DNA of 64,000 nucleotides, taken from the NCBI RefSeq assembly GCF_030705305.1, contig NZ_JAUZEE010000009.1, positions 62,001-126,000 of the forward strand, in the 5' to 3' direction. Made by a program: the position numbers and the translations under genes. Shown here piece after piece: positions 1 through 64,000 of the stretch. This DNA comes from Leptothrix discophora. GTDB taxonomy: Bacteria > Pseudomonadota > Gammaproteobacteria > Burkholderiales > Burkholderiaceae_C. The first letter of the stretch is position 1. Each line of letters opens with the position of its first letter. The notes beneath the pieces are model-generated. The model worked only from the letters and a program-made list of their open reading frames with translations, was not told the origin of the DNA and did no database searches.

Positions 1-404
1 ATCAGGTAGTTCCAGCCCATCGGCAGGCCCAGGATCATGGTGGTCTCGCCGGCCTCGCTGACGGCCTGCGCACCGGCGGCGGTGCGCAGGCTCAGCAAGG
101 CGCACATCAGCGCCAGGAGGATCGCGCCGATGCCGTCGAGCATGCGGTTGGCACGCTCGGGCAGGCGCTGGGTGAAGAAGTCCACGATGATGTTGGCGCC
201 GTGCAGCTGGCACCAGGGCAGGCACAGCGAGATGGTCAGCGCGATGCCGAACTGGGTCAGCTCGACGTCGCCCGGGATGGGCCGCGACAGCAGCGATCGG
301 CCGGCGATGCTGGCCACCACCATCAGCGCGACCGCGCAGGCCACGGCGCCGCCGGCCAACGCGAAGAACCAGGCGACGCGCCTGAGCAGGTTGTGCATGG
401 ACAT
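1..404 (-). CDS. dctQ: TRAP transporter small permease DctQ (partial)
   Basis: This is the small membrane subunit of a tripartite ATP-independent periplasmic transporter, which works with the large permease DctM and the binding protein DctP to import an organic acid using an ion gradient. The visible 134 residues start MSMHNLLRRVAWFFALAGG and contain a first membrane helix at about residues 10-32, the family-typical PGDVELTQFG segment near residue 45, a second helix around 52-70 and a third near 90-108. The start at 404 is preceded by GAGGG nine bases upstream. The C-terminus lies beyond the left window edge. It follows dctP on the same strand after 121 bp. The substrate cannot be read from the sequence. 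Confidence 0.9.
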   Translation of the reverse strand, partial: MSMHNLLRRVAWFFALAGGAVACAVALMVVASIAGRSLLSRPIPGDVELTQFGIALTISLCLPWCQLHGANIIVDFFTQRLPERANRMLDGIGAILLALMCALLSLRTAAGAQAVSEAGETTMILGLPMGWNYL

Positions 405-439
405 GAAGGTCGTTCCCTCGTCATCGGCCGCCCAATGCG

Positions 440-466
440 ACGACGCGCCCGGTGCGGGCGCGTCGT
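440..466 (-). promoter_or_regulatory. Intercistronic hairpin between dctP and dctQ
   Basis: A perfect 12-bp stem (440-451 with 455-466) closes on a three-base loop. It lies after the dctP stop and before the dctQ start and has no T-run on the minus strand, so full termination is unlikely. Such a hairpin would fit partial termination or 3' protection of the dctP message, because binding proteins are needed in excess over permeases. The hairpin is seen in the sequence; the role is inference. Confidence 0.6.
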
Positions 467-525
467 GCCGGACGGTCGTCGGTTGATCGGCGGTCGTCAG
501 GCCCCGAGGCCCGCGACCGCTTCGT

Positions 526-1569
526 TCACTTCGTGACCTTGTAGCGCGCCAGCAGTTCGCGGGCGTCCTGCAGCATCTGCTTGCCCGGCATGCCCTTCTT
601 GTCCATGTCGGCGACGAAGTCGTCGTAGAGCGGTGCGGAGACCTTGATCCAGTTGTCCAGCTCGCTGGCCGGGATCATCGTGAAGGTGTTGCCGTGGTCC
701 TGTGCGGCCTTGCGCCCGGCGGCCTGGCTGTTGTCCCAGACCTTGCCGATCGACTGCGAGAAGACCGCGCCGCTGTTGGCGTCGATGACCTTCTTCAGGT
801 CGGCTGGCAGCGCGTCGTAGCGGGCCTGGTTCATCGCGAAGACAAAGACCGCGCTGTAGAGCGCCGGGCGGGTCGGGTCGGTCTCGGAGTGGTACTTGAC
901 CATCTCGTGCAGCTTCAGCGAGGGCATGACCTCCCAGGGCAGCAGGAAACCGTCGATCGTGCCCTTGCCGACGGCATCGACGATCGCCGGCAGCGGCATG
1001 CCCACCGGGCTGGCGCCCAGCGTGGACAGCAGCTTGTTGGTCTGGCGGGTCGGGGCGCGCATCTTCAGGCCCTTGAAGTCGGCCAGCGTGCGCACCGGCT
1101 TGTCGCGGGTGTGGACGTAGCCTTCGTCGTGCAGCCAGATCGCGAGGATCTTCGTGCCCGGAAATTCCTTCAGCGCGTACTTCTGCAGGTAGTCCCAGGA
1201 TGCGCGGGCGCCGGCCTCGGCCGAGTTGGCCATGAAGGGCAGCTCGAAGACCTCCAGCGCCGGGAAGCGGCCGGCGGTGTAGCCGGGCAGGGTGATGATG
1301 AGGTCGGCGACGCCGTCCTTGACCTGGTCGACCAGTTGCGGCGGCGTGCCGCCCATGCTCATGGCCGGGAAGACCTGGCACTTCATCTTGCCGGCCGACT
1401 CGCGGCCGATCTTGTCGCACCAGGGCGCGATGACGTTGACCGAGGCCATCGCCTGCGGGTTCCAGATGTGGTGGAACTTGAGGGTGACCTCCTGGGCCAG
1501 TGCGCTGCCGGCAAGGCAGAGTCCGGCGACGGCGGCCAGCAGGGCGCGGGTGCGGGGCGTGGGCTTCAT
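526..1569 (-). CDS. dctP: TRAP transporter substrate-binding protein DctP
   Basis: This periplasmic solute-binding protein of 347 residues captures an organic acid and delivers it to the DctQM permease. It has a clear signal peptide (MKPTPRTRALLAAVAGLCLAG, cleavage after ALA near residue 25) followed by the mature start QEVTLKFHHIWNPQ. The length and the central KGLKMRAP segment, which in this family carries the carboxylate-binding arginine, fit the DctP family. The NKLLSTLGASPVGMPLPAI stretch also matches the family. It is the first gene of a minus-strand operon with dctQ downstream. A 14-bp tandem repeat sits directly upstream of the start. The ligand could be a C4-dicarboxylate or an aromatic or keto acid; the sequence alone does not tell. 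Confidence 0.93.
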   Translation of the reverse strand: MKPTPRTRALLAAVAGLCLAGSALAQEVTLKFHHIWNPQAMASVNVIAPWCDKIGRESAGKMKCQVFPAMSMGGTPPQLVDQVKDGVADLIITLPGYTAGRFPALEVFELPFMANSAEAGARASWDYLQKYALKEFPGTKILAIWLHDEGYVHTRDKPVRTLADFKGLKMRAPTRQTNKLLSTLGASPVGMPLPAIVDAVGKGTIDGFLLPWEVMPSLKLHEMVKYHSETDPTRPALYSAVFVFAMNQARYDALPADLKKVIDANSGAVFSQSIGKVWDNSQAAGRKAAQDHGNTFTMIPASELDNWIKVSAPLYDDFVADMDKKGMPGKQMLQDARELLARYKVTK

Positions 1570-1578
1570 GGCGGTTGT

Positions 1579-1606
1579 CTCCGTGCGGTCCGCTCCGTGC
1601 GGTCCG
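1579..1606. repeat. Tandem 14-bp direct repeat in the dctP leader
   Basis: Two perfect copies of CTCCGTGCGGTCCG lie back to back (1579-1592 and 1593-1606), beginning nine bases upstream of the dctP start on the minus strand. They could be a slippage product or a regulator or ribosome-access element; nothing decides between these. Confidence 0.6.
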
Positions 1607-1732
1607 ATGTGGCCCGAGATTCTTGTCGGTCGCCTCGCCCTTGCCAGTCAGGCTAACCCGCAAGCCCCCCGAAGGACGTGGACAGGCTGTCGTGCTGCGG
1701 CAAGATCGCGCCACTGTCCTCACGGAGTGGCC

Positions 1733-2266
1733 ATGAAACTGATTCTCCTCGTCGTGATCGCCGTCGTCGCGGTGCTGCTGTGGCGGGCCTCGCGCCGGCC
1801 GGACCGGTTCCGCATCGAGCGCAGCGCGGTCATCGCGGCACCGGCGGCGACGCTGCATGCGCTGGTCGACGACTTCCACCGCTGGGTCGACTGGTCGCCG
1901 TGGGAAGACCGCGATCCGGCCCTGCGGCGCGAGTACGGCGGCGCGCCGCACGGCACCGGCGCGCGCTATGCCTGGTCGGGCAACCGGCAGGTCGGGCGGG
2001 GCGAGATGACCATCACGCGCTCGGTCCCGGCCCGGTCGATCGAGCTCAAGCTCGATTTCCTCGCGCCCTTCGAGGCCCACAACGTGGGCGCCTTCACCTT
2101 CGAGCCGGTCGCCGGCGGCACCCGCGTGGTCTGGGTGATGGAGGGCCCGGCCTCGTTCGCCAACAAGCTGATGGGCCTGCTGCTGGACATCGACCGCATG
2201 GTCGGGCGCGACTTCGAGCGCGGCCTGCAGCGGCTGGAGGCCCTGGCGCTGCGCACGCCGGCCTGA
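1733..2266 (+). CDS. SRPBCC-family protein with N-terminal membrane anchor
   Basis: A 177-residue protein beginning with one hydrophobic helix (MKLILLVVIAVVAVLLW, residues 1-17) and then a START/Bet v 1-like (SRPBCC) domain. Family features are the opening RFRIERSAVIAAPAATL, the WSPWEDRDPAL stretch, and the late FTFEPVAGGTRVVW strand before the long C-terminal helix. Proteins of this type bind hydrophobic ligands or act as polyketide cyclase/dehydrase-like proteins, but the ligand here is unknown. The ATG at 1733 is preceded by CGGAG at a suitable distance. It is a single gene, divergent from dctP and convergent with the cytochrome c gene. Confidence 0.8.
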   Translation: MKLILLVVIAVVAVLLWRASRRPDRFRIERSAVIAAPAATLHALVDDFHRWVDWSPWEDRDPALRREYGGAPHGTGARYAWSGNRQVGRGEMTITRSVPARSIELKLDFLAPFEAHNVGAFTFEPVAGGTRVVWVMEGPASFANKLMGLLLDIDRMVGRDFERGLQRLEALALRTPA

Positions 2267-2272
2267 AACGAA

Positions 2273-2295
2273 AGAACCCCGCCGGGCGGGGTTCT
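2273..2295 (-). terminator. Shared terminator hairpin between SRPBCC and cytochrome c genes
   Basis: A perfect 10-bp stem (2273-2282 with 2286-2295) has a three-base loop. On the minus strand it is followed by TTTCGTTTC, so it should end the cytochrome c transcript. It sits between convergent genes and may also serve the plus-strand gene, where no T-run follows. Confidence 0.75.
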
Positions 2296-2327
2296 CGAAG
2301 GGGCGTGGCCGCCGCAGCGGCCGGGGG

Positions 2328-2633
2328 TCACTTCTGGCTCAGGATCCAGGTGACCAGGGTCTTGGCCTCGGCTTCGCTGACGGCGGTGTTGGCCGGCATC
2401 GGCACGGGGCCCCAGACGCCGGCACCACCCTTGATGACCTTGGTGGCCAGCTTGTCGGTCGCGTCCTTCTGGCCGGCGTACTTGGCGGCGATGTCCTTGA
2501 ACGCCGGACCGACGACCTTCTTGTCGATCGCGTGGCAGGCCAGGCAGGCCTTCTTCTGGGCCAGGTCCTGGCTGGCGAAGGCCGGGCTGGCGACCAGCGT
2601 GGCGGCGGCGATCAGGGCGAACGGGATCTTCAT
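2328..2633 (-). CDS. Monohaem class I cytochrome c (c551/c552 type)
   Basis: A 101-residue periplasmic electron carrier. It has a signal peptide ending in AFA (residues 1-20), a single haem-binding motif CLACH at about residues 31-35, and the distal methionine ligand in VPMPAN near residue 79. Conserved VVGPAFKDIAAKY and LVTWILSQ segments match the small cytochrome c551/c552 family, which passes electrons between a bc1-type complex and terminal oxidases or denitrification enzymes. The gene stands alone and ends at a terminator-like hairpin. The 198 bp upstream hold a 7-bp inverted repeat (2699-2705 with 2713-2719) and a TAGAAT on the minus strand (2709-2704) that could be a -10 box, but no convincing -35. 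Confidence 0.92.
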   Translation of the reverse strand: MKIPFALIAAATLVASPAFASQDLAQKKACLACHAIDKKVVGPAFKDIAAKYAGQKDATDKLATKVIKGGAGVWGPVPMPANTAVSEAEAKTLVTWILSQK

Positions 2634-2831
2634 GAACAGCCTTTCGGTGGTTGTGTGTCGAGGTCGACGTGACAGGGGTCTGCGGTAAATTCAGGCGCGG
2701 CGGATTCTAGTGATCCGCCTGCGATCCGCTTGTCGCGAACCTGACGGCATGGGCCAGCTCGCTCGGCTGGATCGGCCTTCCCGGCAGGTTGCAGGTTTCA
2801 ACGGCCCCGGGCCGCAAGAGGTGGACAGGCC

Positions 2832-3083
2832 ATGGCCTTGGTGTTGCTCGGTTTGGTGATGGTGATCACGGGCTGGCTGGAGATCGGTCCGGCCGCCGGC
2901 TGGCCGCTGTGGGTGCGGCTGCTGCCCTTCGCCCTGGCGCTGCTGTGGTGGTGGTGGAGCGACGCCAGCGGGCGCACACGCCGTCTCGAGGACCAGAAGT
3001 ACGAGGACCTCAAGAAGGAGCGCCGGCGCCGCCAGACCGAGGCGATCGGCCTGAAGGACCGGCGGCGCAGCCGGCGCCGCTGA
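2832..3083 (+). CDS. Small Trp-rich membrane protein (TIGR04438-like)
   Basis: An 83-residue protein with two hydrophobic segments (about residues 2-17 and 25-42), a run of four tryptophans (LLWWWWSD, residues 38-45) and a strongly basic C-terminal half (KKERRRRQ, DRRRSRRR). The tryptophan run between short helices resembles the small Trp-rich protein family described in betaproteobacteria, whose function is unknown. The ATG at 2832 has AAGAGG about ten bases upstream. The stop codon lies inside a 9-bp tandem repeat. The family assignment is from memory of the pattern. Confidence 0.75.
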   Translation: MALVLLGLVMVITGWLEIGPAAGWPLWVRLLPFALALLWWWWSDASGRTRRLEDQKYEDLKKERRRRQTEAIGLKDRRRSRRR

Positions 3084-3118
3084 AGCCGCTGAAGCCGCTG
3101 AAGCCGCTGAAGCCGCTG
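3076..3118. repeat. 9-bp tandem repeat, 4.8 copies
   Basis: GCCGCTGAA is repeated four times perfectly and then seven bases of a fifth copy follow. It covers the stop codon of the Trp-rich protein gene and ends 13 bp before the end of ilvD on the other strand. Slippage here would not change either protein except for the last codons of the small gene. Confidence 0.9.
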
Positions 3119-3131
3119 CGCCGGGCCGGCC

Positions 3132-4814
3132 TCACGCGAAGCGGTCGAGCACCGCCCCGGCGCTGGCGCTGGCCGCGTTGAACGCGAACTTGGCCAGCAC
3201 GCCGCGGGTGTAGCGCGGTGGCGGCGCGGTCCAGGCGCTGCGACGGCGGGCGATCTCGGCCTCGTCGACCTCCAGTTGCAGCAGCAGCCGGTGCGCGTCG
3301 ATGGTGATGCGGTCGCCTTCCTGCACCAGCGCGATCGTGCCGCCCGCATGGGCCTCCGGCGCGACGTGGCCGACCACCATGCCCCAGGTGCCGCCGCTGA
3401 AGCGGCCGTCGGTGACGAGGCCGACGCTCTCGCCCAGTCCCTGGCCGATCAGCGCGCCGGTCGGGGCCAGCATCTCGGGCATGCCCGGTCCGCCCTTCGG
3501 ACCGAGGTAGCGCAGCACCATCACGTCGCCGGCGACGATGCGTCCGTCCATGATGGCCGCCAGCGCCGACTGCTCGTCGTCGAAGACCCGCGCCGGGCCG
3601 CTCATCACCGGGTTCTTCAGGCCGGTGATCTTGGCCACGCAGCCCTCGGGGCTCAGGTTGCCCTTGAGGATGGCGAGGTGGCCCTCGGCATAGATCGGCT
3701 GGCCGACCGGCCGGATCACGTCCTGGTCGGCGCGCAGCGGCGGCACGTCGGCCAGCGCCTCGGCCACGGTTTGGCCGGTGATGGTCAGGCAGTCGCCGTG
3801 CAGCAGGCCATGCGCCAGCAGTTCCTTCATGACCGCCGGGATGCCGCCGGCGCGGTGCAGGTCGATGGCCAGGTAGCGGCCGCTGGGCTTGAGGTCGCAC
3901 AGCACCGGCACGCGCCGGCGCACGCGCTCGAAGTCGTCAATGGTCCAGTCGACCTCGGCCGCATGGGCGATGGCCAGGAAGTGCAGCACCGCGTTGGTCG
4001 AGCCGCCGGTGGCCATGATCACGGCGACCGCGTTCTCGATCGCCTGGCGGGTGACGATATCGCGCGGCTTGAGGTCGGCCTTGACCGCCTCGACCAGCAC
4101 GGCTGCCGCGCGCCGCACGCTGTCGACCACCTCGTGCTCGACGTTGGCCATGGTCGACGAGTAGGGCAGGCTCATGCCCAGTGCCTCGAAGGCCGAACTC
4201 ATCGTGTTGGCCGTGTACATGCCGCCGCAGGAGCCGCTGCCGGGGATGGCGCGGCGCTCGATCTGGCAGAAGTCCTCCTCGCTCATCTTGCCGGCACTGA
4301 ACTGGCCGACCGCCTCGAAGACGCTGACGATGTTGAGGTCCTGGCCCTTGTAGCGGCCCGGCAGGATGGTGCCGCCGTAGACGTAAAGGCTGGGCACGTT
4401 GGCGCGCAGCATGCCCATCATGCCGCCGGGCATGTTCTTGTCGCAGCCACCGATGACCAGCACGCCGTCCATCCACTGGCCGCCCACGCAGGTCTCGACG
4501 CAGTCGGCGATGACCTCGCGCGAGACCAGCGAGTACTTCATGCCCTCGGTGCCCATGGCCATGCCGTCGGAGATGGTGGGCGTGCCGAAGACCTGCGGGT
4601 TGGCACCGGCCGCCTTCAGGCCCTCGACCGCCGCGTCGGCCAGCTTCTGCAGGCCCGAGTTGCAGGGCGTGATGGTGCTGTGGCCGTTGGCCACGCCGAT
4701 CATCGGCTTGCCGAAGTCGCCTTCCTGGTAGCCCATGCCGTAGTACATGGAGCGGTTGGGGGCGCGGGCGATGCCCTCGGTGATGTGCCGGGATCGGCGG
4801 TTCGGGCTGCTCAT
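3132..4814 (-). CDS. ilvD: Dihydroxy-acid dehydratase
   Basis: IlvD removes water from 2,3-dihydroxy-isovalerate or -methylvalerate to give the 2-keto acids of valine and isoleucine synthesis; it is a cytosolic iron-sulphur enzyme. The 560 residues match the usual length. Conserved blocks include the N-terminal [32 protein letters not shown] with an iron-sulphur cysteine, [14 protein letters not shown] with another, and the C-terminal [12 protein letters not shown]. The ATG at 4814 is chosen over an earlier in-frame start because GGAG lies eight bases upstream and the protein then starts [14 protein letters not shown], as in relatives. It is divergent from lgt with 102 bp between them. Confidence 0.97.
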
Positions 4815-4916
4815 GTCGATGTCTCCGCAAGGTGCGTGGTTCGGTCGGTGGGACGCGTGTCCTGGGGGCCTGCTCGTCATGCGGGCCCCTGGGGACGACC
4901 CTTATGATCGCGCCCC

Positions 4917-5741
4917 ATGCTGGTCCACCCGCAGTTCAATCCCATCGCGCTCGACCTGGGTTTCTTCCAGATCCACTGGTACGGGCTGACCTATCTGGCA
5001 GCTTTCGGGCTCTTCTATTTCCTGGCCACGCGCCGCATCCGGCAGGCGCCGTATGCGGCCGGTGGCTGGACGCCACGTGACGTCGAGGACCTGCTGTTCT
5101 TCGGCGTGGTCGGCGTCATCCTCGGCGGCCGGCTGGGCTACGTGCTGTTCTACAAGCCGCTGTACTACCTGCACAACCTGGCCGAGATTCCGGCCGTCTG
5201 GAAGGGCGGCATGGCCTTCCACGGCGGGCTGATCGGCGTGATCGTGGCGATGCTGCTGTTTGCGAAGCTGCGTGGCCGGCGCGTCTTCGAGGTCACCGAC
5301 CTGATCGCGCCCTGCGTGCCGACCGGGCTGGCCTGCGGGCGCATCGGAAACTTCATCAATGGCGAACTCTGGGGCCGCGCCGCCGACCCGTCGCTGCCCT
5401 GGGCGATGGTGTTCCCGCAGAGCGAGAGCCTGGTCGCGCGCCACCCGTCGCAGCTCTACCAGTTCGGTCTCGAGGGCCTGTCGCTGGCCGTGCTGCTGTG
5501 GCTGTACGCGCGCCGCCCGGCCACGCACGAGGACGGCCAGGGCCGGCGCGTCTGGGGCCGCGTCAGCGGCTGGTTCCTGATCGGCTACGGCAGCATGCGC
5601 TTCATCGCCGAATACTTCCGCGAGCCCGACGCCTTCCTGGGCTTGCTGGCCCTGGGCATGAGCATGGGCCAGTGGCTGTGCGTGCCGATGGTGGCCGGCG
5701 GCGTGCTGGTGCTGTGGCTGGCGAACCGCCCGGCGCGATGA
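4917..5741 (+). CDS. lgt: Prolipoprotein diacylglyceryl transferase
   Basis: Lgt is an inner-membrane enzyme that attaches diacylglycerol from phosphatidylglycerol to the lipobox cysteine of prolipoproteins. The 274-residue protein has about seven membrane helices and the family signature around [18 protein letters not shown] (residues 139-156). Early conserved blocks are [12 protein letters not shown] and [17 protein letters not shown] (4903-4908) only nine bases before the ATG suggests an almost leaderless transcript, though no good -35 is visible. The stop overlaps the tsaD start (ATGA), so translation of the two is probably coupled. Confidence 0.97.
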
Positions 5742-6835
5742 TTGCCGCGCCGCGTCCCGCCGACGCCTGGCAGCAGGCCGCGCCGCTGCGGGTGCTGGGC
5801 ATCGAGTCGTCCTGCGACGAGACCGGCATCGCGCTGGTCGAACTGCCCGACGGCCGGGCCGGCCAGCAACCGGCACGCCTGCTGGCCCATGCGCTGCACA
5901 GCCAGATCGACATGCACCAGGCCTACGGTGGCGTGGTGCCCGAGCTGGCCTCGCGCGACCACATCCGCCGCGTCGTGCCGCTGCTGCGCCAGACACTGGC
6001 CGAGGCTGGACAGGCGCTCGATGCGGTCGACGTGATCGCCTACACACGTGGCCCCGGCCTGGCTGGTGCGCTGCTGGTCGGCGCCGGCATGGCCTGCGCG
6101 CTGGGCCTGGCGCTGGACCGGCCGGTGCTGGGGGTGCACCACCTCGAAGGCCACCTGCTGTCGCCCTTCCTGTCGTCTGACCCACCGCAGTTCCCGTTCG
6201 TGGCGCTGCTGGTCTCGGGCGGCCACACCCAGCTGATGCGGGTCGACGGGGTGGGTGCCTACCAACTTCTGGGCGAGACCATCGACGACGCCGCCGGCGA
6301 GGCCTTCGACAAGGCGGCCAAGATGCTCGGGCTGGGCTATCCCGGCGGCCCGGCGCTGGCCGCGCTGGCCACACAGGGCGACCCGAAGGCGTTCGCGCTG
6401 CCTCGGCCGCTGCTGCGCGGCACCGAGCTGGACTTTTCCTTCGCCGGCCTGAAGACGGCGGTCTGGACCCAGCAGAAGAAGCTGGAGGCGGCCGGCACCT
6501 TCGATGAGGCCCGCAAGGCCGACCTGGCCGCGTCGACCCAGGCCGCCATCGTCGACGTGCTGGTGGCCAAGTCGCTGCTGGCGCTGAAGGCGAGCGGGCT
6601 GGACCGGCTGGTCGTCGCCGGTGGCGTGGGCGCCAACCGCGAGCTGCGCCGCCAGCTCGACGAGGCTTGCCGGCGTCGCCGCATCCGGGTCCACTACCCG
6701 GAGCTGCACCTGTGCACCGACAACGGCGCCATGATCGCCCTGGCCGGCGCGATGCGGCTGCGCGCCGGGCGCGCGCGCCCGACCACCGACTACCACTTCG
6801 ACGTGCTGCCGCGCTGGGACCTGGGTTCGGTCTGA
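5738..6835 (+). CDS. tsaD: tRNA N6-adenosine threonylcarbamoyltransferase
   Basis: TsaD transfers the threonylcarbamoyl group to A37 of tRNAs that read ANN codons, working with TsaB and TsaE. The 365-residue protein has the ASKHA-fold N-terminus [15 protein letters not shown], the region [18 protein letters not shown], the metal-binding HLEGH of the form H-x3-H, and the nucleotide-binding [20 protein letters not shown] and [13 protein letters not shown] segments. A short N-terminal extension of about 17 residues precedes the conserved start. It overlaps lgt by 4 bp. Confidence 0.96.
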
Positions 6836-6882
6836 GCCGCGCAAGTCCCGCCTCCGCACGTCGATACACCGGATTGCCCGCC

Positions 6883-8049
6883 ATGAAGCCTGCCCTGCGC
6901 ACCGTCATCGAAGACCTGCCCGCCTCGCGCATCCGCGAGGTCGCCAACGCCGGCCTGGGCCGCAGCGACGTGCTCGCGTTCTGGTTCGGCGAGAGCGACG
7001 AGGTCACGCCGATCGGCGTGCGCGAGGCCGCCATCGCCTCGATCGAGGGCGGCGAGACCTTCTACGCCCACAACCTCGGTCTGCCCGCGCTGCGCGAGGC
7101 GCTGGCGCGCTATGTCAGCGGCCTGCACCGGCCGGTCGGCGCCGAGCGCATCGCGGTGACGTCCTCGGGCGTCAGCGCGCTGATGGTGGCGCAGCAGGCG
7201 CTGGTCGATGCCGGCGACGAGGTCGTCGCGGTCGTGCCGGTCTGGCCCAACCTGACCGCCCAGCCGGCCATCCTCGGCGCGCGGGTGCGCTGCGTCAGCC
7301 TGCGCGCGACGGCGGGGGCCTGGCGGCTGGACCTCGACGAGTTGCTGGCGGCGATCACGCCGGCCACGCGGGTGCTGATCGTCAACGCGCCCAACAACCC
7401 GACCGGCTGGACGCTGTCGCGCGACGAGCAGCAGGCCATCCTGGCGCACTGCCGGCGCACCGGCACCTGGATCCTGTCGGACGAGGTCTACGAGCGCCTG
7501 TACTACGGCGATGCGGGCGAGGCCTGCGCGCCCAGCTTCCTCGACGTCGCCGAGCCCGAGGACCGGCTGATCGTGGTGCACAGCTTCTCCAAGAGCTTCC
7601 TGATGACCGGCTGGCGGCTGGGCAACCTGGTCGCGCCGGCCAGCGTGGTGGCGCACCTGGGCAAGCTGATCGAGTTCAACACCTCCTGCGCCCCGGTGTT
7701 CGTGCAGCGCGCCGGCATGGCCGCGCTGGCCGCCGCGCCGCAGGCGGTGCCGGCGCTGCAGGCCCACCTGCGGCGCTGCCGCGACACGCTGGTGGGCGCG
7801 CTCCAGGGGCTGCCCGGCCTGGAACTGGCCAGCCCGCCCGGCGCGATGTACGCCTTCCTGCGGGTGCCGGGGCAGGACGACTCGCTGGCCTTCGCCAAGC
7901 GCCTGGTGGTCGAGCATGGCCTGGGCCTGGCGCCGGGCGTGGCCTTCGGCGGCAGCGGCGAAGGCTGGCTGCGCTGGTGCTTCGCCTCGCGCACGCCCGA
8001 TCGCCTGCTGCAGGGCGTGGAGCGGCTGGCCGGGGCGCTGCGTCTATAA
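6883..8049 (+). CDS. PLP-dependent class I/II aminotransferase
   Basis: A 388-residue fold-type I aminotransferase. Visible landmarks are the NAPNNPTGW motif (near residue 166), the PLP-phenol contact in [11 protein letters not shown], and the PLP-binding lysine in [16 protein letters not shown] at about residue 237. The family includes aspartate, aromatic and broad-range aminotransferases; the amino-acid substrate cannot be fixed here. The ATG at 6883 gives a start [17 protein letters not shown] that agrees with relatives. The stop codon TAA lies inside a perfect TATAAT hexamer thought to belong to the rpsO promoter. The gene follows tsaD after 47 bp. Confidence 0.88.
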
Positions 8050-8050
8050 T
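8045..8050 (+). promoter_or_regulatory. Candidate -10 box of the rpsO-pnp transcript
   Basis: A perfect TATAAT overlaps the stop codon of the aminotransferase gene. The sequence 16-18 bases upstream is only a poor -35 match, so this would be a weak or activator-assisted sigma-70 promoter. Transcription would start near 8057, immediately before the leader hairpin of rpsO. Confidence 0.5.
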
Positions 8051-8059
8051 CGCCGGCTT

Positions 8060-8206
8060 CGCAGGTGGCGGCGGCTCGTTTTCTGGCGAGCCACGCGACC
8101 TGCGGGATACGCACGGCGGGGGTCGGTTTCACCCCCTGACCGCAAGTGGCAACCTCGAAACCGACGCGACGGCCCATCTACGACATGGCCGGATGGCGCG
8201 GTTTCG
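8060..8206 (+). promoter_or_regulatory. Structured rpsO leader with two competing helices
   Basis: Three inverted repeats are visible. A two-tier hairpin pairs 8060-8066 with 8098-8104 and inside it 8073-8078 with 8087-8092. Further on, 8122-8130 pairs perfectly with 8157-8165 (9 bp). The same downstream arm (8156-8163) can instead pair with 8199-8206 (8 bp), which ends a few bases before the rpsO ribosome-binding site at 8214-8218. The two pairings exclude each other. Ribosomal protein S15 represses its own message in many bacteria through such leaders; that this one does so is inference. Confidence 0.5.
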
Positions 8207-8225
8207 AACCATCAAGGAAATCGAG

Positions 8226-8489
8226 ATGTCCGAGATCAACAAGGCCGAGATCGTCGCCTCCAACGCCCGTGGCACCGGTGACACCGGATCGCCCGAAGTG
8301 CAGGTCGCTCTGCTGACCGCACGCATCAACCACCTGACCCCCCACTTCAAGGCCAACGCCAAGGACCACCACGGTCGTCGCGGCCTGCTGAAGATGGTGA
8401 GCCGCCGTCGCAAGCTGCTCGACTACCTCAAGGGCAAGGACGCTGACCGCTACACCGCGCTGATCCAGAAGCTGGGCCTGCGCAAGTAA
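8226..8489 (+). CDS. rpsO: 30S ribosomal protein S15
   Basis: S15 binds the central domain of 16S rRNA early in small-subunit assembly and contacts the large subunit. The 87-residue protein has the conserved [17 protein letters not shown] and [20 protein letters not shown] blocks, the latter carrying the rRNA-binding residues. The ATG at 8226 follows AAGGA with good spacing. It is followed by a hairpin terminator and then pnp, the usual order. Confidence 0.98.
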
Positions 8490-8500
8490 GCACGCCATGC

Positions 8501-8550
8501 CGCGAAGAGCCTGTTGCCTGGATGCTCTCCAGCACAGGCTCTTTGCGTTT
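8501..8550 (+). terminator. Terminator after rpsO
   Basis: A 14-bp stem with one G-U pair (8501-8514 with 8534-8547) encloses a loop that forms four further pairs, and three T residues follow. It starts 12 bases after the rpsO stop. In relatives some transcription continues into pnp, so it may act as an attenuator. Confidence 0.75.
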
Positions 8551-8813
8551 GGCGGGTCCGTTTCTGCGGGGCTTCGGCCTTTCGCTCCGCAAGGTGCCCG
8601 CCGGCGGTGTCGCCGCCCTCACGCTCTTTTCTCCCGTCCCGCAACCCGTCAACCGGAGACCGGCAGCCGTGTGCGCTGCTGTGTCATTCCACCGAGATCG
8701 GCCGTCGCCCCGCGACGTGCAGCCGGCCTCGCTGGAATGGCATTGCGCCACGTCGTGACCGGCTCCAGGCGCCGCATCCCGCCCACCGGATGCCTGCACC
8801 AGGAGAACGCACC
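8551..8813 (+). promoter_or_regulatory. Non-coding pnp leader with a long hairpin
   Basis: No gene is visible in the 324 bases between rpsO and pnp beyond the terminator. A hairpin pairs 8685-8691 with 8733-8739 and, after a one-base mismatch, 8693-8696 with 8728-8731. An alternative 7-bp pairing links 8713-8719 with 8749-8755. In enterobacteria the pnp leader is cut by RNase III and then used for PNPase autoregulation; this hairpin is a candidate for the same job. Confidence 0.45.
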
Positions 8814-11114
8814 ATGACCATGTTCAACAAAGTCACCAAGACCTTCCAGTGGGGTCAGCACATCGTCACGCTCGAGACCGGCGAGGTCTCGCGCCAGGCC
8901 AGCGGCGCGGTCATCGTCGACATCGACGGCACCGTGGTGCTGGCGACCGTCGTCGGCGCCAAGAACCCGAAGCCGGGCCAGGACTTCTTCCCCCTGACCG
9001 TCGACTACATCGAGAAGGCTTACGCGGCCGGCAAGATCCCCGGCAGCTTCTTCAAGCGCGAGGCCAAGCCCTCCGAGCTGGAGGTGCTGACCAGCCGCCT
9101 GATCGACCGTCCGCTGCGTCCGCTGTTCCCCGAGGGCTTCTACAACGAGGTCCACGTCGTCATCCACACGCTGTCGCTGAACCCGGAAGCGTCGGCCGAC
9201 ATCGCCGCGCTGATCGGCTCGAGCGCCGCGCTGGCGATCTCGGGCATCCCGTTCAACGGCCCGGTCGGTGCTGCCCGCGTGGGCTACGTCAACGGCGAAT
9301 ACGTGCTCAACCCGGGCCCGACCGACCTGAAGGGCTCCAAGCTCGACCTGGTCGTCGCCGGCACCGATGCCGCCGTGCTGATGGTCGAGTCCGAAGCCGA
9401 CCAGCTGTCCGAGGACATCATGCTGGGCGCCGTCGTCTACGGCCACGAGCAGGCCCGTGTGGCCATCGCCGCGATCAACGAGCTGGTGCGTGACGCCGGC
9501 AAGCCGGCCTGGGACTGGCAGCCGCCGGCCCGCAACGAGCCGCTGATCGCCAAGGTCGCCGAGTTCGGCCTGGCCAAGATCGAGGCCGCCTACCAGATCC
9601 GCAACAAGCAGGCCCGCACCCAGGCCTGCCGCGCCGCCTACAGCGAGGTCAAGGCCGCGCTGACCGAGGCCGGCGTCGCCTTCGACAACGTCGAGGTCGA
9701 CAACCTGCTGTTCGAGCTGGAAGCCAAGACCGTGCGTGGCCAGATCCTGCAGGGCGAGCCCCGCATCGATGGCCGCGACACGCGCACCGTGCGCCCGATC
9801 GAGATCCGCACCGGCGTGCTGCCGCGCACCCACGGCTCGGCCCTGTTCACGCGGGGCGAGACCCAGGCGCTGGTGGTGGCCACGCTGGGCACCGATCAGG
9901 ACGCGCAGCGCATCGACGCGCTGGCCGGCGAGTTCCACGACAAGTTCCTCTTCCACTACAACATGCCCCCGTTCGCCACCGGCGAAGTGGGCCGCATGGG
10001 CACGACCAAGCGCCGCGAGACCGGCCACGGCCGCCTGGCCAAGCGTGCGCTGGTGCCGCTGCTGCCGAACAAGGAAGACTTCGCCTACACGATCCGTGTG
10101 GTCTCGGAGATCACCGAGTCGAACGGCTCCTCGTCGATGGCCTCGGTCTGCGGCGGTTGCCTGGCGCTGATGGACGCGGGCGTGCCGATGAAGGCGCACG
10201 TCGCCGGCATCGCCATGGGCCTGATCAAGGACGGCAACCGCTTCGCGGTGCTGACCGACATCCTGGGTGACGAGGACCACCTCGGCGACATGGACTTCAA
10301 GGTGGCCGGCACGACCGCAGGCGTGACCGCCCTGCAGATGGACATCAAGATCCAGGGCATCACCAAGGAAATCATGCAGGTTGCGCTGGCGCAGGCCAAG
10401 GAAGCCCGCCTGCACATCCTCGGCAAGATGACCGAGGCGGTCTCCGGCGCCAACACCGAGGTCTCGCAGTTCGCCCCGCGCCTCTACACCATGAAGATCA
10501 ATCCGGAAAAGATCCGTGACGTGATCGGCAAGGGCGGCTCGGTGATCCGCGCGCTGACCGAGGAGACCGGCACCCAGATCGACATCGGCGAGGACGGCAC
10601 GATCACGATCGCGTCGACCGATGCCGACAAGGCCGAGCTGGCCAAGAAGCGCATCGCCGACATCACCGCCGAGGCCGAGATCGGCAAGGTCTACGAAGGC
10701 CCGGTCACCAAGATCCTGGACTTCGGCGCGCTGATCAACATCCTGCCGGGCAAGGACGGCCTGCTGCACATCAGCCAGATCGCGCACCAGCGCGTCGAGA
10801 AGGTCACCGACTTCCTGACCGAAGGCCAGATGGTCAAGGTCAAGGTCCTCGAGACCGACGAGAAGGGCCGCATCAAGCTGTCGATGAAGGCCCTGATCGA
10901 GCGTCCGGAAGGCATGGAAGAGGAGCGCTACGAGCGCGCCCCGCGCCGCGAGTACGGTGACCGCGGCGACCGTGGTGATCGCGGCGGTGACCGCGGCCCG
11001 CGCCGCGAGCGTGGCGATCGTCCGGAGCGTGGCGAGCGTCCTGCCCGTGCCGAGCAACCGGCGGTCGAGGGCGGCGACGCCCCCGAAGGCCAGCAGCAGC
11101 AACAGCAGCAATAA
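8814..11114 (+). CDS. pnp: Polyribonucleotide nucleotidyltransferase (PNPase)
   Basis: PNPase is a phosphorolytic 3'-5' exoribonuclease and degradosome component that shortens mRNA and can add tails. The 766-residue protein has two RNase PH-like halves (about residues 10-230 and 310-540), a KH domain near 555-615 ([15 protein letters not shown]) and an S1 domain near 620-690. The C-terminal tail is unusual: repeated GDRG units, arginine-glutamate stretches and a final run of seven glutamines. The ATG at 8814 has AGGAG eight bases upstream; an ATG at 8820 is possible. Confidence 0.97.
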
Positions 11115-11136
11115 GGACCGGGCGACCGGACCGACC

Positions 11137-12132
11137 ATGGCCGACATGAACGCGATCGAGATCAGCCGTCCCGGCGAACCCGAGGTGCTGCAGCCGACCC
11201 GGCGCGCACGCCCCGAGCCGCAGGCCGGCGAGGTCCTGATCCGCGTGTCGGCCAGCGGCGTGAACCGCCCGGACGTGCTGCAGCGCAAGGGTGCCTACCC
11301 GCCGCCGCCGGGCGCCTCGGACCTGCCGGGTCTTGAGGTGGCCGGCGTGATCGCGTCGGGCGACGAGGCTGCGCTGGCCGCGGCCGGCCTGGCGATGGGC
11401 CAGCGCGTCTGTGCGCTGGTGGCGGGTGGCGGTTATGCCGAATACGTCACCGCGCCGGTTGGCCAGTGCCTGCCGGTTCCCGACGGCTACACCGACGTGC
11501 AGGCTGCGGCGCTGCCGGAGACCTTCTTCACCGTCTGGTCCAACGTCTTCGACCGGGCCCGTCTGCAGGCCGGCGAGACGCTGCTGATCCAGGGTGGCAC
11601 CAGCGGCATCGGCGTGACCGCCATCCAGCTGGCCAAGGCCTTCGGCGCGACCGTCATCGCCACCGCCGGCAGCGACGACAAGTGCGAAGCCTGCCGCGCG
11701 CTGGGTGCCGACCACGCGATCAACTACCGCAGCCACGACTTCGCTGCCGAGGCCCTGCACATGACCGGTGGCCGGGGCGTGGACGTGGTGCTCGACATGG
11801 TGGCCGGCGACTACGTGGCCCGCGAGGTGAGCTGCCTGGCCGAGGACGGCCGGCTGGTGATCATCGCGGTGCAGGGCGGCGTCAAGGCCGGTTTCGATGC
11901 CGGTCTGGTGCTGCGGCGCCGCCTGGTGATCACCGGTTCGACGCTGCGCCCGCGCCCGGTCGCTTTCAAGGCGGCCATCGCGGCGGCGCTGCGTGCGCGT
12001 GTCTGGCCACTGCTGTCGGCGGGCACCGTCAAGCCGGTGATCCACAGCACCTGGCCTGCGGCCCAGGCCGCTCAGGCACATGCCTTGATGGAATCCAACC
12101 AGCACATCGGCAAGATCGTGTTGACCTGGTGA
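11137..12132 (+). CDS. NAD(P)H:quinone oxidoreductase, zinc-free MDR family
   Basis: A 331-residue medium-chain dehydrogenase/reductase of the PIG3/quinone oxidoreductase group, expected to reduce quinones or reactive enals with NADPH. It shows the GroES-like N-terminal half with SGVNRPDVLQRKGAYPPPPG, the Rossmann glycine motif GGTSGIGVTAIQLAKAFGA near residue 150, and the ALGADHAINYRS segment that often selects NADPH. The catalytic zinc ligands of alcohol dehydrogenases are absent. It starts 22 bases after pnp and precedes tpiA by 64 bases, a common arrangement in Burkholderiales. The exact substrate is unknown. Confidence 0.88.
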   Translation: MADMNAIEISRPGEPEVLQPTRRARPEPQAGEVLIRVSASGVNRPDVLQRKGAYPPPPGASDLPGLEVAGVIASGDEAALAAAGLAMGQRVCALVAGGGYAEYVTAPVGQCLPVPDGYTDVQAAALPETFFTVWSNVFDRARLQAGETLLIQGGTSGIGVTAIQLAKAFGATVIATAGSDDKCEACRALGADHAINYRSHDFAAEALHMTGGRGVDVVLDMVAGDYVAREVSCLAEDGRLVIIAVQGGVKAGFDAGLVLRRRLVITGSTLRPRPVAFKAAIAAALRARVWPLLSAGTVKPVIHSTWPAAQAAQAHALMESNQHIGKIVLTW

Positions 12133-12196
12133 GGCGCATCGCGCCTGACCGCAAGCAGTCCCCCTATCAACGAACACGAGACATCAGGAGCCCACG

Positions 12197-12943
12197 ATGA
12201 GCGTCAAGCGCAAGCTGGTGGTCGGCAACTGGAAGATGCACGGCAGCCACGCGGCCAACGCCGAGCTGCTTCAGGGCGTGCTGGCGGCACAGCCCTTCGG
12301 CTGCGACGTCGCCGTCTGCGTGCCTTTCCCCTACCTGTCCGAGGTCGCGGTCACGCTGGCCAAGGGTCCGCTGGGCTGGGGCGCACAGGACCTGTCGGCC
12401 CATGAACAGGGCGCCTACACCGGCGAGGTGTCGGCGGCGATGCTGGCCGAGTTCGGCTGCCGCTACGTGCTGGTCGGCCATTCCGAGCGTCGCGCCTACC
12501 ACGGCGAGACCGATCAGCTGGTCGCCGACAAGGCCAAGGCCGCGCTGGCGCGGGGCATCACGCCCATCGTCTGCGTCGGCGAGACGCTGGCCCAGCGCGA
12601 GGCCGGCGAGACCGCTGCGGTGGTCAAGCGCCAGCTGTCGGCGGTGGTGCACGCGCTGACCCACTGCATCGGCGAGATCGTCGTGGCCTACGAGCCGGTC
12701 TGGGCGATCGGCACCGGCCGCACCGCGACACCGGAGCAGGCGCAGGACGTGCACGCGCTGCTGCGTGCTCAGCTCGCGGCGGCCACGCCGCAGGCCGCCC
12801 AGATGCGCCTGCTGTACGGCGGCAGCGTCAAGCCCGACAACGCGGCCGTGCTGTTCGGCCAGCCCGACATCGACGGTGGCCTCATCGGCGGTGCCGCCCT
12901 GAAGGCTGCTGATTTCGTCGCCATCGCCCGCGCGGCGGGTTGA
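12197..12943 (+). CDS. tpiA: Triose-phosphate isomerase
   Basis: TpiA interconverts dihydroxyacetone phosphate and glyceraldehyde 3-phosphate in glycolysis and gluconeogenesis. The 248-residue protein keeps all catalytic landmarks: the lysine in VVGNWKMHG, the histidine in LVGHSERR, the glutamate and flexible loop in [18 protein letters not shown], and the phosphate-binding [10 protein letters not shown]. An AGGAG precedes the ATG. It forms a run with the quinone oxidoreductase upstream and secG 43 bases downstream. Confidence 0.98.
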
Positions 12944-12986
12944 GCGACCCTTTCATCCAACACGTGTTTCCCGGAGCTTCTGGCCC

Positions 12987-13361
12987 ATGCAAGTCTTCAT
13001 GAATCTGGTGCTGCTGGTGCAGCTTCTGTCGGCGGTCGTCATGATCGGTCTGGTGCTGGTCCAGCACGGCAAGGGTGCCGACATGGGCGCCTCCTTCGGC
13101 GGTGGCGCCTCGGGCAGCCTGTTCGGTGCGACCGGCAGCGCGAACTTCCTGTCGCGCTCGACGGCGATCTGCGCGACCGTCTTCTTCCTGTCGACGCTGG
13201 GCATGGCCTATTTCGGCAACGTGCGCGGCACCAACGTGCAGGGCAGTGTGCTGGACGTGGGTTCGGCCCCGGCCGCATCGGCCGTCGAAGCAGCGTCCGC
13301 GCCGGCCCCGACCGGTGCCGAGTTGATCCCCGGTGCTGCACCGGCCGCTGCGTCCAAGTGA
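12987..13361 (+). CDS. secG: Protein translocase subunit SecG
   Basis: SecG is the small helper subunit of the SecYEG channel. The 124-residue protein has two membrane helices (about residues 3-22 and 52-71) separated by the glycine-rich GASFGGGASGSLFGATGSAN loop. The C-terminal 45 residues are rich in alanine and proline (VEAASAPAPTG, PAAASK) and of low complexity, as in many betaproteobacterial SecG proteins. It is the last protein gene before the tRNA-Leu promoter. Confidence 0.95.
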   Translation: MQVFMNLVLLVQLLSAVVMIGLVLVQHGKGADMGASFGGGASGSLFGATGSANFLSRSTAICATVFFLSTLGMAYFGNVRGTNVQGSVLDVGSAPAASAVEAASAPAPTGAELIPGAAPAAASK

Positions 13362-13420
13362 CGTCTGCGGCGCGCGGGTGACATCAGGATTTCGTCTGAG
13401 CGTTTCCCTCGGGCAACATC

Positions 13421-13449
13421 TTGAGAGAAACCCTAGTCAGGGATAGAAT
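13421..13449 (+). promoter_or_regulatory. Strong sigma-70 promoter upstream of tRNA-Leu and nuo
   Basis: TTGAGA (13421-13426) and TAGAAT (13444-13449) are separated by exactly 17 bases, the clearest promoter in the window. Transcription should start near 13456, about 150 bases before the tRNA gene. It can supply the tRNA and possibly the nuo operon by read-through. Confidence 0.8.
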
Positions 13450-13509
13450 GCTGGGCTGCGCTGTCGAGCAAACCTCACGCGAAACAGTGCAGCAAAAGGC
13501 AGTTTGACG

Positions 13510-13549
13510 AAGGCCCGGATCTTGTGGCGGGAAACTGCCGCAGGGCCTT
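13510..13549 (+). promoter_or_regulatory. Leader hairpin with GAAA tetraloop before tRNA-Leu
   Basis: Arm 13510-13516 pairs with 13543-13549 (7 bp). After a six-base bulge on the 5' side, 13523-13530 pairs with 13535-13542 (8 bp with two G-U pairs) and closes on a GAAA loop. Two smaller hairpins follow (13564-13574 and 13577-13589) before the tRNA. The 5' leader of the tRNA transcript is therefore well structured. Whether it guides processing or is a separate small RNA is not known. Confidence 0.5.
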
Positions 13550-13606
13550 GAAAGAGGTGCACCGAACGAGGTTCGCCTCACCCGGTGAGCGTCAGATTGC
13601 GGACAT

Positions 13607-13691
13607 GCCGACGTGGTGAAATTGGTAGACACGCTATCTTGAGGGGGTAGTGGCGAAAGCTGTGCGAGTTCGAGTCTCGCCGTCGGCACCA
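13607..13691 (+). tRNA. leuU: tRNA-Leu(GAG)
   Basis: An 85-base class II tRNA with a 7-bp acceptor stem (GCCGACG with CGTCGGC), the D-arm, anticodon GAG at 13641-13643 in a TTGAGGG loop, a short variable arm, the T-arm GTTCGAGTC and an encoded CCA end. It closely resembles the E. coli leucine GAG tRNA and reads CUU and CUC codons. It lies between secG and nuoA, a common arrangement in Burkholderiales. Confidence 0.97.
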
Positions 13692-13891
13692 AGTTTTGAA
13701 GTTGTTGTTGTTGAGACGACCCGAGGGTTGGCTGCACATCCGGCGGCCGGCCTCGCGCCCTGACAGCGATGGCCCTCATCCTGTCGGGGTGGGGTTGTCG
13801 GGCAGGGGAACAGTGGGCGCGCTGCGTGTGTGGCTGAAGCGGGGACTTCCCCCTCGGCCATGACGGCGCGCCTTGTTTTTGGCGGATGCAA

Positions 13892-13908
13892 ACCGGGCCC
13901 GACCCGGT
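13892..13908 (+). promoter_or_regulatory. Hairpin in the nuoA leader
   Basis: A 6-bp stem ACCGGG/CCCGGT with a five-base loop lies 41 bases before nuoA. The 258 bases from the tRNA to nuoA hold no gene and no clear promoter. The absence of a T-run makes termination unlikely here. Confidence 0.35.
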
Positions 13909-13949
13909 GACTGCCGGGGATCGCCCTGGCCTGATTCGAGGCTGTGACC

Positions 13950-14309
13950 ATGAACCTGGAAAACTACCTGCCCGTCATCCTCTTCATCCTGGTCGGTGTC
14001 GGGGTAGGGGTGGCGCCCCAGGTCCTCGGCTTCCTGCTTGGCCCGCGTCGCCCTGACGCGGCGAAGAACTCCCCCTACGAATGCGGCTTCGAGGCGTTTG
14101 AAGACGCGCGCATGAAGTTCGATGTGCGCTACTACCTCGTGGCCATCCTGTTCATCCTCTTCGACCTCGAGATCGCCTTCCTGTTCCCCTGGGCGGTCTC
14201 CCTGCGCGAGATCGGCGCCACCGGCTTCTGGGCCATGATGGTCTTCCTGGGCATCCTCGTCGTGGGCTTCGTCTACGAGTGGAAAAAAGGCGCCCTGGAC
14301 TGGGAATGA
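13950..14309 (+). CDS. nuoA: NADH-quinone oxidoreductase subunit A
   Basis: A small membrane subunit of complex I near the quinone-binding junction of the two arms. The 119-residue protein has three helices (about residues 8-28, 62-84, 92-112) and the conserved loop [20 protein letters not shown] with its invariant cysteine. The ATG at 13950 gives the family start MNLENYLPV; a GTG six bases earlier is in frame. It is the first of fourteen nuo genes on this strand. Confidence 0.97.
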
Positions 14310-14333
14310 CGCGCGCGATCACAAGGACTCATC

Positions 14334-14810
14334 ATGGGCATTGAAGGCGTACTCAAGGAAGGCTTCGTCACCACCAGTGTCGATGCCCTGATCAACTGGT
14401 CGAAGACGGGCTCGCTGTGGCCCATGACCTTCGGTCTGGCGTGCTGTGCCGTCGAGATGATGCATGCAGGCGCCTCGCGCTACGACATCGATCGCTTCGG
14501 CATGCTGTTCCGTCCCAGCCCGCGTCAGAGTGACCTGATGATCGTGGCCGGCACGCTGTGCAACAAGATGGGTCCTGCGCTGCGCAAGGTCTACGACCAG
14601 ATGGCCGAACCCCGCTGGGTGCTGAGCATGGGCTCCTGTGCCAATGGCGGCGGCTATTACCACTACAGCTACTCGGTGGTGCGCGGTTGCGACCGCATCG
14701 TGCCGGTCGACGTGTACGTGCCGGGCTGCCCGCCGACGGCCGAGGCACTGCTCTACGGCATCCTGCAACTGCAGGCCAAGATCCGTCGCGAAAACACCAT
14801 CGCGCGCTGA
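14334..14810 (+). CDS. nuoB: NADH-quinone oxidoreductase subunit B
   Basis: The 158-residue peripheral-arm subunit that holds cluster N2, the [4Fe-4S] centre which reduces ubiquinone. The cluster cysteines are visible in [11 protein letters not shown] (the CC pair), [10 protein letters not shown] and VPGCPP. The length is normal for betaproteobacteria. It follows nuoA by 24 bases and precedes nuoC by 14. Confidence 0.98.
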
Positions 14811-14824
14811 ATGTCGGCACCGTC

Positions 14825-15424
14825 ATGACGCAAAAACTCGACACCCTCCAGGCTGCGCTGCAGCGCGTGCTCGGCGACCGTGCCGCGCAACTCGTGCGCG
14901 AACGCGGCGAACTGACGCTGACGATCAACCATCTCGTCTATGGCGATGTGGCGCGCACGCTGCGTGACCATCCCGAGCTCGCCTTCGAGCAGCTGCTCGA
15001 CGTCTGCGGCATGGACTACAGCGGCTATAAGGACGGTGCCCACGAAGGCCCGCGCTACGCCGCTGTCTCGCACCTGCTGTCGGTGACGCACAACTGGCGT
15101 CTGCGCATCCGCGTCTTCGCGGCCGATGACGACTTCCCGGTCGTGGCTTCGGTGACGCCGATCTGGAGCGGCGCGAACTGGTTCGAGCGCGAGGCCTTCG
15201 ACATGTTCGGCATCGTCTTCGACGGCCACGCCGACCTGCGCCGCATCCTGACCGACTACGGCTTCATCGGTCACCCCATGCGCAAGGACTTCCCCGTCAC
15301 TGGCCACGTCGAGATGCGCTACGACCCCGAGCAGAAGCGCGTCATCTACCAGCCGGTCACGATCGAGCCGCGCGAGATCACGCCGCGGATCATCCGCGAG
15401 GACAACTACGGCGGCCTGCACTGA
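14825..15424 (+). CDS. nuoC: NADH-quinone oxidoreductase subunit C
   Basis: A 199-residue peripheral-arm subunit (30-kDa type) that packs against NuoD. The family signature lies in ERMEAF-like [20 protein letters not shown] (about residues 118-137), followed by [18 protein letters not shown]. It is separate from nuoD, unlike the fused NuoCD of enterobacteria. The ATG at 14825 is used because the conserved region then starts at a normal distance. Confidence 0.97.
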
Positions 15425-15474
15425 CGTGCCCGCCCAGGCCCGTCCCGTCCACCGCGCGCGAGTGAGCAACAGTC

Positions 15475-16728
15475 ATGGCTGAAATCAAGAACTACACGCT
15501 GAACTTCGGTCCCCAGCACCCGGCGGCACACGGCGTGCTTCGCCTCGTGCTGGAACTGGACGGCGAGGTGATCCAGCGTGCCGACCCGCACATCGGCCTG
15601 CTGCATCGCGGCACCGAGAAGCTGGCCGAGCAGAAGACCTTCATCCAGTCGCTGCCCTACATGGACCGTCTCGACTACGTGTCCATGATGTGCAACGAGC
15701 ACGCCTACTGCCTGGCCATCGAGAAGCTGCTGGGTGTCGACGTGCCCGAGCGTGCGCAGTACATCCGCGTGATGTTCAGCGAGATCACACGCCTGCTGAA
15801 CCACCTGCTGTGGCTGGGCTGCCATGGCATGGACTGCGGCGCGATGAACATGCTGATCTACTGCTTCCGCGAGCGGGAAGACCTGTTCGACATGTACGAG
15901 GCGGTCTCCGGCGCGCGCATGCATGCGGCCTATTTCCGCCCGGGCGGGGTCTACCGCGACCTGCCGGACACGATGCCGCAGTACAAGGTCAGCAAGATCC
16001 GCAACGCCAAGGCAATGGCGCGTCTGAACGAGAACCGCCAGGGCTCGTTGCTCGACTTCATCGACGACTTCACGCAGCGTTTCCCGACCATGGTCGACGA
16101 GTACGAGACGCTGCTGACCGACAACCGGATCTGGAAGCAGCGCACGGTGGGCATCGGCGTGCTGACGCCCGAACGGGCACTGAACCTGGGCCTGACCGGC
16201 GCGATGATCCGTGGCTCGGGCATCGCCTGGGACCTGCGCAAGACGCAGCCCTACGACGTCTATGACCGCATGGACTTCGATGTGCCGGTGGGCGTCAACG
16301 GCGACACCTACGACCGCTACCTCGTGCGGGTCGAGGAGATGCGCCAGTCCAACCGGATCATCCAGCAGTGCGTCGCCTGGCTGCGCGCCAACCCGGGTCC
16401 GGTGATCACCGACAACCACAAGGTCGCTCCGCCGTCGCGCGTCGAGATGAAGACCTCGATGGAAGAGCTGATCCACCACTTCAAGCTGTTCACCGAAGGC
16501 TTCCATGTGCCCGAAGGCCAGGCCTATGCCGCCGTCGAGCACCCGAAGGGCGAGTTCGGCATCTACCTCGTCAGCGACGGCGCGAACAAGCCGTATCGCC
16601 TGAAGATCCGTGCCCCCGGCTTCGCGCATCTGGCCGCCCTCGACGAGATGTCGCGCGGCCACATGATTGCCGACGCGGTCGCGATCATCGGCACCATGGA
16701 CATCGTTTTCGGCGAGATCGACCGATGA
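15475..16728 (+). CDS. nuoD: NADH-quinone oxidoreductase subunit D
   Basis: A 417-residue subunit (49-kDa type) that forms much of the quinone pocket with NuoB. Key blocks are [19 protein letters not shown] with its quinone-site histidine, LLHRGTEKL, and the C-terminal [14 protein letters not shown]. The protein is related to the large subunit of NiFe hydrogenases but lacks the metal-binding cysteines. Its stop overlaps the nuoE start by 4 bp. Confidence 0.98.
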
Positions 16729-17231
16729 GCAAGAACTCCTTCTCCGACGCCACGCTGCAGCGCTTCGCGCGCGAGGTGGCCAAGTACCCGTCCGACCAGA
16801 AGCAGTCGGCCGTGATGGCCTGCCTGTCGATCGTGCAGCAGGAGCAGGGCTGGGTCTCGCCCGAGGCCGAGCGCGGCATCGCCGAGGTGCTGGGCATGGC
16901 GCCGATCGCGGTGCACGAGGTCACGACCTTCTACAACATGTACAACCAGCAGCCGGTGGGCAAGTTCAAGCTCAACGTCTGCACCAACCTGCCTTGCCAG
17001 CTGCGCAACGGCCAGGCCGCGCTGGAGCACCTGTGCAGCAAGCTCGGCATCGAGGCCGGCGGCACGACGCCCGATGGCCTGTTCACGGTCCAGCAATGCG
17101 AATGCCTGGGTGCCTGCGCCGACGCCCCGGTCATGCTGGTCAATGACCGCAAGATGATCAGCTACCTCAGCAACGACAAGCTCGATGCGGTGGTCGACGC
17201 CCTGAAGTCCAACGCCATCCTGGGTGCGTGA
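16725..17231 (+). CDS. nuoE: NADH-quinone oxidoreductase subunit E
   Basis: The 168-residue 24-kDa-type subunit of the NADH-dehydrogenase module, holding [2Fe-2S] cluster N1a. The four ligands are in [10 protein letters not shown] and [13 protein letters not shown]. The thioredoxin-like C-terminal half starts near residue 80. It starts in an ATGA overlap with nuoD and ends four bases before nuoF. Confidence 0.97.
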
Positions 17232-17235
17232 CGCG

Positions 17236-18606
17236 ATGACGCCTGAACAGATCACCGAACTCGACCGCGTGCTGGCGCCGTTCCAGGCGACCGGCGCCGA
17301 GACCTGCTTCCACGGCCGCCACGTCAACCCGCAGATCTATGCGGGCCTGGACGGCAGCAACTGGCGCCTGGCCGACTACGAGGCCCGTGGCGGCTACCAG
17401 GCACTGCGCAAGATCCTGGCGCAAGGCGAGGGCGCAGGCATGACGCCCGACCAGGTCATCGCCGAGGTCAAGGCTTCCGGCTTGCGTGGCCGTGGCGGTG
17501 CGGGCTTCCCGACCGGCCTCAAGTGGAGCTTCATGCCGCGTGCGCTGCCGGTGCAGAAGTACCTCGTCTGCAATTCGGACGAGGGCGAGCCGGGCACGTG
17601 CAAGGACCGCGACATCCTGGCCTACAACCCGCATACCGTCATCGAGGGCATGATCATCGCGGCCTACGCGATGGGCATCACCGTGGGCTACAACTACATC
17701 CACGGCGAGATCTTCGAGGTCTACGAGCGCTTCGAGGAAGCGCTGCGAGAGGCCCGTGCGGCCGGCTACCTCGGCAACAACATCCTGGGCAGCAACCACA
17801 GCTTCCAGCTGCATGCGCACCACGGCTTCGGCGCCTACATCTGCGGCGAGGAAACCGCGCTGCTGGAATCGCTCGAGGGGAAGAAGGGCCAGCCGCGCTT
17901 CAAGCCGCCGTTCCCGGCGAGCTTCGGCCTGTACGGCAAGCCCACGACGATCAACAACACCGAGACCTTCGGCGCGGTGCCCTGGATCATCCGCCACGGC
18001 GGTCCGGCCTACCTCGCGTGCGGCAAGCCCAACAACGGCGGCACCAAGATCTTCTCGATGGTCGGCGACGTCGAGCGTCCCGGCAACTACGAGATCCCGC
18101 TGGGCACCTCGTTCGCGCAGCTGCTGGAAATGGCCGGCGGCGTGAAGGGCGGTCGCAAGCTCAAGGCGGTGATCCCGGGTGGATCGTCCGCGCCGGTGCT
18201 GCCCGCGCACATCATGATGGACATCACGATGGACTACGACGCCATCAGCAAGGCCGGCTCGATGCTGGGCTCGGGCGCCGTGATCGTGATGGACGAGACC
18301 CGCTGCATGGTCAAGAGCCTGCAGCGCCTGTCCTACTTCTATTCGCATGAATCGTGCGGCCAGTGCACGCCCTGCCGCGAAGGCACCGGCTGGCTCTGGC
18401 GCATGGTTGACCGCATCGAGAACGGCCACGGCCGTCCGGATGACCTCGCGCTGCTCGACAACGTCGCCGAGAACATCATGGGCCGCACCATCTGCGCGCT
18501 TGGTGATGCGGCGGCGATGCCGGTGCGGGGCATGCTCAAGCACTTCCGCGACGAGTTCGTGCATCACATCGAGCACAAGCGCTGCATCGTCCCGGCCTAC
18601 GTCTGA
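17236..18606 (+). CDS. nuoF: NADH-quinone oxidoreductase subunit F
   Basis: The 456-residue 51-kDa-type subunit that binds NADH, FMN and [4Fe-4S] cluster N3. Landmarks are the NADH-binding [16 protein letters not shown], the FMN-contact [29 protein letters not shown], and the cluster motif [18 protein letters not shown] 17236 is preferred to a GTG at 17224 that overlaps nuoE. A 95-base gap with a hairpin separates it from nuoG. Confidence 0.97.
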
Positions 18607-18647
18607 AGCCTGTTGAGATGCGGCGCTTCCACTTCCCCCATCCGACC

Positions 18648-18668
18648 CTGCGTGCCGACGGCACGCAG
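18648..18668 (+). promoter_or_regulatory. Intercistronic hairpin between nuoF and nuoG
   Basis: A perfect 9-bp stem (18648-18656 with 18660-18668) with the loop GAC. No T-run follows. It could protect the nuoE-F 3' end, cause polymerase pausing or mark a processing site. Confidence 0.55.
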
Positions 18669-18701
18669 CGGGCGTCGTGAGCCGCGTCGCGGTTGAACAC
18701 C

Positions 18702-21017
18702 ATGATTGAAATCGAACTCGACGGCAAGAAGGTCTCGGTCCAGGAAGGCAGCATGGTGATGCATGCTGCCGAGGCTGCGGGCACCTACATCCCGCACTTC
18801 TGCTATCACAAGAAGCTCTCGATCGCGGCCAACTGCCGCATGTGCCTGGTCGACGTCGAGAAGGCGCCCAAGCCGATGCCGGCCTGCGCCACGCCGGTCA
18901 CGCAGGGCATGATCGTGCGCACCAAGAGCGACAAGGCCATCAAGGCCCAGCAGTCGGTCATGGAGTTCCTGCTGATCAACCACCCGCTGGACTGCCCCAT
19001 CTGCGACCAGGGCGGCGAGTGCCAGCTGCAGGACCTCGCGGTGGGCTACGGCAAGTCGGCCTCGCGCTACGAGGAAGAAAAGCGCGTCGTCTTCCCGAAG
19101 GACGTCGGACCGCTGATCTCGATGGAAGAGATGAGCCGGTGCATCCACTGCACCCGCTGCGTGCGCTTCGGCCAGGAGATCGCCGGCCAGATGGAACTGG
19201 GCATGGCCCACCGCGGCGAGCACTCCGAGATCACGACCTTCCTGAGCGGCACGGTGGACTCCGAGCTGTCGGGCAACATGATCGACATCTGCCCGGTCGG
19301 CGCGCTGACCAGCAAGCCCTTCCGCTACAGCGCCCGCACCTGGGAGCTGTCGCGCCGCAAGAGCGTCAGCCCGCATGACAGCACCGGTGCCAACCTGATC
19401 GTCCAGGTCAAGAACCACCAGGTCCTGCGCGTCGTTCCGCTGGAGAACGAGGCCGTCAACGAGTGCTGGATCGCCGACCGCGACCGCTACAGCTACGAGG
19501 CCCTCAACGGCGACGCCCGCAACACCAGCCCCATGCTCAAGCAGGGTGGCCAGTGGAAGCCGGTCGACTGGCAGACCGCGCTGGAATACGTCGCCAACGG
19601 TCTGAAGCAGATCAGCCGCGACCACGGGGCGAACGCCATCGGCGCGCTCGCCTCGGCCGGCTCGACCACCGAGGAACTGCACCTGCTGGCGCAGCTGGTG
19701 CGTGGCCTCGGCAGCGACAACATCGACCATCGCCTCGGCCGCAGCGACTTCCGCCAGGATCCGGCCCGCGTGCAGTGGCTGGGCACCTCGATCGCCAGCC
19801 TGTCGACGCTGGACCGCGTGCTGGTCGTCGGCTCCTTCCTGCGCAAGGACCACCCGCTGTTCGCCCAGCGCATCCGCCAGGCTGCCCGTCACGGCGCGCT
19901 GGTCACGCGCGTGCACGGTGTGGCCGAGGACTGGCTGATGCCGGTGGCCGCCGAGGCCATCGCCGCGCCCTCGGAATGGGTCCGTTCGCTGGCCGAGATC
20001 GCCGCAGCGGTCGCCATGACCAAGGGCATCGCCGCACCGTTCGACGTGGCCGCCGGCGACATCGCCAAGGCCATCGCGCTGGGCCTGCTGGGTGGCCAGC
20101 GCAAGGCCATCCTGCTGGGCAACGCCGCCGTGCGTCACCCGCAGGCGGCCGACCTGCAGGCGCTGGCCCAGTGGCTGGGCGAGCACACCGGCGCGAGCGT
20201 CGGCTTCCTGGGCGAGGGCGGCAACGCCGTCGGTGCCCAGCTGGTCGGCGCGCTCCCGCGCACCGATGGACTGGACGCTGCCGCGATGCTGGCGCAGCCG
20301 CGCAAGGCCTACCTGCTGTTCAACACCGAGCCGGTGCTGGACGCAGCCAACGCCGCACAGGCCGCCGCCGCACTGGCCGCCGCCGAGATGGTCGTCGCCT
20401 TCAGCCCGTTCAGCGCCAATGTCGAACAGGCCGACGTGCTGCTGCCGATCGCGCCCTTCACCGAGACCGGTGGCGCCTTCGTCAACGCCGACGGCCGTGT
20501 GCAGAGCTTCCACGGCGTGGTGCGTCCGCTGGGCGACACCCGCCCGGGCTGGAAGGTCCTGCGCGTGCTGGGCAACCTGCTGGGCCTGCCGGGCTTCAGT
20601 CAGGAGACGGTCGAGGAAGTCCGTGCCCAGGCGCTGGGCGACGTTGCCGCGATCCCGGCCCGCCTGGACAACCGCACCACCGTGCTGGCGCAACTCAACG
20701 CGCCGGTCGCCGGCCTGCAGCGCCTGGCCGACACCCCGATCTATGCCACCGACAGCATGGTGCGCCGCGCCCCCTCGCTGCAGAAGACCGCTGACGCCAG
20801 CGCCACCCCGGTCGCCCTGCCGGGCGCGTTGTGGACCGCGCTGGGCCTGCGCGAAGGTGTCGCGCAGGTGCGTGTCTCGCAGGGCGGCGTGGCCGTCACG
20901 CTGAGCGCCGTGCGCGATGACCGCCTGGCCGCCGACACCGTGCGCGTCAGCACCGGCCTGGCCGCCACGGCCGCGCTGGGTGCCGCCTTCGGTCCGGTCA
21001 ACGTCGAAACCGCCTGA
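18702..21017 (+). CDS. nuoG: NADH-quinone oxidoreductase subunit G
   Basis: The 771-residue 75-kDa-type subunit that carries clusters N1b, N5 and N4. The [2Fe-2S] ligands are in [19 protein letters not shown] and ACATPV. The His/Cys cluster N5 is in [18 protein letters not shown], and N4 in [12 protein letters not shown] with [14 protein letters not shown]. The second half is a molybdopterin-oxidoreductase-like fold without molybdenum. The ATG at 18702 gives [16 protein letters not shown]; a TTG nine bases upstream is in frame. Confidence 0.97.
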
Positions 21018-21031
21018 GCCTGGACCTGAAC

Positions 21032-22090
21032 ATGCTGGATACCCTGCAAACCTTCGGAAGCTCGACGCTGGGCGGTGCCTGGCCGGTGGTCTGGACGCTG
21101 ATCAAGATCGTCGCCGTGCTGCTGCCGCTGATGGGCTGCGTGGCCTACCTGACGCTGTGGGAGCGCAAGGCCATCGGCTGGACCCAGATCCGTCCGGGCC
21201 CGAACCGCGTCGGACCCTGGGGCCTGCTGACCCCGATCGCCGACGCGGTCAAGCTGATCTTCAAGGAGATCATCACCCCGACGGCGGCCAACAAGGGCCT
21301 GTTCTTCCTCGGCCCGATCATGACCATCATGCCGGCGCTGGCCGCCTGGGTGGTCGTGCCCTTCGGTCCGGAGGTCGCGCTGGCCAACGTCAACGCCGGC
21401 CTGCTGTTCCTGATGGCGATCACCTCGCTCGAGGTCTACGGCGTGATCATCGCCGGCTGGGCGTCCAACTCGAAGTACGCCTTCCTGGGCGCGATGCGTG
21501 CCTCGTCCCAGATGATCAGCTACGAGATCGCGATGGGCTTCGCCTTCGTGGTGGTGCTGATGGTGACGGGCAGCCTGAACATGACCGACATCGTGGTCAG
21601 CCAGACCCAGGGCGCCTTCGCCAGCATGGGCCTGAACTTCCTGTCCTGGAACTGGCTGCCGCTGCTGCCGATCTTCGTTGTCTATTTCATCTCGGGCCTG
21701 GCCGAGACCAACCGCCATCCCTTCGACGTCGTCGAAGGCGAGGCCGAGATCGTCGCCGGCCACATGATCGAGTACTCGGGCATGTCGTTCGCGATGTTCT
21801 TCCTGGCCGAGTACGCCAACATGTGGCTGGTCTCCATCCTGACCGTCATCATGTTCTTGGGCGGCTGGGATGCGCCGATCGCCGCGCTGAGCTTCATCCC
21901 GGGCTGGATCTGGCTGGGCATCAAGACCTTCTGCGTCGTCACCATGTTCCTGTGGGTGCGCGCCACCTTCCCGCGCTACCGCTATGACCAGATCATGCGT
22001 CTGGGCTGGAAGATCTTCATCCCGGTCACCCTTGTCTGGCTGATCGTCGTGGGCCTGTGGATGCAGTCGCCCTGGAACATCTGGCATTGA
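21032..22090 (+). CDS. nuoH: NADH-quinone oxidoreductase subunit H
   Basis: A 352-residue membrane subunit with about eight helices that closes the quinone chamber at the base of the peripheral arm. Conserved segments are [20 protein letters not shown], the acidic [20 protein letters not shown] loop lining the quinone channel, and [18 protein letters not shown]. It starts 14 bases after nuoG. Confidence 0.98.
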
Positions 22091-22119
22091 GCCGCATGAG
22101 CCCCGACCAGGAAACCACC

Positions 22120-22632
22120 ATGTCTGCCGCCGCCCCCGTCAAGGACTTCTCCTTCAAGGACTTCATCTCCAGCTTCATGCTGCTGGAGCTGCTGAAGGGC
22201 CTGAAGCTCACCGGCCGTCATTTCTTCCAGCGCACGGTCACCGTGCAGTTCCCGGAAGAGAAGACGCCGCTGTCGCCGCGCTTCCGCGGCCTGCACGCCT
22301 TGCGCCGCTACGAGAACGGTGAAGAGCGCTGCATCGCCTGCAAGCTGTGCGAGGCGGTCTGCCCCGCCATGGCCATCACGATCGAGTCGGACGTGCGTGC
22401 CGACGGCAGCCGCCGTACCACGCGCTACGACATCGACCTGACCAAGTGCATCTTCTGCGGCTTCTGCGAGGAAAGCTGCCCGGTGGACTCGATCGTCGAG
22501 ACCCACATCTTCGAATACCACGGCGAAAAGCGTGGCGACCTGTACTTCACGAAGGACATGTTGCTGGCCGTCGGTGACCGCTACGAAAAAGACATCGCAG
22601 CCAACAAGGAGGCGGACGCCAAGTACCGCTGA
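22120..22632 (+). CDS. nuoI: NADH-quinone oxidoreductase subunit I
   Basis: A 170-residue ferredoxin-like subunit holding the two [4Fe-4S] clusters N6a and N6b, which pass electrons to N2. The motifs are [12 protein letters not shown] and [12 protein letters not shown], about 40 residues apart. ATG 22120 is chosen over earlier in-frame starts because AGGAAA precedes it and the amphipathic N-terminus has normal length. A hairpin separates it from nuoJ. Confidence 0.97.
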
Positions 22633-22645
22633 ACCGCGCGAGCGG

Positions 22646-22668
22646 CGGGCCGTGGACCCCACGGCCCG
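22646..22668 (+). promoter_or_regulatory. Intercistronic hairpin between nuoI and nuoJ
   Basis: A perfect 10-bp GC-rich stem (22646-22655 with 22659-22668) and three-base loop begin 14 bases after nuoI. There is no T-run. It divides the genes for the soluble arm plus NuoA/H from the genes for the distal membrane arm, so it could adjust the ratio of the two parts. Confidence 0.6.
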
Positions 22669-22710
22669 GTTGCTGCTGCGCCGGTCTCACGCGACGTACC
22701 CCGAGACGAC

Positions 22711-23364
22711 ATGGAAACCACCACCGCGCTCTTCTACGTCTTTGCCGCGATCCTTCTCTTCGCGGCCTTCCGGGTCATCACCGCCCGCAGCCCCGTCCAT
22801 TCGGCGCTGTACCTGGTGCTGGCGTTCTTCAATGCCAGCTGCGTCTGGATGCTGCTTCAGGCCGAGTTCCTGGCGATCTCGCTGGTGCTCGTCTACGTCG
22901 GCGCCGTGATGGTGCTGTTCCTGTTCGTCGTGATGATGCTGGACATCAACATCGACGCGCTGCGGCAGGGTTTCTGGAACCACTTCCCGGTGGCTGGAAC
23001 GGTGGGCGTGATCATCGCCCTCGAGATGGCCGTCGTGCTGATGCGGGGCTTCAACCTGCCGACCGCCAAGCCCATGCAGGGCCCGGCCGGCATGCCCAAC
23101 GCGAAGCTGCTGGGCATCGAGATCTACACGAACTACCTGTACCCGCTCGAGATCGCCGCCGTGCTGCTGCTGGTGGCCATCATCGCGGCCATCGCGCTGA
23201 CGCTGCGCCGTCGCAAGGACGTGAAGGGTCAGGACCCGAGCCAGCAGGTGCGTGCCCGCAAGGCTGACCGCCTGCGGATCGTGAAGATGGACGCCGTGCG
23301 CGAGCTGCCGGCTGCGCCCGATGCTGACGCCGCTGCCGCTGCGGCCCCGAAAGGACAAGCGTGA
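22711..23364 (+). CDS. nuoJ: NADH-quinone oxidoreductase subunit J
   Basis: A 217-residue membrane subunit with about five helices. Conserved features are [15 protein letters not shown], the helix [20 protein letters not shown] that includes the pi-bulge region of helix 3, and a charged C-terminal tail ending in an alanine-rich stretch ([12 protein letters not shown]). Its stop shares one base with the nuoK start. Confidence 0.96.
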
Positions 23365-23672
23365 TGACCATCGGCCTCGGACACTATCTGACGCTGGGCG
23401 CGATCCTGTTCGCGCTGTCGGTGATCGGCATCTTCCTGAACCGCAAGAACCTGATCGTGCTGCTGATGGCCATCGAGCTGATGCTGCTGGCGGTCAACCT
23501 GAACTTCGTGGCCTTCTCGCACTATCTGGGCGACATGGCCGGGCAGGTCTTCGTGTTCTTCATCCTGACCGTCGCGGCCGCCGAATCGGCCATCGGTCTG
23601 GCCATCCTGGTGGTGCTGTTCCGCAACCGCTCGACGATCAATGTCGATGAACTCGACACGCTGAAGGGCTGA
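23364..23672 (+). CDS. nuoK: NADH-quinone oxidoreductase subunit K
   Basis: A 102-residue MrpC-like membrane subunit with three helices. The two conserved membrane glutamates of the proton path are in [16 protein letters not shown] and [15 protein letters not shown]. The ATG at 23364 overlaps the nuoJ stop; a GTG one codon earlier is possible. The length is normal. Confidence 0.97.
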
Positions 23673-23692
23673 GGCCAGAGGGAAGAACACAA

Positions 23693-25726
23693 ATGACCGA
23701 GCTCTCGCTAACCACCCTGCTGGCCGTGCCGCTGGCGCCGCTGGCCGGCGCGGTGATCGCCGGCTTCTTCGGCAAGACCGTGGGTCGCCGCGGCGCCCAC
23801 GTCGTGACCATCCTCGGCGTCCTGATCGCCTTCGTGCTGTCGGCGCTGACGCTGCAGCAGGTGATGGACGGTGCCCGCTTCAACCAGACCGTCTACGAAT
23901 GGATGGTGCTGGGCGGCCTGAAGATGGAAGTCGGCTTCCTGGTCGACGGCCTGACCGCCATGATGATGGTGGTCGTCACCTTCGTCTCGCTGATGGTGCA
24001 CATCTACACCATCGGCTACATGGAGGAGGATCCGGGCTACCAGCGATTCTTCTCGTACATCTCGCTGTTCACCTTCTCGATGCTGATGCTCGTGATGAGC
24101 AACAACTTCCTGCAGCTGTTCTTCGGCTGGGAAGCGGTCGGCCTGGTGTCCTATCTGCTGATCGGCTTCTGGTTCAAGAAGCCCACCGCGATCTTCGCCA
24201 ACATGAAGGCCTTCCTGGTCAACCGGGTCGGCGATTTCGGCTTCATCCTGGGCATCGGCCTGATCGTCGCCTACGCCGGCACGCTGAACTACAGCGAGAC
24301 CTTCGCGCAGGCCGGCGAGTACGCCAAGCTGCCGTTCCCTGGCACCGACTGGATGCTCATCACGGTGACCTGCATCTGCCTGTTCATCGGCGCGATGGGC
24401 AAGAGCGCGCAGTTCCCGCTGCACGTCTGGCTGCCCGACTCGATGGAAGGCCCGACCCCGATCTCCGCGCTGATCCACGCCGCCACCATGGTGACGGCCG
24501 GTATCTTCATGGTCGCGCGCATGTCGCCGCTGTTCGAGCTGTCGGACACCGCGTTGAGCTTCATCCTCATCATCGGCGCCATCACCGCGCTGTTCATGGG
24601 CTTCCTGGGCATCATCCAGAACGACATCAAGCGCGTCGTCGCGTACTCGACGCTCTCGCAGCTCGGCTACATGACCATGGCGCTGGGCGCCTCGGCCTAC
24701 TCGGTCGCCGTCTTCCACCTGATGACGCACGCCTTCTTCAAGGCCTTGCTGTTCCTCGGTGCCGGCTCCGTGATCATCGGCATGCACCACGACCAGGACA
24801 TCCGGAACATGGGCGGCCTGTGGAAGCGCATGCCCATCACCTGGATCACCTCGCTGCTGGGTTCGCTCGCGCTGATCGGCACGCCCTTCTTCGCCGGCTT
24901 CTACTCGAAGGACTCGATCATCGAGGCACTGCATGCCAGCAACCTGGCCGCCGCGCACTGGGCCTACTGGGCTGCGGTGATCGGCGTGTTCGTGACGGCG
25001 TTCTATTCCTTCCGGATGTACTTCCTGGTCTTCCACGGCAAGGAAAACTTTCACCACAAGCCCTTTCCGCCGGAAGACGACCACGCGCACGACGACGACC
25101 ATGCCGATGACCATGGTCATGGTCATGGCCACGCGCATGCCCACGAGCCTCACGAGTCCCCCTGGGTCGTGACGCTGCCGCTGGTGCTGCTGGCCATCCC
25201 GTCGGTCATCGTCGGCTACCTGACGATCGGCCCGCTGGTGCACGGCGACTTCTTCAAGGACGCGATCCTCGTCAACGCAGCCCTCCACCCGGCCATGCAG
25301 ACGCTGTCGGAGGAGTTCCACGGTGCTGCCGCGATGGCGATGCATGCCGTCTCGACGCTGCCGTTCTGGCTCGCGCTGGCCGGTGTCGTGACCGCCTACG
25401 TGTTCTACATGCTGGTGCCGGCGATCCCGGCGACGCTGGGCCGCGTGCTGTCGCCGCTGGTCACCGTGATGCAGAACAAGTACTACCTCGACGCCTTCAA
25501 CGAGCACGTGCTCGCCGCTGGCGCCCGCCTGCTCGGCCGTGGTCTCTGGAAGGGTGGCGACGTCGCCATCATCGACGGCGCGGTCGTCAACGGATCGGCT
25601 CGCCTGATCGGCTGGATCGCGTCGCTGGTCCGTCTGTTCCAGACCGGCTACATCTATCACTACGCACTGGTCATGCTCGTCGGCGTCTTCGCGCTGATGA
25701 GCTGGTTCGTGTTCCAGGCGCGCTGA
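23693..25726 (+). CDS. nuoL: NADH-quinone oxidoreductase subunit L
   Basis: A 677-residue Mrp-type antiporter-like subunit at the tip of the membrane arm, with a long lateral helix at the C-terminus. Conserved blocks are FFGWEAVGLVSYLLIGFW with the key glutamate, LHVWLPDSMEGPTPISALIH, and IKRVVAYSTLSQLGYM. Residues about 461-487 form an unusual loop very rich in His and Asp (HDDDHADDHGHGHGHAHAH) between two helices. Such loops are seen in some relatives and could bind divalent metal. Confidence 0.97.
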   Translation: MTELSLTTLLAVPLAPLAGAVIAGFFGKTVGRRGAHVVTILGVLIAFVLSALTLQQVMDGARFNQTVYEWMVLGGLKMEVGFLVDGLTAMMMVVVTFVSLMVHIYTIGYMEEDPGYQRFFSYISLFTFSMLMLVMSNNFLQLFFGWEAVGLVSYLLIGFWFKKPTAIFANMKAFLVNRVGDFGFILGIGLIVAYAGTLNYSETFAQAGEYAKLPFPGTDWMLITVTCICLFIGAMGKSAQFPLHVWLPDSMEGPTPISALIHAATMVTAGIFMVARMSPLFELSDTALSFILIIGAITALFMGFLGIIQNDIKRVVAYSTLSQLGYMTMALGASAYSVAVFHLMTHAFFKALLFLGAGSVIIGMHHDQDIRNMGGLWKRMPITWITSLLGSLALIGTPFFAGFYSKDSIIEALHASNLAAAHWAYWAAVIGVFVTAFYSFRMYFLVFHGKENFHHKPFPPEDDHAHDDDHADDHGHGHGHAHAHEPHESPWVVTLPLVLLAIPSVIVGYLTIGPLVHGDFFKDAILVNAALHPAMQTLSEEFHGAAAMAMHAVSTLPFWLALAGVVTAYVFYMLVPAIPATLGRVLSPLVTVMQNKYYLDAFNEHVLAAGARLLGRGLWKGGDVAIIDGAVVNGSARLIGWIASLVRLFQTGYIYHYALVMLVGVFALMSWFVFQAR

Positions 25727-25744
25727 GCCGGGGAAACGAAGAAC

Positions 25745-27217
25745 ATGGCTTATCTCTCTCTCGCCATCTGGCTGCCGATCGCCTTCGGCGCCGTGCTGCT
25801 GGCCCTCGGTCGTGACGACAACGCCGGCGTGGTGCGCTGGATCGCGCTGGTCGGCGCGGTCGTCAGCTTCCTCGTCACGATCCCGCTGATCACCGGCTTC
25901 GACGTCGGCAGTGCCGCGATGCAGTTCCAGGAACTTCAGCCCTGGATCGCCCGCTTCAACGTCAACTACCACCTGGGCGTCGACGGCATCTCGGTGTGGT
26001 TCGTGCTGCTGACCGCCTTCATCACCGTGATCGTCGTGATCGCGGCCTGGGAGGTCATCACCCTGCGCGTGCACCAGTACATGGGTGCCTTCCTGATCCT
26101 GTCGGGCCTGATGGTTGGCGTCTTCAGCGCAGTCGACGGCCTGCTGTTCTACGTCTTCTTCGAGGCGACCCTGATCCCGATGTACATCATCATCGGCATC
26201 TGGGGTGGCCCGCGGCGCGTCTACGCGGCCTTCAAGTTCTTCCTGTACACGCTCGCCGGCTCGCTGCTGATGCTGATCGCGCTGATCTACCTGTACTACA
26301 AGTCGGGTGGCAGCTTCGACATCCTGGCCTGGCACAAGCTGCCGCTGGGCATGACCGCGCAGGCGCTGCTGTTCGGGGCCTTCTTCGCCGCCTTCTCGGT
26401 CAAGGTGCCGATGTGGCCGGTTCACACCTGGCTGCCCGACGCCCACGTCGAGGCGCCCACCGGCGGCTCGGTCGTGCTGGCCGCGATCATGCTCAAGCTC
26501 GGGGCCTACGGCTTCCTGCGCTTCTCGATGCCGATCGCGCCGGATGCCGCGCACACCTACGGCCCGGTCATCATCGCGCTGTCGCTGATCGCGGTGATCT
26601 ACATCGGCCTGGTTGCGCTGGTGCAGAACGACATGAAGAAGCTGGTGGCCTATTCGTCGATCGCGCACATGGGCTTCGTCACGCTCGGCTTCTTCATCTT
26701 CAGCGAACTGGGCATCTCCGGCGGCCTGGTGCAGATGATCTCGCACGGCTTCGTCTCGGGCGCGATGTTCCTGTCCATCGGCGTGTTGTACGACCGTGTC
26801 CACTCCCGCGAGATCGCCAGCTACGGCGGCGTGGTCAACACCATGCCCAAGTTCGCGGCGTTCGCGGTCTTCTTCGGCATGGCCAACTGCGGTCTGCCGG
26901 GCACTGCCGGCTTCATCGGCGAGTGGATGGTCATCCTCGGCGCCGTCAAGTACAACTTCTGGATTGGCCTGCTCGCCGCGACCGCGCTGATCTTCGGCGC
27001 CGCCTACACGCTGTGGATGATCAAGCGGGTCTACTTCGGCGACGTCACCAACGACGACGTCCGTGAACTCACCGACATCAACGCACGCGAGTTCCTGATG
27101 CTGGCCGTGCTCGCCGTCGCCACGCTGGCGATGGGCCTGTACCCGAAGCCCTTCACCGACGTCATGCACAGTTCCGTCACGGAACTGATCCGCCACGTCG
27201 GCGTCTCGAAACTCTGA
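25745..27217 (+). CDS. nuoM: NADH-quinone oxidoreductase subunit M
   Basis: A 490-residue antiporter-like proton-pumping subunit with about fourteen helices. Landmarks are [20 protein letters not shown] with the conserved glutamate, [20 protein letters not shown] with the functional lysine, and [17 protein letters not shown]. Spacing is 18 bases from nuoL and 20 to nuoN. Confidence 0.98.
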
Positions 27218-27237
27218 TCCACGGAACCGCTCGCACC

Positions 27238-28716
27238 ATGACATCGATGAACTGGAACGCGATCCTTCCGGAGATCGTGCTGCTGGTGATGGCCTGCGTC
27301 GTCGCGCTGGCCGATCTCTTCGTGACCGACCCGCAGCGTCGCCCGACCTATCGCCTGACGCTGCTGACGCTGGCCGTCTATGGCGCGCTGCATCTGGCTT
27401 ATTTCCAGAACGCGACGCCCGAGTTCGCCGCCAACGGCATGATCGTCTCGGACCCGATGGGCCACCTGCTGACCTTCTTCGCGACGGTTGCCGTGGCCGT
27501 CACGCTGGTCTATGCGCAGCCCTACGTGGCCAGCCGCGAGATGCTCAAGGGCGAGCTGTTCACGCTGAGCCTGCTGTCGCTGCTGGGCATCTCGATCATG
27601 GTGTCGGGCGCCCACCTGCTGATGATCTACCTCGGCCTGGAGCTGATGAGCCTGTCGCTGTACGCACTGGTCGCGCTGCGTCGCGACAACGCCCAGGCGA
27701 CCGAGGCGGCGATGAAGTACTTCGTGCTGGGCGCGCTCGCATCGGGCTTCCTGCTCTACGGCATGTCCATGATGTACGGCGCAACCGGCAGCCTCGAGCT
27801 GGCCGGCGTGTTCGAGGCCATCAACAAGGGCGAGCCCAACAAGCAGGTGCTGGTCTTCGGCATCGTCTTCATCGTCTCGGGCCTCGCCTTCAAGCTCGGC
27901 GCCGTGCCCTTCCACATGTGGGTGCCCGACGTCTACCACGGTGCCCCGACCGCCGCGACGCTGCTGATCGCCGGCGCGCCCAAGATCGCCGCCTTCGGCA
28001 TGGCCATGCGCCTGCTGGTCGACGGCCTGATCGGCCTGGCCGTGGACTGGCAGCAGATGCTGGTCGTGCTGTCGGTCTGCTCGCTGGTGGTCGGCAACCT
28101 CGCCGCCATCGCACAGAGCAACCTCAAGCGCATGCTGGCCTACTCGACCATCGCGCAGATGGGCTTCGTGCTGCTGGGCCTGGTGCCGGGCGTGATCAAC
28201 GGCAACACCGTGTCGGCCGCCAATGCCTACAGCTCGGCCATGTTCTACATCCTGACCTACGTGGTCACGACGCTGGGCACCTTCGGGCTGATCATGCTGA
28301 TGGCCCGCCAGGGCTTCGAGGCCGACCAGATCGAAGACCTCGCCGGCCTGAACCAGCGCAACCCGCTGATGGCGGCCGTCATGGCGGTCTTCATGTTCTC
28401 GCTGGCCGGCATTCCGCCGACGGTGGGCTTCTACGCCAAGCTGTCGGTGCTGCAGGCACTGGTCTCGACCAACGACAGCGGCTACATCGGCCTGGCGATC
28501 TTCTCGGTGATGATGTCGCTGATCGGCGCCTTCTACTACCTGCGGGTCGTCAAGGTCATGTACTTCGACGAGGCCACCGATGCCAGCGCGATCCAGGCGC
28601 CGGCGCAGGCCCGTGCGGTGCTGTCGCTCAACGGAGCGGCCGTGCTGGTGCTCGGCGTGCTGCCGGGCGGCCTGATGGCCATGTGCGCCTACGCCATCAA
28701 GGCGCTGGCGACCTGA
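27238..28716 (+). CDS. nuoN: NADH-quinone oxidoreductase subunit N
   Basis: A 492-residue antiporter-like subunit and the last gene of the complex I operon. Key segments are [20 protein letters not shown] with the membrane glutamate, [16 protein letters not shown] and [21 protein letters not shown] 27238 is used; a second ATG nine bases later is possible. Two tandem hairpins follow the stop. Confidence 0.98.
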
Positions 28717-28754
28717 TCCGCGCCTCACGCCGTCGTGGCGTGATGTGCCTCTCG

Positions 28755-28817
28755 CGGCCCCGTGCAGCCCCCGGCTCGCGGGGCCGTCGTCCATCCTGGG
28801 CTCGACCGGGTCGAGCC
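28755..28817 (+). terminator. Tandem hairpins ending the nuo operon
   Basis: The first stem pairs 28755-28762 with 28779-28786 (8 bp, long loop). The second is a perfect 8-bp stem with three-base loop (28799-28806 with 28810-28817). The T-run is only TT, so termination may need Rho. The second hairpin lies about 20 bases before the NUDIX start. Confidence 0.55.
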
Positions 28818-28836
28818 TTGCTGACAGGATCGAAGC

Positions 28837-29478
28837 ATGACGATCGATGCCAAGCCCCTCCTGCCCACGCTGGCCGACCTGCCCACCGGTGACGAGCACC
28901 TGATCGAGCGCCAGCTGCGCAGCGAACAGGTCTTCCGCGGCCGGCTGCTGGACGTGCGACGTGACCATGTCAGCCTGCCCGACGGCGGCGAGGCGACGCG
29001 CGAGTACATCGTGCACAACGGTGCGGTGATGGTGATCCCCTTGCTGGATGACGGCCGCCTGCTGCTGGAGCGCCAGTACCGCTACCCGCTGCAGCGCGCC
29101 ATGATCGAGTTCCCGGCCGGCAAGCTGGAGGCGGGAGAGGCCGGCATCCGTTGCGCCGTGCGCGAGCTGCGCGAGGAGACCGGCTACGAGGCCACCGAGT
29201 GGGCCTACGCAGGCCAACTGCACAACGCCATCGCCTACGCGACCGAGCACATCCAGGTCTGGCTGGCCCGCGGCCTGACGGCGGGCCCACGCTCGCTCGA
29301 CGAGGGCGAGTTCCTCGACGCCTTTGCCGCGACCGCCGATGAGCTGGCCGGCTGGTGCCGCGACGGCGCCGTCACCGATGCCAAGACCCTTGTGGGCCTG
29401 CTCTGGCTGCAGCAATGGCGTGCTGGTCTGTGGGACTTGGCCTGGAAGTCCGAAGCCGAACACCTCACCGCCGGATAA
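28837..29478 (+). CDS. NUDIX hydrolase, ADP-ribose pyrophosphatase type
   Basis: A 213-residue hydrolase expected to split ADP-ribose or related nucleoside diphosphate derivatives. The NUDIX box is complete: G-x5-E-x7-REL-x-EE-x-G, seen from GKLEAGEAGIRCAVREL on to REETGY (about residues 96-119). The strand VMVIPLLDDGRLLLERQYRY and a downstream glutamate-rich EGEFLDAF fit the ADP-ribose group. It is ten bases from the DUF1178 gene. Confidence 0.9.
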   Translation: MTIDAKPLLPTLADLPTGDEHLIERQLRSEQVFRGRLLDVRRDHVSLPDGGEATREYIVHNGAVMVIPLLDDGRLLLERQYRYPLQRAMIEFPAGKLEAGEAGIRCAVRELREETGYEATEWAYAGQLHNAIAYATEHIQVWLARGLTAGPRSLDEGEFLDAFAATADELAGWCRDGAVTDAKTLVGLLWLQQWRAGLWDLAWKSEAEHLTAG

Positions 29479-29487
29479 TTCCGCGTC

Positions 29488-30036
29488 ATGAAGGTCCTCA
29501 ATCTGCAATGCGGCGCCGGGCACGGCTTCGAAGGCTGGTTCGGCTCCGAAGCCGACATCGCCGACCAGCAGGCGCGCGGCCTGCTGACCTGCCCGGTCTG
29601 CAGCAGCCACGAGATCCACCGCCTGCCGTCGGCGCCGCGCCTGAACCTGTCGGGCGCGCGTGAACCCCGTGCGGCCACGCCTTCTCCCGCTGGCCGTCCG
29701 CCGGAACCGGTGGCTGCCGGCCAGACCCGCGAGCGGCTGCCCGCCCCGGTCCCGGTGACGCCCCCGGTCAGAAGCCCAGCGATGACACCCGAGGCGGCCG
29801 CCCACGCGGCGGTCATGCAGGCGGCCTACCTGCACGCGGTGCGCGAGCTGATGGCACGCACCGAGGATGTCGGCCCGCGCTTCGCGGAAGAGGCCCGCCG
29901 CATCCACTATGGCGAGACCGAGGACCGCCAGATCCGCGGCAAGACCACCCCCGACGAGGCCGAGGCCTTGCGCGAGGAGGGCATCGAGTTCTTCTCGGTC
30001 GCCGTGCCCGACGGGGTGGATGGGCCGGTGCAGTGA
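29488..30036 (+). CDS. DUF1178 family protein
   Basis: A 182-residue conserved protein of unknown function. The N-terminus MKVLNLQCGAGHGFEGWFGS and the zinc-ribbon-like LLTCPVCSSHEIHRLPSAPR are typical of the family, with cysteines at about residues 8, 34 and 37. A proline-rich linker (about 55-90) joins this to a C-terminal helical part with FAEEARRIHYGETEDRQIRG. The pairing after nuoN-NUDIX is common in Burkholderiales. It ends 18 bases from the convergent FAD oxidase gene. Confidence 0.9.
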   Translation: MKVLNLQCGAGHGFEGWFGSEADIADQQARGLLTCPVCSSHEIHRLPSAPRLNLSGAREPRAATPSPAGRPPEPVAAGQTRERLPAPVPVTPPVRSPAMTPEAAAHAAVMQAAYLHAVRELMARTEDVGPRFAEEARRIHYGETEDRQIRGKTTPDEAEALREEGIEFFSVAVPDGVDGPVQ

Positions 30037-30054
30037 AGCCGCCCGGCAGGCCCT

Positions 30055-31521
30055 TCAACCAATCGACCCCAGCACCCTGCCCGGATTCATGATCCCCAGC
30101 GGGTCGAGCACCCGTTTCACGCGGCGCATCAGGCCCAGCGCGACCGGGTCGTGGCGGGCGGCGAGTTCGTCGCGCTTGAGCCGGCCGATGCCATGTTCGG
30201 CCGAGATCGAGCCACCGAACGGGTGGAGCAGGTCGTAGATGCGCGTGTTGATCGGTGTTTCCCAGCGCGCCAGGAAATCGGCCGGCGACACGCCGGCGGG
30301 GGCCATGACGTTGTAGTGCAGGTTGCCGTCGCCCCAGTGGCCGAAGTCGATGGGGCGCGCACCGGGCACCAGGGCCTGCACGGCGGCGTCGGCCTGGGCG
30401 ATGAAGGCGGGAATGCGCGAGACCGGCAGCGCGATGTCGTGCTTGATGTTCAGGCCGTCGGCCGCTTGTGCCAGCGGAATCGACTCGCGCAGGCGCCAGA
30501 AGGCCTGGGACTGGCTCAGCGACTGAGCCACCCGCACGTCGCGGGTCAGGCCGTCGTCCAGCGCCTCGGCGAGCACCGCTTCGAGCGTGTCGCGGGCGAG
30601 CGCCGCGTCGCTGGCATCGGACGTCTCCAGCAGCACGGTCCAGGGCGATGCCGACGTCGAGGGATCGAGCAGCCCGGAAGGCACGGCCGGCGGCAGGTGT
30701 CGGGCGACCAGCGCGATCGACGCGGCGTTCATGACCTCGAAGGCGGTCAGCGCGCCGCCACTGCCGGCCAGCGCGCGGTGCAGCAGCGCCAGTGCGGCCT
30801 CGGCGCTGTCGCAGCCGGCCAGCGCGGTGGCCACGCCGCGCGGTGGCGGATGGAGGCGCAGCACGGCCGCGGTGATGACGCCCAGCGTGCCTTCGCTGCC
30901 GATGTAGAGGTCGCGCAGGTCGTAGCCGGTGTTGTCCTTGCGCAGGCCACGCAGGCCGTCCCAGACCTCGCCGGACGGGGTGACCACCTCCAGCCCCAGG
31001 CACAGCTCGCGGGCATTGCCATAGCGCAGCACCTGCACGCCGCCGGCATTGCTGGCGAGGTTGCCGCCGACGGTGCAACTGCCCTCGGCGGCCAGGCTCA
31101 GCGGCAGCAGGAGACCGGCGTCGCGGGCGGCCTGCTGGGCGGTCTGCAGGATGCAGCCGGCCTCCAGCGTCATCGTCAGGTTGGCCGCGTCGACCGCGCG
31201 GACCGTGTCCAGCCGGCGCAGCGACAGCAGCAGTTCGTGGCCGCTCTCGTCGGGCGTCGAGCCGCCGACCAGGCCGGTGTTGCCGCCTTGCGGCACGACC
31301 GGCAGGCGATGGGCGCTGGCGATGCGCAGCACGGCGGCGACTTCGGCCGTGCTGGCCGGGCGCAGCACGGCGGCGGCCCGGCCGACATAGCGGCGGCGGC
31401 GGTCCAGCAGCCAGGCGTCGCCATCGGACCCCGCCAGCACGTCGCCGGTCAGGACATGGGCCGGGCCGATCGCCGCGCGCAGGTCCGCCAGGGCGGCAGC
31501 GGGCAGGGCGTCGGCCGACAT
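30055..31521 (-). CDS. FAD-binding oxidase, GlcD/D-2-hydroxyacid dehydrogenase family
   Basis: A 488-residue flavoprotein expected to oxidise a D-2-hydroxy acid such as glycolate, D-lactate or D-2-hydroxyglutarate. The FAD-binding domain shows VVPQGGNTGLVGGSTPDES (about residue 70) and AEGSCTVGGNLASNAGG. The C-terminal substrate domain has the metal-site motif FGHWGDGNLHYN and SAEHGIGRLKRDEL. The ATG at 31521 is chosen because an upstream in-frame start would run into the DUF2069 gene. The substrate is not determined. Confidence 0.9.
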   Translation of the reverse strand: MSADALPAAALADLRAAIGPAHVLTGDVLAGSDGDAWLLDRRRRYVGRAAAVLRPASTAEVAAVLRIASAHRLPVVPQGGNTGLVGGSTPDESGHELLLSLRRLDTVRAVDAANLTMTLEAGCILQTAQQAARDAGLLLPLSLAAEGSCTVGGNLASNAGGVQVLRYGNARELCLGLEVVTPSGEVWDGLRGLRKDNTGYDLRDLYIGSEGTLGVITAAVLRLHPPPRGVATALAGCDSAEAALALLHRALAGSGGALTAFEVMNAASIALVARHLPPAVPSGLLDPSTSASPWTVLLETSDASDAALARDTLEAVLAEALDDGLTRDVRVAQSLSQSQAFWRLRESIPLAQAADGLNIKHDIALPVSRIPAFIAQADAAVQALVPGARPIDFGHWGDGNLHYNVMAPAGVSPADFLARWETPINTRIYDLLHPFGGSISAEHGIGRLKRDELAARHDPVALGLMRRVKRVLDPLGIMNPGRVLGSIG

Positions 31522-31543
31522 CGGGACAGGACGACGACCGGCG

Positions 31544-31969
31544 TCAGCGTGTCGGTGCCGTCGCGGCGGCGACCACCGCTCGGCCGGCCGCCAGGCGCTG
31601 GCGCACGTGCAGCGCACAGGCGGTGAACAGCAGCACGCCGAGCACCACCTCGACCAGCGCCAGCGTCGCGCCGGTTCCGGACTCGCTGGTGGCGCGCACC
31701 AGGCCTTCGGTCACGTAGAGCCAGACCACCAGGCTGAGCCAGCGGTAGGTGTAGAGCCGCAGCCGCCACAGGCCGGGCAGGGCGAGGAACAGCGGCACGG
31801 CCTTGATGGCGAGCGTGCCGCGTCCGGTCGGGGCCCAGGCCAGCTCCCAGCCGACCGCCAGCAGGCCGAGGGCCAGGGCCGCCAGCAGCGCGCCCCAGCG
31901 GCTGGCCTGCACGGCGGGCGATGGCCGCGCGGCGGGCGTTTCAGGGACGAGGTCTGGGAGGTCGGACAT
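31544..31969 (-). CDS. DUF2069 membrane protein
   Basis: A 141-residue inner-membrane protein with four predicted helices (about residues 24-44, 53-70, 75-93, 102-122). The segment LPGLWRLRLYTYRWLSLVVWLYVTEG, broken here as LRLYTYRWLSLVVWLYV, is typical of DUF2069. The function is unknown. It lies 22 bases upstream of the FAD oxidase on the same strand and is divergent from the YihY-family gene. Confidence 0.9.
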   Translation of the reverse strand: MSDLPDLVPETPAARPSPAVQASRWGALLAALALGLLAVGWELAWAPTGRGTLAIKAVPLFLALPGLWRLRLYTYRWLSLVVWLYVTEGLVRATSESGTGATLALVEVVLGVLLFTACALHVRQRLAAGRAVVAAATAPTR

Positions 31970-32049
31970 GGGGGATCGGGTCGGGATCGCGCCGGGCGTG
32001 GCGCCGGCTGGAAGGAGCCCGGAACAGGGCGGCTGGCATCATAGCCAGC

Positions 32050-33342
32050 ATGTCCCCGACCCTGAAACCGCAGCTGGCCTTGCCCCAACCGCCGGCCCTG
32101 CAAGCCTTGCCGCTCACGCGCTGGCGCCGCCTGCGCGCCTCGGTCCGCCTGGCCTGGCGCTCCTTGCAGACCTGGCCCTGGCTGGACACGCTGCGCACGC
32201 TGCGCCAGCGCTTCCGCGAGGATCGCCTCGGCATCGCGGCCAGCAGCCTGACCTTCACGACGCTGATCGCGTTGGTGCCGCTGGCCACGGTGATGTTCGC
32301 GGTCTTCACCGCCTTCCCGATGTTCGGCAGCTTCCGCAAGGCGCTGGAGGTCTACTTCCTGCAGAACCTCGTGCCCGACCAGATCGCCAGGCCGGTGCTG
32401 ATGCAGCTGACGAGCTTCGCGACCAAGGCGCACCGGGTCGGTTCGGTCGGCCTGGTCTTCCTGGGCTTCACCGCCATCGCGCTGCTGCTGACCATCGACC
32501 GCGCGCTCAACGCGATCTGGCGGGTGCGGCGCCAGCGGCCGATCGCGCAGCGCGTGCTGGTGTACTGGGCGATCGCCACGCTCGGGCCGCTGATCGCGGG
32601 TGTCAGCCTGTCGATGACCTCGTACGCGCTGTCGGCCTCCAAGGGCTTTGTCAGCGCGCTGCCGGGCGGTGTCTCGCTGTTGCTGGACCTGACCGAGTTC
32701 CTGCTGATGGCCAGCGGCATGGCCTCGCTCTACCGCTTCGTGCCGGCCACCCAGGTGCGCTGGGCCCATGCCTGGGCCGGCGGCATCTTCGTGGCCATCG
32801 GCTTCGACCTGGCCAAGCGCGCGCTGGCGGTCTACCTGCAGGCCACGCCGGTCTACTCGACCATCTACGGTGCCTTCGCCGCCGTGCCCATCCTGCTGGT
32901 CTGGATCTACGTCAGCTGGGTGATCGTGCTGATGGGCGCGGTCATCGCGGCCTATGCGCCCAGCCTGCAGATGCGGGTGGTGCGGCCGGCGGCCTTGCCC
33001 GGCTGGCGCTTCACGCTGGCCTTGACGCTGCTTCGCGCGCTGGCCGAGGTGCGCGAGACCGAGCGCCGCGGGCTGGGCATGACCGCGCTGGTCGAGCGCC
33101 TGCATGTGGACCCGCTGCAGATCGAGCCACTGATCGAGCAGTTGCTGCGGCTGGACTGGATCGGCCGCCTGGACGAAGGCGGCGACAGCCGCCTGGTGCT
33201 GCTGGTCGATCCGGCCACCACGCCGCTGGCACCGCTGTGCGAGGCCCTGCTGCTGGCGCCGCAGCCTCAAAACCGCGCATTCGCGGTGGCGATGGGCTGG
33301 CAGGAGCGGCGGCTGGCCGATGCGCTGGCCGGCGGCGGCTGA
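32050..33342 (+). CDS. YihY/virulence factor BrkB family membrane protein
   Basis: A 430-residue integral membrane protein of the YihY family, formerly called RNase BN in error. Six helices are predicted in the first 290 residues, with the typical LGIAASSLTFTTLIALVPLA and FAAVPILLVWIYVSWVIVL stretches. Residues about 315-410 form a soluble winged-helix-like tail. No ribosome-binding site is visible; instead a 6-bp hairpin (32032-32049) abuts the ATG. The function of the family is not settled. Confidence 0.9.
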   Translation: MSPTLKPQLALPQPPALQALPLTRWRRLRASVRLAWRSLQTWPWLDTLRTLRQRFREDRLGIAASSLTFTTLIALVPLATVMFAVFTAFPMFGSFRKALEVYFLQNLVPDQIARPVLMQLTSFATKAHRVGSVGLVFLGFTAIALLLTIDRALNAIWRVRRQRPIAQRVLVYWAIATLGPLIAGVSLSMTSYALSASKGFVSALPGGVSLLLDLTEFLLMASGMASLYRFVPATQVRWAHAWAGGIFVAIGFDLAKRALAVYLQATPVYSTIYGAFAAVPILLVWIYVSWVIVLMGAVIAAYAPSLQMRVVRPAALPGWRFTLALTLLRALAEVRETERRGLGMTALVERLHVDPLQIEPLIEQLLRLDWIGRLDEGGDSRLVLLVDPATTPLAPLCEALLLAPQPQNRAFAVAMGWQERRLADALAGGG

Positions 33343-33481
33343 CCGTCGCGCTCGGGCATCCGACCGGATCTGTCGGTCCAGACCCGGCCTTTTCAGCCAT
33401 TTGCATACCCTGATCGGTTCTTAAGCTCGGGTTCCACAAGGGATCGCCCGGCACGTTGCCGGAGACTCAAGGAGCTTGCCC

Positions 33482-36355
33482 ATGCGCACCAACCTGCCGG
33501 TCAGCCAGCGCGAGTACCCCTTCCCGGTCGGCACGACGCTGGTGTCGACGACCGATCTGCAAGGCCGGATCACCTACTGCAACCCGAGCTTCGTGACGGT
33601 CAGTGGCTACGACCGCGAGGAGTTGCTGGGCCAGCCGCACAACCTCGTGCGGCATCCCGACATGCCGGCGGAGGCGTATCGCGACATGTGGGCCACGATC
33701 CAGGCCGGCCTGCCGTGGTCGGCGGTGGTCAAGAACCGCCGCAAGAACGGCGACCACTACTGGGTCATGGCCAACGTGACGCCGCTGATGGACGGCGACC
33801 GGCCGACCGGCTATATGAGCGTGCGCACCGAGGCCACGCGCGAGCAGATCCAGGCCGCCGAGGCGCTCTACGCGACGATGCGGGCCGAGGGTGCCGCCGG
33901 GCGGCAGGTGCATGTGCTCGATGGCGGCGAGCTGCGCCGCACGGATCTCGCCGGCCGGGTGTCGCGCCTGCTGACCTTCGATGCGGCCCGCCGTGTCGCG
34001 GCGCTGCACCTGCTGACTGCGGCGGCGACCTGGGGCCTGATCGAGCTGGCCGAGGTGCTCGACGCCGGCCACTGGCCCTGGCTGTTTCTGTGGCCGGTCG
34101 CGCTGGCCAACGGCGCCTGGACCCGCCGGGTCGCCTTCAACCCGGTGGCCCGGCTGACCGACTACGCCAACCGCATCGCCGCTGGCGACCTGACGCAGCG
34201 GCTGGCCGTGCGCAGCCACGGCGTGATCGGGCAGTGCGAACGCGCGCTCAACCAGCTGGGCGTCAACCTGCTGGCCATCGTGGGCGATGCACGCACGGGC
34301 GTGAACCACCTGCGCAACACGGCCGGCGAGCTGGCCCAGGGCAATCAGGACCTGTCGGGCCGGACCGAGTCGCAGGCGTCCAGCCTGGAAGAGACGGCGG
34401 CCTCGATGGAGCAGATCACCGGCACGGTGCGCCAGAGCGCCGATTCGGCGCGTGGCGCGGCGGCCTTCGCCGACCAGGTCAACGCCGTCACCCAGCGCAC
34501 CGCCGCGGCGGTGCAGGGCGTGAGCCAGACGATGGCGGAGATCAACCACTCCTCGAACCGCATCAACGAGATCATCGGCGTGATCGACGGCATCGCCTTC
34601 CAGACCAACATCCTGGCGCTCAATGCGGCCGTCGAGGCGGCCCGGGCCGGCGACCAGGGCCGCGGCTTCGCGGTCGTCGCCGCCGAGGTCCGCAGCCTGG
34701 CGCAGCGCACCACCGGCGCGGCGCGCGAGGTCAAGCAGCTGATCCAGGACTCGACCCTCAAGGTGACCGCCGGTGCCCAGCAGACCGAGCAGGCCCGCGC
34801 GACGATGGAAGAGGCGCTCGAGTCGGTCCGGCGCATGGCCGCGCTGGTCGGCGAGATCGACACTGGCGCGGGCGAGCAGCTCACCGGCATCTCGCAGGTC
34901 AACGAGGCGGTCGCCCACATGGATGCGCTGACGCAGCAGAACGCCGCGCTGGTCGAGGAACTCGCCGCCGCCGCGATGGCGGTGCGCGGCGAGAGCGAGG
35001 CCGTTGCCGAGATCGTCAGCGTGTTCCGCCTGAACGAGTCGGAACACCGCGCGGCGGTCGACGCGGTGGCGCTGCGGCGCGGGATGAAGGGCGTGCCGGC
35101 GGGGGGCGGATCAGGCCCCCGCCGGCACCGTCCCCAGCGCCTACCCGAGCGCCAACCGCAGCGCCTTCAACAGGCCCTCCGGGTCTTCCTGCATCAGCTC
35201 GTGGCCGGCGGCCGGCAAGGTGTGCACGGCCGCGTCCAGCCGCGCACAGACCTCGCGCGCGGCCTGCGGCAGCGTCATGCGGTCCCGCGCACCCAGGATG
35301 GCCGTGCTGCGCGTGCGCCCGCCCTCGGCGATGCGGCTGGCGGCATCGAGTCCGCCGGCGTGCTCGTGGCACAGGCTGAAGTCGTGGTGGAACAGGTTGT
35401 GCGCCACGCCGGCCACGCCCTTCGATCGATTCAGCACCCGCCGCATCAGCATGCGGCTGGCGCCGTGGTGCCAGGTGCCTGGGCCGGGGTTGCCGGGCTT
35501 GGCGCCCAGGCTGCTGTGGCCGAAGCTGACCACCCTCTCGATGGCCTGCAGCGGTTCGCGCGCAGCGGTCTCCAGCAGCGCGGGCGACACCGGCATCGGC
35601 ACGGCGGTGCCGACCAGCACGAGCCGGTCGACCTGCAGCGGCGCCTCGGCGGCGGCGCAGCGGGCGGCCGCCTCCAGGGCGATCAGCGAGCCCATGCTGT
35701 GGCCGACCAGCGCGGCGCGGGCGACGCCCAGCCGGGCCAGCAAGGCCAGCAGCGTGTCGGCCAGGTCGGCCACGCTGGCCTGCACCGGTCCGCTGCTGCG
35801 GCCGTGGCCGGGCAGGTCGACGGCCAGCACGCGCCAGCCGTGGTGCGCGAACCAGCGCGCCGGAAGGGTCCAGACGCTGTGGTCGTTGAGCGCGCCGTGG
35901 ATGAAGACGACGACCGGCCGGCCGGCATCGTCCGACCAGGGCTTGCCGCCGGTGTAGGCGTACAGGTCGACCGGACCGGCGGGGGTGGGCAGGGCGGCGG
36001 TCTGCATCAGCGGCTCCCGGCGGCCTTGTCGGCCGCCTTCAGTGCCCGCTTCAGGTCGTCGACCAGGTCGTCGGCGCTTTCCAGCCCGATCGACAGCCGC
36101 ACCGTGCCCGGGCCGATGCCGGCGGCGGCCAGTGCGGCGTCGTCCATGCGGAAGTGGGTGGTCGAGGCCGGGTGGATCACCAGCGAGCGGGCGTCGCCGA
36201 CGTTGGCCAGGTGCGAGAAGATGTCCAGCGACTCGATGAAGGCCCGACCGGCCGCGCGGCCGCCCTTCAGGTCGAAGCTGAAGACCGCACCGCAGCCGCG
36301 CGGCAACAGGCGCTGCGCCAGCGCATGGTCCGGGTGGCCCGGCAGCTCGGGGTAG
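33482..36355 (+). CDS. Aer-like aerotaxis receptor (MCP) with apparently lost stop codon
   Basis: The first roughly 540 residues are an energy-taxis receptor. They hold an Aer-type PAS domain (about 15-125, with [20 protein letters not shown] and [13 protein letters not shown]), a hydrophobic segment (about 168-210), HAMP (215-265) and a methyl-accepting signalling domain (290-520, tip [20 protein letters not shown]). The conserved part ends in SVFRL near 35030. The frame then has no stop until 36355, running about 410 residues antisense to the hydrolase and metY genes. Codon 544 is TCA (35111-35113), one base from TGA, in the loop of a 13-bp hairpin, exactly where a stop is expected. The native protein is probably 543 residues. 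The start has GGAG seven bases upstream. Confidence 0.75.
35093..35128. terminator. Bidirectional hairpin between aer-like gene and hydrolase
   Basis: A perfect 13-bp, very GC-rich stem (35093-35105 with 35116-35128) encloses a ten-base loop. It lies 12 bases past the hydrolase stop on the minus strand and at the expected end of the receptor gene on the plus strand. Neither side has a T-run. The loop contains the TCA codon discussed for the receptor. Confidence 0.65.
35141..36007 (-). CDS. Alpha/beta hydrolase
   Basis: A 288-residue alpha/beta-fold hydrolase. The oxyanion motif is [12 protein letters not shown] (about residue 35), the nucleophile elbow GHSMGS carries the serine, and the final histidine is in [18 protein letters not shown] after the third strand is typical of the group that includes BioH-, MetX- and haloperoxidase-like enzymes. 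Its ATG overlaps the metY stop by 4 bp, so it is co-translated with a sulphur-amino-acid enzyme, but it is not a MetX. The natural ester is unknown. Confidence 0.88.
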
Positions 36356-37326
36356 GCGACGCGCTCGACGCCGGCCTGGCCGGCGAGGAACGCGACCACG
36401 CGGCGGGTGTTGTCGATGTGGCGCTGCATGCGCAGCGACAGCGTCTCGATGCCCTGCAGCATCAGCCAGGCGGTGTGCGGGCTCATGCAGGCGCCGAAGT
36501 CGCGCAGGCCTTCGCGGCGGGCCCGCAGGCCGAAGGCACCGACGGGGCTTTCCTCGCTGAAGACCATGCCGTGGAAGCCGGCGTAGGGTTCGCAGAGTTC
36601 GGGGCAACGGCCGTGCGCATCGTGCGCGGCCTGCCAGTCGAAGTTACCGGCATCGACCAGCACGCCGCCGACCACCGTGCCGTGGCCGCACAGGAACTTG
36701 GTCGCCGAATGCATCACCAGCGCCGCGCCGAGCTCGGCCGGGCGCTGCAGCCAGGGCGTCGCGAAGGTGGCATCGACCAGCAGCGGCAGGCCGTGGTCGC
36801 GGCCCAGCTGGGCCAGCGCGGGGATGTCCAGCACGTTCAGGCCGGGGTTGCCCAGCGTCTCGCCGAACAGCAGCCGGGTCTCGGGCCGGATCGCGGCCCG
36901 CCAGGCGTCGAGGTCGCCGGGCGGCACGAAGGTCGTGTGGATGCCCAGGCGCGGCAGCGTGTAGGCGAGCAAGTTGTGTGAGCCGCCGTACAGCGCGCTG
37001 CTGGCCACGATGTGCTGGCCCGCGCCGGCCAGCGTCGTGATCGCCAGGTGCAGCGCGGCCTGGCCGCTGGCGGTGGCCAGCGCACCGACGCCGCCGTCGA
37101 GCGCGGCCATGCGTTCCTCGAACACCGCGGTGGTCGGGTTGGACAGGCGGCTGTAGACGTGGCCCGGCCGTTCCAGGTTGAACAGCGAGGCCGCGTGTTC
37201 GGCCGATTCGAAGACGAAGGAGGTGCTCAGGTAGAGCGGCACCGCGCGGGCGCCCGTGGCGCTGTCGGGCGGTGCGCCAGCATGGAGCGCGAGGGTGTCG
37301 AAACCGGGATCCGAGACGCCTGCCAT
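36007..37326 (-). CDS. metY: O-acetylhomoserine sulfhydrylase (aminocarboxypropyltransferase)
   Basis: A 439-residue PLP enzyme of the Cys/Met metabolism family that joins O-acetyl-L-homoserine with sulphide to make homocysteine. Family blocks are [11 protein letters not shown] at the N-terminus, [22 protein letters not shown], the PLP lysine in [13 protein letters not shown], and FFGETLGNP-like [17 protein letters not shown]. The ATG at 37326 follows AGGAG. O-succinylhomoserine or cysteine-forming variants cannot be excluded. It is the first gene of a two-gene unit with the hydrolase. Confidence 0.92.
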
Positions 37327-37421
37327 GGGGTTCTCCTCGTGTCGGGGCGGCCGGGATTGTGGGCTATATTGAAACCAGAGCGCCCCGTGCGCACCCGCCA
37401 TTCAGGACGAGGAGAGTTCCC

Positions 37422-37904
37422 ATGAAAGTCAGCGACATCCTGCGCGTCAAGGGCAACACGCTGTTCACGGTTTCGCCGGACCAGCTGCTGTCGGACGCCA
37501 TCCAGGCCATGAGCGAGAACGACATCGGTTCGCTGGTGGTGATGCACCACGGTGACCTGGTCGGCATGCTGACCTTCCGCGAGGTCATCCAGGCGGTGGT
37601 CAAGAACGGTGGCGCGGTCGGCCAGTCGACCGTTCGCGGCGTGATGGACGACCATCCGCTGACCTGCACCCCGGCCACCGAGATCGACGAGGTGCGCCGC
37701 ATGATGCTGGAGCGCCATGCCCGCTACATGCCGGTGCTGACCGAGCGCACGCTGATGGGCGTGATCTCCTTCTACGACGTCGCCAAGGCGGTGGTCGACA
37801 GCCAGGACTTCGAGAACCGCATGCTCAAGGCCTACATCCGCGACTGGCCGGTCGAGGAAGAGGCGGCCGACCAGGCCAGGGCGGCGCAGGCGACCGGCGG
37901 CTGA
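37422..37904 (+). CDS. CBS-domain protein
   Basis: A 160-residue soluble protein made of two CBS motifs (about residues 1-60 and 73-130), forming one Bateman module that likely binds an adenine nucleotide. The first motif begins MKVSDILRVKG and includes MSENDIGSLVVMHHGDLVGM; the second has GVMDDHPLTCTPATEIDEV and ARYMPVLTERTLMGVISFYD. AGGAG precedes the ATG. A TATATT lies at 37365-37370 without a good -35. Partner and ligand are unknown. Confidence 0.88.
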   Translation: MKVSDILRVKGNTLFTVSPDQLLSDAIQAMSENDIGSLVVMHHGDLVGMLTFREVIQAVVKNGGAVGQSTVRGVMDDHPLTCTPATEIDEVRRMMLERHARYMPVLTERTLMGVISFYDVAKAVVDSQDFENRMLKAYIRDWPVEEEAADQARAAQATGG

Positions 37905-37930
37905 CGCGGGCGTCGTTCCCGCCAACGCCA

Positions 37931-37982
37931 GAAGGGCACCGCAAGGTGCCCTTCGTCGTTCTGGACGCGCACTTGGCGCGTC
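37931..37982. terminator. Tandem terminator hairpins between CBS gene and cheW
   Basis: A perfect 10-bp stem with a GCAA tetraloop (37931-37940 with 37945-37954) is followed by a 7-bp stem (37964-37970 with 37976-37982). The genes on either side are convergent, so both can use it. Confidence 0.75.
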
Positions 37983-38005
37983 CTGGCTGGCCGGGCCGCA
38001 GGGGC

Positions 38006-38572
38006 TCAGTGCATCGCGGCCTCGATCAGGCCCATCTCGGCGCCGCTCATCAGGGCCTCGATGTCCATCAGGATCAGCATGCGGTCGGCGACGTTGGCGA
38101 TGCCGGTGATGTAGCTGGTGTCGACGGCGGCGCTGATGTCCGGCGCCGGGCGCACGGCCTCGCCAGGCAGTTCCAGCACGTCGGAAACCGAGTCGACCAC
38201 CGCGCCAACGACGCGGCCGCGGATGTTCAGCACGATCACGACGGTGAAGCCGTTGTAGTCGGCGTTGTCGCATCCGAACTTCAGGCGCAGGTCGACGATC
38301 GGCACGATCACGCCGCGCAGGTTGACCACGCCCTTGAAGAAGGGCGCGGCGTTGGCGATGCGGGTCGGCGGTTCGTAGGAACGGATCTCCTGGACCTTCA
38401 GGATCTCGATGCCGTATTCCTCGCTGCCGAGGCGGAAGGTCAGGAACTCGCCACCCAGGTGGCTGGAGCCTGCCGCGCCGTGGGCGCCGCCGCTGGCGGA
38501 GCGGCCGGCCAGGCCGCTGTTGGCGCTGTGGCTGCTGCTGGTGGCCGGGAGAGAGTCAAGAACCATGCTCAT
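38006..38572 (-). CDS. cheW: Chemotaxis coupling protein CheW
   Basis: A 188-residue adaptor that links receptors to CheA. The first 40 residues are a Ser/Gly/Ala-rich extension ([15 protein letters not shown]) not found in E. coli CheW. The CheW domain follows (about 41-180) with [21 protein letters not shown] and the receptor-contact [17 protein letters not shown]. The start has GAGG at good distance. It stands apart from the large chemotaxis cluster, convergent with the CBS gene. Confidence 0.94.
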
Positions 38573-38847
38573 GGGTTACCTCGGAGTGCGTTCGCGGGTC
38601 GGTCGGGTGACTTGACCCCGTCCCTGGCCATCCGGAAGACCCGTGAAGGTGGAACCGAAGGCGGGGTGCTGGAGATGGATTGTTCGCCCCGACCCCCCGG
38701 CCCGAACCGACGAGCAACAGGCCTTTTGCCGGCCTTCTCCCGCGCTGGACCGGGGGCCCGTCGACCGCCCCGCCGACCAGCCGGCGCAGACCCCCCGCCT
38801 ACAATCGATGCCCCTGTTTCCCACGCCTGCGCTGGCAGGTCCGCACG

Positions 38848-39933
38848 ATGTCCGGCAGCACCTTCGGTCACCTGTTCTGCGTCACCAACTTCGGCGAGAG
38901 CCACGGCCCGGCGATCGGCTGCGTGATCGACGGCTGCCCGCCCGGCCTGGCCCTGTCGGAGGCCGACATCCAGCCCGACCTGGACCGTCGCCGCCCCGGC
39001 ACCAGCCGACACGTCACCCAGCGCAACGAGCCTGACCAGGTCGAGATCCTGTCGGGCGTCTACGAGGGCCTGACCACCGGCACGCCGATCGCCCTGCTGA
39101 TCCGCAACACCGACCAGCGCAGCAAGGACTACGGCAACATCCTCGACACCTTCCGGCCCGGTCACGCCGACTACACCTACTGGCGCAAGTACGGCCTGCG
39201 CGACCCGCGCGGCGGTGGCCGCTCCTCGGCCCGCATGACCGCGCCGATGGTGGCCGCCGGCGCGGTGGCCAAGAAGTGGCTGCACGAGGTACACGGCACC
39301 ACGTTCACCGGCTGGATGAGCGCGCTCGGCGAGATCGGCATCCCCTGTGAGGACGAGTCGCAGATCCCGCTGAACCCGTTCTTCGCGCCCAACGCCGGCA
39401 TCGTCGAGCGCCTGGAGGCCTACATGGACGCGCTGCGCAAGGCCGGCGACTCGGTCGGCGCGCGCATCGAGGTGCGCGCCCGTGGCGTGCCGGTCGGCCT
39501 GGGCGAGCCGCTCTACGACAAGCTCGATGCCGACATCGCCCACGCCATGATGGGCATCAACGCGGTCAAGGGCGTGGAGATCGGCGCCGGCTTCGCCAGC
39601 GTGGCCCAGCGCGGCAGCGAGCACGGCGACGCGCTCACGCCCGGCGGCTTCGCCAGCAACCATGCCGGCGGCGTGCTGGGTGGCATCTCGACCGGGCAGG
39701 AACTCGTGGTCTCGCTGGCCATCAAGCCGACCAGCTCGATCCGCAGCCCCAAGCCGTCGATCAACCGCGCCGGCGAGCCGACCGTGGTCGAGACCTTCGG
39801 CCGCCACGACCCCTGCGTGGGCATCCGCGCCACGCCGATCGCCGAGGCCATGCTGGCCCTGGTCGTGATGGACCACGCGCTGCGTCACCGCGCCCAGTGC
39901 GGCGACGTGCACCTGCCGATCGCGCCGATCTGA
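38848..39933 (+). CDS. aroC: Chorismate synthase
   Basis: AroC converts 5-enolpyruvylshikimate 3-phosphate to chorismate with reduced FMN, the last step of the shikimate pathway. The 361-residue protein has the signatures [49 protein letters not shown] and the C-terminal [26 protein letters not shown] at 38800-38805 is a likely -10 box, with no clear -35. It sits between chemotaxis genes without obvious link to them. Confidence 0.98.
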
Positions 39934-40148
39934 GGGCGGACGGAAGGCGCCCTGCCGCACCAGGCTGAGTACACGCCGAACAAGATCACAAAAGACCCGA
40001 TCCGGCAGCGCTTCTTCCTCAACTGAAAGCCGTCTCCGCGGTTTACCTTCTCGTGTCCCCGAGCTGCGCCAGTACCCCGCGCGGCCAGGGCACCGCCGTG
40101 CCGATTCGGGCCGGCGGTGACGACCTGACCTGCGATGGAGACGCACCC

Positions 40149-41903
40149 GTGTATGCACCCCTGATCCCGCCGACGGTCCCTCAAGGCGATCCCGGTCGCG
40201 AATGCACCGCCCTCGAACGCACCGCCCTCGACGAGGCCGCTGCGCTGTACGCCTCGCTGGAGCAGACCCACGCGATGGCCCACTTCTCGCCCGACGGTCT
40301 GATGCTGTGGGCCAACGGTCCCTACCTCGAACTGTTCGGCTACGACGCCAACGAGCTGATGGGCCAGCATCACCAGGTCCTGTGCGAGATCGGCATGCCG
40401 TCCCACTCGGACGACATCGCGATGTGGCACCGCCTGCGCACCGGCCTGATCCAGCGCGGCGACTACCACCGGCTGCACAGCGACGGTCGCGCGATCCACA
40501 TCCAGGCCAGCTACCTGCCGCTGACCGGGCCCGGCGGCGAGGTCCGCAAGGTCATCCAGCTGGCCGCCGACGTGACCGAGCAGCGCCAGGCGGCGCATGA
40601 ATCGCGCGCCTGGGCGACCGCGATCTCGCGTTCGCAGGCCGTGATCGAGTTCGACCTGAACGGCCGCGTGCTGCGGTCCAACGACAACTTCCTGCGCCTG
40701 CTGGGCTACCAGGCCGGCGACGTGCTGGGCCAGCACCATCGCCTGTTCGTCGATCCGGTCGAGGCCGCCTCGACCGCCTACACGGTCTTCTGGGACCGCC
40801 TGGCGCAAGGCGACTTCATGAGCGGCGAGTACCGCCGCATCGGCCGCGATGGCCGCGAGGTCTGGATCCAGGCGACCTACAACCCGGTCTTCGACCTGAC
40901 CGGCAAGCCGGTCAAGGTCGTCAAGTTCGCCCAGGACGTCACCGCCATCAAGCTGCGCAACGCCGAGTTCGAGGCCAAGGTTGCCGCGATCGACCGCGCC
41001 CAGGCGGTCATCGAGTTCGACCTCGACGGCCACGTGCTGACCGCCAACCGCAACTTCCTGGCCGCCATGGGCTACACGCTGCGCGAGATCCAGGGCCAGC
41101 ACCACAGCCTGTTCTGCACGCCCGACCACATCCGCAGCCCCGACTACCGCGACTTCTGGCTGCGCCTGGGTGAAGGTCATGTCGTCAGCGGGCGCTTCCA
41201 CCGCCACGGCAAGTTCGGCCGCGACGTCTGGATCCAGGCCGCCTACAACCCGGTGATGGACCTCAACGGCCGAGTCATGAAGATCGTCAAGTACGCCTAC
41301 GACGTGACGCACGAGGTCGAGCTGGAGCAGCGCGTTCAGAACAAGTCGCGCGAGCTGTCCGACAGCGTGCGCGGCCTGATCGACTCGATCACCCTGATCG
41401 CCACGAACTCCGGTGCGGCCGAGGCGGTCGCACAGGAGGCCATCCAGGTGGCGAGCGCCGGGCACCAGGCCCTGACGATGTCGATCCAGGCCATCGGCGT
41501 GATCGAGACCAGCTCCGAGCAGATGGCGCAGATCGTGCGGACCATCAGCGAGATCGCCTCGCAGACCAACCTGCTGGCCTTCAACGCGGCGATCGAGGCC
41601 GCGCGGGCCGGCGCGCAGGGCGTCGGCTTTTCGGTCGTGGCCGTCGAGGTCCGCAAGCTGGCCGAGCGCAGCGCGCAGGCCGCCGACGAGATCACCCGGC
41701 TGATCCAGCAATCGGTCCAGCAGATCTCGCACGGTGCGACGGTCAGCCACGAGGCGGCCCACAGTTTCGAGGCCGTGCTCGCGGCGATCGAGCGGGCCGG
41801 GCGCAGCGTCACCGCCATCGCCGGCTCGACCGAGAACCAGCGCCAGGTCGCCGACCGCGTCGCCGTGCTGATCGACGAACTCAGCCATGTCGAAGCGCAC
41901 TGA
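40149..41903 (+). CDS. Soluble methyl-accepting chemotaxis protein with three PAS domains (BdlA-like)
   Basis: A 584-residue receptor without membrane helices. Three PAS domains follow each other (about residues 35-150, 155-275, 280-400); the second and third are clear duplicates, both containing DVWIQA- or [11 protein letters not shown]-type segments and a GQHH loop. The signalling domain (about 410-584) has the tip [21 protein letters not shown]. The plan resembles BdlA, the Pseudomonas biofilm-dispersal sensor. GTG 40149 is preferred because GGAG lies eight bases upstream; an in-frame GTG at 40053 exists. It overlaps the next gene by 17 bp. Confidence 0.85.
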
Positions 41904-43452
41904 GGCGGCCGAAGACGACCGGAGTCACTGGGGCAGCTTCACGCTCGACGGCGCGCGCTACGCCGTCCCGCTGGCGCAGTTGCGCGAGGTGGTGCCCGCC
42001 GGACCGGTCGCGGCATGGCCCGGCACGGACCGCTGCGTGGCCGGCGCGATCGAGCTGCGTGGGCTGATGCTGCCAGTGGTCGACCTGCGCAGGCTTTCTG
42101 GCCCGCAAGCCGCAGCTTCGGCACCGTCCGTCGCAGGGACCGTTCCGCCCGCCCCGCTGGTGGTCGTGATCGCCCACGACGGGCAGCTGCTCGGCCTGTG
42201 TGCCGATGCGGTCACCGGCATCTTCCGGGCCGACGCCGACCGGCTGAACCTCGTCAGCCATGCCGACGGCAGCGCGCCCGCCGTGCGCGGCAGCCTGCAG
42301 CGGCGCGACACCGGCGAGGTCCTGAGCCTGCTCGACCCGGCCGCGCTGATGACCCTGCCGCAGGTGCCGCGCTGCCGCGATCCACGCCGCATCGACGCTG
42401 ACGAGGCTTCCGAATCCGACGAGGCTGGCAATGCCCGCGTCCAGGGCCCGTCGACGCACTGGTTGCTGCTGGCGGTTGGCGACTGGCACCTGGCGATCGA
42501 CTCGGCCTGCGTGCGCATGGCCGTGCCGCTGGCCGGCCTGAGGGCCAGTGTCCTGAGCCGCATGCCCGGCAATGCCGACTGCCTCGGCGAGTGGCCGCAT
42601 CCGACCCAGCCGGTGGTCGTGATCGACCCGCTGGTCCGCGCCGGCCTGGGCGCGCTGCGCGAGGGCGAGGCCCGCCAGGCCGTGCTGATCGACACCGACG
42701 GCGGCCTGCTCGGCCTGGCCATCGGCGCGGTGCTCGACGTCTGCCGATGCCCGGCGGGTGCCTTGCAGCCGCTTCCGGGTGGCCGCGTGAGCCGGCCCGA
42801 GTGGTTTGCCGGCGTGCTGAACGCCGATGTGCCGGATGCCCGGCGGCCGGTGGTCGCGCGCGACGACCCTGCCGACCGTCCGGTCCTGGCCCTGGATGCC
42901 GCGCGCTGGACCCGCCATGCCGAGCTGGCCGGCATGGCCAGCCTGCACGGCGAGCGCCGCGACCGCGAGGCCGCGCCGGCGTCCGAGGCCGCCGCGGCCG
43001 AGCGGCTGACGCTGGTCACCTACGCGCTGCCCGCCGAGGCCGGCAGCGCCATCGGCCAGATCGACGAGGTCCTGCCCTGGCAGGCCGACCGTGCCGGCCT
43101 GGAAGACGACGGCCGCAGCCCCTGGCTGGGGATCGTCATGCATCGCCAGCACCCGATCGTCCTGCTGTGCCTGCGCCGCTGGAGCGGCGTGGCCAGTGGC
43201 CCGGTCGAGCCGTCGTCCTGCATCCTCGTCGTGCGCAGCGGCGAACACCGCGTGGGCCTGGTCGTCCCGCGCCTGCTGGCCATCGAGGCCGCCAGCTGGC
43301 AGGGCGCCATCACCGGCGTGCTGCGCTCGCGCAACCCGACCCCGATCAGCGCCGCCCGCCTGGCCCAGATCGACGACCCTGCCGGCTCGCGCCGGCTGGT
43401 GCCGGTGCTGGACCTGCAGGACATCGCGGGGAAGGCGTTGGCGGCGCGTTGA
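41887..43452 (+). CDS. Protein of three tandem CheW domains
   Basis: A 521-residue protein that appears to be three CheW-like modules in a row: about residues 12-155 ([36 protein letters not shown]), 188-315 ([29 protein letters not shown]) and 372-515 ([32 protein letters not shown]). The second and third are degenerate. Multi-CheW proteins act as scaffolds in some chemosensory arrays. It overlaps the triple-PAS receptor, so the pair probably works together, and is convergent with cheB (31 bp). Confidence 0.8.
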
Positions 43453-43483
43453 GCGCGCCCACGTCCGCCGGCGACGTCCTGCC

Positions 43484-44638
43484 TCAAGCCAGCGCGCGCG
43501 CCTGCGGTGCGTCGATGCGCTTGATCCAGGCGGGGATGTCGTCCAGCGCGAGCTGGGTGTCGGTGCCGCCGTGGCGGACCGCCTCGCGCGGCATGCCGTA
43601 GACGATCGAGCTGGCCTCGTCCTGGGCGGCGGTCAGGGCACCGGCCCGGCGCATTTCCAGCAGGCCGCGCGAGCCGTCGTCGCCCATGCCGGTCAGCACC
43701 ATGCCGACCGCGTTCGCGCCCGCCACCTGGGCGACCGAGCGGAACAGCACGTCCACCGAGGGCCGGTGGTGGTTGATCAGCGGGCCGTCCAGCACCTCGA
43801 CCACGTACTGCGCGCCGCTGCGCTTCAGGCGCATGTGGCGGCCACCTGGGGCGATCAGCACGCGGCCGTTGATGACTCGTTCGCCGTCGCGCGCTTCCAG
43901 CACCTCCAGCTGGCTGATGCGGTCCAGCCGGGCCGCGAAGCTCGCGGTGAAGTTGGCCGGCATGTGCTGCACGACCACGATGCCCGGCACCGTGCGCGGC
44001 AGGTCGCGCAGGATCTTCTCGAGCGTCTGCACGCCGCCGGTGGACAGGCCCAGCGCGATCACGCGGTCGGTGGTGCGGGCCATCGCCGAGGCGGTGGCCG
44101 ATGCCGGGCTGCCGACCGGGCCCGTGGTGGCCGGGCTCGTGCTGGCGGGGCTCGTGCTGGCCGGGCTCGTGGTCATCGGTCGCCGCCCGGCAGTCGCTGG
44201 CGCTGGCGCCTTCGGCATCGCGGCGCGGACCGCCCGCAGGTTGGCCTGGGCCGCCGCACGCACGGCTTCGACCAGGCCGTTGCTGGTGTCTTCCAGGAAG
44301 TTGCGCAGGCCGATCCTGGGCTTGGTGACGAAGCCGACCGCGCCAGCCTCCATGGCCTGCAGCGTGGTTTCGCAGCCGGCCTCGGTCAGCGTCGAGCACA
44401 TGACCACCGGCGTCGGCCGCTCGGCCATCAGCTGGCGCAGGAAGCTGATGCCGTCCATGCGCGGCATCTCGACGTCCAGCACCAGCACGTCGGGCCAGTC
44501 CGAGCGCATCTTGGGCAGTGCGAACAACGGGTCGGAGGCGGTGGCGATCACCTCGATGCCGGCCTGCGTCAGCAGGTCCGACAGGTGCTTTCGGACGACG
44601 GCCGAGTCGTCAACGATCATGGCCCGGATGGCGGTCAT
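43484..44638 (-). CDS. cheB: Chemotaxis response regulator and methylesterase CheB
   Basis: CheB removes methyl groups from receptors and deamidates glutamines when phosphorylated by CheA. The 384-residue protein has a receiver domain (about 1-125; phospho-Asp in [13 protein letters not shown]), a Ser/Thr/Pro/Ala linker (about 155-190) and the esterase domain with Ser in LGLSTGG, His in VVQHMPANF and Asp in [14 protein letters not shown] precedes the ATG. It is the last gene of the minus-strand chemotaxis run. Confidence 0.97.
44133..44172. repeat. 15-bp tandem repeat in the CheB linker
   Basis: Two 15-bp units (44133-44147, 44148-44162; one difference) and a partial third encode the repeated peptide STSPA in the interdomain linker of CheB. 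Repeat number may vary between strains and would change only linker length. Confidence 0.8.
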
Positions 44639-44706
44639 GGGTTGCTTCCTGAGGGGTTCTTGTTCTGTGGTTCTTGCTCTGCATGTCCTGGACGTGGCGG
44701 GTGTGC

Positions 44707-45315
44707 TCAGCGCTCCGAGCGGCGCATCGCGACCTCGCCCGAGCGCATGTCCAGACGCACCGACCGCGGCACGTCGTCGCCGACGTCCACGCCCATCAGC
44801 TGGAAGCCGTGGCGGTCGACCAGCTCCCAGCCGATCTCGATGTTGCGCACGCCCACGTTGGGCTTGTGCGTGAGGTGATCGGGCAGGGTGTCGGCACCGC
44901 CGTAGAGATGGGCCTCGTACTCGTCCGGCCGGGTGCCGACGTGGGCGATGGCCTCCACCAGCATGGCGACCGCCTCGGCCGCATAGCGGCCGTCGCGCAG
45001 CGTCGCCTCGATCGCGTTGCGGTCGGGCAGCAGGTAGTGGCACATGCCGCCGATGCGGCGTTTCGGGTGCCACAGCGTGATCGCCACGCAGGAGCCCAGC
45101 AGCGTGCGCACGCTGGCGGGCTGGTTGCCGAAGTAGAGCTGGCCGGGCATCAGCAGCAGGTCCGAGCCCGGCTGGGCCCGCGCGACCACGCCGGTCGGCA
45201 GCGGGGCCGGCGAGGCGGCCCTCGCGACGCGCCCGGCCGCCTCACGCGGCGTGGGCGTAGACGGCAGTCGCGACCGCACGGACGGGCAGGTCAAGGTTGG
45301 AGAGGGATTCAGCAT
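44707..45315 (-). CDS. cheD: Chemoreceptor glutamine deamidase CheD
   Basis: CheD deamidates receptor glutamines to methylatable glutamates and in some species binds CheC. The catalytic Cys76 is in [10 protein letters not shown] and His93 in GGMCHYLLP. The C-terminal [20 protein letters not shown] also matches the family. The 203-residue form starts at ATG 45315 with a poorly conserved extension of about 50 residues and overlaps cheR by 74 bp. Other in-frame starts at 45336 (ATG) and 45360 (GTG) are possible; none has a good ribosome-binding site. Confidence 0.9.
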
Positions 45316-46060
45316 GGCCGGTGTACAGGAGTCCATCAGGCTTGAGCTGGCCCAGCACACGCCGCACGATGGCGGCCTTGGCGGGGGGGTCGAAGTAGAT
45401 CAGCACGTTGCGCAGGAAGATCACGTCGAAGCTGCCGAGCGTGCGCGGCAGGTCGCGCATCAGGTTGGCGCTGTCGAAGCGGACCCGCTCGCGCAGCTGG
45501 CGCTGCACCAGCACCTGGCCCTCGTACTCGCCGGTGCCGCGCAGGCAGTGGCGCTTGAGCCGTGCCGGGCTGAGGTTGCGGGCCCGTTCCATCGGGTAGA
45601 GCGCGCGCCGGCCGTGCCGGACCATCGCGGTCGACAGGTCGGTGGCGGCGATCTCCCAGCGGGCGCTGGCGCCGAGTTCCTCGTCCAGCAGCATGGCCAG
45701 GCTGTAGGCCTCCTCGCCCGACGAGCTGGCCGCGCTCCACAGCCGCAGCGTGCCGCCGGTCGAGCCCGGTCCGCGCATCAGCTCCGGCAGCTGCGCCTTG
45801 AGGTGGTCGAAGTGCTGCGGCTCGCGGAAGAAGTAGGTCTCGTTGGTGGTCAGCTTGTCGATCACCCGCGTCAGCTCTTCCGGCGACGCCGCCTGCATCA
45901 GCTGGTGCACGTAGTCGTCCAGCCGCGCATGGCCGGCCTGCTGCGCCAGGCGCTGCAGCCTGCCCTCGACCAGCGGCTTCTTGGCGGCCACCAGCCGGAT
46001 GCCCGAGACCCGCTCGAACATGCCGACCACGGCCTCGAAGGATCCCTGCGAGAGGCTCAT
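45242..46060 (-). CDS. cheR: Chemotaxis protein methyltransferase CheR
   Basis: CheR methylates receptor glutamates with S-adenosylmethionine. The 272-residue protein has the N-terminal helical domain (about 1-75), the TNETYFFREPQHF segment, the SAM-binding LWSAASSSGEEAYSLAM, and FDVIFLRNVLIYFD near residue 213. The end [17 protein letters not shown] is typical. Its ATG overlaps the cheW stop by 4 bp. Confidence 0.97.
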   Translation of the reverse strand: MSLSQGSFEAVVGMFERVSGIRLVAAKKPLVEGRLQRLAQQAGHARLDDYVHQLMQAASPEELTRVIDKLTTNETYFFREPQHFDHLKAQLPELMRGPGSTGGTLRLWSAASSSGEEAYSLAMLLDEELGASARWEIAATDLSTAMVRHGRRALYPMERARNLSPARLKRHCLRGTGEYEGQVLVQRQLRERVRFDSANLMRDLPRTLGSFDVIFLRNVLIYFDPPAKAAIVRRVLGQLKPDGLLYTGHAESLSNLDLPVRAVATAVYAHAA

Positions 46061-46680
46061 GCGGCGAGCCTCTGGTCGTGCGGCGCGTGGCCGGAGCGGG
46101 ACGGTTGGGCGTGATGGGCGTGATGGGCGTGATGGGCCTGATGTGCGTGCTGCGCGTGATGGCCCGACGCCGGCTGCGCATGCGCGACGATCTCCGCGCC
46201 GAGCGCCGCCTCGTCGAGCACATGGCTCAGCGACAGCACCGGCGTGACCTCGCCGCGCAGCCGCGCGAAGCCGGCCAGGTAGTGGCCGGGAATCGCGGTG
46301 CCCAGCGGTGGCACGGGTTCCAGCCCACCGGGTGGATGCTCGGTCACCTCGTGTACCGCATCGACCAGCAGGCCCAGCGTCTGCGGGCGCTCGCTGTGCT
46401 CGTCGTGGCTCTCGACGATCACGACGCAGCTGCGCCGGCTGCGGGTGGCGTGGCCCAGGCCCAGCCGGTCGGCCAGGTCGATCACCGGCACCACCGCGCC
46501 GCGCAGGTTCATCACGCCGCAGACGAAGGTCGGCATCAGCGGCAGCGCGGTCAGCGTGGTGAGCTTGAGGATCTCGCGCACCTGCGCGATCGCGACCGCG
46601 TAGCGCTGGTCGCCCAGGGCCAGCCGCAGCAACTGGCCGGCCGGGTCGGAGCCGTCGGGGGAGGACATCGTGGCGCTCAT
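46057..46680 (-). CDS. cheW: CheW with His/Ala-rich C-terminal tail
   Basis: A 207-residue coupling protein. The CheW domain covers about residues 15-160, with LLRLALGDQRYAVAIAQVREI and GVMNLRGAVVPVIDLADRLG. The last 45 residues are unusual: a low-complexity tail of His and Ala (HAQHAHQAHHAHHAHHAQ) encoded by near-perfect 9-bp repeats at about 46108-46140. Such a tail could bind metal or be neutral slippage. GGAG lies eight bases before the ATG. Confidence 0.93.
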   Translation of the reverse strand: MSATMSSPDGSDPAGQLLRLALGDQRYAVAIAQVREILKLTTLTALPLMPTFVCGVMNLRGAVVPVIDLADRLGLGHATRSRRSCVVIVESHDEHSERPQTLGLLVDAVHEVTEHPPGGLEPVPPLGTAIPGHYLAGFARLRGEVTPVLSLSHVLDEAALGAEIVAHAQPASGHHAQHAHQAHHAHHAHHAQPSRSGHAPHDQRLAA

Positions 46681-46694
46681 CGGCGGGGCTCCGG

Positions 46695-49600
46695 TCAGAA
46701 GCGGGTGAAGGCGGCCTCGTCGACCACGTCGGCCCAGGTGACCGACGAGCCGCCGCGCGGGGCGGCGGCCGGCCGGGCCGGGGCTGCCGCGGCCTTGCGT
46801 GGCCTGGCGGCGCTGGCTGCGGTGAAGGCCGGCGTGGCCACCGGGGCCGGGCTGTGGCGGCGGGGCTTGACCGGCGTCGGGCTGACGCCGGCCTGCGCCA
46901 TCGCGTCCGATTGCAGCCGGAAGAAGGCCATCAGCTCCTGCAGCTGGGTGGCCTGGGCCGACAGCTCCTCGGCGGTGGCCGACAGCTCCTCGGCGGCCGA
47001 GGCGTTCTGCTGGGTCGAGCCGTTGACGTGCTCCATCGCCGTGTTGATCTGGGTGACGCTCTCGGCCTGTTCGCCCGAGGCGGCCGCGATCTCCTGCACC
47101 AGCTCGCTGGTCTTGTTGATCGACGGGACCATCTGCGAGAGCAGCGTGCCGGCCTTCTCGGCCATGGTCACGCTGGAGCCGGCGAGCTGGCCGATCTCCT
47201 GCGCGGCGACCTGGCTGCGCTCGGCGAGCTTGCGGACCTCGGCGGCGACGACCGCGAAGCCCTTGCCGTGGTCGCCGGCACGCGCCGCCTCGATGGCGGC
47301 GTTGAGCGCCAGCAGGTTGGTCTGGTAGGCGATGTCGTCGATGATCGAGATGCGCGTGGCGATCGCCTTCATCGCCTCGACGGTGCGGGCCACGGCCTCG
47401 CCGCCGTCACCGGCCTCGCGGGCCGCCTGGGTGGCCATGCCGTCGGTCATGTGGGCGTTGTCGGCGTTCTGCTTGACCGAGGAGGCCATCTCCTGCAGCG
47501 AGGCGCTGGTCTCCTCGATGCTGGCGGCCTGCTCGGAGGCCGCCTGCGACAGCGACTGCGAGGTGCTCGAGACCTGGTTGGCCGCCGCGGTCAGCGACTG
47601 GCTGGCGGCGTTGACCTGGGCGATGGTCGTCACCAGCTGGGCGATCATCTGGTTCATGTCGCCTTGCAGGCGCTCGAAGATGCCCTCGAACTGGCCTTCC
47701 ACGGACTGGCTCAGGTCGCCATCGGAGATGCGCGTCAGCGCCTCGCTGAAGGTGTTGAGGTTGGTCTCGGTCGTGCCGACGACGGTGTTGATGCCGTCGC
47801 CCAGCGTCTTGTAGAAGCCGGTGGCGCCGGCCGTGTCGATGCGGTTGCCGAAGTCGCCACGCGCGGCGCCCTGGACCACCTGGGTCACGGCTTCCTCCAG
47901 CTTCACTTCCTCGGTCCGGTCGGCCCACTCGAAGACCGTGCCGACGCGCTGGCCGTTGCCGTCGGCGATCGGGCTGGTCGACAGGGCGACCGTGACCTGG
48001 CCCGCCTTCCACTGGCGCCGATCGGTGGTGCGCAGGTTCTCGACCAGGCGGCGCTGCGCGACCGGCTCGGTGTGGAAGACATCGAAGCTCTGGCCGACCA
48101 GGTGGGCCGCGTCGAAGTTCGGCAGCTGGGTGCGCAGATCGGGCTCGATGCGGGCCAGCAGCGCGCGGCTGGCGTCGTTGCCGTAGCGGATCAGCCCGTC
48201 GGCATCGGCGATCAGCACCGCGCTGGGCACGCCGTCCAGCGCCATGCGGATGCGCAGGTTCTCGGCGGCGGCCGTGGCGGCCTCGCGCAGGCGCTCGCGC
48301 ACCGGCTCGATGGCATCGTTGACGAAACGCTTCTTGCCCGGCAGCGGCGCGAGCGGCTGCTCGAAGTCGCCGTGGCCGAAGGCCTGCACGACGCCCAGGG
48401 CCTGGCGGCTCATGTCGATGTGGCTGGCGACCATCGCGTTGATGCCGTCGGCCATGCTGGCGTAGTCGCCGCGGTAGTGGCTGGCATCGAGCGTGACGTC
48501 GATGTCGCCGCGGTCATGCTCCGTGGCCATGGCATTCATCTCGCCGATCAGGCGGGTCAGCGTGGTGCGGGCCTGCTCGAAGGACGTGGCGATCTGCGCG
48601 AACTCGTCGCGACCGGCGGCGTGCACCGGCTGGTCGAGCTGGCCGGCAGCGACACGGCCGGCGTCGTCCTGCAGCAGCCGGGCCGAGCGGCGGATCGAGC
48701 CGACCGTGGCGGTGTAGAGGTAGATCGCGGCCAGCAGGCCGGCCACCGACAGCCCCACCATCGTCAGGCGTTCACGCGTGATGCGGTCCACGCGGGCCTG
48801 CAGCTGCTCGTTGAGGGCTGCGACGGCGGAGTCATGGAACTCGAAGACCTTTTCCTGCACCTGGTTGCTGGACTCGAACAGCGCGTTCGGGTCCATCCGG
48901 GTCGGGCCGACGACCGCGATCTGGCGGACCTTGGCCACGAAGCCGTCGACCGCCGTCATCGCCTCGGTCCAGCCCTTGGGGGCCGTCAGGCCGTTGCGTT
49001 CATAGGCAGCGATCGCACGCCGCAGGCCGTCCTCGGCGGTGGTCATCTCATGCGCGATGGCCTCGATGCGGGCCACGTCGTCGGCATGCACCTGGCCTTC
49101 GGCGACCGGTTCGATCGCGGCATCGCGCAGCAGCGCCAGCGCGTCCAGGAAGGGCACGATGCGGTTGAAGGCGGCGTCCTGCAGGAAGTAGGGTCCGGCA
49201 TCGGGCTCCAGCAGCACGCCCGAACTGTCCAGCACGCCGTGCGTGAGGTTGGCCAGCTGGCTGGCCAGTGCGGTGTAGGCCGCCTCGCGCGTGGCCTTGT
49301 CGGTCTGGCCGTTCAGGCGCGTGAACTGGTCGATCTGGGTGCGCACGTCCTTCCAGCCCTTGGCGAACTCGGCGTGCGTCGCGGCCTCGGAGGCCGCGAC
49401 GGCCTTGTCGACCATGGCCAGGTCGTCCGCCAGCTGCTTGCTGCGGCCTTCGAGCAGGGCCTCGGCGCCCTCGACCTTATTGGCCACCAGGTTCAGGGCC
49501 GAGCGGTAGGCCCGCACCGGATCGGCGGCATCGATCAGCTCGTTGGCCAGCGGCGTGGCCATCAGCTCGCCGCGGGTGTACGCGAGGTCGGCGTTCTGCT

Positions 49601-49754
49601 TGATGACCAGCTGGCCCAGCAGGCCCAGCAGCGGCACGGCCAGCACGGTGGCGACCAGCGCGAACTTGGCGCCGAGCGTCATGCGCTGGAGCAGCGGGTT
49701 GACCGGCGCGAACAGGCGCGGCGGTCGTTGGGTGACGGGGGTCGTCTGGGACAT
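46695..49754 (-). CDS. Large membrane methyl-accepting chemotaxis protein with PAS domain
   Basis: A 1019-residue receptor, about twice the usual length. It has TM1 (about 30-50), a periplasmic four-helix-type sensor (55-320), TM2 (326-348), HAMP (350-400) and a further HAMP-like stretch, a PAS domain (about 490-610, [18 protein letters not shown]), another HAMP-like linker and the signalling domain (690-945, tip [20 protein letters not shown]). The Pro/Ala-rich tail ends in VDEAAFTRF, a possible tether. GGAG precedes ATG 49754. A 179-bp tract is almost identical to the next receptor gene. Confidence 0.93.
47203..47381. repeat. Near-identical 179-bp tract, copy 1 (MCP signalling tip)
   Basis: This tract matches 50180-50358 at 177 of 179 positions by direct reading; the two differences are silent. 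It encodes the hairpin tip of the signalling domain. Flanking sequence of the two genes is clearly more divergent. Confidence 0.88.
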
Positions 49755-49824
49755 GGTCGTCTCCGAAGCGGTGGATGCGGGCAGGGTGTGACGCGTGGGC
49801 GGGGGCCGGTGGCGGGGTCGCGCC

Positions 49825-51855
49825 TCAGGCGGCCATGGCCGCCTGGCGGGATGTGGCGTGGCGCGGGGCCGCCGGCGCGGGGGCCGTGCTGAGCCGGTAC
49901 TGCGAGACCAGGTGCTGCAGCTGGCTGGCCTCGTCATCGAGCTGGTCGGCGGTGGCCGAGAGTTCCTCGGCCGACGCGGCGTTGACCTGGGTGGCGTGGC
50001 TGACCTCGTCCATCACCGCATGCAGCTGGGTGACCTGGTCGGCCTGCGACTGGGATGACCGGGCGATGTCCTGCACCAGCGCGGAGGTGCGCGCGATCGA
50101 GGGCTGCATCTGCTGCAGCAGCGCGCCGGCCTGTTCGGCCATGCCGACGCTGTCGGCGGCCAGTTCGCCGATCTCGCGGGCGGCGACCTGGCTGCGCTCG
50201 GCGAGCTTGCGGACCTCGGCGGCGACGACCGCGAAGCCCTTGCCGTGATCGCCGGCACGCGCTGCCTCGATGGCGGCGTTGAGCGCCAGCAGGTTGGTCT
50301 GGTAGGCGATGTCGTCGATGATCGAGATGCGCGTGGCGATCGCCTTCATCGCCTCGACCGTCTGCAGCACCGCGCTGCCGCCCTGGGTCGCTTCCTGTGC
50401 GGCACGGGTGGCGATCTCGTCGGTCTGGCGGGCGCTGCGGGTGTTCTCGGCCACGCTGCCGGACATCTCCTGCAGCGAGGCGCTGGTCTCTTCCATGCTG
50501 GCGGCCTGCTCCGAGGCCGACTGGGCCAGCGACTGCGAGGTGCCGCTGACCTGCGAGGCCGCGATCGACAGCCGCTCGGCCGCCTCGCGCACCTGGCCCA
50601 GCGTCAGGCCGACGCCGCCCATGACCTCGTTGAGCATGTTGCCGAGGTCGCGGTAGAAGCCCTCGGCGCGATCCATCGAGACGCGGGCCGAGAAGTCGCC
50701 CGACGAGGCGGCCTCGGCCAGCTGCGTCAGCGCCTGCTCGGCGGCCAGCTGGTCGGTCAGGTCGGACCACTGGCCGACGCTGCCCAGCGTGCGCCCGGCG
50801 CTGTCGCGCACCGGCGTGGTGATGACCTCGTAGGTCCGGCCGCCCAGCACCATGCGGGTCTGGACCCGCTGGGTCAGGCCGCGCAGGCGGGCCACCGCCG
50901 CTTGCGGATCCTTGTAGAACACGCCCACCGAGGCGCCGAGCACGGCTTCCGGGTCGAAGCCCGGCAGGTCCTGGCGGAAGGCGGCGGCGTCGCGGCGCAG
51001 GATCTGCCGCAGCGCGTCGTTGAGGTAGACGATGGTGCCGTCCGCATCGGCGATGCGCACCGGCATCGCGGCGGCATCGAGCGCCTGGCGGATGCGCAGC
51101 GCGGCCTCGCGCTCGGCATGCTCGGTGGCCTGGCGGGCCTGGGCCTCGGCCTGCTCGCGCAGGCTGGTGCTCAGGTCCTTCCATTCGCACAGCAGGCCGG
51201 CGGGCTTGCCGGCGGCATCGTGCATCGGCGTCAGCGCCAGCTCCAGCGTCAGCCCGTCGACCGAGAGGCGCTGCAGCCCGGCCGCGAGGTCGATGCGGGC
51301 GCTGGCCGCGCCGAACAGCTGGCTCAGTCGCTGACCCACCCAGTGGCCGCCGGACGTGGCGGCGTTGCCGGCACGCGTGCCACGGGCCTGCGTGCTGGCG
51401 TGGGCCTGGACCCGGTCGAGCAGCTGCTGCAGTGCCGGGTTCAGGTGGTGCAGCGTGCCGTCGGCGTGGCAGGCACCGATCGCGCTGGTGCTGCAGGCGA
51501 TCACCTGCAGCAGCTCGCCGGCGCGGGACGCGTGGCGGTCGTGTTCCTGTTGCAGCGTGGCCAGCCGCACCGACAGCGTCGCGGCGTCCGCCAGCTGCGC
51601 GTCCAGCCGACCGGCCAGCGCCTGGCGGGCCTGGCGACCGGCCCAGACGGAGGTGCCGGCCAGCACGGCCGCAGCCACGGCCAGCAGGCCGCCACCGAGC
51701 GTCGGCGGCGCGATGCCTGCGAGGCCTGCACCGATCGCCGCAATCGGCGCGAGCAGGGCGGAGACGGTGCTCAGACGCATCGGGTGGTCGGTCATCATGG
51801 TGTGGGGTCGGTGCGTGGGACGGTGGTTCGGGGAGATCGGTGCGGGCGTGGGCAT
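49825..51855 (-). CDS. Methyl-accepting chemotaxis protein with two PAS domains
   Basis: A 676-residue receptor with two membrane helices close together at the N-terminus (about 32-72) and hardly any periplasmic part. Two PAS domains follow (about 110-225 and 255-370, [18 protein letters not shown]) and a signalling domain (385-650). It should sense a cytoplasmic or membrane signal such as redox state. The start at 51855 lies 15 bases after cheA; ATGs at 51798 and 51795 are alternatives, and no start has a clear ribosome-binding site. Confidence 0.92.
50180..50358. repeat. Near-identical 179-bp tract, copy 2 (MCP signalling tip)
   Basis: Partner of 47203-47381 in the neighbouring receptor gene, same orientation, 2,977 bp away. 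Only two base differences are seen. Direct repeats of this length can recombine to fuse or delete the receptor genes. Confidence 0.88.
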
Positions 51856-51870
51856 CGCGATGTCAGTGCA

Positions 51871-54219
51871 TCAGGCGTGACCGGGCACGGCGGCATGGCC
51901 GATGCGCTGCGGCGTGACATGCCCCATCAGGCTGGGCACGTCGATGACGAGGGCGACCTCGCCGCTGCCGAGGATGGTCGAGCCGGCGATGCCGGGCAGG
52001 TGCTGGAAGATCCGGCCCAGCGGCTTGAGCACGGTCTGGTGCTCGCCCAGCAGGCGGTCGACCATCAGGCCGACCTTGCCGGTGGCGGTGCGCACCAGCA
52101 GCATGCTCTGGCGGTTCGGGCGCTGGCCGGCGACGCTGAAGCAGCTGCGCAGGTCGACCCAGGGCAGCACCTCGCCGCGCAGGTCGAAGCAGCCGCTCAG
52201 GCGCGTGTCGGCGGCGCTGCGGCAGGCCGGTGGCGACTCGATGCACTCGACCACGGTCTCCAGCGGCAGCACGTAGTGCACGTCGCCGACGCTGGTCAGG
52301 AAGCCGTCGATGATGGCCAGCGTGAGCGGCAGCCGGATCTGCATCGTCGTGCCGGTGCCGACCTGGCTGGCGATGTGGATCTGGCCGCGCAGCGCGTCGA
52401 TGTTGCGCTTGACCACGTCCATGCCGACGCCGCGGCCGGAGATGTCGGTGACCTTCTCGGCGGTCGAGAAGCCGGGCGCGAAGATGAGCTGGTGGACCTC
52501 GGCGTCGCTCATCGCCGCGTCCTCGGCCACCAGGCCGCGTTCGACCGCCTTGGCGAAGATGCGCTCGCGGGCCAGGCCGCGGCCGTCGTCGCTGACCTCG
52601 ATGACGATCTGGCCGCTCTCGTGGTACGCGTTGAGGGCCAGCCGGCCGCGCGGGTTCTTGCCGTGCGCCTGGCGGTCCTCGGCCGCTTCGATGCCGTGGT
52701 CCAGGCTGTTGCGCACCAGGTGCATCAGCGGATCGGCGATGGACTCGACCATGGCCTTGTCCAGCTCGGTGTCGCCGCCGGTGATCTCCAGCGCGACATC
52801 CTTGCCGAGCGCCTTGCTGACGTCGCGCACGACCCGCTGGAAGCGCGCGAAGGTCTCTCCGATGGGCACCATGCGCAGGCTGAGTGCGCCGTCGCGGGCT
52901 TCCTGCACCAGGTCGTGGATGCGTTGCGCGGCCTCGATGAAGCCGGGCGAGTTCTCGCGCTGCGCGACCAGCTGGGCGCCGGAGCCGGCGATCACCAGTT
53001 CGCCGATCAGGTCGATCAGGTGATCGAGCTTGTCGGCGCTGACGCGCAGGTAGCGGTTCTCGTCGCCGCGCTTCTCGTGGCGCTTGTCGTGGGCCTTGTC
53101 CTGGGTCTTGTGGCCGACCTTGTCGCCGCCCGCTTTGCCGCCCGTGTTGCCGCCAGCCTCGCCGCGCCGGTCAGCCTCGTTCTGGCGACGTTCGCCGGTG
53201 CCGCCGCGGCGCTCGATGTCGATCGGCGCGAGCGTGCCGGCGGCCTGGCCGGACTCGGCGGCGTCGAGCACCTCCAGCACCTCGGGCAGCGCCAGCGCCT
53301 CGGCGCTGTCGGTGCGGCGCAGCGGCAGCACGATGCCCAGCGCCAGCCAGCGCTGCAGCAGCGCGCGGCGGGCCTCGGGCTCGCCCTGGCTGCGCAGGTC
53401 CAGCAGCGCGTCGTGGTCGTGGGTGTCGGCATCGGGGGCCAGCAGGGCCAGCGAACAGTCGTCGAGCACGAACTCGAAGACCTGCTCGATCGCTTCGCGG
53501 CTGGCCGTGCTGTGCAGGCGGATCTCGAAGCCCAGGTGGCAGGTCTCGGGGTCGAGCGTGTCCAGGCCGGGCAGGCCGTCGGCGACGGTGTCGATGCCGG
53601 TGACCGTGCCGACCGTGCCGAGGTAGCGGATGAAGGCGAGCGGGTCCAGGCCGTTGCGCAGCACGTCGGCGCCGAAGCGCAGCGACAGCAGCCATTGGCC
53701 CTGGCCGGGCCGGTCGTCCAGCGTCAGCGCGGCCAGGCCGGTGCTGCCGCAGGCGGCGGTTTCGGTCGCCGATGCGGCAGGGGCGGTGGAAGCCGGCGCC
53801 TCGTGGCCCATCAAGCGGCGCAGCTCGGCGCCGAGCGTGCGGCTGTGGGCCTGCACGTCGGCATCGCAGTCGTCCAGGCCCTGCCGGCCGGCGCGCACTT
53901 CCAGCAGCAGCCGGCCCATCTGGTCACGCGACTGCAGCAGCGCGGCGGCCACCTCGTCGCCGAAGGCCAGCGCGTCGCTGCGCAGGCATTCCATCAGCGT
54001 CTCCACCTCGTGGGTGAAGGCGACCACGGCCTCGCAGCCGAACAGGCCGGCGGTGCCCTTGATCGTGTGGGCGGCGCGGAAGGCCGCGTTGAGCAGCTCG
54101 TGGTCGTCGGGCGCGGACTCCAGCCCGAGCAGGGCGTCCTCGAACTGCTGCAGCAGCTGGTCGGCTTCCTCCAGGAAGCCGTCGCGTGCGGCGGCCAGGA
54201 TGTCGTCGTCGTCGGTCAT
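51871..54219 (-). CDS. cheA: Chemotaxis histidine kinase CheA
   Basis: CheA autophosphorylates in response to receptors and passes phosphate to CheY and CheB. The 782-residue protein has an HPt domain with phospho-accepting His51 in RAAHTIKGTAG, a second folded region (about 150-260), a charged Lys/Asp/His-rich linker (GHKTQDKAHDKRHEKRGDE), the dimerisation segment LDHLIDLIGELVIAGSG, the ATPase boxes HLVRNSLDHGIE, DDGRGL and GRGVGMDVVK, and a CheW-like C-terminus. ATG 54219 is 14 bases after the STAS gene. Confidence 0.97.
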   Translation of the reverse strand: MTDDDDILAAARDGFLEEADQLLQQFEDALLGLESAPDDHELLNAAFRAAHTIKGTAGLFGCEAVVAFTHEVETLMECLRSDALAFGDEVAAALLQSRDQMGRLLLEVRAGRQGLDDCDADVQAHSRTLGAELRRLMGHEAPASTAPAASATETAACGSTGLAALTLDDRPGQGQWLLSLRFGADVLRNGLDPLAFIRYLGTVGTVTGIDTVADGLPGLDTLDPETCHLGFEIRLHSTASREAIEQVFEFVLDDCSLALLAPDADTHDHDALLDLRSQGEPEARRALLQRWLALGIVLPLRRTDSAEALALPEVLEVLDAAESGQAAGTLAPIDIERRGGTGERRQNEADRRGEAGGNTGGKAGGDKVGHKTQDKAHDKRHEKRGDENRYLRVSADKLDHLIDLIGELVIAGSGAQLVAQRENSPGFIEAAQRIHDLVQEARDGALSLRMVPIGETFARFQRVVRDVSKALGKDVALEITGGDTELDKAMVESIADPLMHLVRNSLDHGIEAAEDRQAHGKNPRGRLALNAYHESGQIVIEVSDDGRGLARERIFAKAVERGLVAEDAAMSDAEVHQLIFAPGFSTAEKVTDISGRGVGMDVVKRNIDALRGQIHIASQVGTGTTMQIRLPLTLAIIDGFLTSVGDVHYVLPLETVVECIESPPACRSAADTRLSGCFDLRGEVLPWVDLRSCFSVAGQRPNRQSMLLVRTATGKVGLMVDRLLGEHQTVLKPLGRIFQHLPGIAGSTILGSGEVALVIDVPSLMGHVTPQRIGHAAVPGHA

Positions 54220-54233
54220 CGGGCGTCCCGTGT

Positions 54234-54545
54234 TCAGGCCTTCGCGGCCGGCTCGTCGATCAGGCCCTGCAGGCCGTAGGTGCGCAGCACCTCGCGCACC
54301 ACCGGGCTGGCCTGGACGATGCGCAGGCTCGCGCCGGCGAGCTTGAGCGTGTTGCGCGTGGCCAGCAGCAGCTGCACGCCGGTGCTGTCGCAGGCGGTCA
54401 CGTCGGCCAGGTCCAGCAGCAGGTCCTGCGTGGTGCCGCCGTTGGCGGCGAGGACCGCCAGCAGGGCCTCGCGCTGGGCCTGGGCTTGCTGGATGTCCAG
54501 CTCGCCGTGCAGGGCGTGGTGCGTGGCAGGTGGCGTGGCGGTCAT
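54234..54545 (-). CDS. STAS-domain protein
   Basis: A 103-residue anti-sigma-factor-antagonist-like protein. The conserved DVTACDSTGVQLLLA contains Ser54, the position phosphorylated in SpoIIAA-type proteins. No matching kinase or phosphatase gene is nearby other than CheA. Its place between cheY and cheA suggests a role in the chemosensory array, but that role is not established. Confidence 0.88.
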   Translation of the reverse strand: MTATPPATHHALHGELDIQQAQAQREALLAVLAANGGTTQDLLLDLADVTACDSTGVQLLLATRNTLKLAGASLRIVQASPVVREVLRTYGLQGLIDEPAAKA

Positions 54546-54553
54546 GGCGGCGC

Positions 54554-54919
54554 TCAGACGCAGAGCTTGTTGACCGCCTCGACCAGCTGCGACGGCTGGA
54601 AGGGCTTGGTGATCCAGGCGCGGGCGCCGGCGGCACGGCCTTCGGCCTTCTTGGCCTCCTGGCTCTCGGTGGTCAGCATGATCACCGGCGTGAACTTGTA
54701 GGTCGCCAGCGTCTTGATGTGGCGCAGGAAGCTCAGGCCGTCCATCTGCGGCATGTTCACGTCGCAGACGATCAGGTTGATCTTCTGGCCGGTCAGCTTG
54801 GCCACGGCGTCCTTGCCGTCGCCAGCCTCGACGACCGCGTAGCCGGCCTTCTGCAACGCCAGCTTCACGACGGTGCGGAAGCTGCTCGAGTCGTCCACGA
54901 CCATGACGGTCTTGCTCAT
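54554..54919 (-). CDS. cheY: CheY-type response regulator
   Basis: A 121-residue single receiver domain. The acidic pocket D9/D10, phospho-acceptor Asp53 (LIVCDVNMPQMDG), Thr83/84 and Lys105 (WITKPFQ) are intact. It is clearly paralogous to the regulator upstream, sharing KKAEGRAAGA and the same active-site blocks. When phosphorylated by CheA it would act on the flagellar motor or another target. Confidence 0.96.
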   Translation of the reverse strand: MSKTVMVVDDSSSFRTVVKLALQKAGYAVVEAGDGKDAVAKLTGQKINLIVCDVNMPQMDGLSFLRHIKTLATYKFTPVIMLTTESQEAKKAEGRAAGARAWITKPFQPSQLVEAVNKLCV

Positions 54920-54925
54920 GTCGTC

Positions 54926-55294
54926 TTACTCCTTGAAGAACGAATTGACCAGTTCGACCAGCTTGGACGGCTGGAAGGGCTTGGTGATCCAGGCGTTGGC
55001 ACCGGCGGCGCGGCCTTCGGCCTTCTTGGCCTCGCTGGTCTCGGTGGTCAGCATCACGACCGGCGTGCGGCCATGACGCGGCAGCGTGCGCAGCTGGCGC
55101 ACGAAGGTCAGGCCGTCCATGCCGGGCATGTTCACGTCGCAGACCAGCAGGTCGATCGCCTGCCCGCCGAGCTTGCGGGTCGCGTCCTGGCCGTCGCTGG
55201 CCTCGACCACGTCGTAGCCCACACGCTTGAGGGCCAGCGCGACCACGGTGCGGAAGCTGCTGGAATCGTCGATGACCATCACGGTCTTGCCCAT
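54926..55294 (-). CDS. cheY: CheY-type response regulator, paralogue
   Basis: A 122-residue single receiver domain with D9/D10, Asp53 (LLVCDVNMPGMDG), and Lys in WITKPFQPSK intact. It differs from the neighbour mainly on helices 2-4, which could give different partners. AAGGAGAA lies before the ATG. The pair allows one to act as output and the other as phosphate sink, as in some two-CheY systems; which is which is unknown. Confidence 0.96.
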   Translation of the reverse strand: MGKTVMVIDDSSSFRTVVALALKRVGYDVVEASDGQDATRKLGGQAIDLLVCDVNMPGMDGLTFVRQLRTLPRHGRTPVVMLTTETSEAKKAEGRAAGANAWITKPFQPSKLVELVNSFFKE

Positions 55295-55328
55295 GGAAGT
55301 TCTCCTTCAGTCTGGGTGGGTGCCGGGT

Positions 55329-56480
55329 TCAGAAGAACTCGACGCCGCTGTTGCGTTGGATGTCCACGGTGCCGTGGTGGTGATTGCGCTGCTCTTCCAT
55401 CGTGTAGGTGCGCTCGAGGTCTTCGAGCCAGCGCGCGGCGTCGGCATGCGAGGCCTCGTCATGGACCTCGATCCAGCCGGCAAAGCGCTGCATGTCGTTG
55501 CCGATGGCATCGAGCATCTGCGTCAGCCGGTCCTGGAACTGGAAGCCGACGAAGATCTGTTCGAGGTCGGCACCGAGCCGCACGCTCAGCGACTGCAGCT
55601 CGCGCGACGACTCCAGCGAGCGCGACAGGTCGCGCACCAGCACGGCCACGACCTCGCGGGCCTGCAGGCGGGCGCGCAGGTCGATCTCCTCGTCGGAGCG
55701 GGTCTGGGCGAGCGCCTGGTTGCGGGTCTGCTCGATGCGCTCGGACAGCTTCTGGATGCGCTGGGCGAGTTGCGCGCCGTTGCGGTCGCACTGGTTGGCC
55801 AGCGAACGGACCTCCTGCGCGACGACGGTGAAGCCCTGGCCCTCGCGGCCGGCGCGGTGGGCCTCGATCGAGGCGTTGAGCGCCACCAGGCCGGTATTGG
55901 CCGCGATCTGGCGCACGTCCTTGACCAGGCGCTGCAGGGCCTGCAGTTCCTCGTGCAGGCTGGCGATCTCGTCGACCATGGCGCGGCGCTGGCGGGTGGC
56001 CTCGTGCATGGGCTCCAGCAGCGCGTCGATTGCGCCGGCATGGACCTCGACCACCTCGTCGGTGGTGCCGGCCCGCAGGCTCAGGGACGTGCCCTCGACC
56101 TCGCGGGCCGCCACCGACAGGCCGTCGGACAGGCTGGAGAAGTTCTGCAGCAAGGCATCGATCTGCTTGCCGGCCTCGTCGCGCGAGGCCTCGATGTGGC
56201 GCTTCCACACCGGCACCACGCGGCTGACCATGAGGCGCGCACCGGCCTGGGCCGCGCTGGCCGGTGCCGCACCGTCGTGGCGGCCCAGCCGACGGACCAG
56301 CCAGCCGGTGGCCAGCGAGCCGGTGAGCGCCAGGCCGACGGCGATCGGACCGGCCGGGGCCAGCGTGGCGACGGCGGCGCAGGCCAGGCAGCCGGTGGCG
56401 GCCAGCAGGTCGATGCCGGTGCGCGGCGCGGCAGCGGCTGCCGGCGTCGCCCCGTTCCCGCTGTCGGGATGTGCGGTCAT
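55329..56480 (-). CDS. MCP-like protein with CheZ-like D-x3-Q motif
   Basis: A 383-residue protein with an Ala-rich N-terminus, two close hydrophobic segments (about 25-60), a coiled coil and a shortened MCP signalling tip (GLVALNASIEAHRAGREGQG). The C-terminal part contains GFQFQDRLTQML, where Asp317 and Gln321 have the D-x3-Q spacing of the CheZ active site. It ends in a short His/Glu-rich tail. It heads the chemotaxis run, 34 bases before cheY. I suggest a receptor-like CheY-P phosphatase; that is inference. ATG 56480 is chosen; an upstream TTG at 56534 is in frame. Confidence 0.8.
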   Translation of the reverse strand: MTAHPDSGNGATPAAAAAPRTGIDLLAATGCLACAAVATLAPAGPIAVGLALTGSLATGWLVRRLGRHDGAAPASAAQAGARLMVSRVVPVWKRHIEASRDEAGKQIDALLQNFSSLSDGLSVAAREVEGTSLSLRAGTTDEVVEVHAGAIDALLEPMHEATRQRRAMVDEIASLHEELQALQRLVKDVRQIAANTGLVALNASIEAHRAGREGQGFTVVAQEVRSLANQCDRNGAQLAQRIQKLSERIEQTRNQALAQTRSDEEIDLRARLQAREVVAVLVRDLSRSLESSRELQSLSVRLGADLEQIFVGFQFQDRLTQMLDAIGNDMQRFAGWIEVHDEASHADAARWLEDLERTYTMEEQRNHHHGTVDIQRNSGVEFF

Positions 56481-56807
56481 GTCCTGGTTCAACGCAGCCC
56501 CCGTGTCGGGAGCTGTCGCGTGGACGGCGTGCAAGTGACCATGTGACCGCGCTCCATCTGGAAAAGTCGTCGTGTTCGGGTCGCATCCGGCCTGCCCGTG
56601 GTGCGGGCTTGCCGAAGCGCTCAGTTCGTACTGTCGGGGCGCAAGGCCCCATGCAATGGCTGGATATCGGCTGCCGGAATGGCCTACTTCTGCGGTTTTC
56701 GTGGCGGCTTGTCACAGAACAATCCGGTCAACCGGGGTTTCCTGGGCGCTCGGTCTTCTCGCCCCGATCGCGCCTGGACCGCCCCACCGACCTTTCGAGG
56801 AACACGG
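56481..56807. promoter_or_regulatory. Divergent intergenic region between chemotaxis transcripts
   Basis: No gene is visible in these 327 bases. They separate the minus-strand chemotaxis run from a plus-strand MCP gene. Small inverted repeats lie at 56636-56650 (5-bp stem) and 56607-56621 (5-bp stem). A sigma-28-like -10 sequence on the minus strand is listed separately. No good sigma-70 promoter is seen on either strand. Confidence 0.5.
56664..56690 (-). promoter_or_regulatory. Candidate sigma-28 (FliA) promoter for the chemotaxis run
   Basis: On the minus strand GCCGATAT (56671-56664) matches seven of eight bases of the flagellar sigma -10 consensus GCCGATAA. Fifteen bases upstream lies GAAG (56690-56687), only a partial match to TAAA. 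Transcription would start about 175 bases before the MCP-like gene. This fits known FliA control of chemotaxis genes but rests on one half-site. Confidence 0.4.
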
Positions 56808-58076
56808 ATGACGATGAACCTGTTGGCACCCGCATCGCCCGCCATGGCCGGCAGCCCGGCCAGCGAGGACGGCACCGACGAAGGCACGACGCGTCCGACC
56901 GCCCGGCCCGGCGGCGCCGGTGACACGACGCTGCGCAACTTCTTCCGCTACCACGGCGTGTTCGCGCCGGGCGTGCGACTGATGCGGGCCATGTCGGTGC
57001 GCGGCAAGGCCACGCTGCTGGCGACCGCCTTCGTCGTGCCGCTGGTGCTGGCGCTGCGGCCGGTGCTGCAGGGCCGCGTGCTCGAACCCGACGACGTCGC
57101 GGCGCTGCTGATCGGCGTGGGCCTGTGCCTGGGCCTGGCGATCTACATGCTGCTGTCGTTCTACCGCGTCACGCACGGTGGCCTGGCCCACTTGAAGGAC
57201 CAGGTCGGGCGCATGGCCAGCGGTGACCTGAGCATGCGACCGCAGCCCTGGGGCCGCGACGAGGTGGCCCATGCGATGCACTCGCTGGGTCAGTCGCTGG
57301 GCCGGCTGGCCGACCTGTTCGCGGTGGTGCGCCAGGGTGTCGCGGCGTCCTCGCATGCCTCACGCGAGATCGCCGCCGGCAACCATGACCTGGCCCGCCG
57401 GACGGCACAGGCGTCGGCCGCGATCGACCAGGTGCTGGCCGGCGTGGGCCAGTACATCGAGCAGCTCGACGCCAGCGGCCTGCGCGTCGACGAGGCCGAG
57501 GCGGTGGTGCAGCGCATGCGCCTGGACGCCGCGCATGCGCGCCACCAGATGTCGCAGCTCGACGCGCGCATGCAGACGCTGCAGGGCCGCAGCCGCGAGA
57601 TCGTCGAGATCGTCGCGCTGATCGACAACCTGGCCTTCCGCACCAACATCCTGGCGCTCAACGCCTCGATCGAGGCGGCCAAGGCCGGCGAGGCCGGTCG
57701 CGGTTTCGCCGTCGTGGCCCAGGAGGTCCGCAGCCTGGCCGGGCGCAGCGCCGAATCGGCCCGCCGCATCGGCGAGATCATTTCCGGCTCGACCGACGAC
57801 ATCGCCCAGGGCCACGTGCTCGCCGGCGAGGCCGCCCAGGCGCTGCGCCAGACCGATGCCCAGGTCGCCCGCATCCACGACGAGATGCAGCAGATCGTCG
57901 GCCTGACCCGCGCCGGCCAGAACAGCTCGCAGGAGATCCTGGCCGAGCTGCGCCGGCTGGGCGCGCTGACCCAGGAAAACCACGCCCTGGTCGACCAGAT
58001 GGCCGAGGCCTCCAACGCGCTGAGCGCCGAGGGCGAGCGACTCGACCTGACCGTCGCGGGCTTCAAGCTGATCTGA
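56808..58076 (+). CDS. Methyl-accepting chemotaxis protein
   Basis: A 422-residue receptor with two membrane helices (about 65-83 and 98-120) and almost no periplasmic loop, then HAMP (about 120-175) and a signalling domain with the tip [21 protein letters not shown]. It lacks a sensor domain of its own, so it probably senses through the membrane or with partners. GAGG lies before ATG 56808. It is divergent from the chemotaxis run. Confidence 0.9.
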   Translation: MTMNLLAPASPAMAGSPASEDGTDEGTTRPTARPGGAGDTTLRNFFRYHGVFAPGVRLMRAMSVRGKATLLATAFVVPLVLALRPVLQGRVLEPDDVAALLIGVGLCLGLAIYMLLSFYRVTHGGLAHLKDQVGRMASGDLSMRPQPWGRDEVAHAMHSLGQSLGRLADLFAVVRQGVAASSHASREIAAGNHDLARRTAQASAAIDQVLAGVGQYIEQLDASGLRVDEAEAVVQRMRLDAAHARHQMSQLDARMQTLQGRSREIVEIVALIDNLAFRTNILALNASIEAAKAGEAGRGFAVVAQEVRSLAGRSAESARRIGEIISGSTDDIAQGHVLAGEAAQALRQTDAQVARIHDEMQQIVGLTRAGQNSSQEILAELRRLGALTQENHALVDQMAEASNALSAEGERLDLTVAGFKLI

Positions 58077-58151
58077 GCCGGGCGAGGTCCCGGCTGGAAT
58101 CGATACCGGTCCTGATACCGAAGCGACAGGTCGCGTGCCTACACTGAAGCG

Positions 58152-60227
58152 GTGTCCCAGCCCTCCCTGCCCACCCGCACCCGCCGACTGATGCACCGGC
58201 TGCGCCTGCGTGCCAGCCTCTGGAGCGGTTCGCTGCGACTGCGGCTGGCGCTGTCCTGCGGGGCGCTGATCGCGGTCAGCGTGATTGTGGTGACCGCGGC
58301 GGTGCTGGCGCGCGGCTCGGCCCACACCCGGCAGGCGGTGCTCGACAACGAGGCGGCCAGCGTCGACCACCTGGCGGTGCTGCTGCGCGACCGGGTGGTG
58401 CGCCTGCAGCTGGCGCTGCGGGCGGCGGCCCAGCCGGTCGATGAGCGCGTGATGCTGGACCGCGAGGCCCAGCAGCGCTACATGAGCCAGCGCCAGGTGC
58501 TGGCCACGCTGTTCTCGACCATCGCGCTGGTCGACCTGGACGGCCGCGTGCTGGTGCTGCGCGACGGCTCGACCATCAGCCACCCGGACATCCGGGTCGG
58601 CGACCGGCCCTATTTCCACACCACGCTGCAGCAGGCTCGCCCGGTCGTGTCCGACCCGATGATCGGCCGCGTCTCGCGCGAGGCGGTGGTCGCGCTGACC
58701 ATGCCGGTGCTGGGCGGCGACGGCCTGGTCCGGGCGGTCCTGCTGGGCACCCTGCGGCTGAACTCGCGCGACCTGCTCTACGGCCTGGGCGGTGCCGACG
58801 GCAGCAACCAGGAGGTCATGCAGACCGTCATCACCGATGCCAGCGGGCTGGTGCTCGCGCATCCCGATCCGGCCTACATCCTGCGACCGATCGACGAGGT
58901 GCCCGGCCTGCGCGTGGCCGCCGCGCGCTGGATCCGTGCCGGCCGGCCGATCGAGCCGCTGCCCGAGGCCTACAGCGACGCCGGCTACGTGGTGGCGGCC
59001 GCCGGCGTGCCGGGGCCGGACTGGATGGTCTTCCGCATCGCCAACACCGATGCGCTGCTCGGCGGCGTGCGCTCCGTCGTGCGCGAGGCCTTGTTCTACG
59101 GCGCCGGCGTGGCGCTGCTGGCGATGGCGCTGCTGTGGGTCTGGGTCACGCGCCTGCTGCGCCCGCTGGACCAGCTGGAGGAGCGCGCCCGGGCGCTCGG
59201 GCCGGGCGGGCCGCCGCTGGAGGATGGCTGGCCGGACGCCGCCGGCGAGGTCGGCGAGTTGGAACGGGCGCTGCGCGTCGCGCTGCACCAGCGCGCCCGC
59301 GCCGAGGCCTGCAACGCCGAGCTGCTCGTCAAGCTGCGCTCGGTCATGAGCACCGCGCCGATCGGGCTGGCCTTCACCCGCGCGCGCGCCTTCGAGCTGG
59401 TCAGCGACGAGTTCTGCCGCCTGTTCGGCCACCCGCCGGGCGGGCTGATCGGCGAGTCGGCCCGGCTGATCTATGCCTCCGACGAGGACTACGCCGGACT
59501 GGGCGCCAAGGTGGCCCAGTCCTTTGCGGAAGGTCGTCCCTACAGCGGCGACCACCACTTCGTGCGCCGCGACGGCAGCCGCTTCGTGGGCGAACTGACC
59601 GGTCGGCCGGTCGATCCGCACGACTCCGGCGCCGGCACGATCTGGCTGCTGCGCGACGTCACGCAGGAGCGTGCCGAGCAGCGCGAGCTGGCCTGGAGTG
59701 CCAGCCACGATGCGCTCACCGGCCTGCTCAACCGAGCGCACTTCGAGCGCACGCTGTCCTTGCTGGTCGAGCGCAACCGCCAGCTTGAACGGGCCGGCGA
59801 GCCCTGGCCGACGGCCGCCGTGCTGTTCATCGACCTGGACCTGTTCAAGCAGGTCAACGACAGCGCTGGCCATGCGGCGGGCGACGACATGCTGCGCTCG
59901 GTCGCCCGCGCCCTGACGGGCAGCCTGCGCCGAGACGAGTGTGTGGCCCGGCTCGGCGGCGACGAGTTCGCGGTGCTGCTCGAAGGTTGCGACCCGATCG
60001 CCGCCGAGCGCCTCGCGCACAAGCTGCTGCGCGCGGTCGAGCAGATCCGCCTGCCCTGGGGCGAGCGCCAGCTGCAGGTCGGCGCCAGCATCGGCCTGGT
60101 GGTCCTCGAACCGCCGCTGCGCGAACCCGATGCCCTGATGCACGCGGCCGATCTGGCCTGCTACGCCGCCAAGCAATCGGGCCGACACGCGGTCCGGATC
60201 GCCGAGCGGGCCGAGCCCCCGGTCTGA
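58152..60227 (+). CDS. Membrane diguanylate cyclase with Cache, HAMP, PAS and GGDEF domains
   Basis: A 691-residue enzyme that makes cyclic di-GMP from GTP. TM1 (about 32-53), a Cache-like periplasmic sensor (60-305, with VGDRPYFHTTLQQARPVVSD), TM2 (312-332), HAMP-like linker, PAS (about 400-510) and the GGDEF domain (525-685). The active site RLGGDEFAVL is intact near residue 600. The product-inhibition site reads RRDE where RxxD is usual, so feedback may be weak. GTG 58152 is the likely start; ATG at residue 14 is possible. Confidence 0.92.
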   Translation: MSQPSLPTRTRRLMHRLRLRASLWSGSLRLRLALSCGALIAVSVIVVTAAVLARGSAHTRQAVLDNEAASVDHLAVLLRDRVVRLQLALRAAAQPVDERVMLDREAQQRYMSQRQVLATLFSTIALVDLDGRVLVLRDGSTISHPDIRVGDRPYFHTTLQQARPVVSDPMIGRVSREAVVALTMPVLGGDGLVRAVLLGTLRLNSRDLLYGLGGADGSNQEVMQTVITDASGLVLAHPDPAYILRPIDEVPGLRVAAARWIRAGRPIEPLPEAYSDAGYVVAAAGVPGPDWMVFRIANTDALLGGVRSVVREALFYGAGVALLAMALLWVWVTRLLRPLDQLEERARALGPGGPPLEDGWPDAAGEVGELERALRVALHQRARAEACNAELLVKLRSVMSTAPIGLAFTRARAFELVSDEFCRLFGHPPGGLIGESARLIYASDEDYAGLGAKVAQSFAEGRPYSGDHHFVRRDGSRFVGELTGRPVDPHDSGAGTIWLLRDVTQERAEQRELAWSASHDALTGLLNRAHFERTLSLLVERNRQLERAGEPWPTAAVLFIDLDLFKQVNDSAGHAAGDDMLRSVARALTGSLRRDECVARLGGDEFAVLLEGCDPIAAERLAHKLLRAVEQIRLPWGERQLQVGASIGLVVLEPPLREPDALMHAADLACYAAKQSGRHAVRIAERAEPPV

Positions 60228-60267
60228 GCGTGTAACAAGCGCAACGCGCACATCCCCTGAATGGGTG

Positions 60268-60281
60268 GACCCAATTGGGTC
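60268..60281. promoter_or_regulatory. 14-bp perfect palindrome
   Basis: GACCCAATTGGGTC is a perfect palindrome, 40 bases after the diguanylate cyclase stop. Its symmetry and AT core fit a binding site for a dimeric regulator. GGGT and ACCC half-sites recur just outside it (60263-60266 and 60287-60290). It could also be the end signal of the upstream gene. Confidence 0.45.
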
Positions 60282-60384
60282 AATGAACCCGACCGGACCT
60301 GCGGCGCACGGGGCATTCCTGCACGGATCATCCTGCTGCAATGCAGCATCTCGACCGACGGGACCGGCTCTTGAGGGTGACGTT

Positions 60385-60400
60385 CGTGAGGTAAATCACG
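60385..60400. promoter_or_regulatory. CRP/FNR-family binding site candidate
   Basis: CGTGA and TCACG are arranged as a perfect inverted repeat with six bases between (CGTGAGGTAAATCACG). This is the layout of CRP-type sites (TGTGA-N6-TCACA), differing in the outer base. It lies about 170 bases before the cytochrome b-type start, suitable for an activator if transcription starts near 60440-60460. Confidence 0.5.
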
Positions 60401-60571
60401 GACCTGTCGATACCGGAAGGTGTGTCGCGCCTTACGTTTGCTCACGGCGGACTTCAGCGAAGTTTCATGCGTCGACCCTAGGATCCTGGGAAATCGTTCC
60501 ATTGAATCGCTTTGAGTTGGGTTGAAGTACCCACCTCGACGCATCAGAACCTACCCAACCGGATCACGACC

Positions 60572-61537
60572 GTGAGCTCAGTCCTGTCTGCCCAGAACCC
60601 GGCGCGCCTGCATGCGCAGCCGGCACCCGCGCCGGTGCGGCCCGTGGACATGCCAGCCGGCGAGTCCGGCGCGGCGTCGCATCCGTCCGCCCGGCGCGGC
60701 CAGCGCAACGCGTCGGTCCTGCTGACGCTGGGGGCCCTCCTGGGGGCCACCTGGGCGATCAGCCAGCGCGGCTGGTTCCAGGCCGGCGACGACATCGGCT
60801 ACTGGCTGGGCGTGGTCGGCGGCTCGATGATGCTGCTGCTGCTGCTCTACCCGCTGCGCAAGCACGTCCGCGCGATGCGCGGCTGGGGCTCGCCCAAGGT
60901 CTGGCTGGCCGGCCACATGGTGCTGGGCATCGGCGGTCCGCTGCTGATCCTGCTGCACTGCGGTTTCCAGGTCGGTTCGCTGAACGCGGCGGCGGCCCTC
61001 TACAGCATGTGCATCGTCGCCGCGAGCGGCGTCATCGGCCGGTTCCTGTACGTGCGCGTCAACCGTGGCCTGGTCGCAGAACGCAACGCCCTGGGCGACT
61101 TGCGGCGACAGATGGGCTTCGATGGCGAGCGCCGCTCGATGCTGTGGTTCGCGCCGCAGGTGCAGCAGGACCTGGATGCCTTCGAGGCCGACGTGGTCGC
61201 CCGCAGCAAGTCGCCGTCCGGTGCCGGCCGGCACTGGCTGCGCCTGCTGCTGGTGCTGCCGCTGCGCAGCTGGTCGGTGCGGCTGAAGGCGCAGCGCGAG
61301 ATCCGCGTCGCGCTGCGGGTGCTGGCGCGCGAGCAGAACTGGCAGGGCAGCCTGCTGCGCCAGCGCCAGCGCCAGGCGCGACGCTCGCTGGTGTCCTACT
61401 TCGTCGCGGTGATGCGGGTGGCCCTGTTCGCCGCCTGGGAGCGCCTCTTCGCGCTCTGGCACGTCGCCCATATCCCCTTCGTGTTCCTGCTGGTGATCGC
61501 GGGCGTCGTGCACGTGGTCGCGGTCCACGCCTACTGA
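60572..61537 (+). CDS. Predicted bis-haem b membrane protein (cytochrome b/ferric-reductase-like)
   Basis: A 321-residue membrane protein with about five helices. Two helices each carry a His pair 14 apart: His115/His129 (GHMVLGIGGPLLILLH) and His300/His314 (HIPFVFLLVIAGVVH), with extra His297 and His319. The His-x13-His pattern in two helices is how ferric reductase and NADPH-oxidase proteins hold two haems across the membrane. A soluble basic stretch (about 175-285) lies between. The likely role is moving electrons to the multihaem cytochrome that follows in a one-base overlap. The GTG at 60572 is my choice; no ATG fits. Confidence 0.75.
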   Translation: MSSVLSAQNPARLHAQPAPAPVRPVDMPAGESGAASHPSARRGQRNASVLLTLGALLGATWAISQRGWFQAGDDIGYWLGVVGGSMMLLLLLYPLRKHVRAMRGWGSPKVWLAGHMVLGIGGPLLILLHCGFQVGSLNAAAALYSMCIVAASGVIGRFLYVRVNRGLVAERNALGDLRRQMGFDGERRSMLWFAPQVQQDLDAFEADVVARSKSPSGAGRHWLRLLLVLPLRSWSVRLKAQREIRVALRVLAREQNWQGSLLRQRQRQARRSLVSYFVAVMRVALFAAWERLFALWHVAHIPFVFLLVIAGVVHVVAVHAY

Positions 61538-63531
61538 TGCGTGATGCGCACGCCCCCGGCCATCCGCTGCGGTCCCGCCTGACGGGCCCTCGGAGCCTTG
61601 GCCTGCCGACCGGGTGGGTGCGCCTCGTCGCGCGTGCGGTGAGCCACCTCGGCGCCCTCGTGCTGCTGGCGACGCTGTGGCTGCTGTCTGCTGCCGCGCA
61701 GGCCCAGGGCATCGAGTCGGTGCTGTCGCCGGGCAAGGTGGTGCAGTCGCATGCCAAGGTCGAGGCCGACTGCAAGAGCTGCCACGTCAAGTTCGACCGC
61801 GCCGCGCAGGACCGCCTGTGCAGCGACTGTCACAAGGACATCGCCGCCGACGTTCGCGACAAGTCCGGCTTCCATGGCCGCAAGCTGGCGACCCAGCCGA
61901 GCGCCTGCCGCGACTGCCACACCGACCACAAGGGCCGCAACGCCCGCATCGTCGAGCTGGACGTCAAGGCCTTCGACCACACCGGCCTGGCCGACTGGTC
62001 GCTGCGCGGCGCGCACATCAAGACCGAGTGCAAGAGCTGCCACCTGCCCGGCAAGAAGTGGCGCGAGGCGCCGCAGGACTGCCTGTCGTGCCACAAGAAG
62101 GACGACACCCACAAGGGCACGCTGGGCCCGAAGTGCGCCGACTGCCACACCGAGACCGACTGGAAGAAGACCACCTTCGACCACGACAAGACCCGCTTCG
62201 CGCTGAAGGACAAGCATGCCGACGCCAAGTGCGGCGACTGCCACCGCGACAGCAACTACCGCGAGACGCCGCGCACCTGCATCGGCTGCCACCGCAAGGA
62301 CGACGAACAGCTGATCAAGGGCCGGCGCGGCCACCAGGGCCAGTACGGCGAGAAGTGCGAGACCTGCCACACCGCCAAGGCCTGGAAGCCCAGCACCTTC
62401 AACCACGACGTCGACACGAAGTACCTGCTCAAGGGCAAGCACAAGCCGCTCGAGTGCAAGGCCTGCCACACCGGGCATCTGTACAAGCAGCCGGTCAAGA
62501 GCGACTGCCTGAGCTGCCACCTCAAGGACGACAAGCACAAGGGCACGCTGGGCAAGGACTGCGCGTCCTGCCACAACGAGCGCGGCTGGAAGGACCAGGG
62601 CAAGTTCGACCACGACAAGACGAAGTTCCCGCTGCTGGGCAAGCACGTCGAGGCCGAGTGCAAGGCCTGCCACAAGTCGCAGGTCTTCAACGAGGCGCCC
62701 AAGGACTGCATCGGCTGTCACGAGAAGGACGACAAGCACGACAAGACCCTGGGCCGCGACTGCGGTGCCTGCCACGGCGAACGCGACTGGAAGACCACCA
62801 AGGGCAAGTTCGACCACGACAAGACCCAGTTCCCGCTGCGCAACGGCCATGCCGTGCCCAAGCTCGAATGCAAGGCGTGCCACAAGAGCCTGAAGGACAT
62901 GCGCAAGACGCCGCTGGACTGCCTGAGCTGTCACAAGAAGGACGACAAGCACGAGGGCCAGCTCGGTGCGCGCTGCGAGAGCTGCCACACCGACAAGACC
63001 TGGAAGACCACCATCGGCTTCGACCATGCGAAGACCCGCTTCCCGCTGACCGGTCGCCACATCACGACGGTCTGCAAGGACTGCCACACCACCGGCGCCC
63101 GCTTCAAGGACGCGCCGATGGACTGCTGGAGCTGTCACAAGAAGGCCGACAAGCACAAGCAGACGCTGGGCACGGCCTGCGAGAGCTGCCACAACACGCG
63201 GTCCTGGGGCCTGTGGAACTTCGACCATGACCGCCAGACCAGCTACAGGCTCGAAGGTCCGCATGCCAAGGTCGCCTGCATCACCTGCCATGCCCGTCCG
63301 GCACCGGCCGGGAAGAAGGTCGCGCCGACCGGCAACACCTGCATCGCCTGCCACCGCAAGGACGACGTTCACGACGGCGCCTTCGGCAACCGCTGCGAGC
63401 AGTGCCACGTGGTCGACAAGTGGAAACGCATCATCAACCGGGGCATGAGCCCGCCGCCCGTGCTGCCCGCCACACCATCCGTCACACCGCCCGCCAAACC
63501 GCCCGCCGGGACGAACCGGAGTCCGTCATGA
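61537..63531 (+). CDS. Periplasmic 24-haem cytochrome c
   Basis: A 664-residue exported protein with a signal peptide (hydrophobic core about 33-50, cleavage near 57). I count 24 CXXCH motifs, arranged as eight repeats of about 65-70 residues with three motifs each. The repeat follows the plan FDHDKTxFxLxGxH, then CxxCH, CxxCH-KKDDxHKGxLG and CxxCH-x-WK. A proline-rich tail (PPPVLPATPSVTPPAKPPAG) ends the protein. Such chains act as electron wires in metal-oxidising or -reducing and extracellular electron transfer systems. It overlaps the genes on both sides (one base with the b-type protein, 4 bp with the next cytochrome). Confidence 0.9.
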   Translation: MRDAHAPGHPLRSRLTGPRSLGLPTGWVRLVARAVSHLGALVLLATLWLLSAAAQAQGIESVLSPGKVVQSHAKVEADCKSCHVKFDRAAQDRLCSDCHKDIAADVRDKSGFHGRKLATQPSACRDCHTDHKGRNARIVELDVKAFDHTGLADWSLRGAHIKTECKSCHLPGKKWREAPQDCLSCHKKDDTHKGTLGPKCADCHTETDWKKTTFDHDKTRFALKDKHADAKCGDCHRDSNYRETPRTCIGCHRKDDEQLIKGRRGHQGQYGEKCETCHTAKAWKPSTFNHDVDTKYLLKGKHKPLECKACHTGHLYKQPVKSDCLSCHLKDDKHKGTLGKDCASCHNERGWKDQGKFDHDKTKFPLLGKHVEAECKACHKSQVFNEAPKDCIGCHEKDDKHDKTLGRDCGACHGERDWKTTKGKFDHDKTQFPLRNGHAVPKLECKACHKSLKDMRKTPLDCLSCHKKDDKHEGQLGARCESCHTDKTWKTTIGFDHAKTRFPLTGRHITTVCKDCHTTGARFKDAPMDCWSCHKKADKHKQTLGTACESCHNTRSWGLWNFDHDRQTSYRLEGPHAKVACITCHARPAPAGKKVAPTGNTCIACHRKDDVHDGAFGNRCEQCHVVDKWKRIINRGMSPPPVLPATPSVTPPAKPPAGTNRSPS

Positions 63532-64000
63532 AGCTGTCCACCGCATCCCCCCTCCTGACCTGGCTGAGGACGCGCCTGGCGATGCTGGCCCTGCTGCTGG
63601 TCGGCCTCGCGGGCCTGTTGCCCGCCGCGCAGGCGCAGGCGGTGGGCCGTGACTTCGACCACAGCCGCACCGGCTTCGTGCTCAACGGCGCCCATGCCCG
63701 CGAGCGCTGCGAGTCCTGCCACGTCAACGGCGTCTTCAAGGGCACGCCGCGCGACTGCCAGACCTGCCACACCAGTGGCAATCGCCTGGCCCGCACCAAC
63801 ACCGTCAAGTCGACCAACCACATCCCGACCACGGCGCCCTGCGAGACCTGCCACACGACCCAGTCCTTCAACGGCGCGCGCTTCAGCCATGCCGGCGTGG
63901 TGCGCGGCACCTGCGCGACCTGCCACAACATGCGCAATGCGCCGGGCAAGCCGGCCAACCACATCGCCACCACCGCCAGCTGCGACACCTGCCACCGCAC
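63528..64000 (+). CDS. Multihaem cytochrome c (partial, 3' end beyond window)
   Basis: The first 157 residues of an exported multihaem protein. The signal peptide runs MKLSTASPLLTWLRTRLAML to cleavage after AQA near residue 37. The mature part begins VGRDFDHSRTGFVLNGAH, the same signature as the 24-haem protein, and has five CXXCH motifs so far (CESCH, CQTCH, CETCH, CATCH, CDTCH). The ATG overlaps the stop of the previous gene. The total haem number is unknown because the gene leaves the window. Confidence 0.88.
   Translation, partial: MKLSTASPLLTWLRTRLAMLALLLVGLAGLLPAAQAQAVGRDFDHSRTGFVLNGAHARERCESCHVNGVFKGTPRDCQTCHTSGNRLARTNTVKSTNHIPTTAPCETCHTTQSFNGARFSHAGVVRGTCATCHNMRNAPGKPANHIATTASCDTCHR

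Follow-up and report, generated by a model that had tools for sequence, protein, structure and literature searches.

A PCC3-type porin-cytochrome cluster in a Sphaerotilus-Leptothrix group bacterium and the ferredoxin/FAD oxidoreductase that regularly accompanies it

The name PCC3 comes from He et al. 2017 (PMC5566968; this and the other papers cited by PMC number are drawn on for the sections covered) and denotes a cluster of four genes, encoding an inner-membrane protein (IMP), a periplasmic multihaem cytochrome (MHC), an extracellular MHC and a porin. The IMP is about 300 aa long, with five transmembrane (TM) helices, an SGXXG motif and two W-x3-H-x13-H motifs on TM3 and TM5, and was proposed to resemble ferric reductases, as a b protein holding two H-x13-H pairs; the periplasmic MHC carries a median of 21 haems, the extracellular MHC is T/S/A/G-rich with a median of 34, and both use 22-39 aa per haem (PMC5566968). 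In the published models covered, the IMP trades electrons with quinone. PCC3 is widespread, has already been reported from Leptothrix, occurs in iron oxidisers of the Gallionellaceae, and is counted in genome surveys as a putative iron oxidase.

The locus described here lies at the right edge of the window (the whole stretch of DNA that was analysed, 64,000 nucleotides) and is a PCC3-type porin-cytochrome cluster; its host belongs to the Sphaerotilus-Leptothrix group. Its features are listed below in window coordinates or, past the right edge, in coordinates of the extract L003 (G000:C31:125000-144999).

60650..61537, + strand: inner-membrane protein (PCC3 IMP), about 295 aa, from its helical model, two W-x3-H-x13-H motifs and homologues
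60902..60958, + strand: W85-x3-H89-x13-H103 on TM3, its His residues predicted to ligate two b haems, from conservation in 55 homologues
61457..61513, + strand: W270-x3-H274-x13-H288 on TM5, predicted partner ligands, with additional conserved H271 and H293, from the 55 homologues
61537..63531, + strand: 24-CXXCH cytochrome (cytochrome 1), predicted periplasmic MHC of PCC3, 664 aa, from motif count
63528..64000, + strand: 5' part of the second cytochrome (cytochrome 2), predicted extracellular MHC of PCC3; the gene ends at contig position 127636
L003:2717-5182, outside the window, past the right edge: porin-like gene
about L003:5900 to 12707, outside the window: ccm (cytochrome c maturation) genes
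L003:12721-14034, outside the window, after the ccm genes: ferredoxin/FAD oxidoreductase

The end-to-start overlap of the three genes in the window, claimed in the original prediction, was confirmed, with 1 base shared by the IMP and cytochrome 1 genes (61537) and 4 bases by the cytochrome 1 and cytochrome 2 genes (63528-63531). Past the window edge, cytochrome 2 is followed in order by the porin-like gene, the ccm genes and the oxidoreductase. A scan of 60200-60700 for promoters and terminators found none. The PCC3 anatomy was matched feature by feature, helix count and barrel excepted.

Start candidates for the IMP are TTG 60512, GTG 60572 and ATG 60650, with a start near 60650 favoured by homology. 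The two predicted His-x13-His pairs were recovered, each within a W-x3-H-x13-H motif, at residues 135/149 and 320/334 when numbered from TTG 60512 (codons 60914, 60956, 61469 and 61511). Numbered from 60650, H89, H103, H271 and H274 are invariant in 55/55 homologues; H288 is His in 54/55 (one gap), H293 in 50/55 (four Tyr, one gap), and the tryptophans W85 and W270 are present in 54/55 and 55/55, respectively. IMP homologues were collected from 80 named loci, the best 80 of 379. The AF2 model (pLDDT 88.8) is helical and fits five TM helices, with SGVIG on TM4; hydropathy adds a weaker peak at 246-269 ahead of TM5.

The two H-x13-H pairs would constitute a ligand motif of the ferric-reductase style. 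When the b-type protein was compared by Pfam HMM with the ferric-reductase and cytochrome b561 families, as had been suggested with the original prediction, it was placed in neither: PF01794 (ferric reductase) was unmatched by any of the 55 IMPs at E<=0.1, and PF01292 (cytochrome b561) was unmatched by the window IMP and matched by one of the 55 homologues at E 0.0027. Foldseek of the IMP model against the PDB gave no significant fold match (none better than E 0.2), PDB sequences searched with the profile of the IMPs gave a single chance-like match (E 0.47), and the IMP profile did not match ferric reductases significantly (E 0.06, 20 frame-checked ferric-reductase rows). IMPs of other types do align with ferric reductases over TM3 (E 2.8e-4, one comparison), and H-x13-H stands at the compared site in only 7/20 ferric-reductase rows.

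Cytochrome 1 runs from ATG 61537 to a stop at 63531, is Lys/Asp-rich, and contains exactly 24 CXXCH motifs, or 27.7 aa per haem; 1000 residue shuffles gave a mean of 0.25 CXXCH and a maximum of 3. The motif spacings (16,29 / 17,18 / 16,26 / 17,18 / 16,18 / 17,18 / 17,18 / 21,18, with inter-triplet gaps of 32-41) resolve into eight triplets, in agreement with the predicted count and arrangement, and an orthologue in Sphaerotilus mobilis likewise has 24 CXXCH. Cytochrome 2 (ATG 63528, 702 aa) has 24 CXXCH and one CX4CH at 29 aa per CXXCH, five of them inside the window, where at least five had been predicted; it is Thr/Ala/Ser-rich (T 15.1, A 11.0, S 10.0, G 8.7%). Against the MtrA/DmsE decahaem family the two cytochromes scored 25.5 and 96.1 bits, below the cut-off of 192.2, and no protein of the cluster exceeded it.

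The porin-like gene begins about 80 bases past the end of cytochrome 2. Relatives of it are present in 33/35 long-flank named loci, with a C-terminal Phe in 23/33 of the proteins; a simple amphipathicity count was no higher than in shuffles. No NapC/CymA-type protein (PF03264) was found in the whole genome, with a positive E. coli control, and no MtrB/PioB-family porin (TIGR03509) was matched in the genome by a search that matched no control either. The original prediction had reported no MtrB-like porin and no NapC/CymA in view; the latter absence extends to the whole genome, and the absence of any porin is true for the window only. Extending the sequence rightwards, as it advised, brought in the porin-like gene, the ccm genes and the oxidoreductase; with a porin-like gene just past the window edge and PCC3 identity, the claim of an unusual, novel porin-less conduit therefore fails. 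What survives of it is a bis-haem b-like protein beside a multihaem wire, a candidate extracellular conduit of a type already described as PCC3. Completion of a known Mtr/Pio/Mto pathway by the downstream genes had been named as grounds for abandoning the claim, and those genes come close, completing PCC3 instead. The mechanism originally put forward is largely the published PCC3 hypothesis.

A role of the cluster in balancing redox state, in detoxification or in storing electrons inside the envelope, with electrons staying in the cell, is highly improbable. The literature passages covered report no extracellular activity for PCC3, and the outside location of cytochrome 2 is a predicted one; against this stand the conservation of the porin-like gene across long-flank loci and the Thr/Ala/Ser-rich composition of the second cytochrome.

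The oxidoreductase has two 4Fe-4S motifs, an FAD/NAD(P) domain and an N-terminal hydrophobic stretch. Its Fe-S motifs are unusual, with Ser or Cys at the second ligand position of the first cluster and an invariant His in the second. Outside these motifs no CxxC was found in 18/18 sequences, indicating that there is no redox disulphide, and a thioredoxin-reductase-like function was rejected on this ground. At the position that we take to correspond to the YpdA active-site Cys, the residue is Ala in 16/18 and Ser in 2/18.

Across the order, the IMP and the oxidoreductase were found in exactly identical sets of 21/399 genomes (14/159 genera); strong IMP matches and the oxidoreductase also shared identical sets of 7/150 genomes in a smaller order sample, and in a phylum sample all six of the 398 genomes with an IMP held the oxidoreductase. 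In 18 of the 21 order genomes the two genes stand divergently side by side, their matches less than 1 kb apart. Among 80 named loci, 35 showed no oxidoreductase in the flanking DNA covered; 19 such genomes were searched, and 18 of them hold it (17 in full, one in two pieces). IMP and oxidoreductase distances over 42 loci were correlated (r 0.87, 0/2000 permutations), although relatedness and joint gene transfer inflate the statistics. The oxidoreductase is the more conserved of the pair (48-97% versus 26-97% identity, stop-to-stop frames). G323 and G439 carry it on a different contig from the IMP, which was dropped as proof of unlinked pairing: in both, cytochrome 2 runs off a contig end, so that these are probably assembly breaks. 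The literature searched, including the main text of He et al. 2017 and PMC10734462 as far as covered, nowhere names the oxidoreductase as part of PCC3; a protein cluster that PMC10734462 lists as '4Fe-4S ferredoxin' and leaves unexplained, present in 41/87 iron oxidisers, might be this protein.

In this genome and some relatives the oxidoreductase comes after the ccm operon, and ccm genes lie near 12/35 named long-flank loci, as would be expected of a dedicated assembly factor that supplies electrons for haem or cytochrome c maturation of the haem-rich PCC3 proteins and is no transfer partner. We consider such a role improbable, given the divergent IMP neighbourhood in 18/21 genomes, the lack of a disulphide-exchange CxxC, and the presence of two Fe-S motifs and an NAD(P)-binding domain.

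From the near-constant co-occurrence of the oxidoreductase with the IMP, PCC3 is proposed to be linked to NAD(P)H and not to quinone only, and the oxidoreductase is a candidate for the cytoplasmic partner that has been lacking. We hold it an even call that PCC3 is a conduit with an NAD(P)H-linked oxidoreductase on its cytoplasmic face and a net flow that is most likely outward. Held by its N-terminal anchor at that face, the oxidoreductase would connect NAD(P)H to the inner b haem by electron exchange; both b haems of the IMP would carry the electrons across the inner membrane, 24-haem cytochrome 1 would span the periplasm, and cytochrome 2 and the porin would complete the path through the outer membrane. 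Haem ligation, localisation and conduit function here follow the literature hypothesis; we infer the contact, the substrate and the direction, alongside the gene content, motifs and linkage observed in the genomes. By analogy, a net flow that starts at NAD(P)H and ends at an extracellular acceptor would resemble that of a ferric reductase or NADPH oxidase with its functions divided among several proteins, a logic against which the absence of a significant fold match and the IMP profile result speak. Several observations also count against the oxidoreductase as partner: co-occurrence and linkage are no proof of contact, no oxidoreductase was found in the PCC3 MAG G775, G405 of the phylum sample has a partial match and no PCC3 IMP match, and in G774 and G777 the oxidoreductase adjoins a different IMP copy from the first one found.

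Electrons are probably exported by PCC3, and its lowered expression on Fe(II) in Sideroxydans lithotrophicus ES-1, seen for both PCC3 clusters (PMC8788666), fits outward flow. The published alternative, in which PCC3 takes up electrons from Fe(II) or minerals and passes them through the IMP to the quinone pool with the oxidoreductase as an accessory, goes back to He et al. 2017 (PMC5566968). It appears the less likely, if still a serious contender. It draws on the occurrence of PCC3 in Gallionellaceae iron oxidisers and Leptothrix and on Sideroxydans sp. CL21, in which one of the PCC3 copies showed a rise of its IMP in cells able to oxidise iron (PMC12442390). This rise favours uptake, and the coupling of the IMP to quinone in published models counts against the NAD(P)H-linked reading. 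The ES-1 transcripts point the other way, as do PCC3 proteins on magnetite, which showed no Mto-like rise (one extracellular cytochrome was undetected), and uptake leaves the near-obligate oxidoreductase unexplained.

More tentatively, PCC3 may be a trans-envelope NAD(P)H:extracellular-acceptor oxidoreductase and no quinone-feeding iron oxidase, with electrons driven by the ferredoxin-FAD protein through the bis-haem b protein, and then along a pair of giant haem wires, to the outside. This plan of a pyridine-nucleotide Fe-S oxidoreductase, a bis-haem IMP and a multihaem cytochrome is found again, with other oxidoreductases, in at least two sister clusters. A sister IMP-type cluster on contig C27 of the same genome encodes a protein with NAD_binding_1 and Fer2 domains, and the IMP-type cluster L114 one with Pyr_redox, cNMP and Fer4; both speak for the NAD(P)H link, whereas in 5/6 other-type IMP clusters no match to either oxidoreductase was found in 14-19 kb, which counts against it. 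If the reading is true, PCC3 would be unfit as a marker of iron oxidation, and bacteria carrying it could use minerals, humics or electrodes as a sink for reductant.

Among known systems, PCC3 is the closest: IMP length, the two W-x3-H-x13-H motifs, SGXXG, a haem-rich first MHC and a T/S/A/G-rich second MHC are all present, and the locus differs in having ccm genes and the ferredoxin/FAD oxidoreductase after the four-gene set. PCC4, as described in the sections of He et al. 2017 covered, shares the IMP motifs and likewise encodes redox proteins, with which the Pyr_redox/Fer4 protein of L114 may be compared, but its MHCs have 4, 5 and 10 haems with no extracellular MHC, against 24 and 24+1 motifs here. 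YpdA/TrxR-type flavoproteins (PDB 7a7b, 3ab1) resemble the oxidoreductase in the FAD/NAD(P) domain, although it scored 170.3 bits against the curated YpdA cut-off of 339.9, lacks the redox CxxC, and adds the N-terminal hydrophobic stretch and two 4Fe-4S motifs. MtrAB/MtoAB/PioAB with CymA follow a similar logic of porin and periplasmic MHC, but the present cluster has no decahaem-family match above the cut-off and its genome no NapC/CymA-type protein; the Methylobacter conduit is an MtrA-type system (PMC13322032). The ferric reductase/NADPH oxidase TM domain (PF01794) likewise has two H-x13-H pairs, on TM3 and TM5. In ferric reductases and NADPH oxidases the cytoplasmic haem is fed by a flavoprotein, whereas here a separate protein of TrxR type, bearing Fe-S motifs, is the flavoprotein.

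The three overlapping genes of the original prediction, encoding a b-type inner-membrane protein (IMP) and two multihaem cytochromes (MHCs), were confirmed as real in the 4.65 Mb host genome. The rightward extension that it had proposed was run and recovered, after cytochrome 2, a porin-like gene, ccm genes and an oxidoreductase gene; a candidate for the porin that the original prediction did not see in the window thus lies just outside it. The locus comprises:

about 60650..61537 (+), IMP, residues numbered from 60650
61537..63531 (+), cytochrome 1, 24 CXXCH motifs
from 63528, cytochrome 2, 702 aa when complete, with 24 CXXCH motifs and one CX4CH
directly after cytochrome 2, porin-like frame of 822 aa, its start resembling a signal peptide (by eye), C-terminal ...GGRYDF
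after the porin-like frame, right of the window, ccmB, ccmC, ccmF, ccmH and a ccmI/CycH-type gene
last, after the ccm genes (L003:12721-14034, L003 being the fetched continuation), oxidoreductase frame (452 aa) that combines a TrxR/YpdA-type FAD-NAD(P) domain with two 4Fe-4S motifs and whose N-terminus shows a hydrophobic segment (by eye)

SPOR and TPR matches in the porin-like frame were both under Pfam's cut-offs. By motifs, haem numbers, composition and gene order the cluster is PCC3, the porin-cytochrome cluster described by He et al. 2017 (PMC5566968), and the conduit predicted to be unusual is therefore of a known type. In the available portions of the literature, PCC3 is recorded from Leptothrix cholodnii and ochracea (PMC5566968), the mobilis-type Leptothrix group (PMC13386937) and many Gallionellaceae (PMC10734462), and its function is called untested (PMC12442390). 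The IMP was present in 3 of 13 genomes of the genus, the host included, and its closest named relative, among the best 80 of 379, was that of Sphaerotilus mobilis DSM 10617 (87% identity), which places the host in the Sphaerotilus-Leptothrix group. A dCache-PAS-GGDEF protein and a chemotaxis receptor (58152-60227 and 56598-58076) lie immediately upstream of the PCC3 genes; this order was repeated in S. mobilis (L022) and was not found in the remaining named loci (80 best of 379).

Very large versions of cytochrome 2 were encoded at L049:12671-20818 (72 haem motifs, open at the locus end), L106:8625-13697 (62), L108:8927-13978 (62) and L071:8944-13452 (60); the maximum given in the available text of PMC5566968 is 85. 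PCC3 genes also occurred in L072 and L053, on contigs labelled Klebsiella pneumoniae and Candidatus Methanoperedens MAGs, labels that are probably binning errors. L072 gave IMP, porin, ccm and oxidoreductase matches, and a multihaem frame was not found there, perhaps owing to a collapsed repeat. Several gammaproteobacterial loci (L080, L086, L094) carried a TPR (CcmI-like) frame directly 5' of the IMP.

Predicted haem-ligand histidines were conserved across 55 aligned IMP homologues (the window's and those of 54 of the 80 named loci), as were two further histidines, H271 (55/55) and H293 (50/55). The AF2 model was all-helical (pLDDT 88.8, pTM 0.74), and hydropathy gave an additional weaker peak at 246-269. 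Loop 131-262 is positively charged and, by the positive-inside rule, would therefore be cytoplasmic. No relative was found among solved structures using Foldseek. PCC3 IMPs matched ten IMPs found beside multihaem genes outside the PCC3 type, in the order and on host contig C27 (hhalign E 2e-20). These other-type IMPs matched ferric reductases weakly over TM3 (E 2.8e-4 in one comparison with 20 rows, 7 of which have H-x13-H at that place), whereas PCC3 IMPs gave E 0.06, which is not significant.

Co-occurrence of IMP and oxidoreductase was assessed in overlapping, tool-drawn samples of the order (n=150 and n=399) and phylum (n=398). In the smaller order sample, the seven genomes with strong IMP matches (E<=1e-37, host included) were the seven with the oxidoreductase (E<=1e-60), which was absent at that threshold from nine more whose weak matches were other-type IMPs. 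In the larger, both genes occurred in the identical 21 genomes (14 of 159 genera); the chance of a random overlap is 10^-35, or 10^-20 by genus, values that are too small because of shared descent and joint transfer. The two genes were divergent, with <1 kb between matches, in 18 of the 21; the oxidoreductase lay 14 kb downstream in the host and 8 kb in G264, and in G323 on a separate contig near an apparent assembly break. Distances among IMPs were correlated with those among oxidoreductases (42 loci, r 0.87, 0/2000 permutations). All six phylum genomes with the IMP had the oxidoreductase. A seventh genome, G405, in which the PCC3 IMP was not matched, gave a partial oxidoreductase match without the N-terminal Fe-S part; near this 780-aa relative (L118, G405:C41:69230-70171), no IMP or multihaem gene was found in the 16 kb fetched.

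Within the DNA fetched per locus, the oxidoreductase was seen in 45 of the 80 named loci (best of 379 relatives). Where the flanks reached at least 5 kb on the upstream and 8 kb on the downstream side (35 loci), 22 loci carried the oxidoreductase, 33 a porin-like gene and 12 ccm genes. For the 35 named loci without it, 19 genomes were searched and 18 contained it, 17 as a full copy and one as a copy in two pieces. At these loci the gene may be situated a little outside what was fetched; in S. mobilis, for example, it is found ~4 kb beyond the end of the locus. It was not found in one of the 19, the MAG G775, and in G774 and G777 it adjoins a different IMP copy (L119, L121).

Pairing of an IMP with an oxidoreductase was seen in the PCC3 type and in two of seven other clusters examined, not in all. 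On host contig C27 (L005:13819-16417), a short bis-haem-type IMP lies between an upstream NAD-binding/2Fe-2S reductase and a downstream 8-CXXCH cytochrome; in L114 (G109), a Pyr_redox, cNMP and Fer4 protein precedes the IMP, and three MHCs with 10, 4 and 5 haem motifs come after it, an arrangement resembling PCC4. Five other-type clusters (L109-L113) gave no match to either oxidoreductase query in the fetched 14-19 kb; Pfam searches of one or two neighbours in L109, L112 and L113 identified HbpS-like proteins.

Across 18 aligned oxidoreductases, C57, C63, C67, C87, C93 and C97 were invariant, the second ligand position was Ser (13/18) or Cys (5/18) in the first Fe-S cluster and His (18/18) in the second, and no CxxC was found outside the Fe-S motifs. 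Arg/Lys was invariant at positions 354, 360, 362 and 366; on the analogy of thioredoxin reductase, these residues could bind the NADPH 2'-phosphate. Among solved structures, the best relatives were thioredoxin reductases, YpdA and ferredoxin-NADP reductases of the TrxR type. The protein is most simply read as a ferredoxin-NADP reductase that is anchored in the membrane and has its own ferredoxin fused on.

Electrons would then pass from NAD(P)H through FAD to the Fe-S clusters, across the cytoplasmic-side and periplasmic-side b haems of the IMP to the 24-haem wire, and through the porin and cytochrome 2 to the outside; alternatively, PCC3 may be coupled to quinone. The NAD(P)H potential is near -320 mV. 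Outward flow from NAD(P)H is favoured by the potentials and the inside-negative membrane potential, and Fe(II) to NAD(P)+ transfer by this route would be uphill in both. In the accessible parts of the published accounts, both PCC3 clusters of ES-1 were down-regulated on Fe(II) (PMC8788666), and on magnetite PCC3 proteins lacked the rise that Mto shows (PMC12016527); against outward flow, the IMP of one PCC3 copy in CL21 increased with iron-oxidising ability (PMC12442390). Net outward flow is the favoured direction. What is new compared with known PCC3 is the near-obligate oxidoreductase, which came to light when the locus was traced past the window and which we infer to be a functional partner of PCC3.
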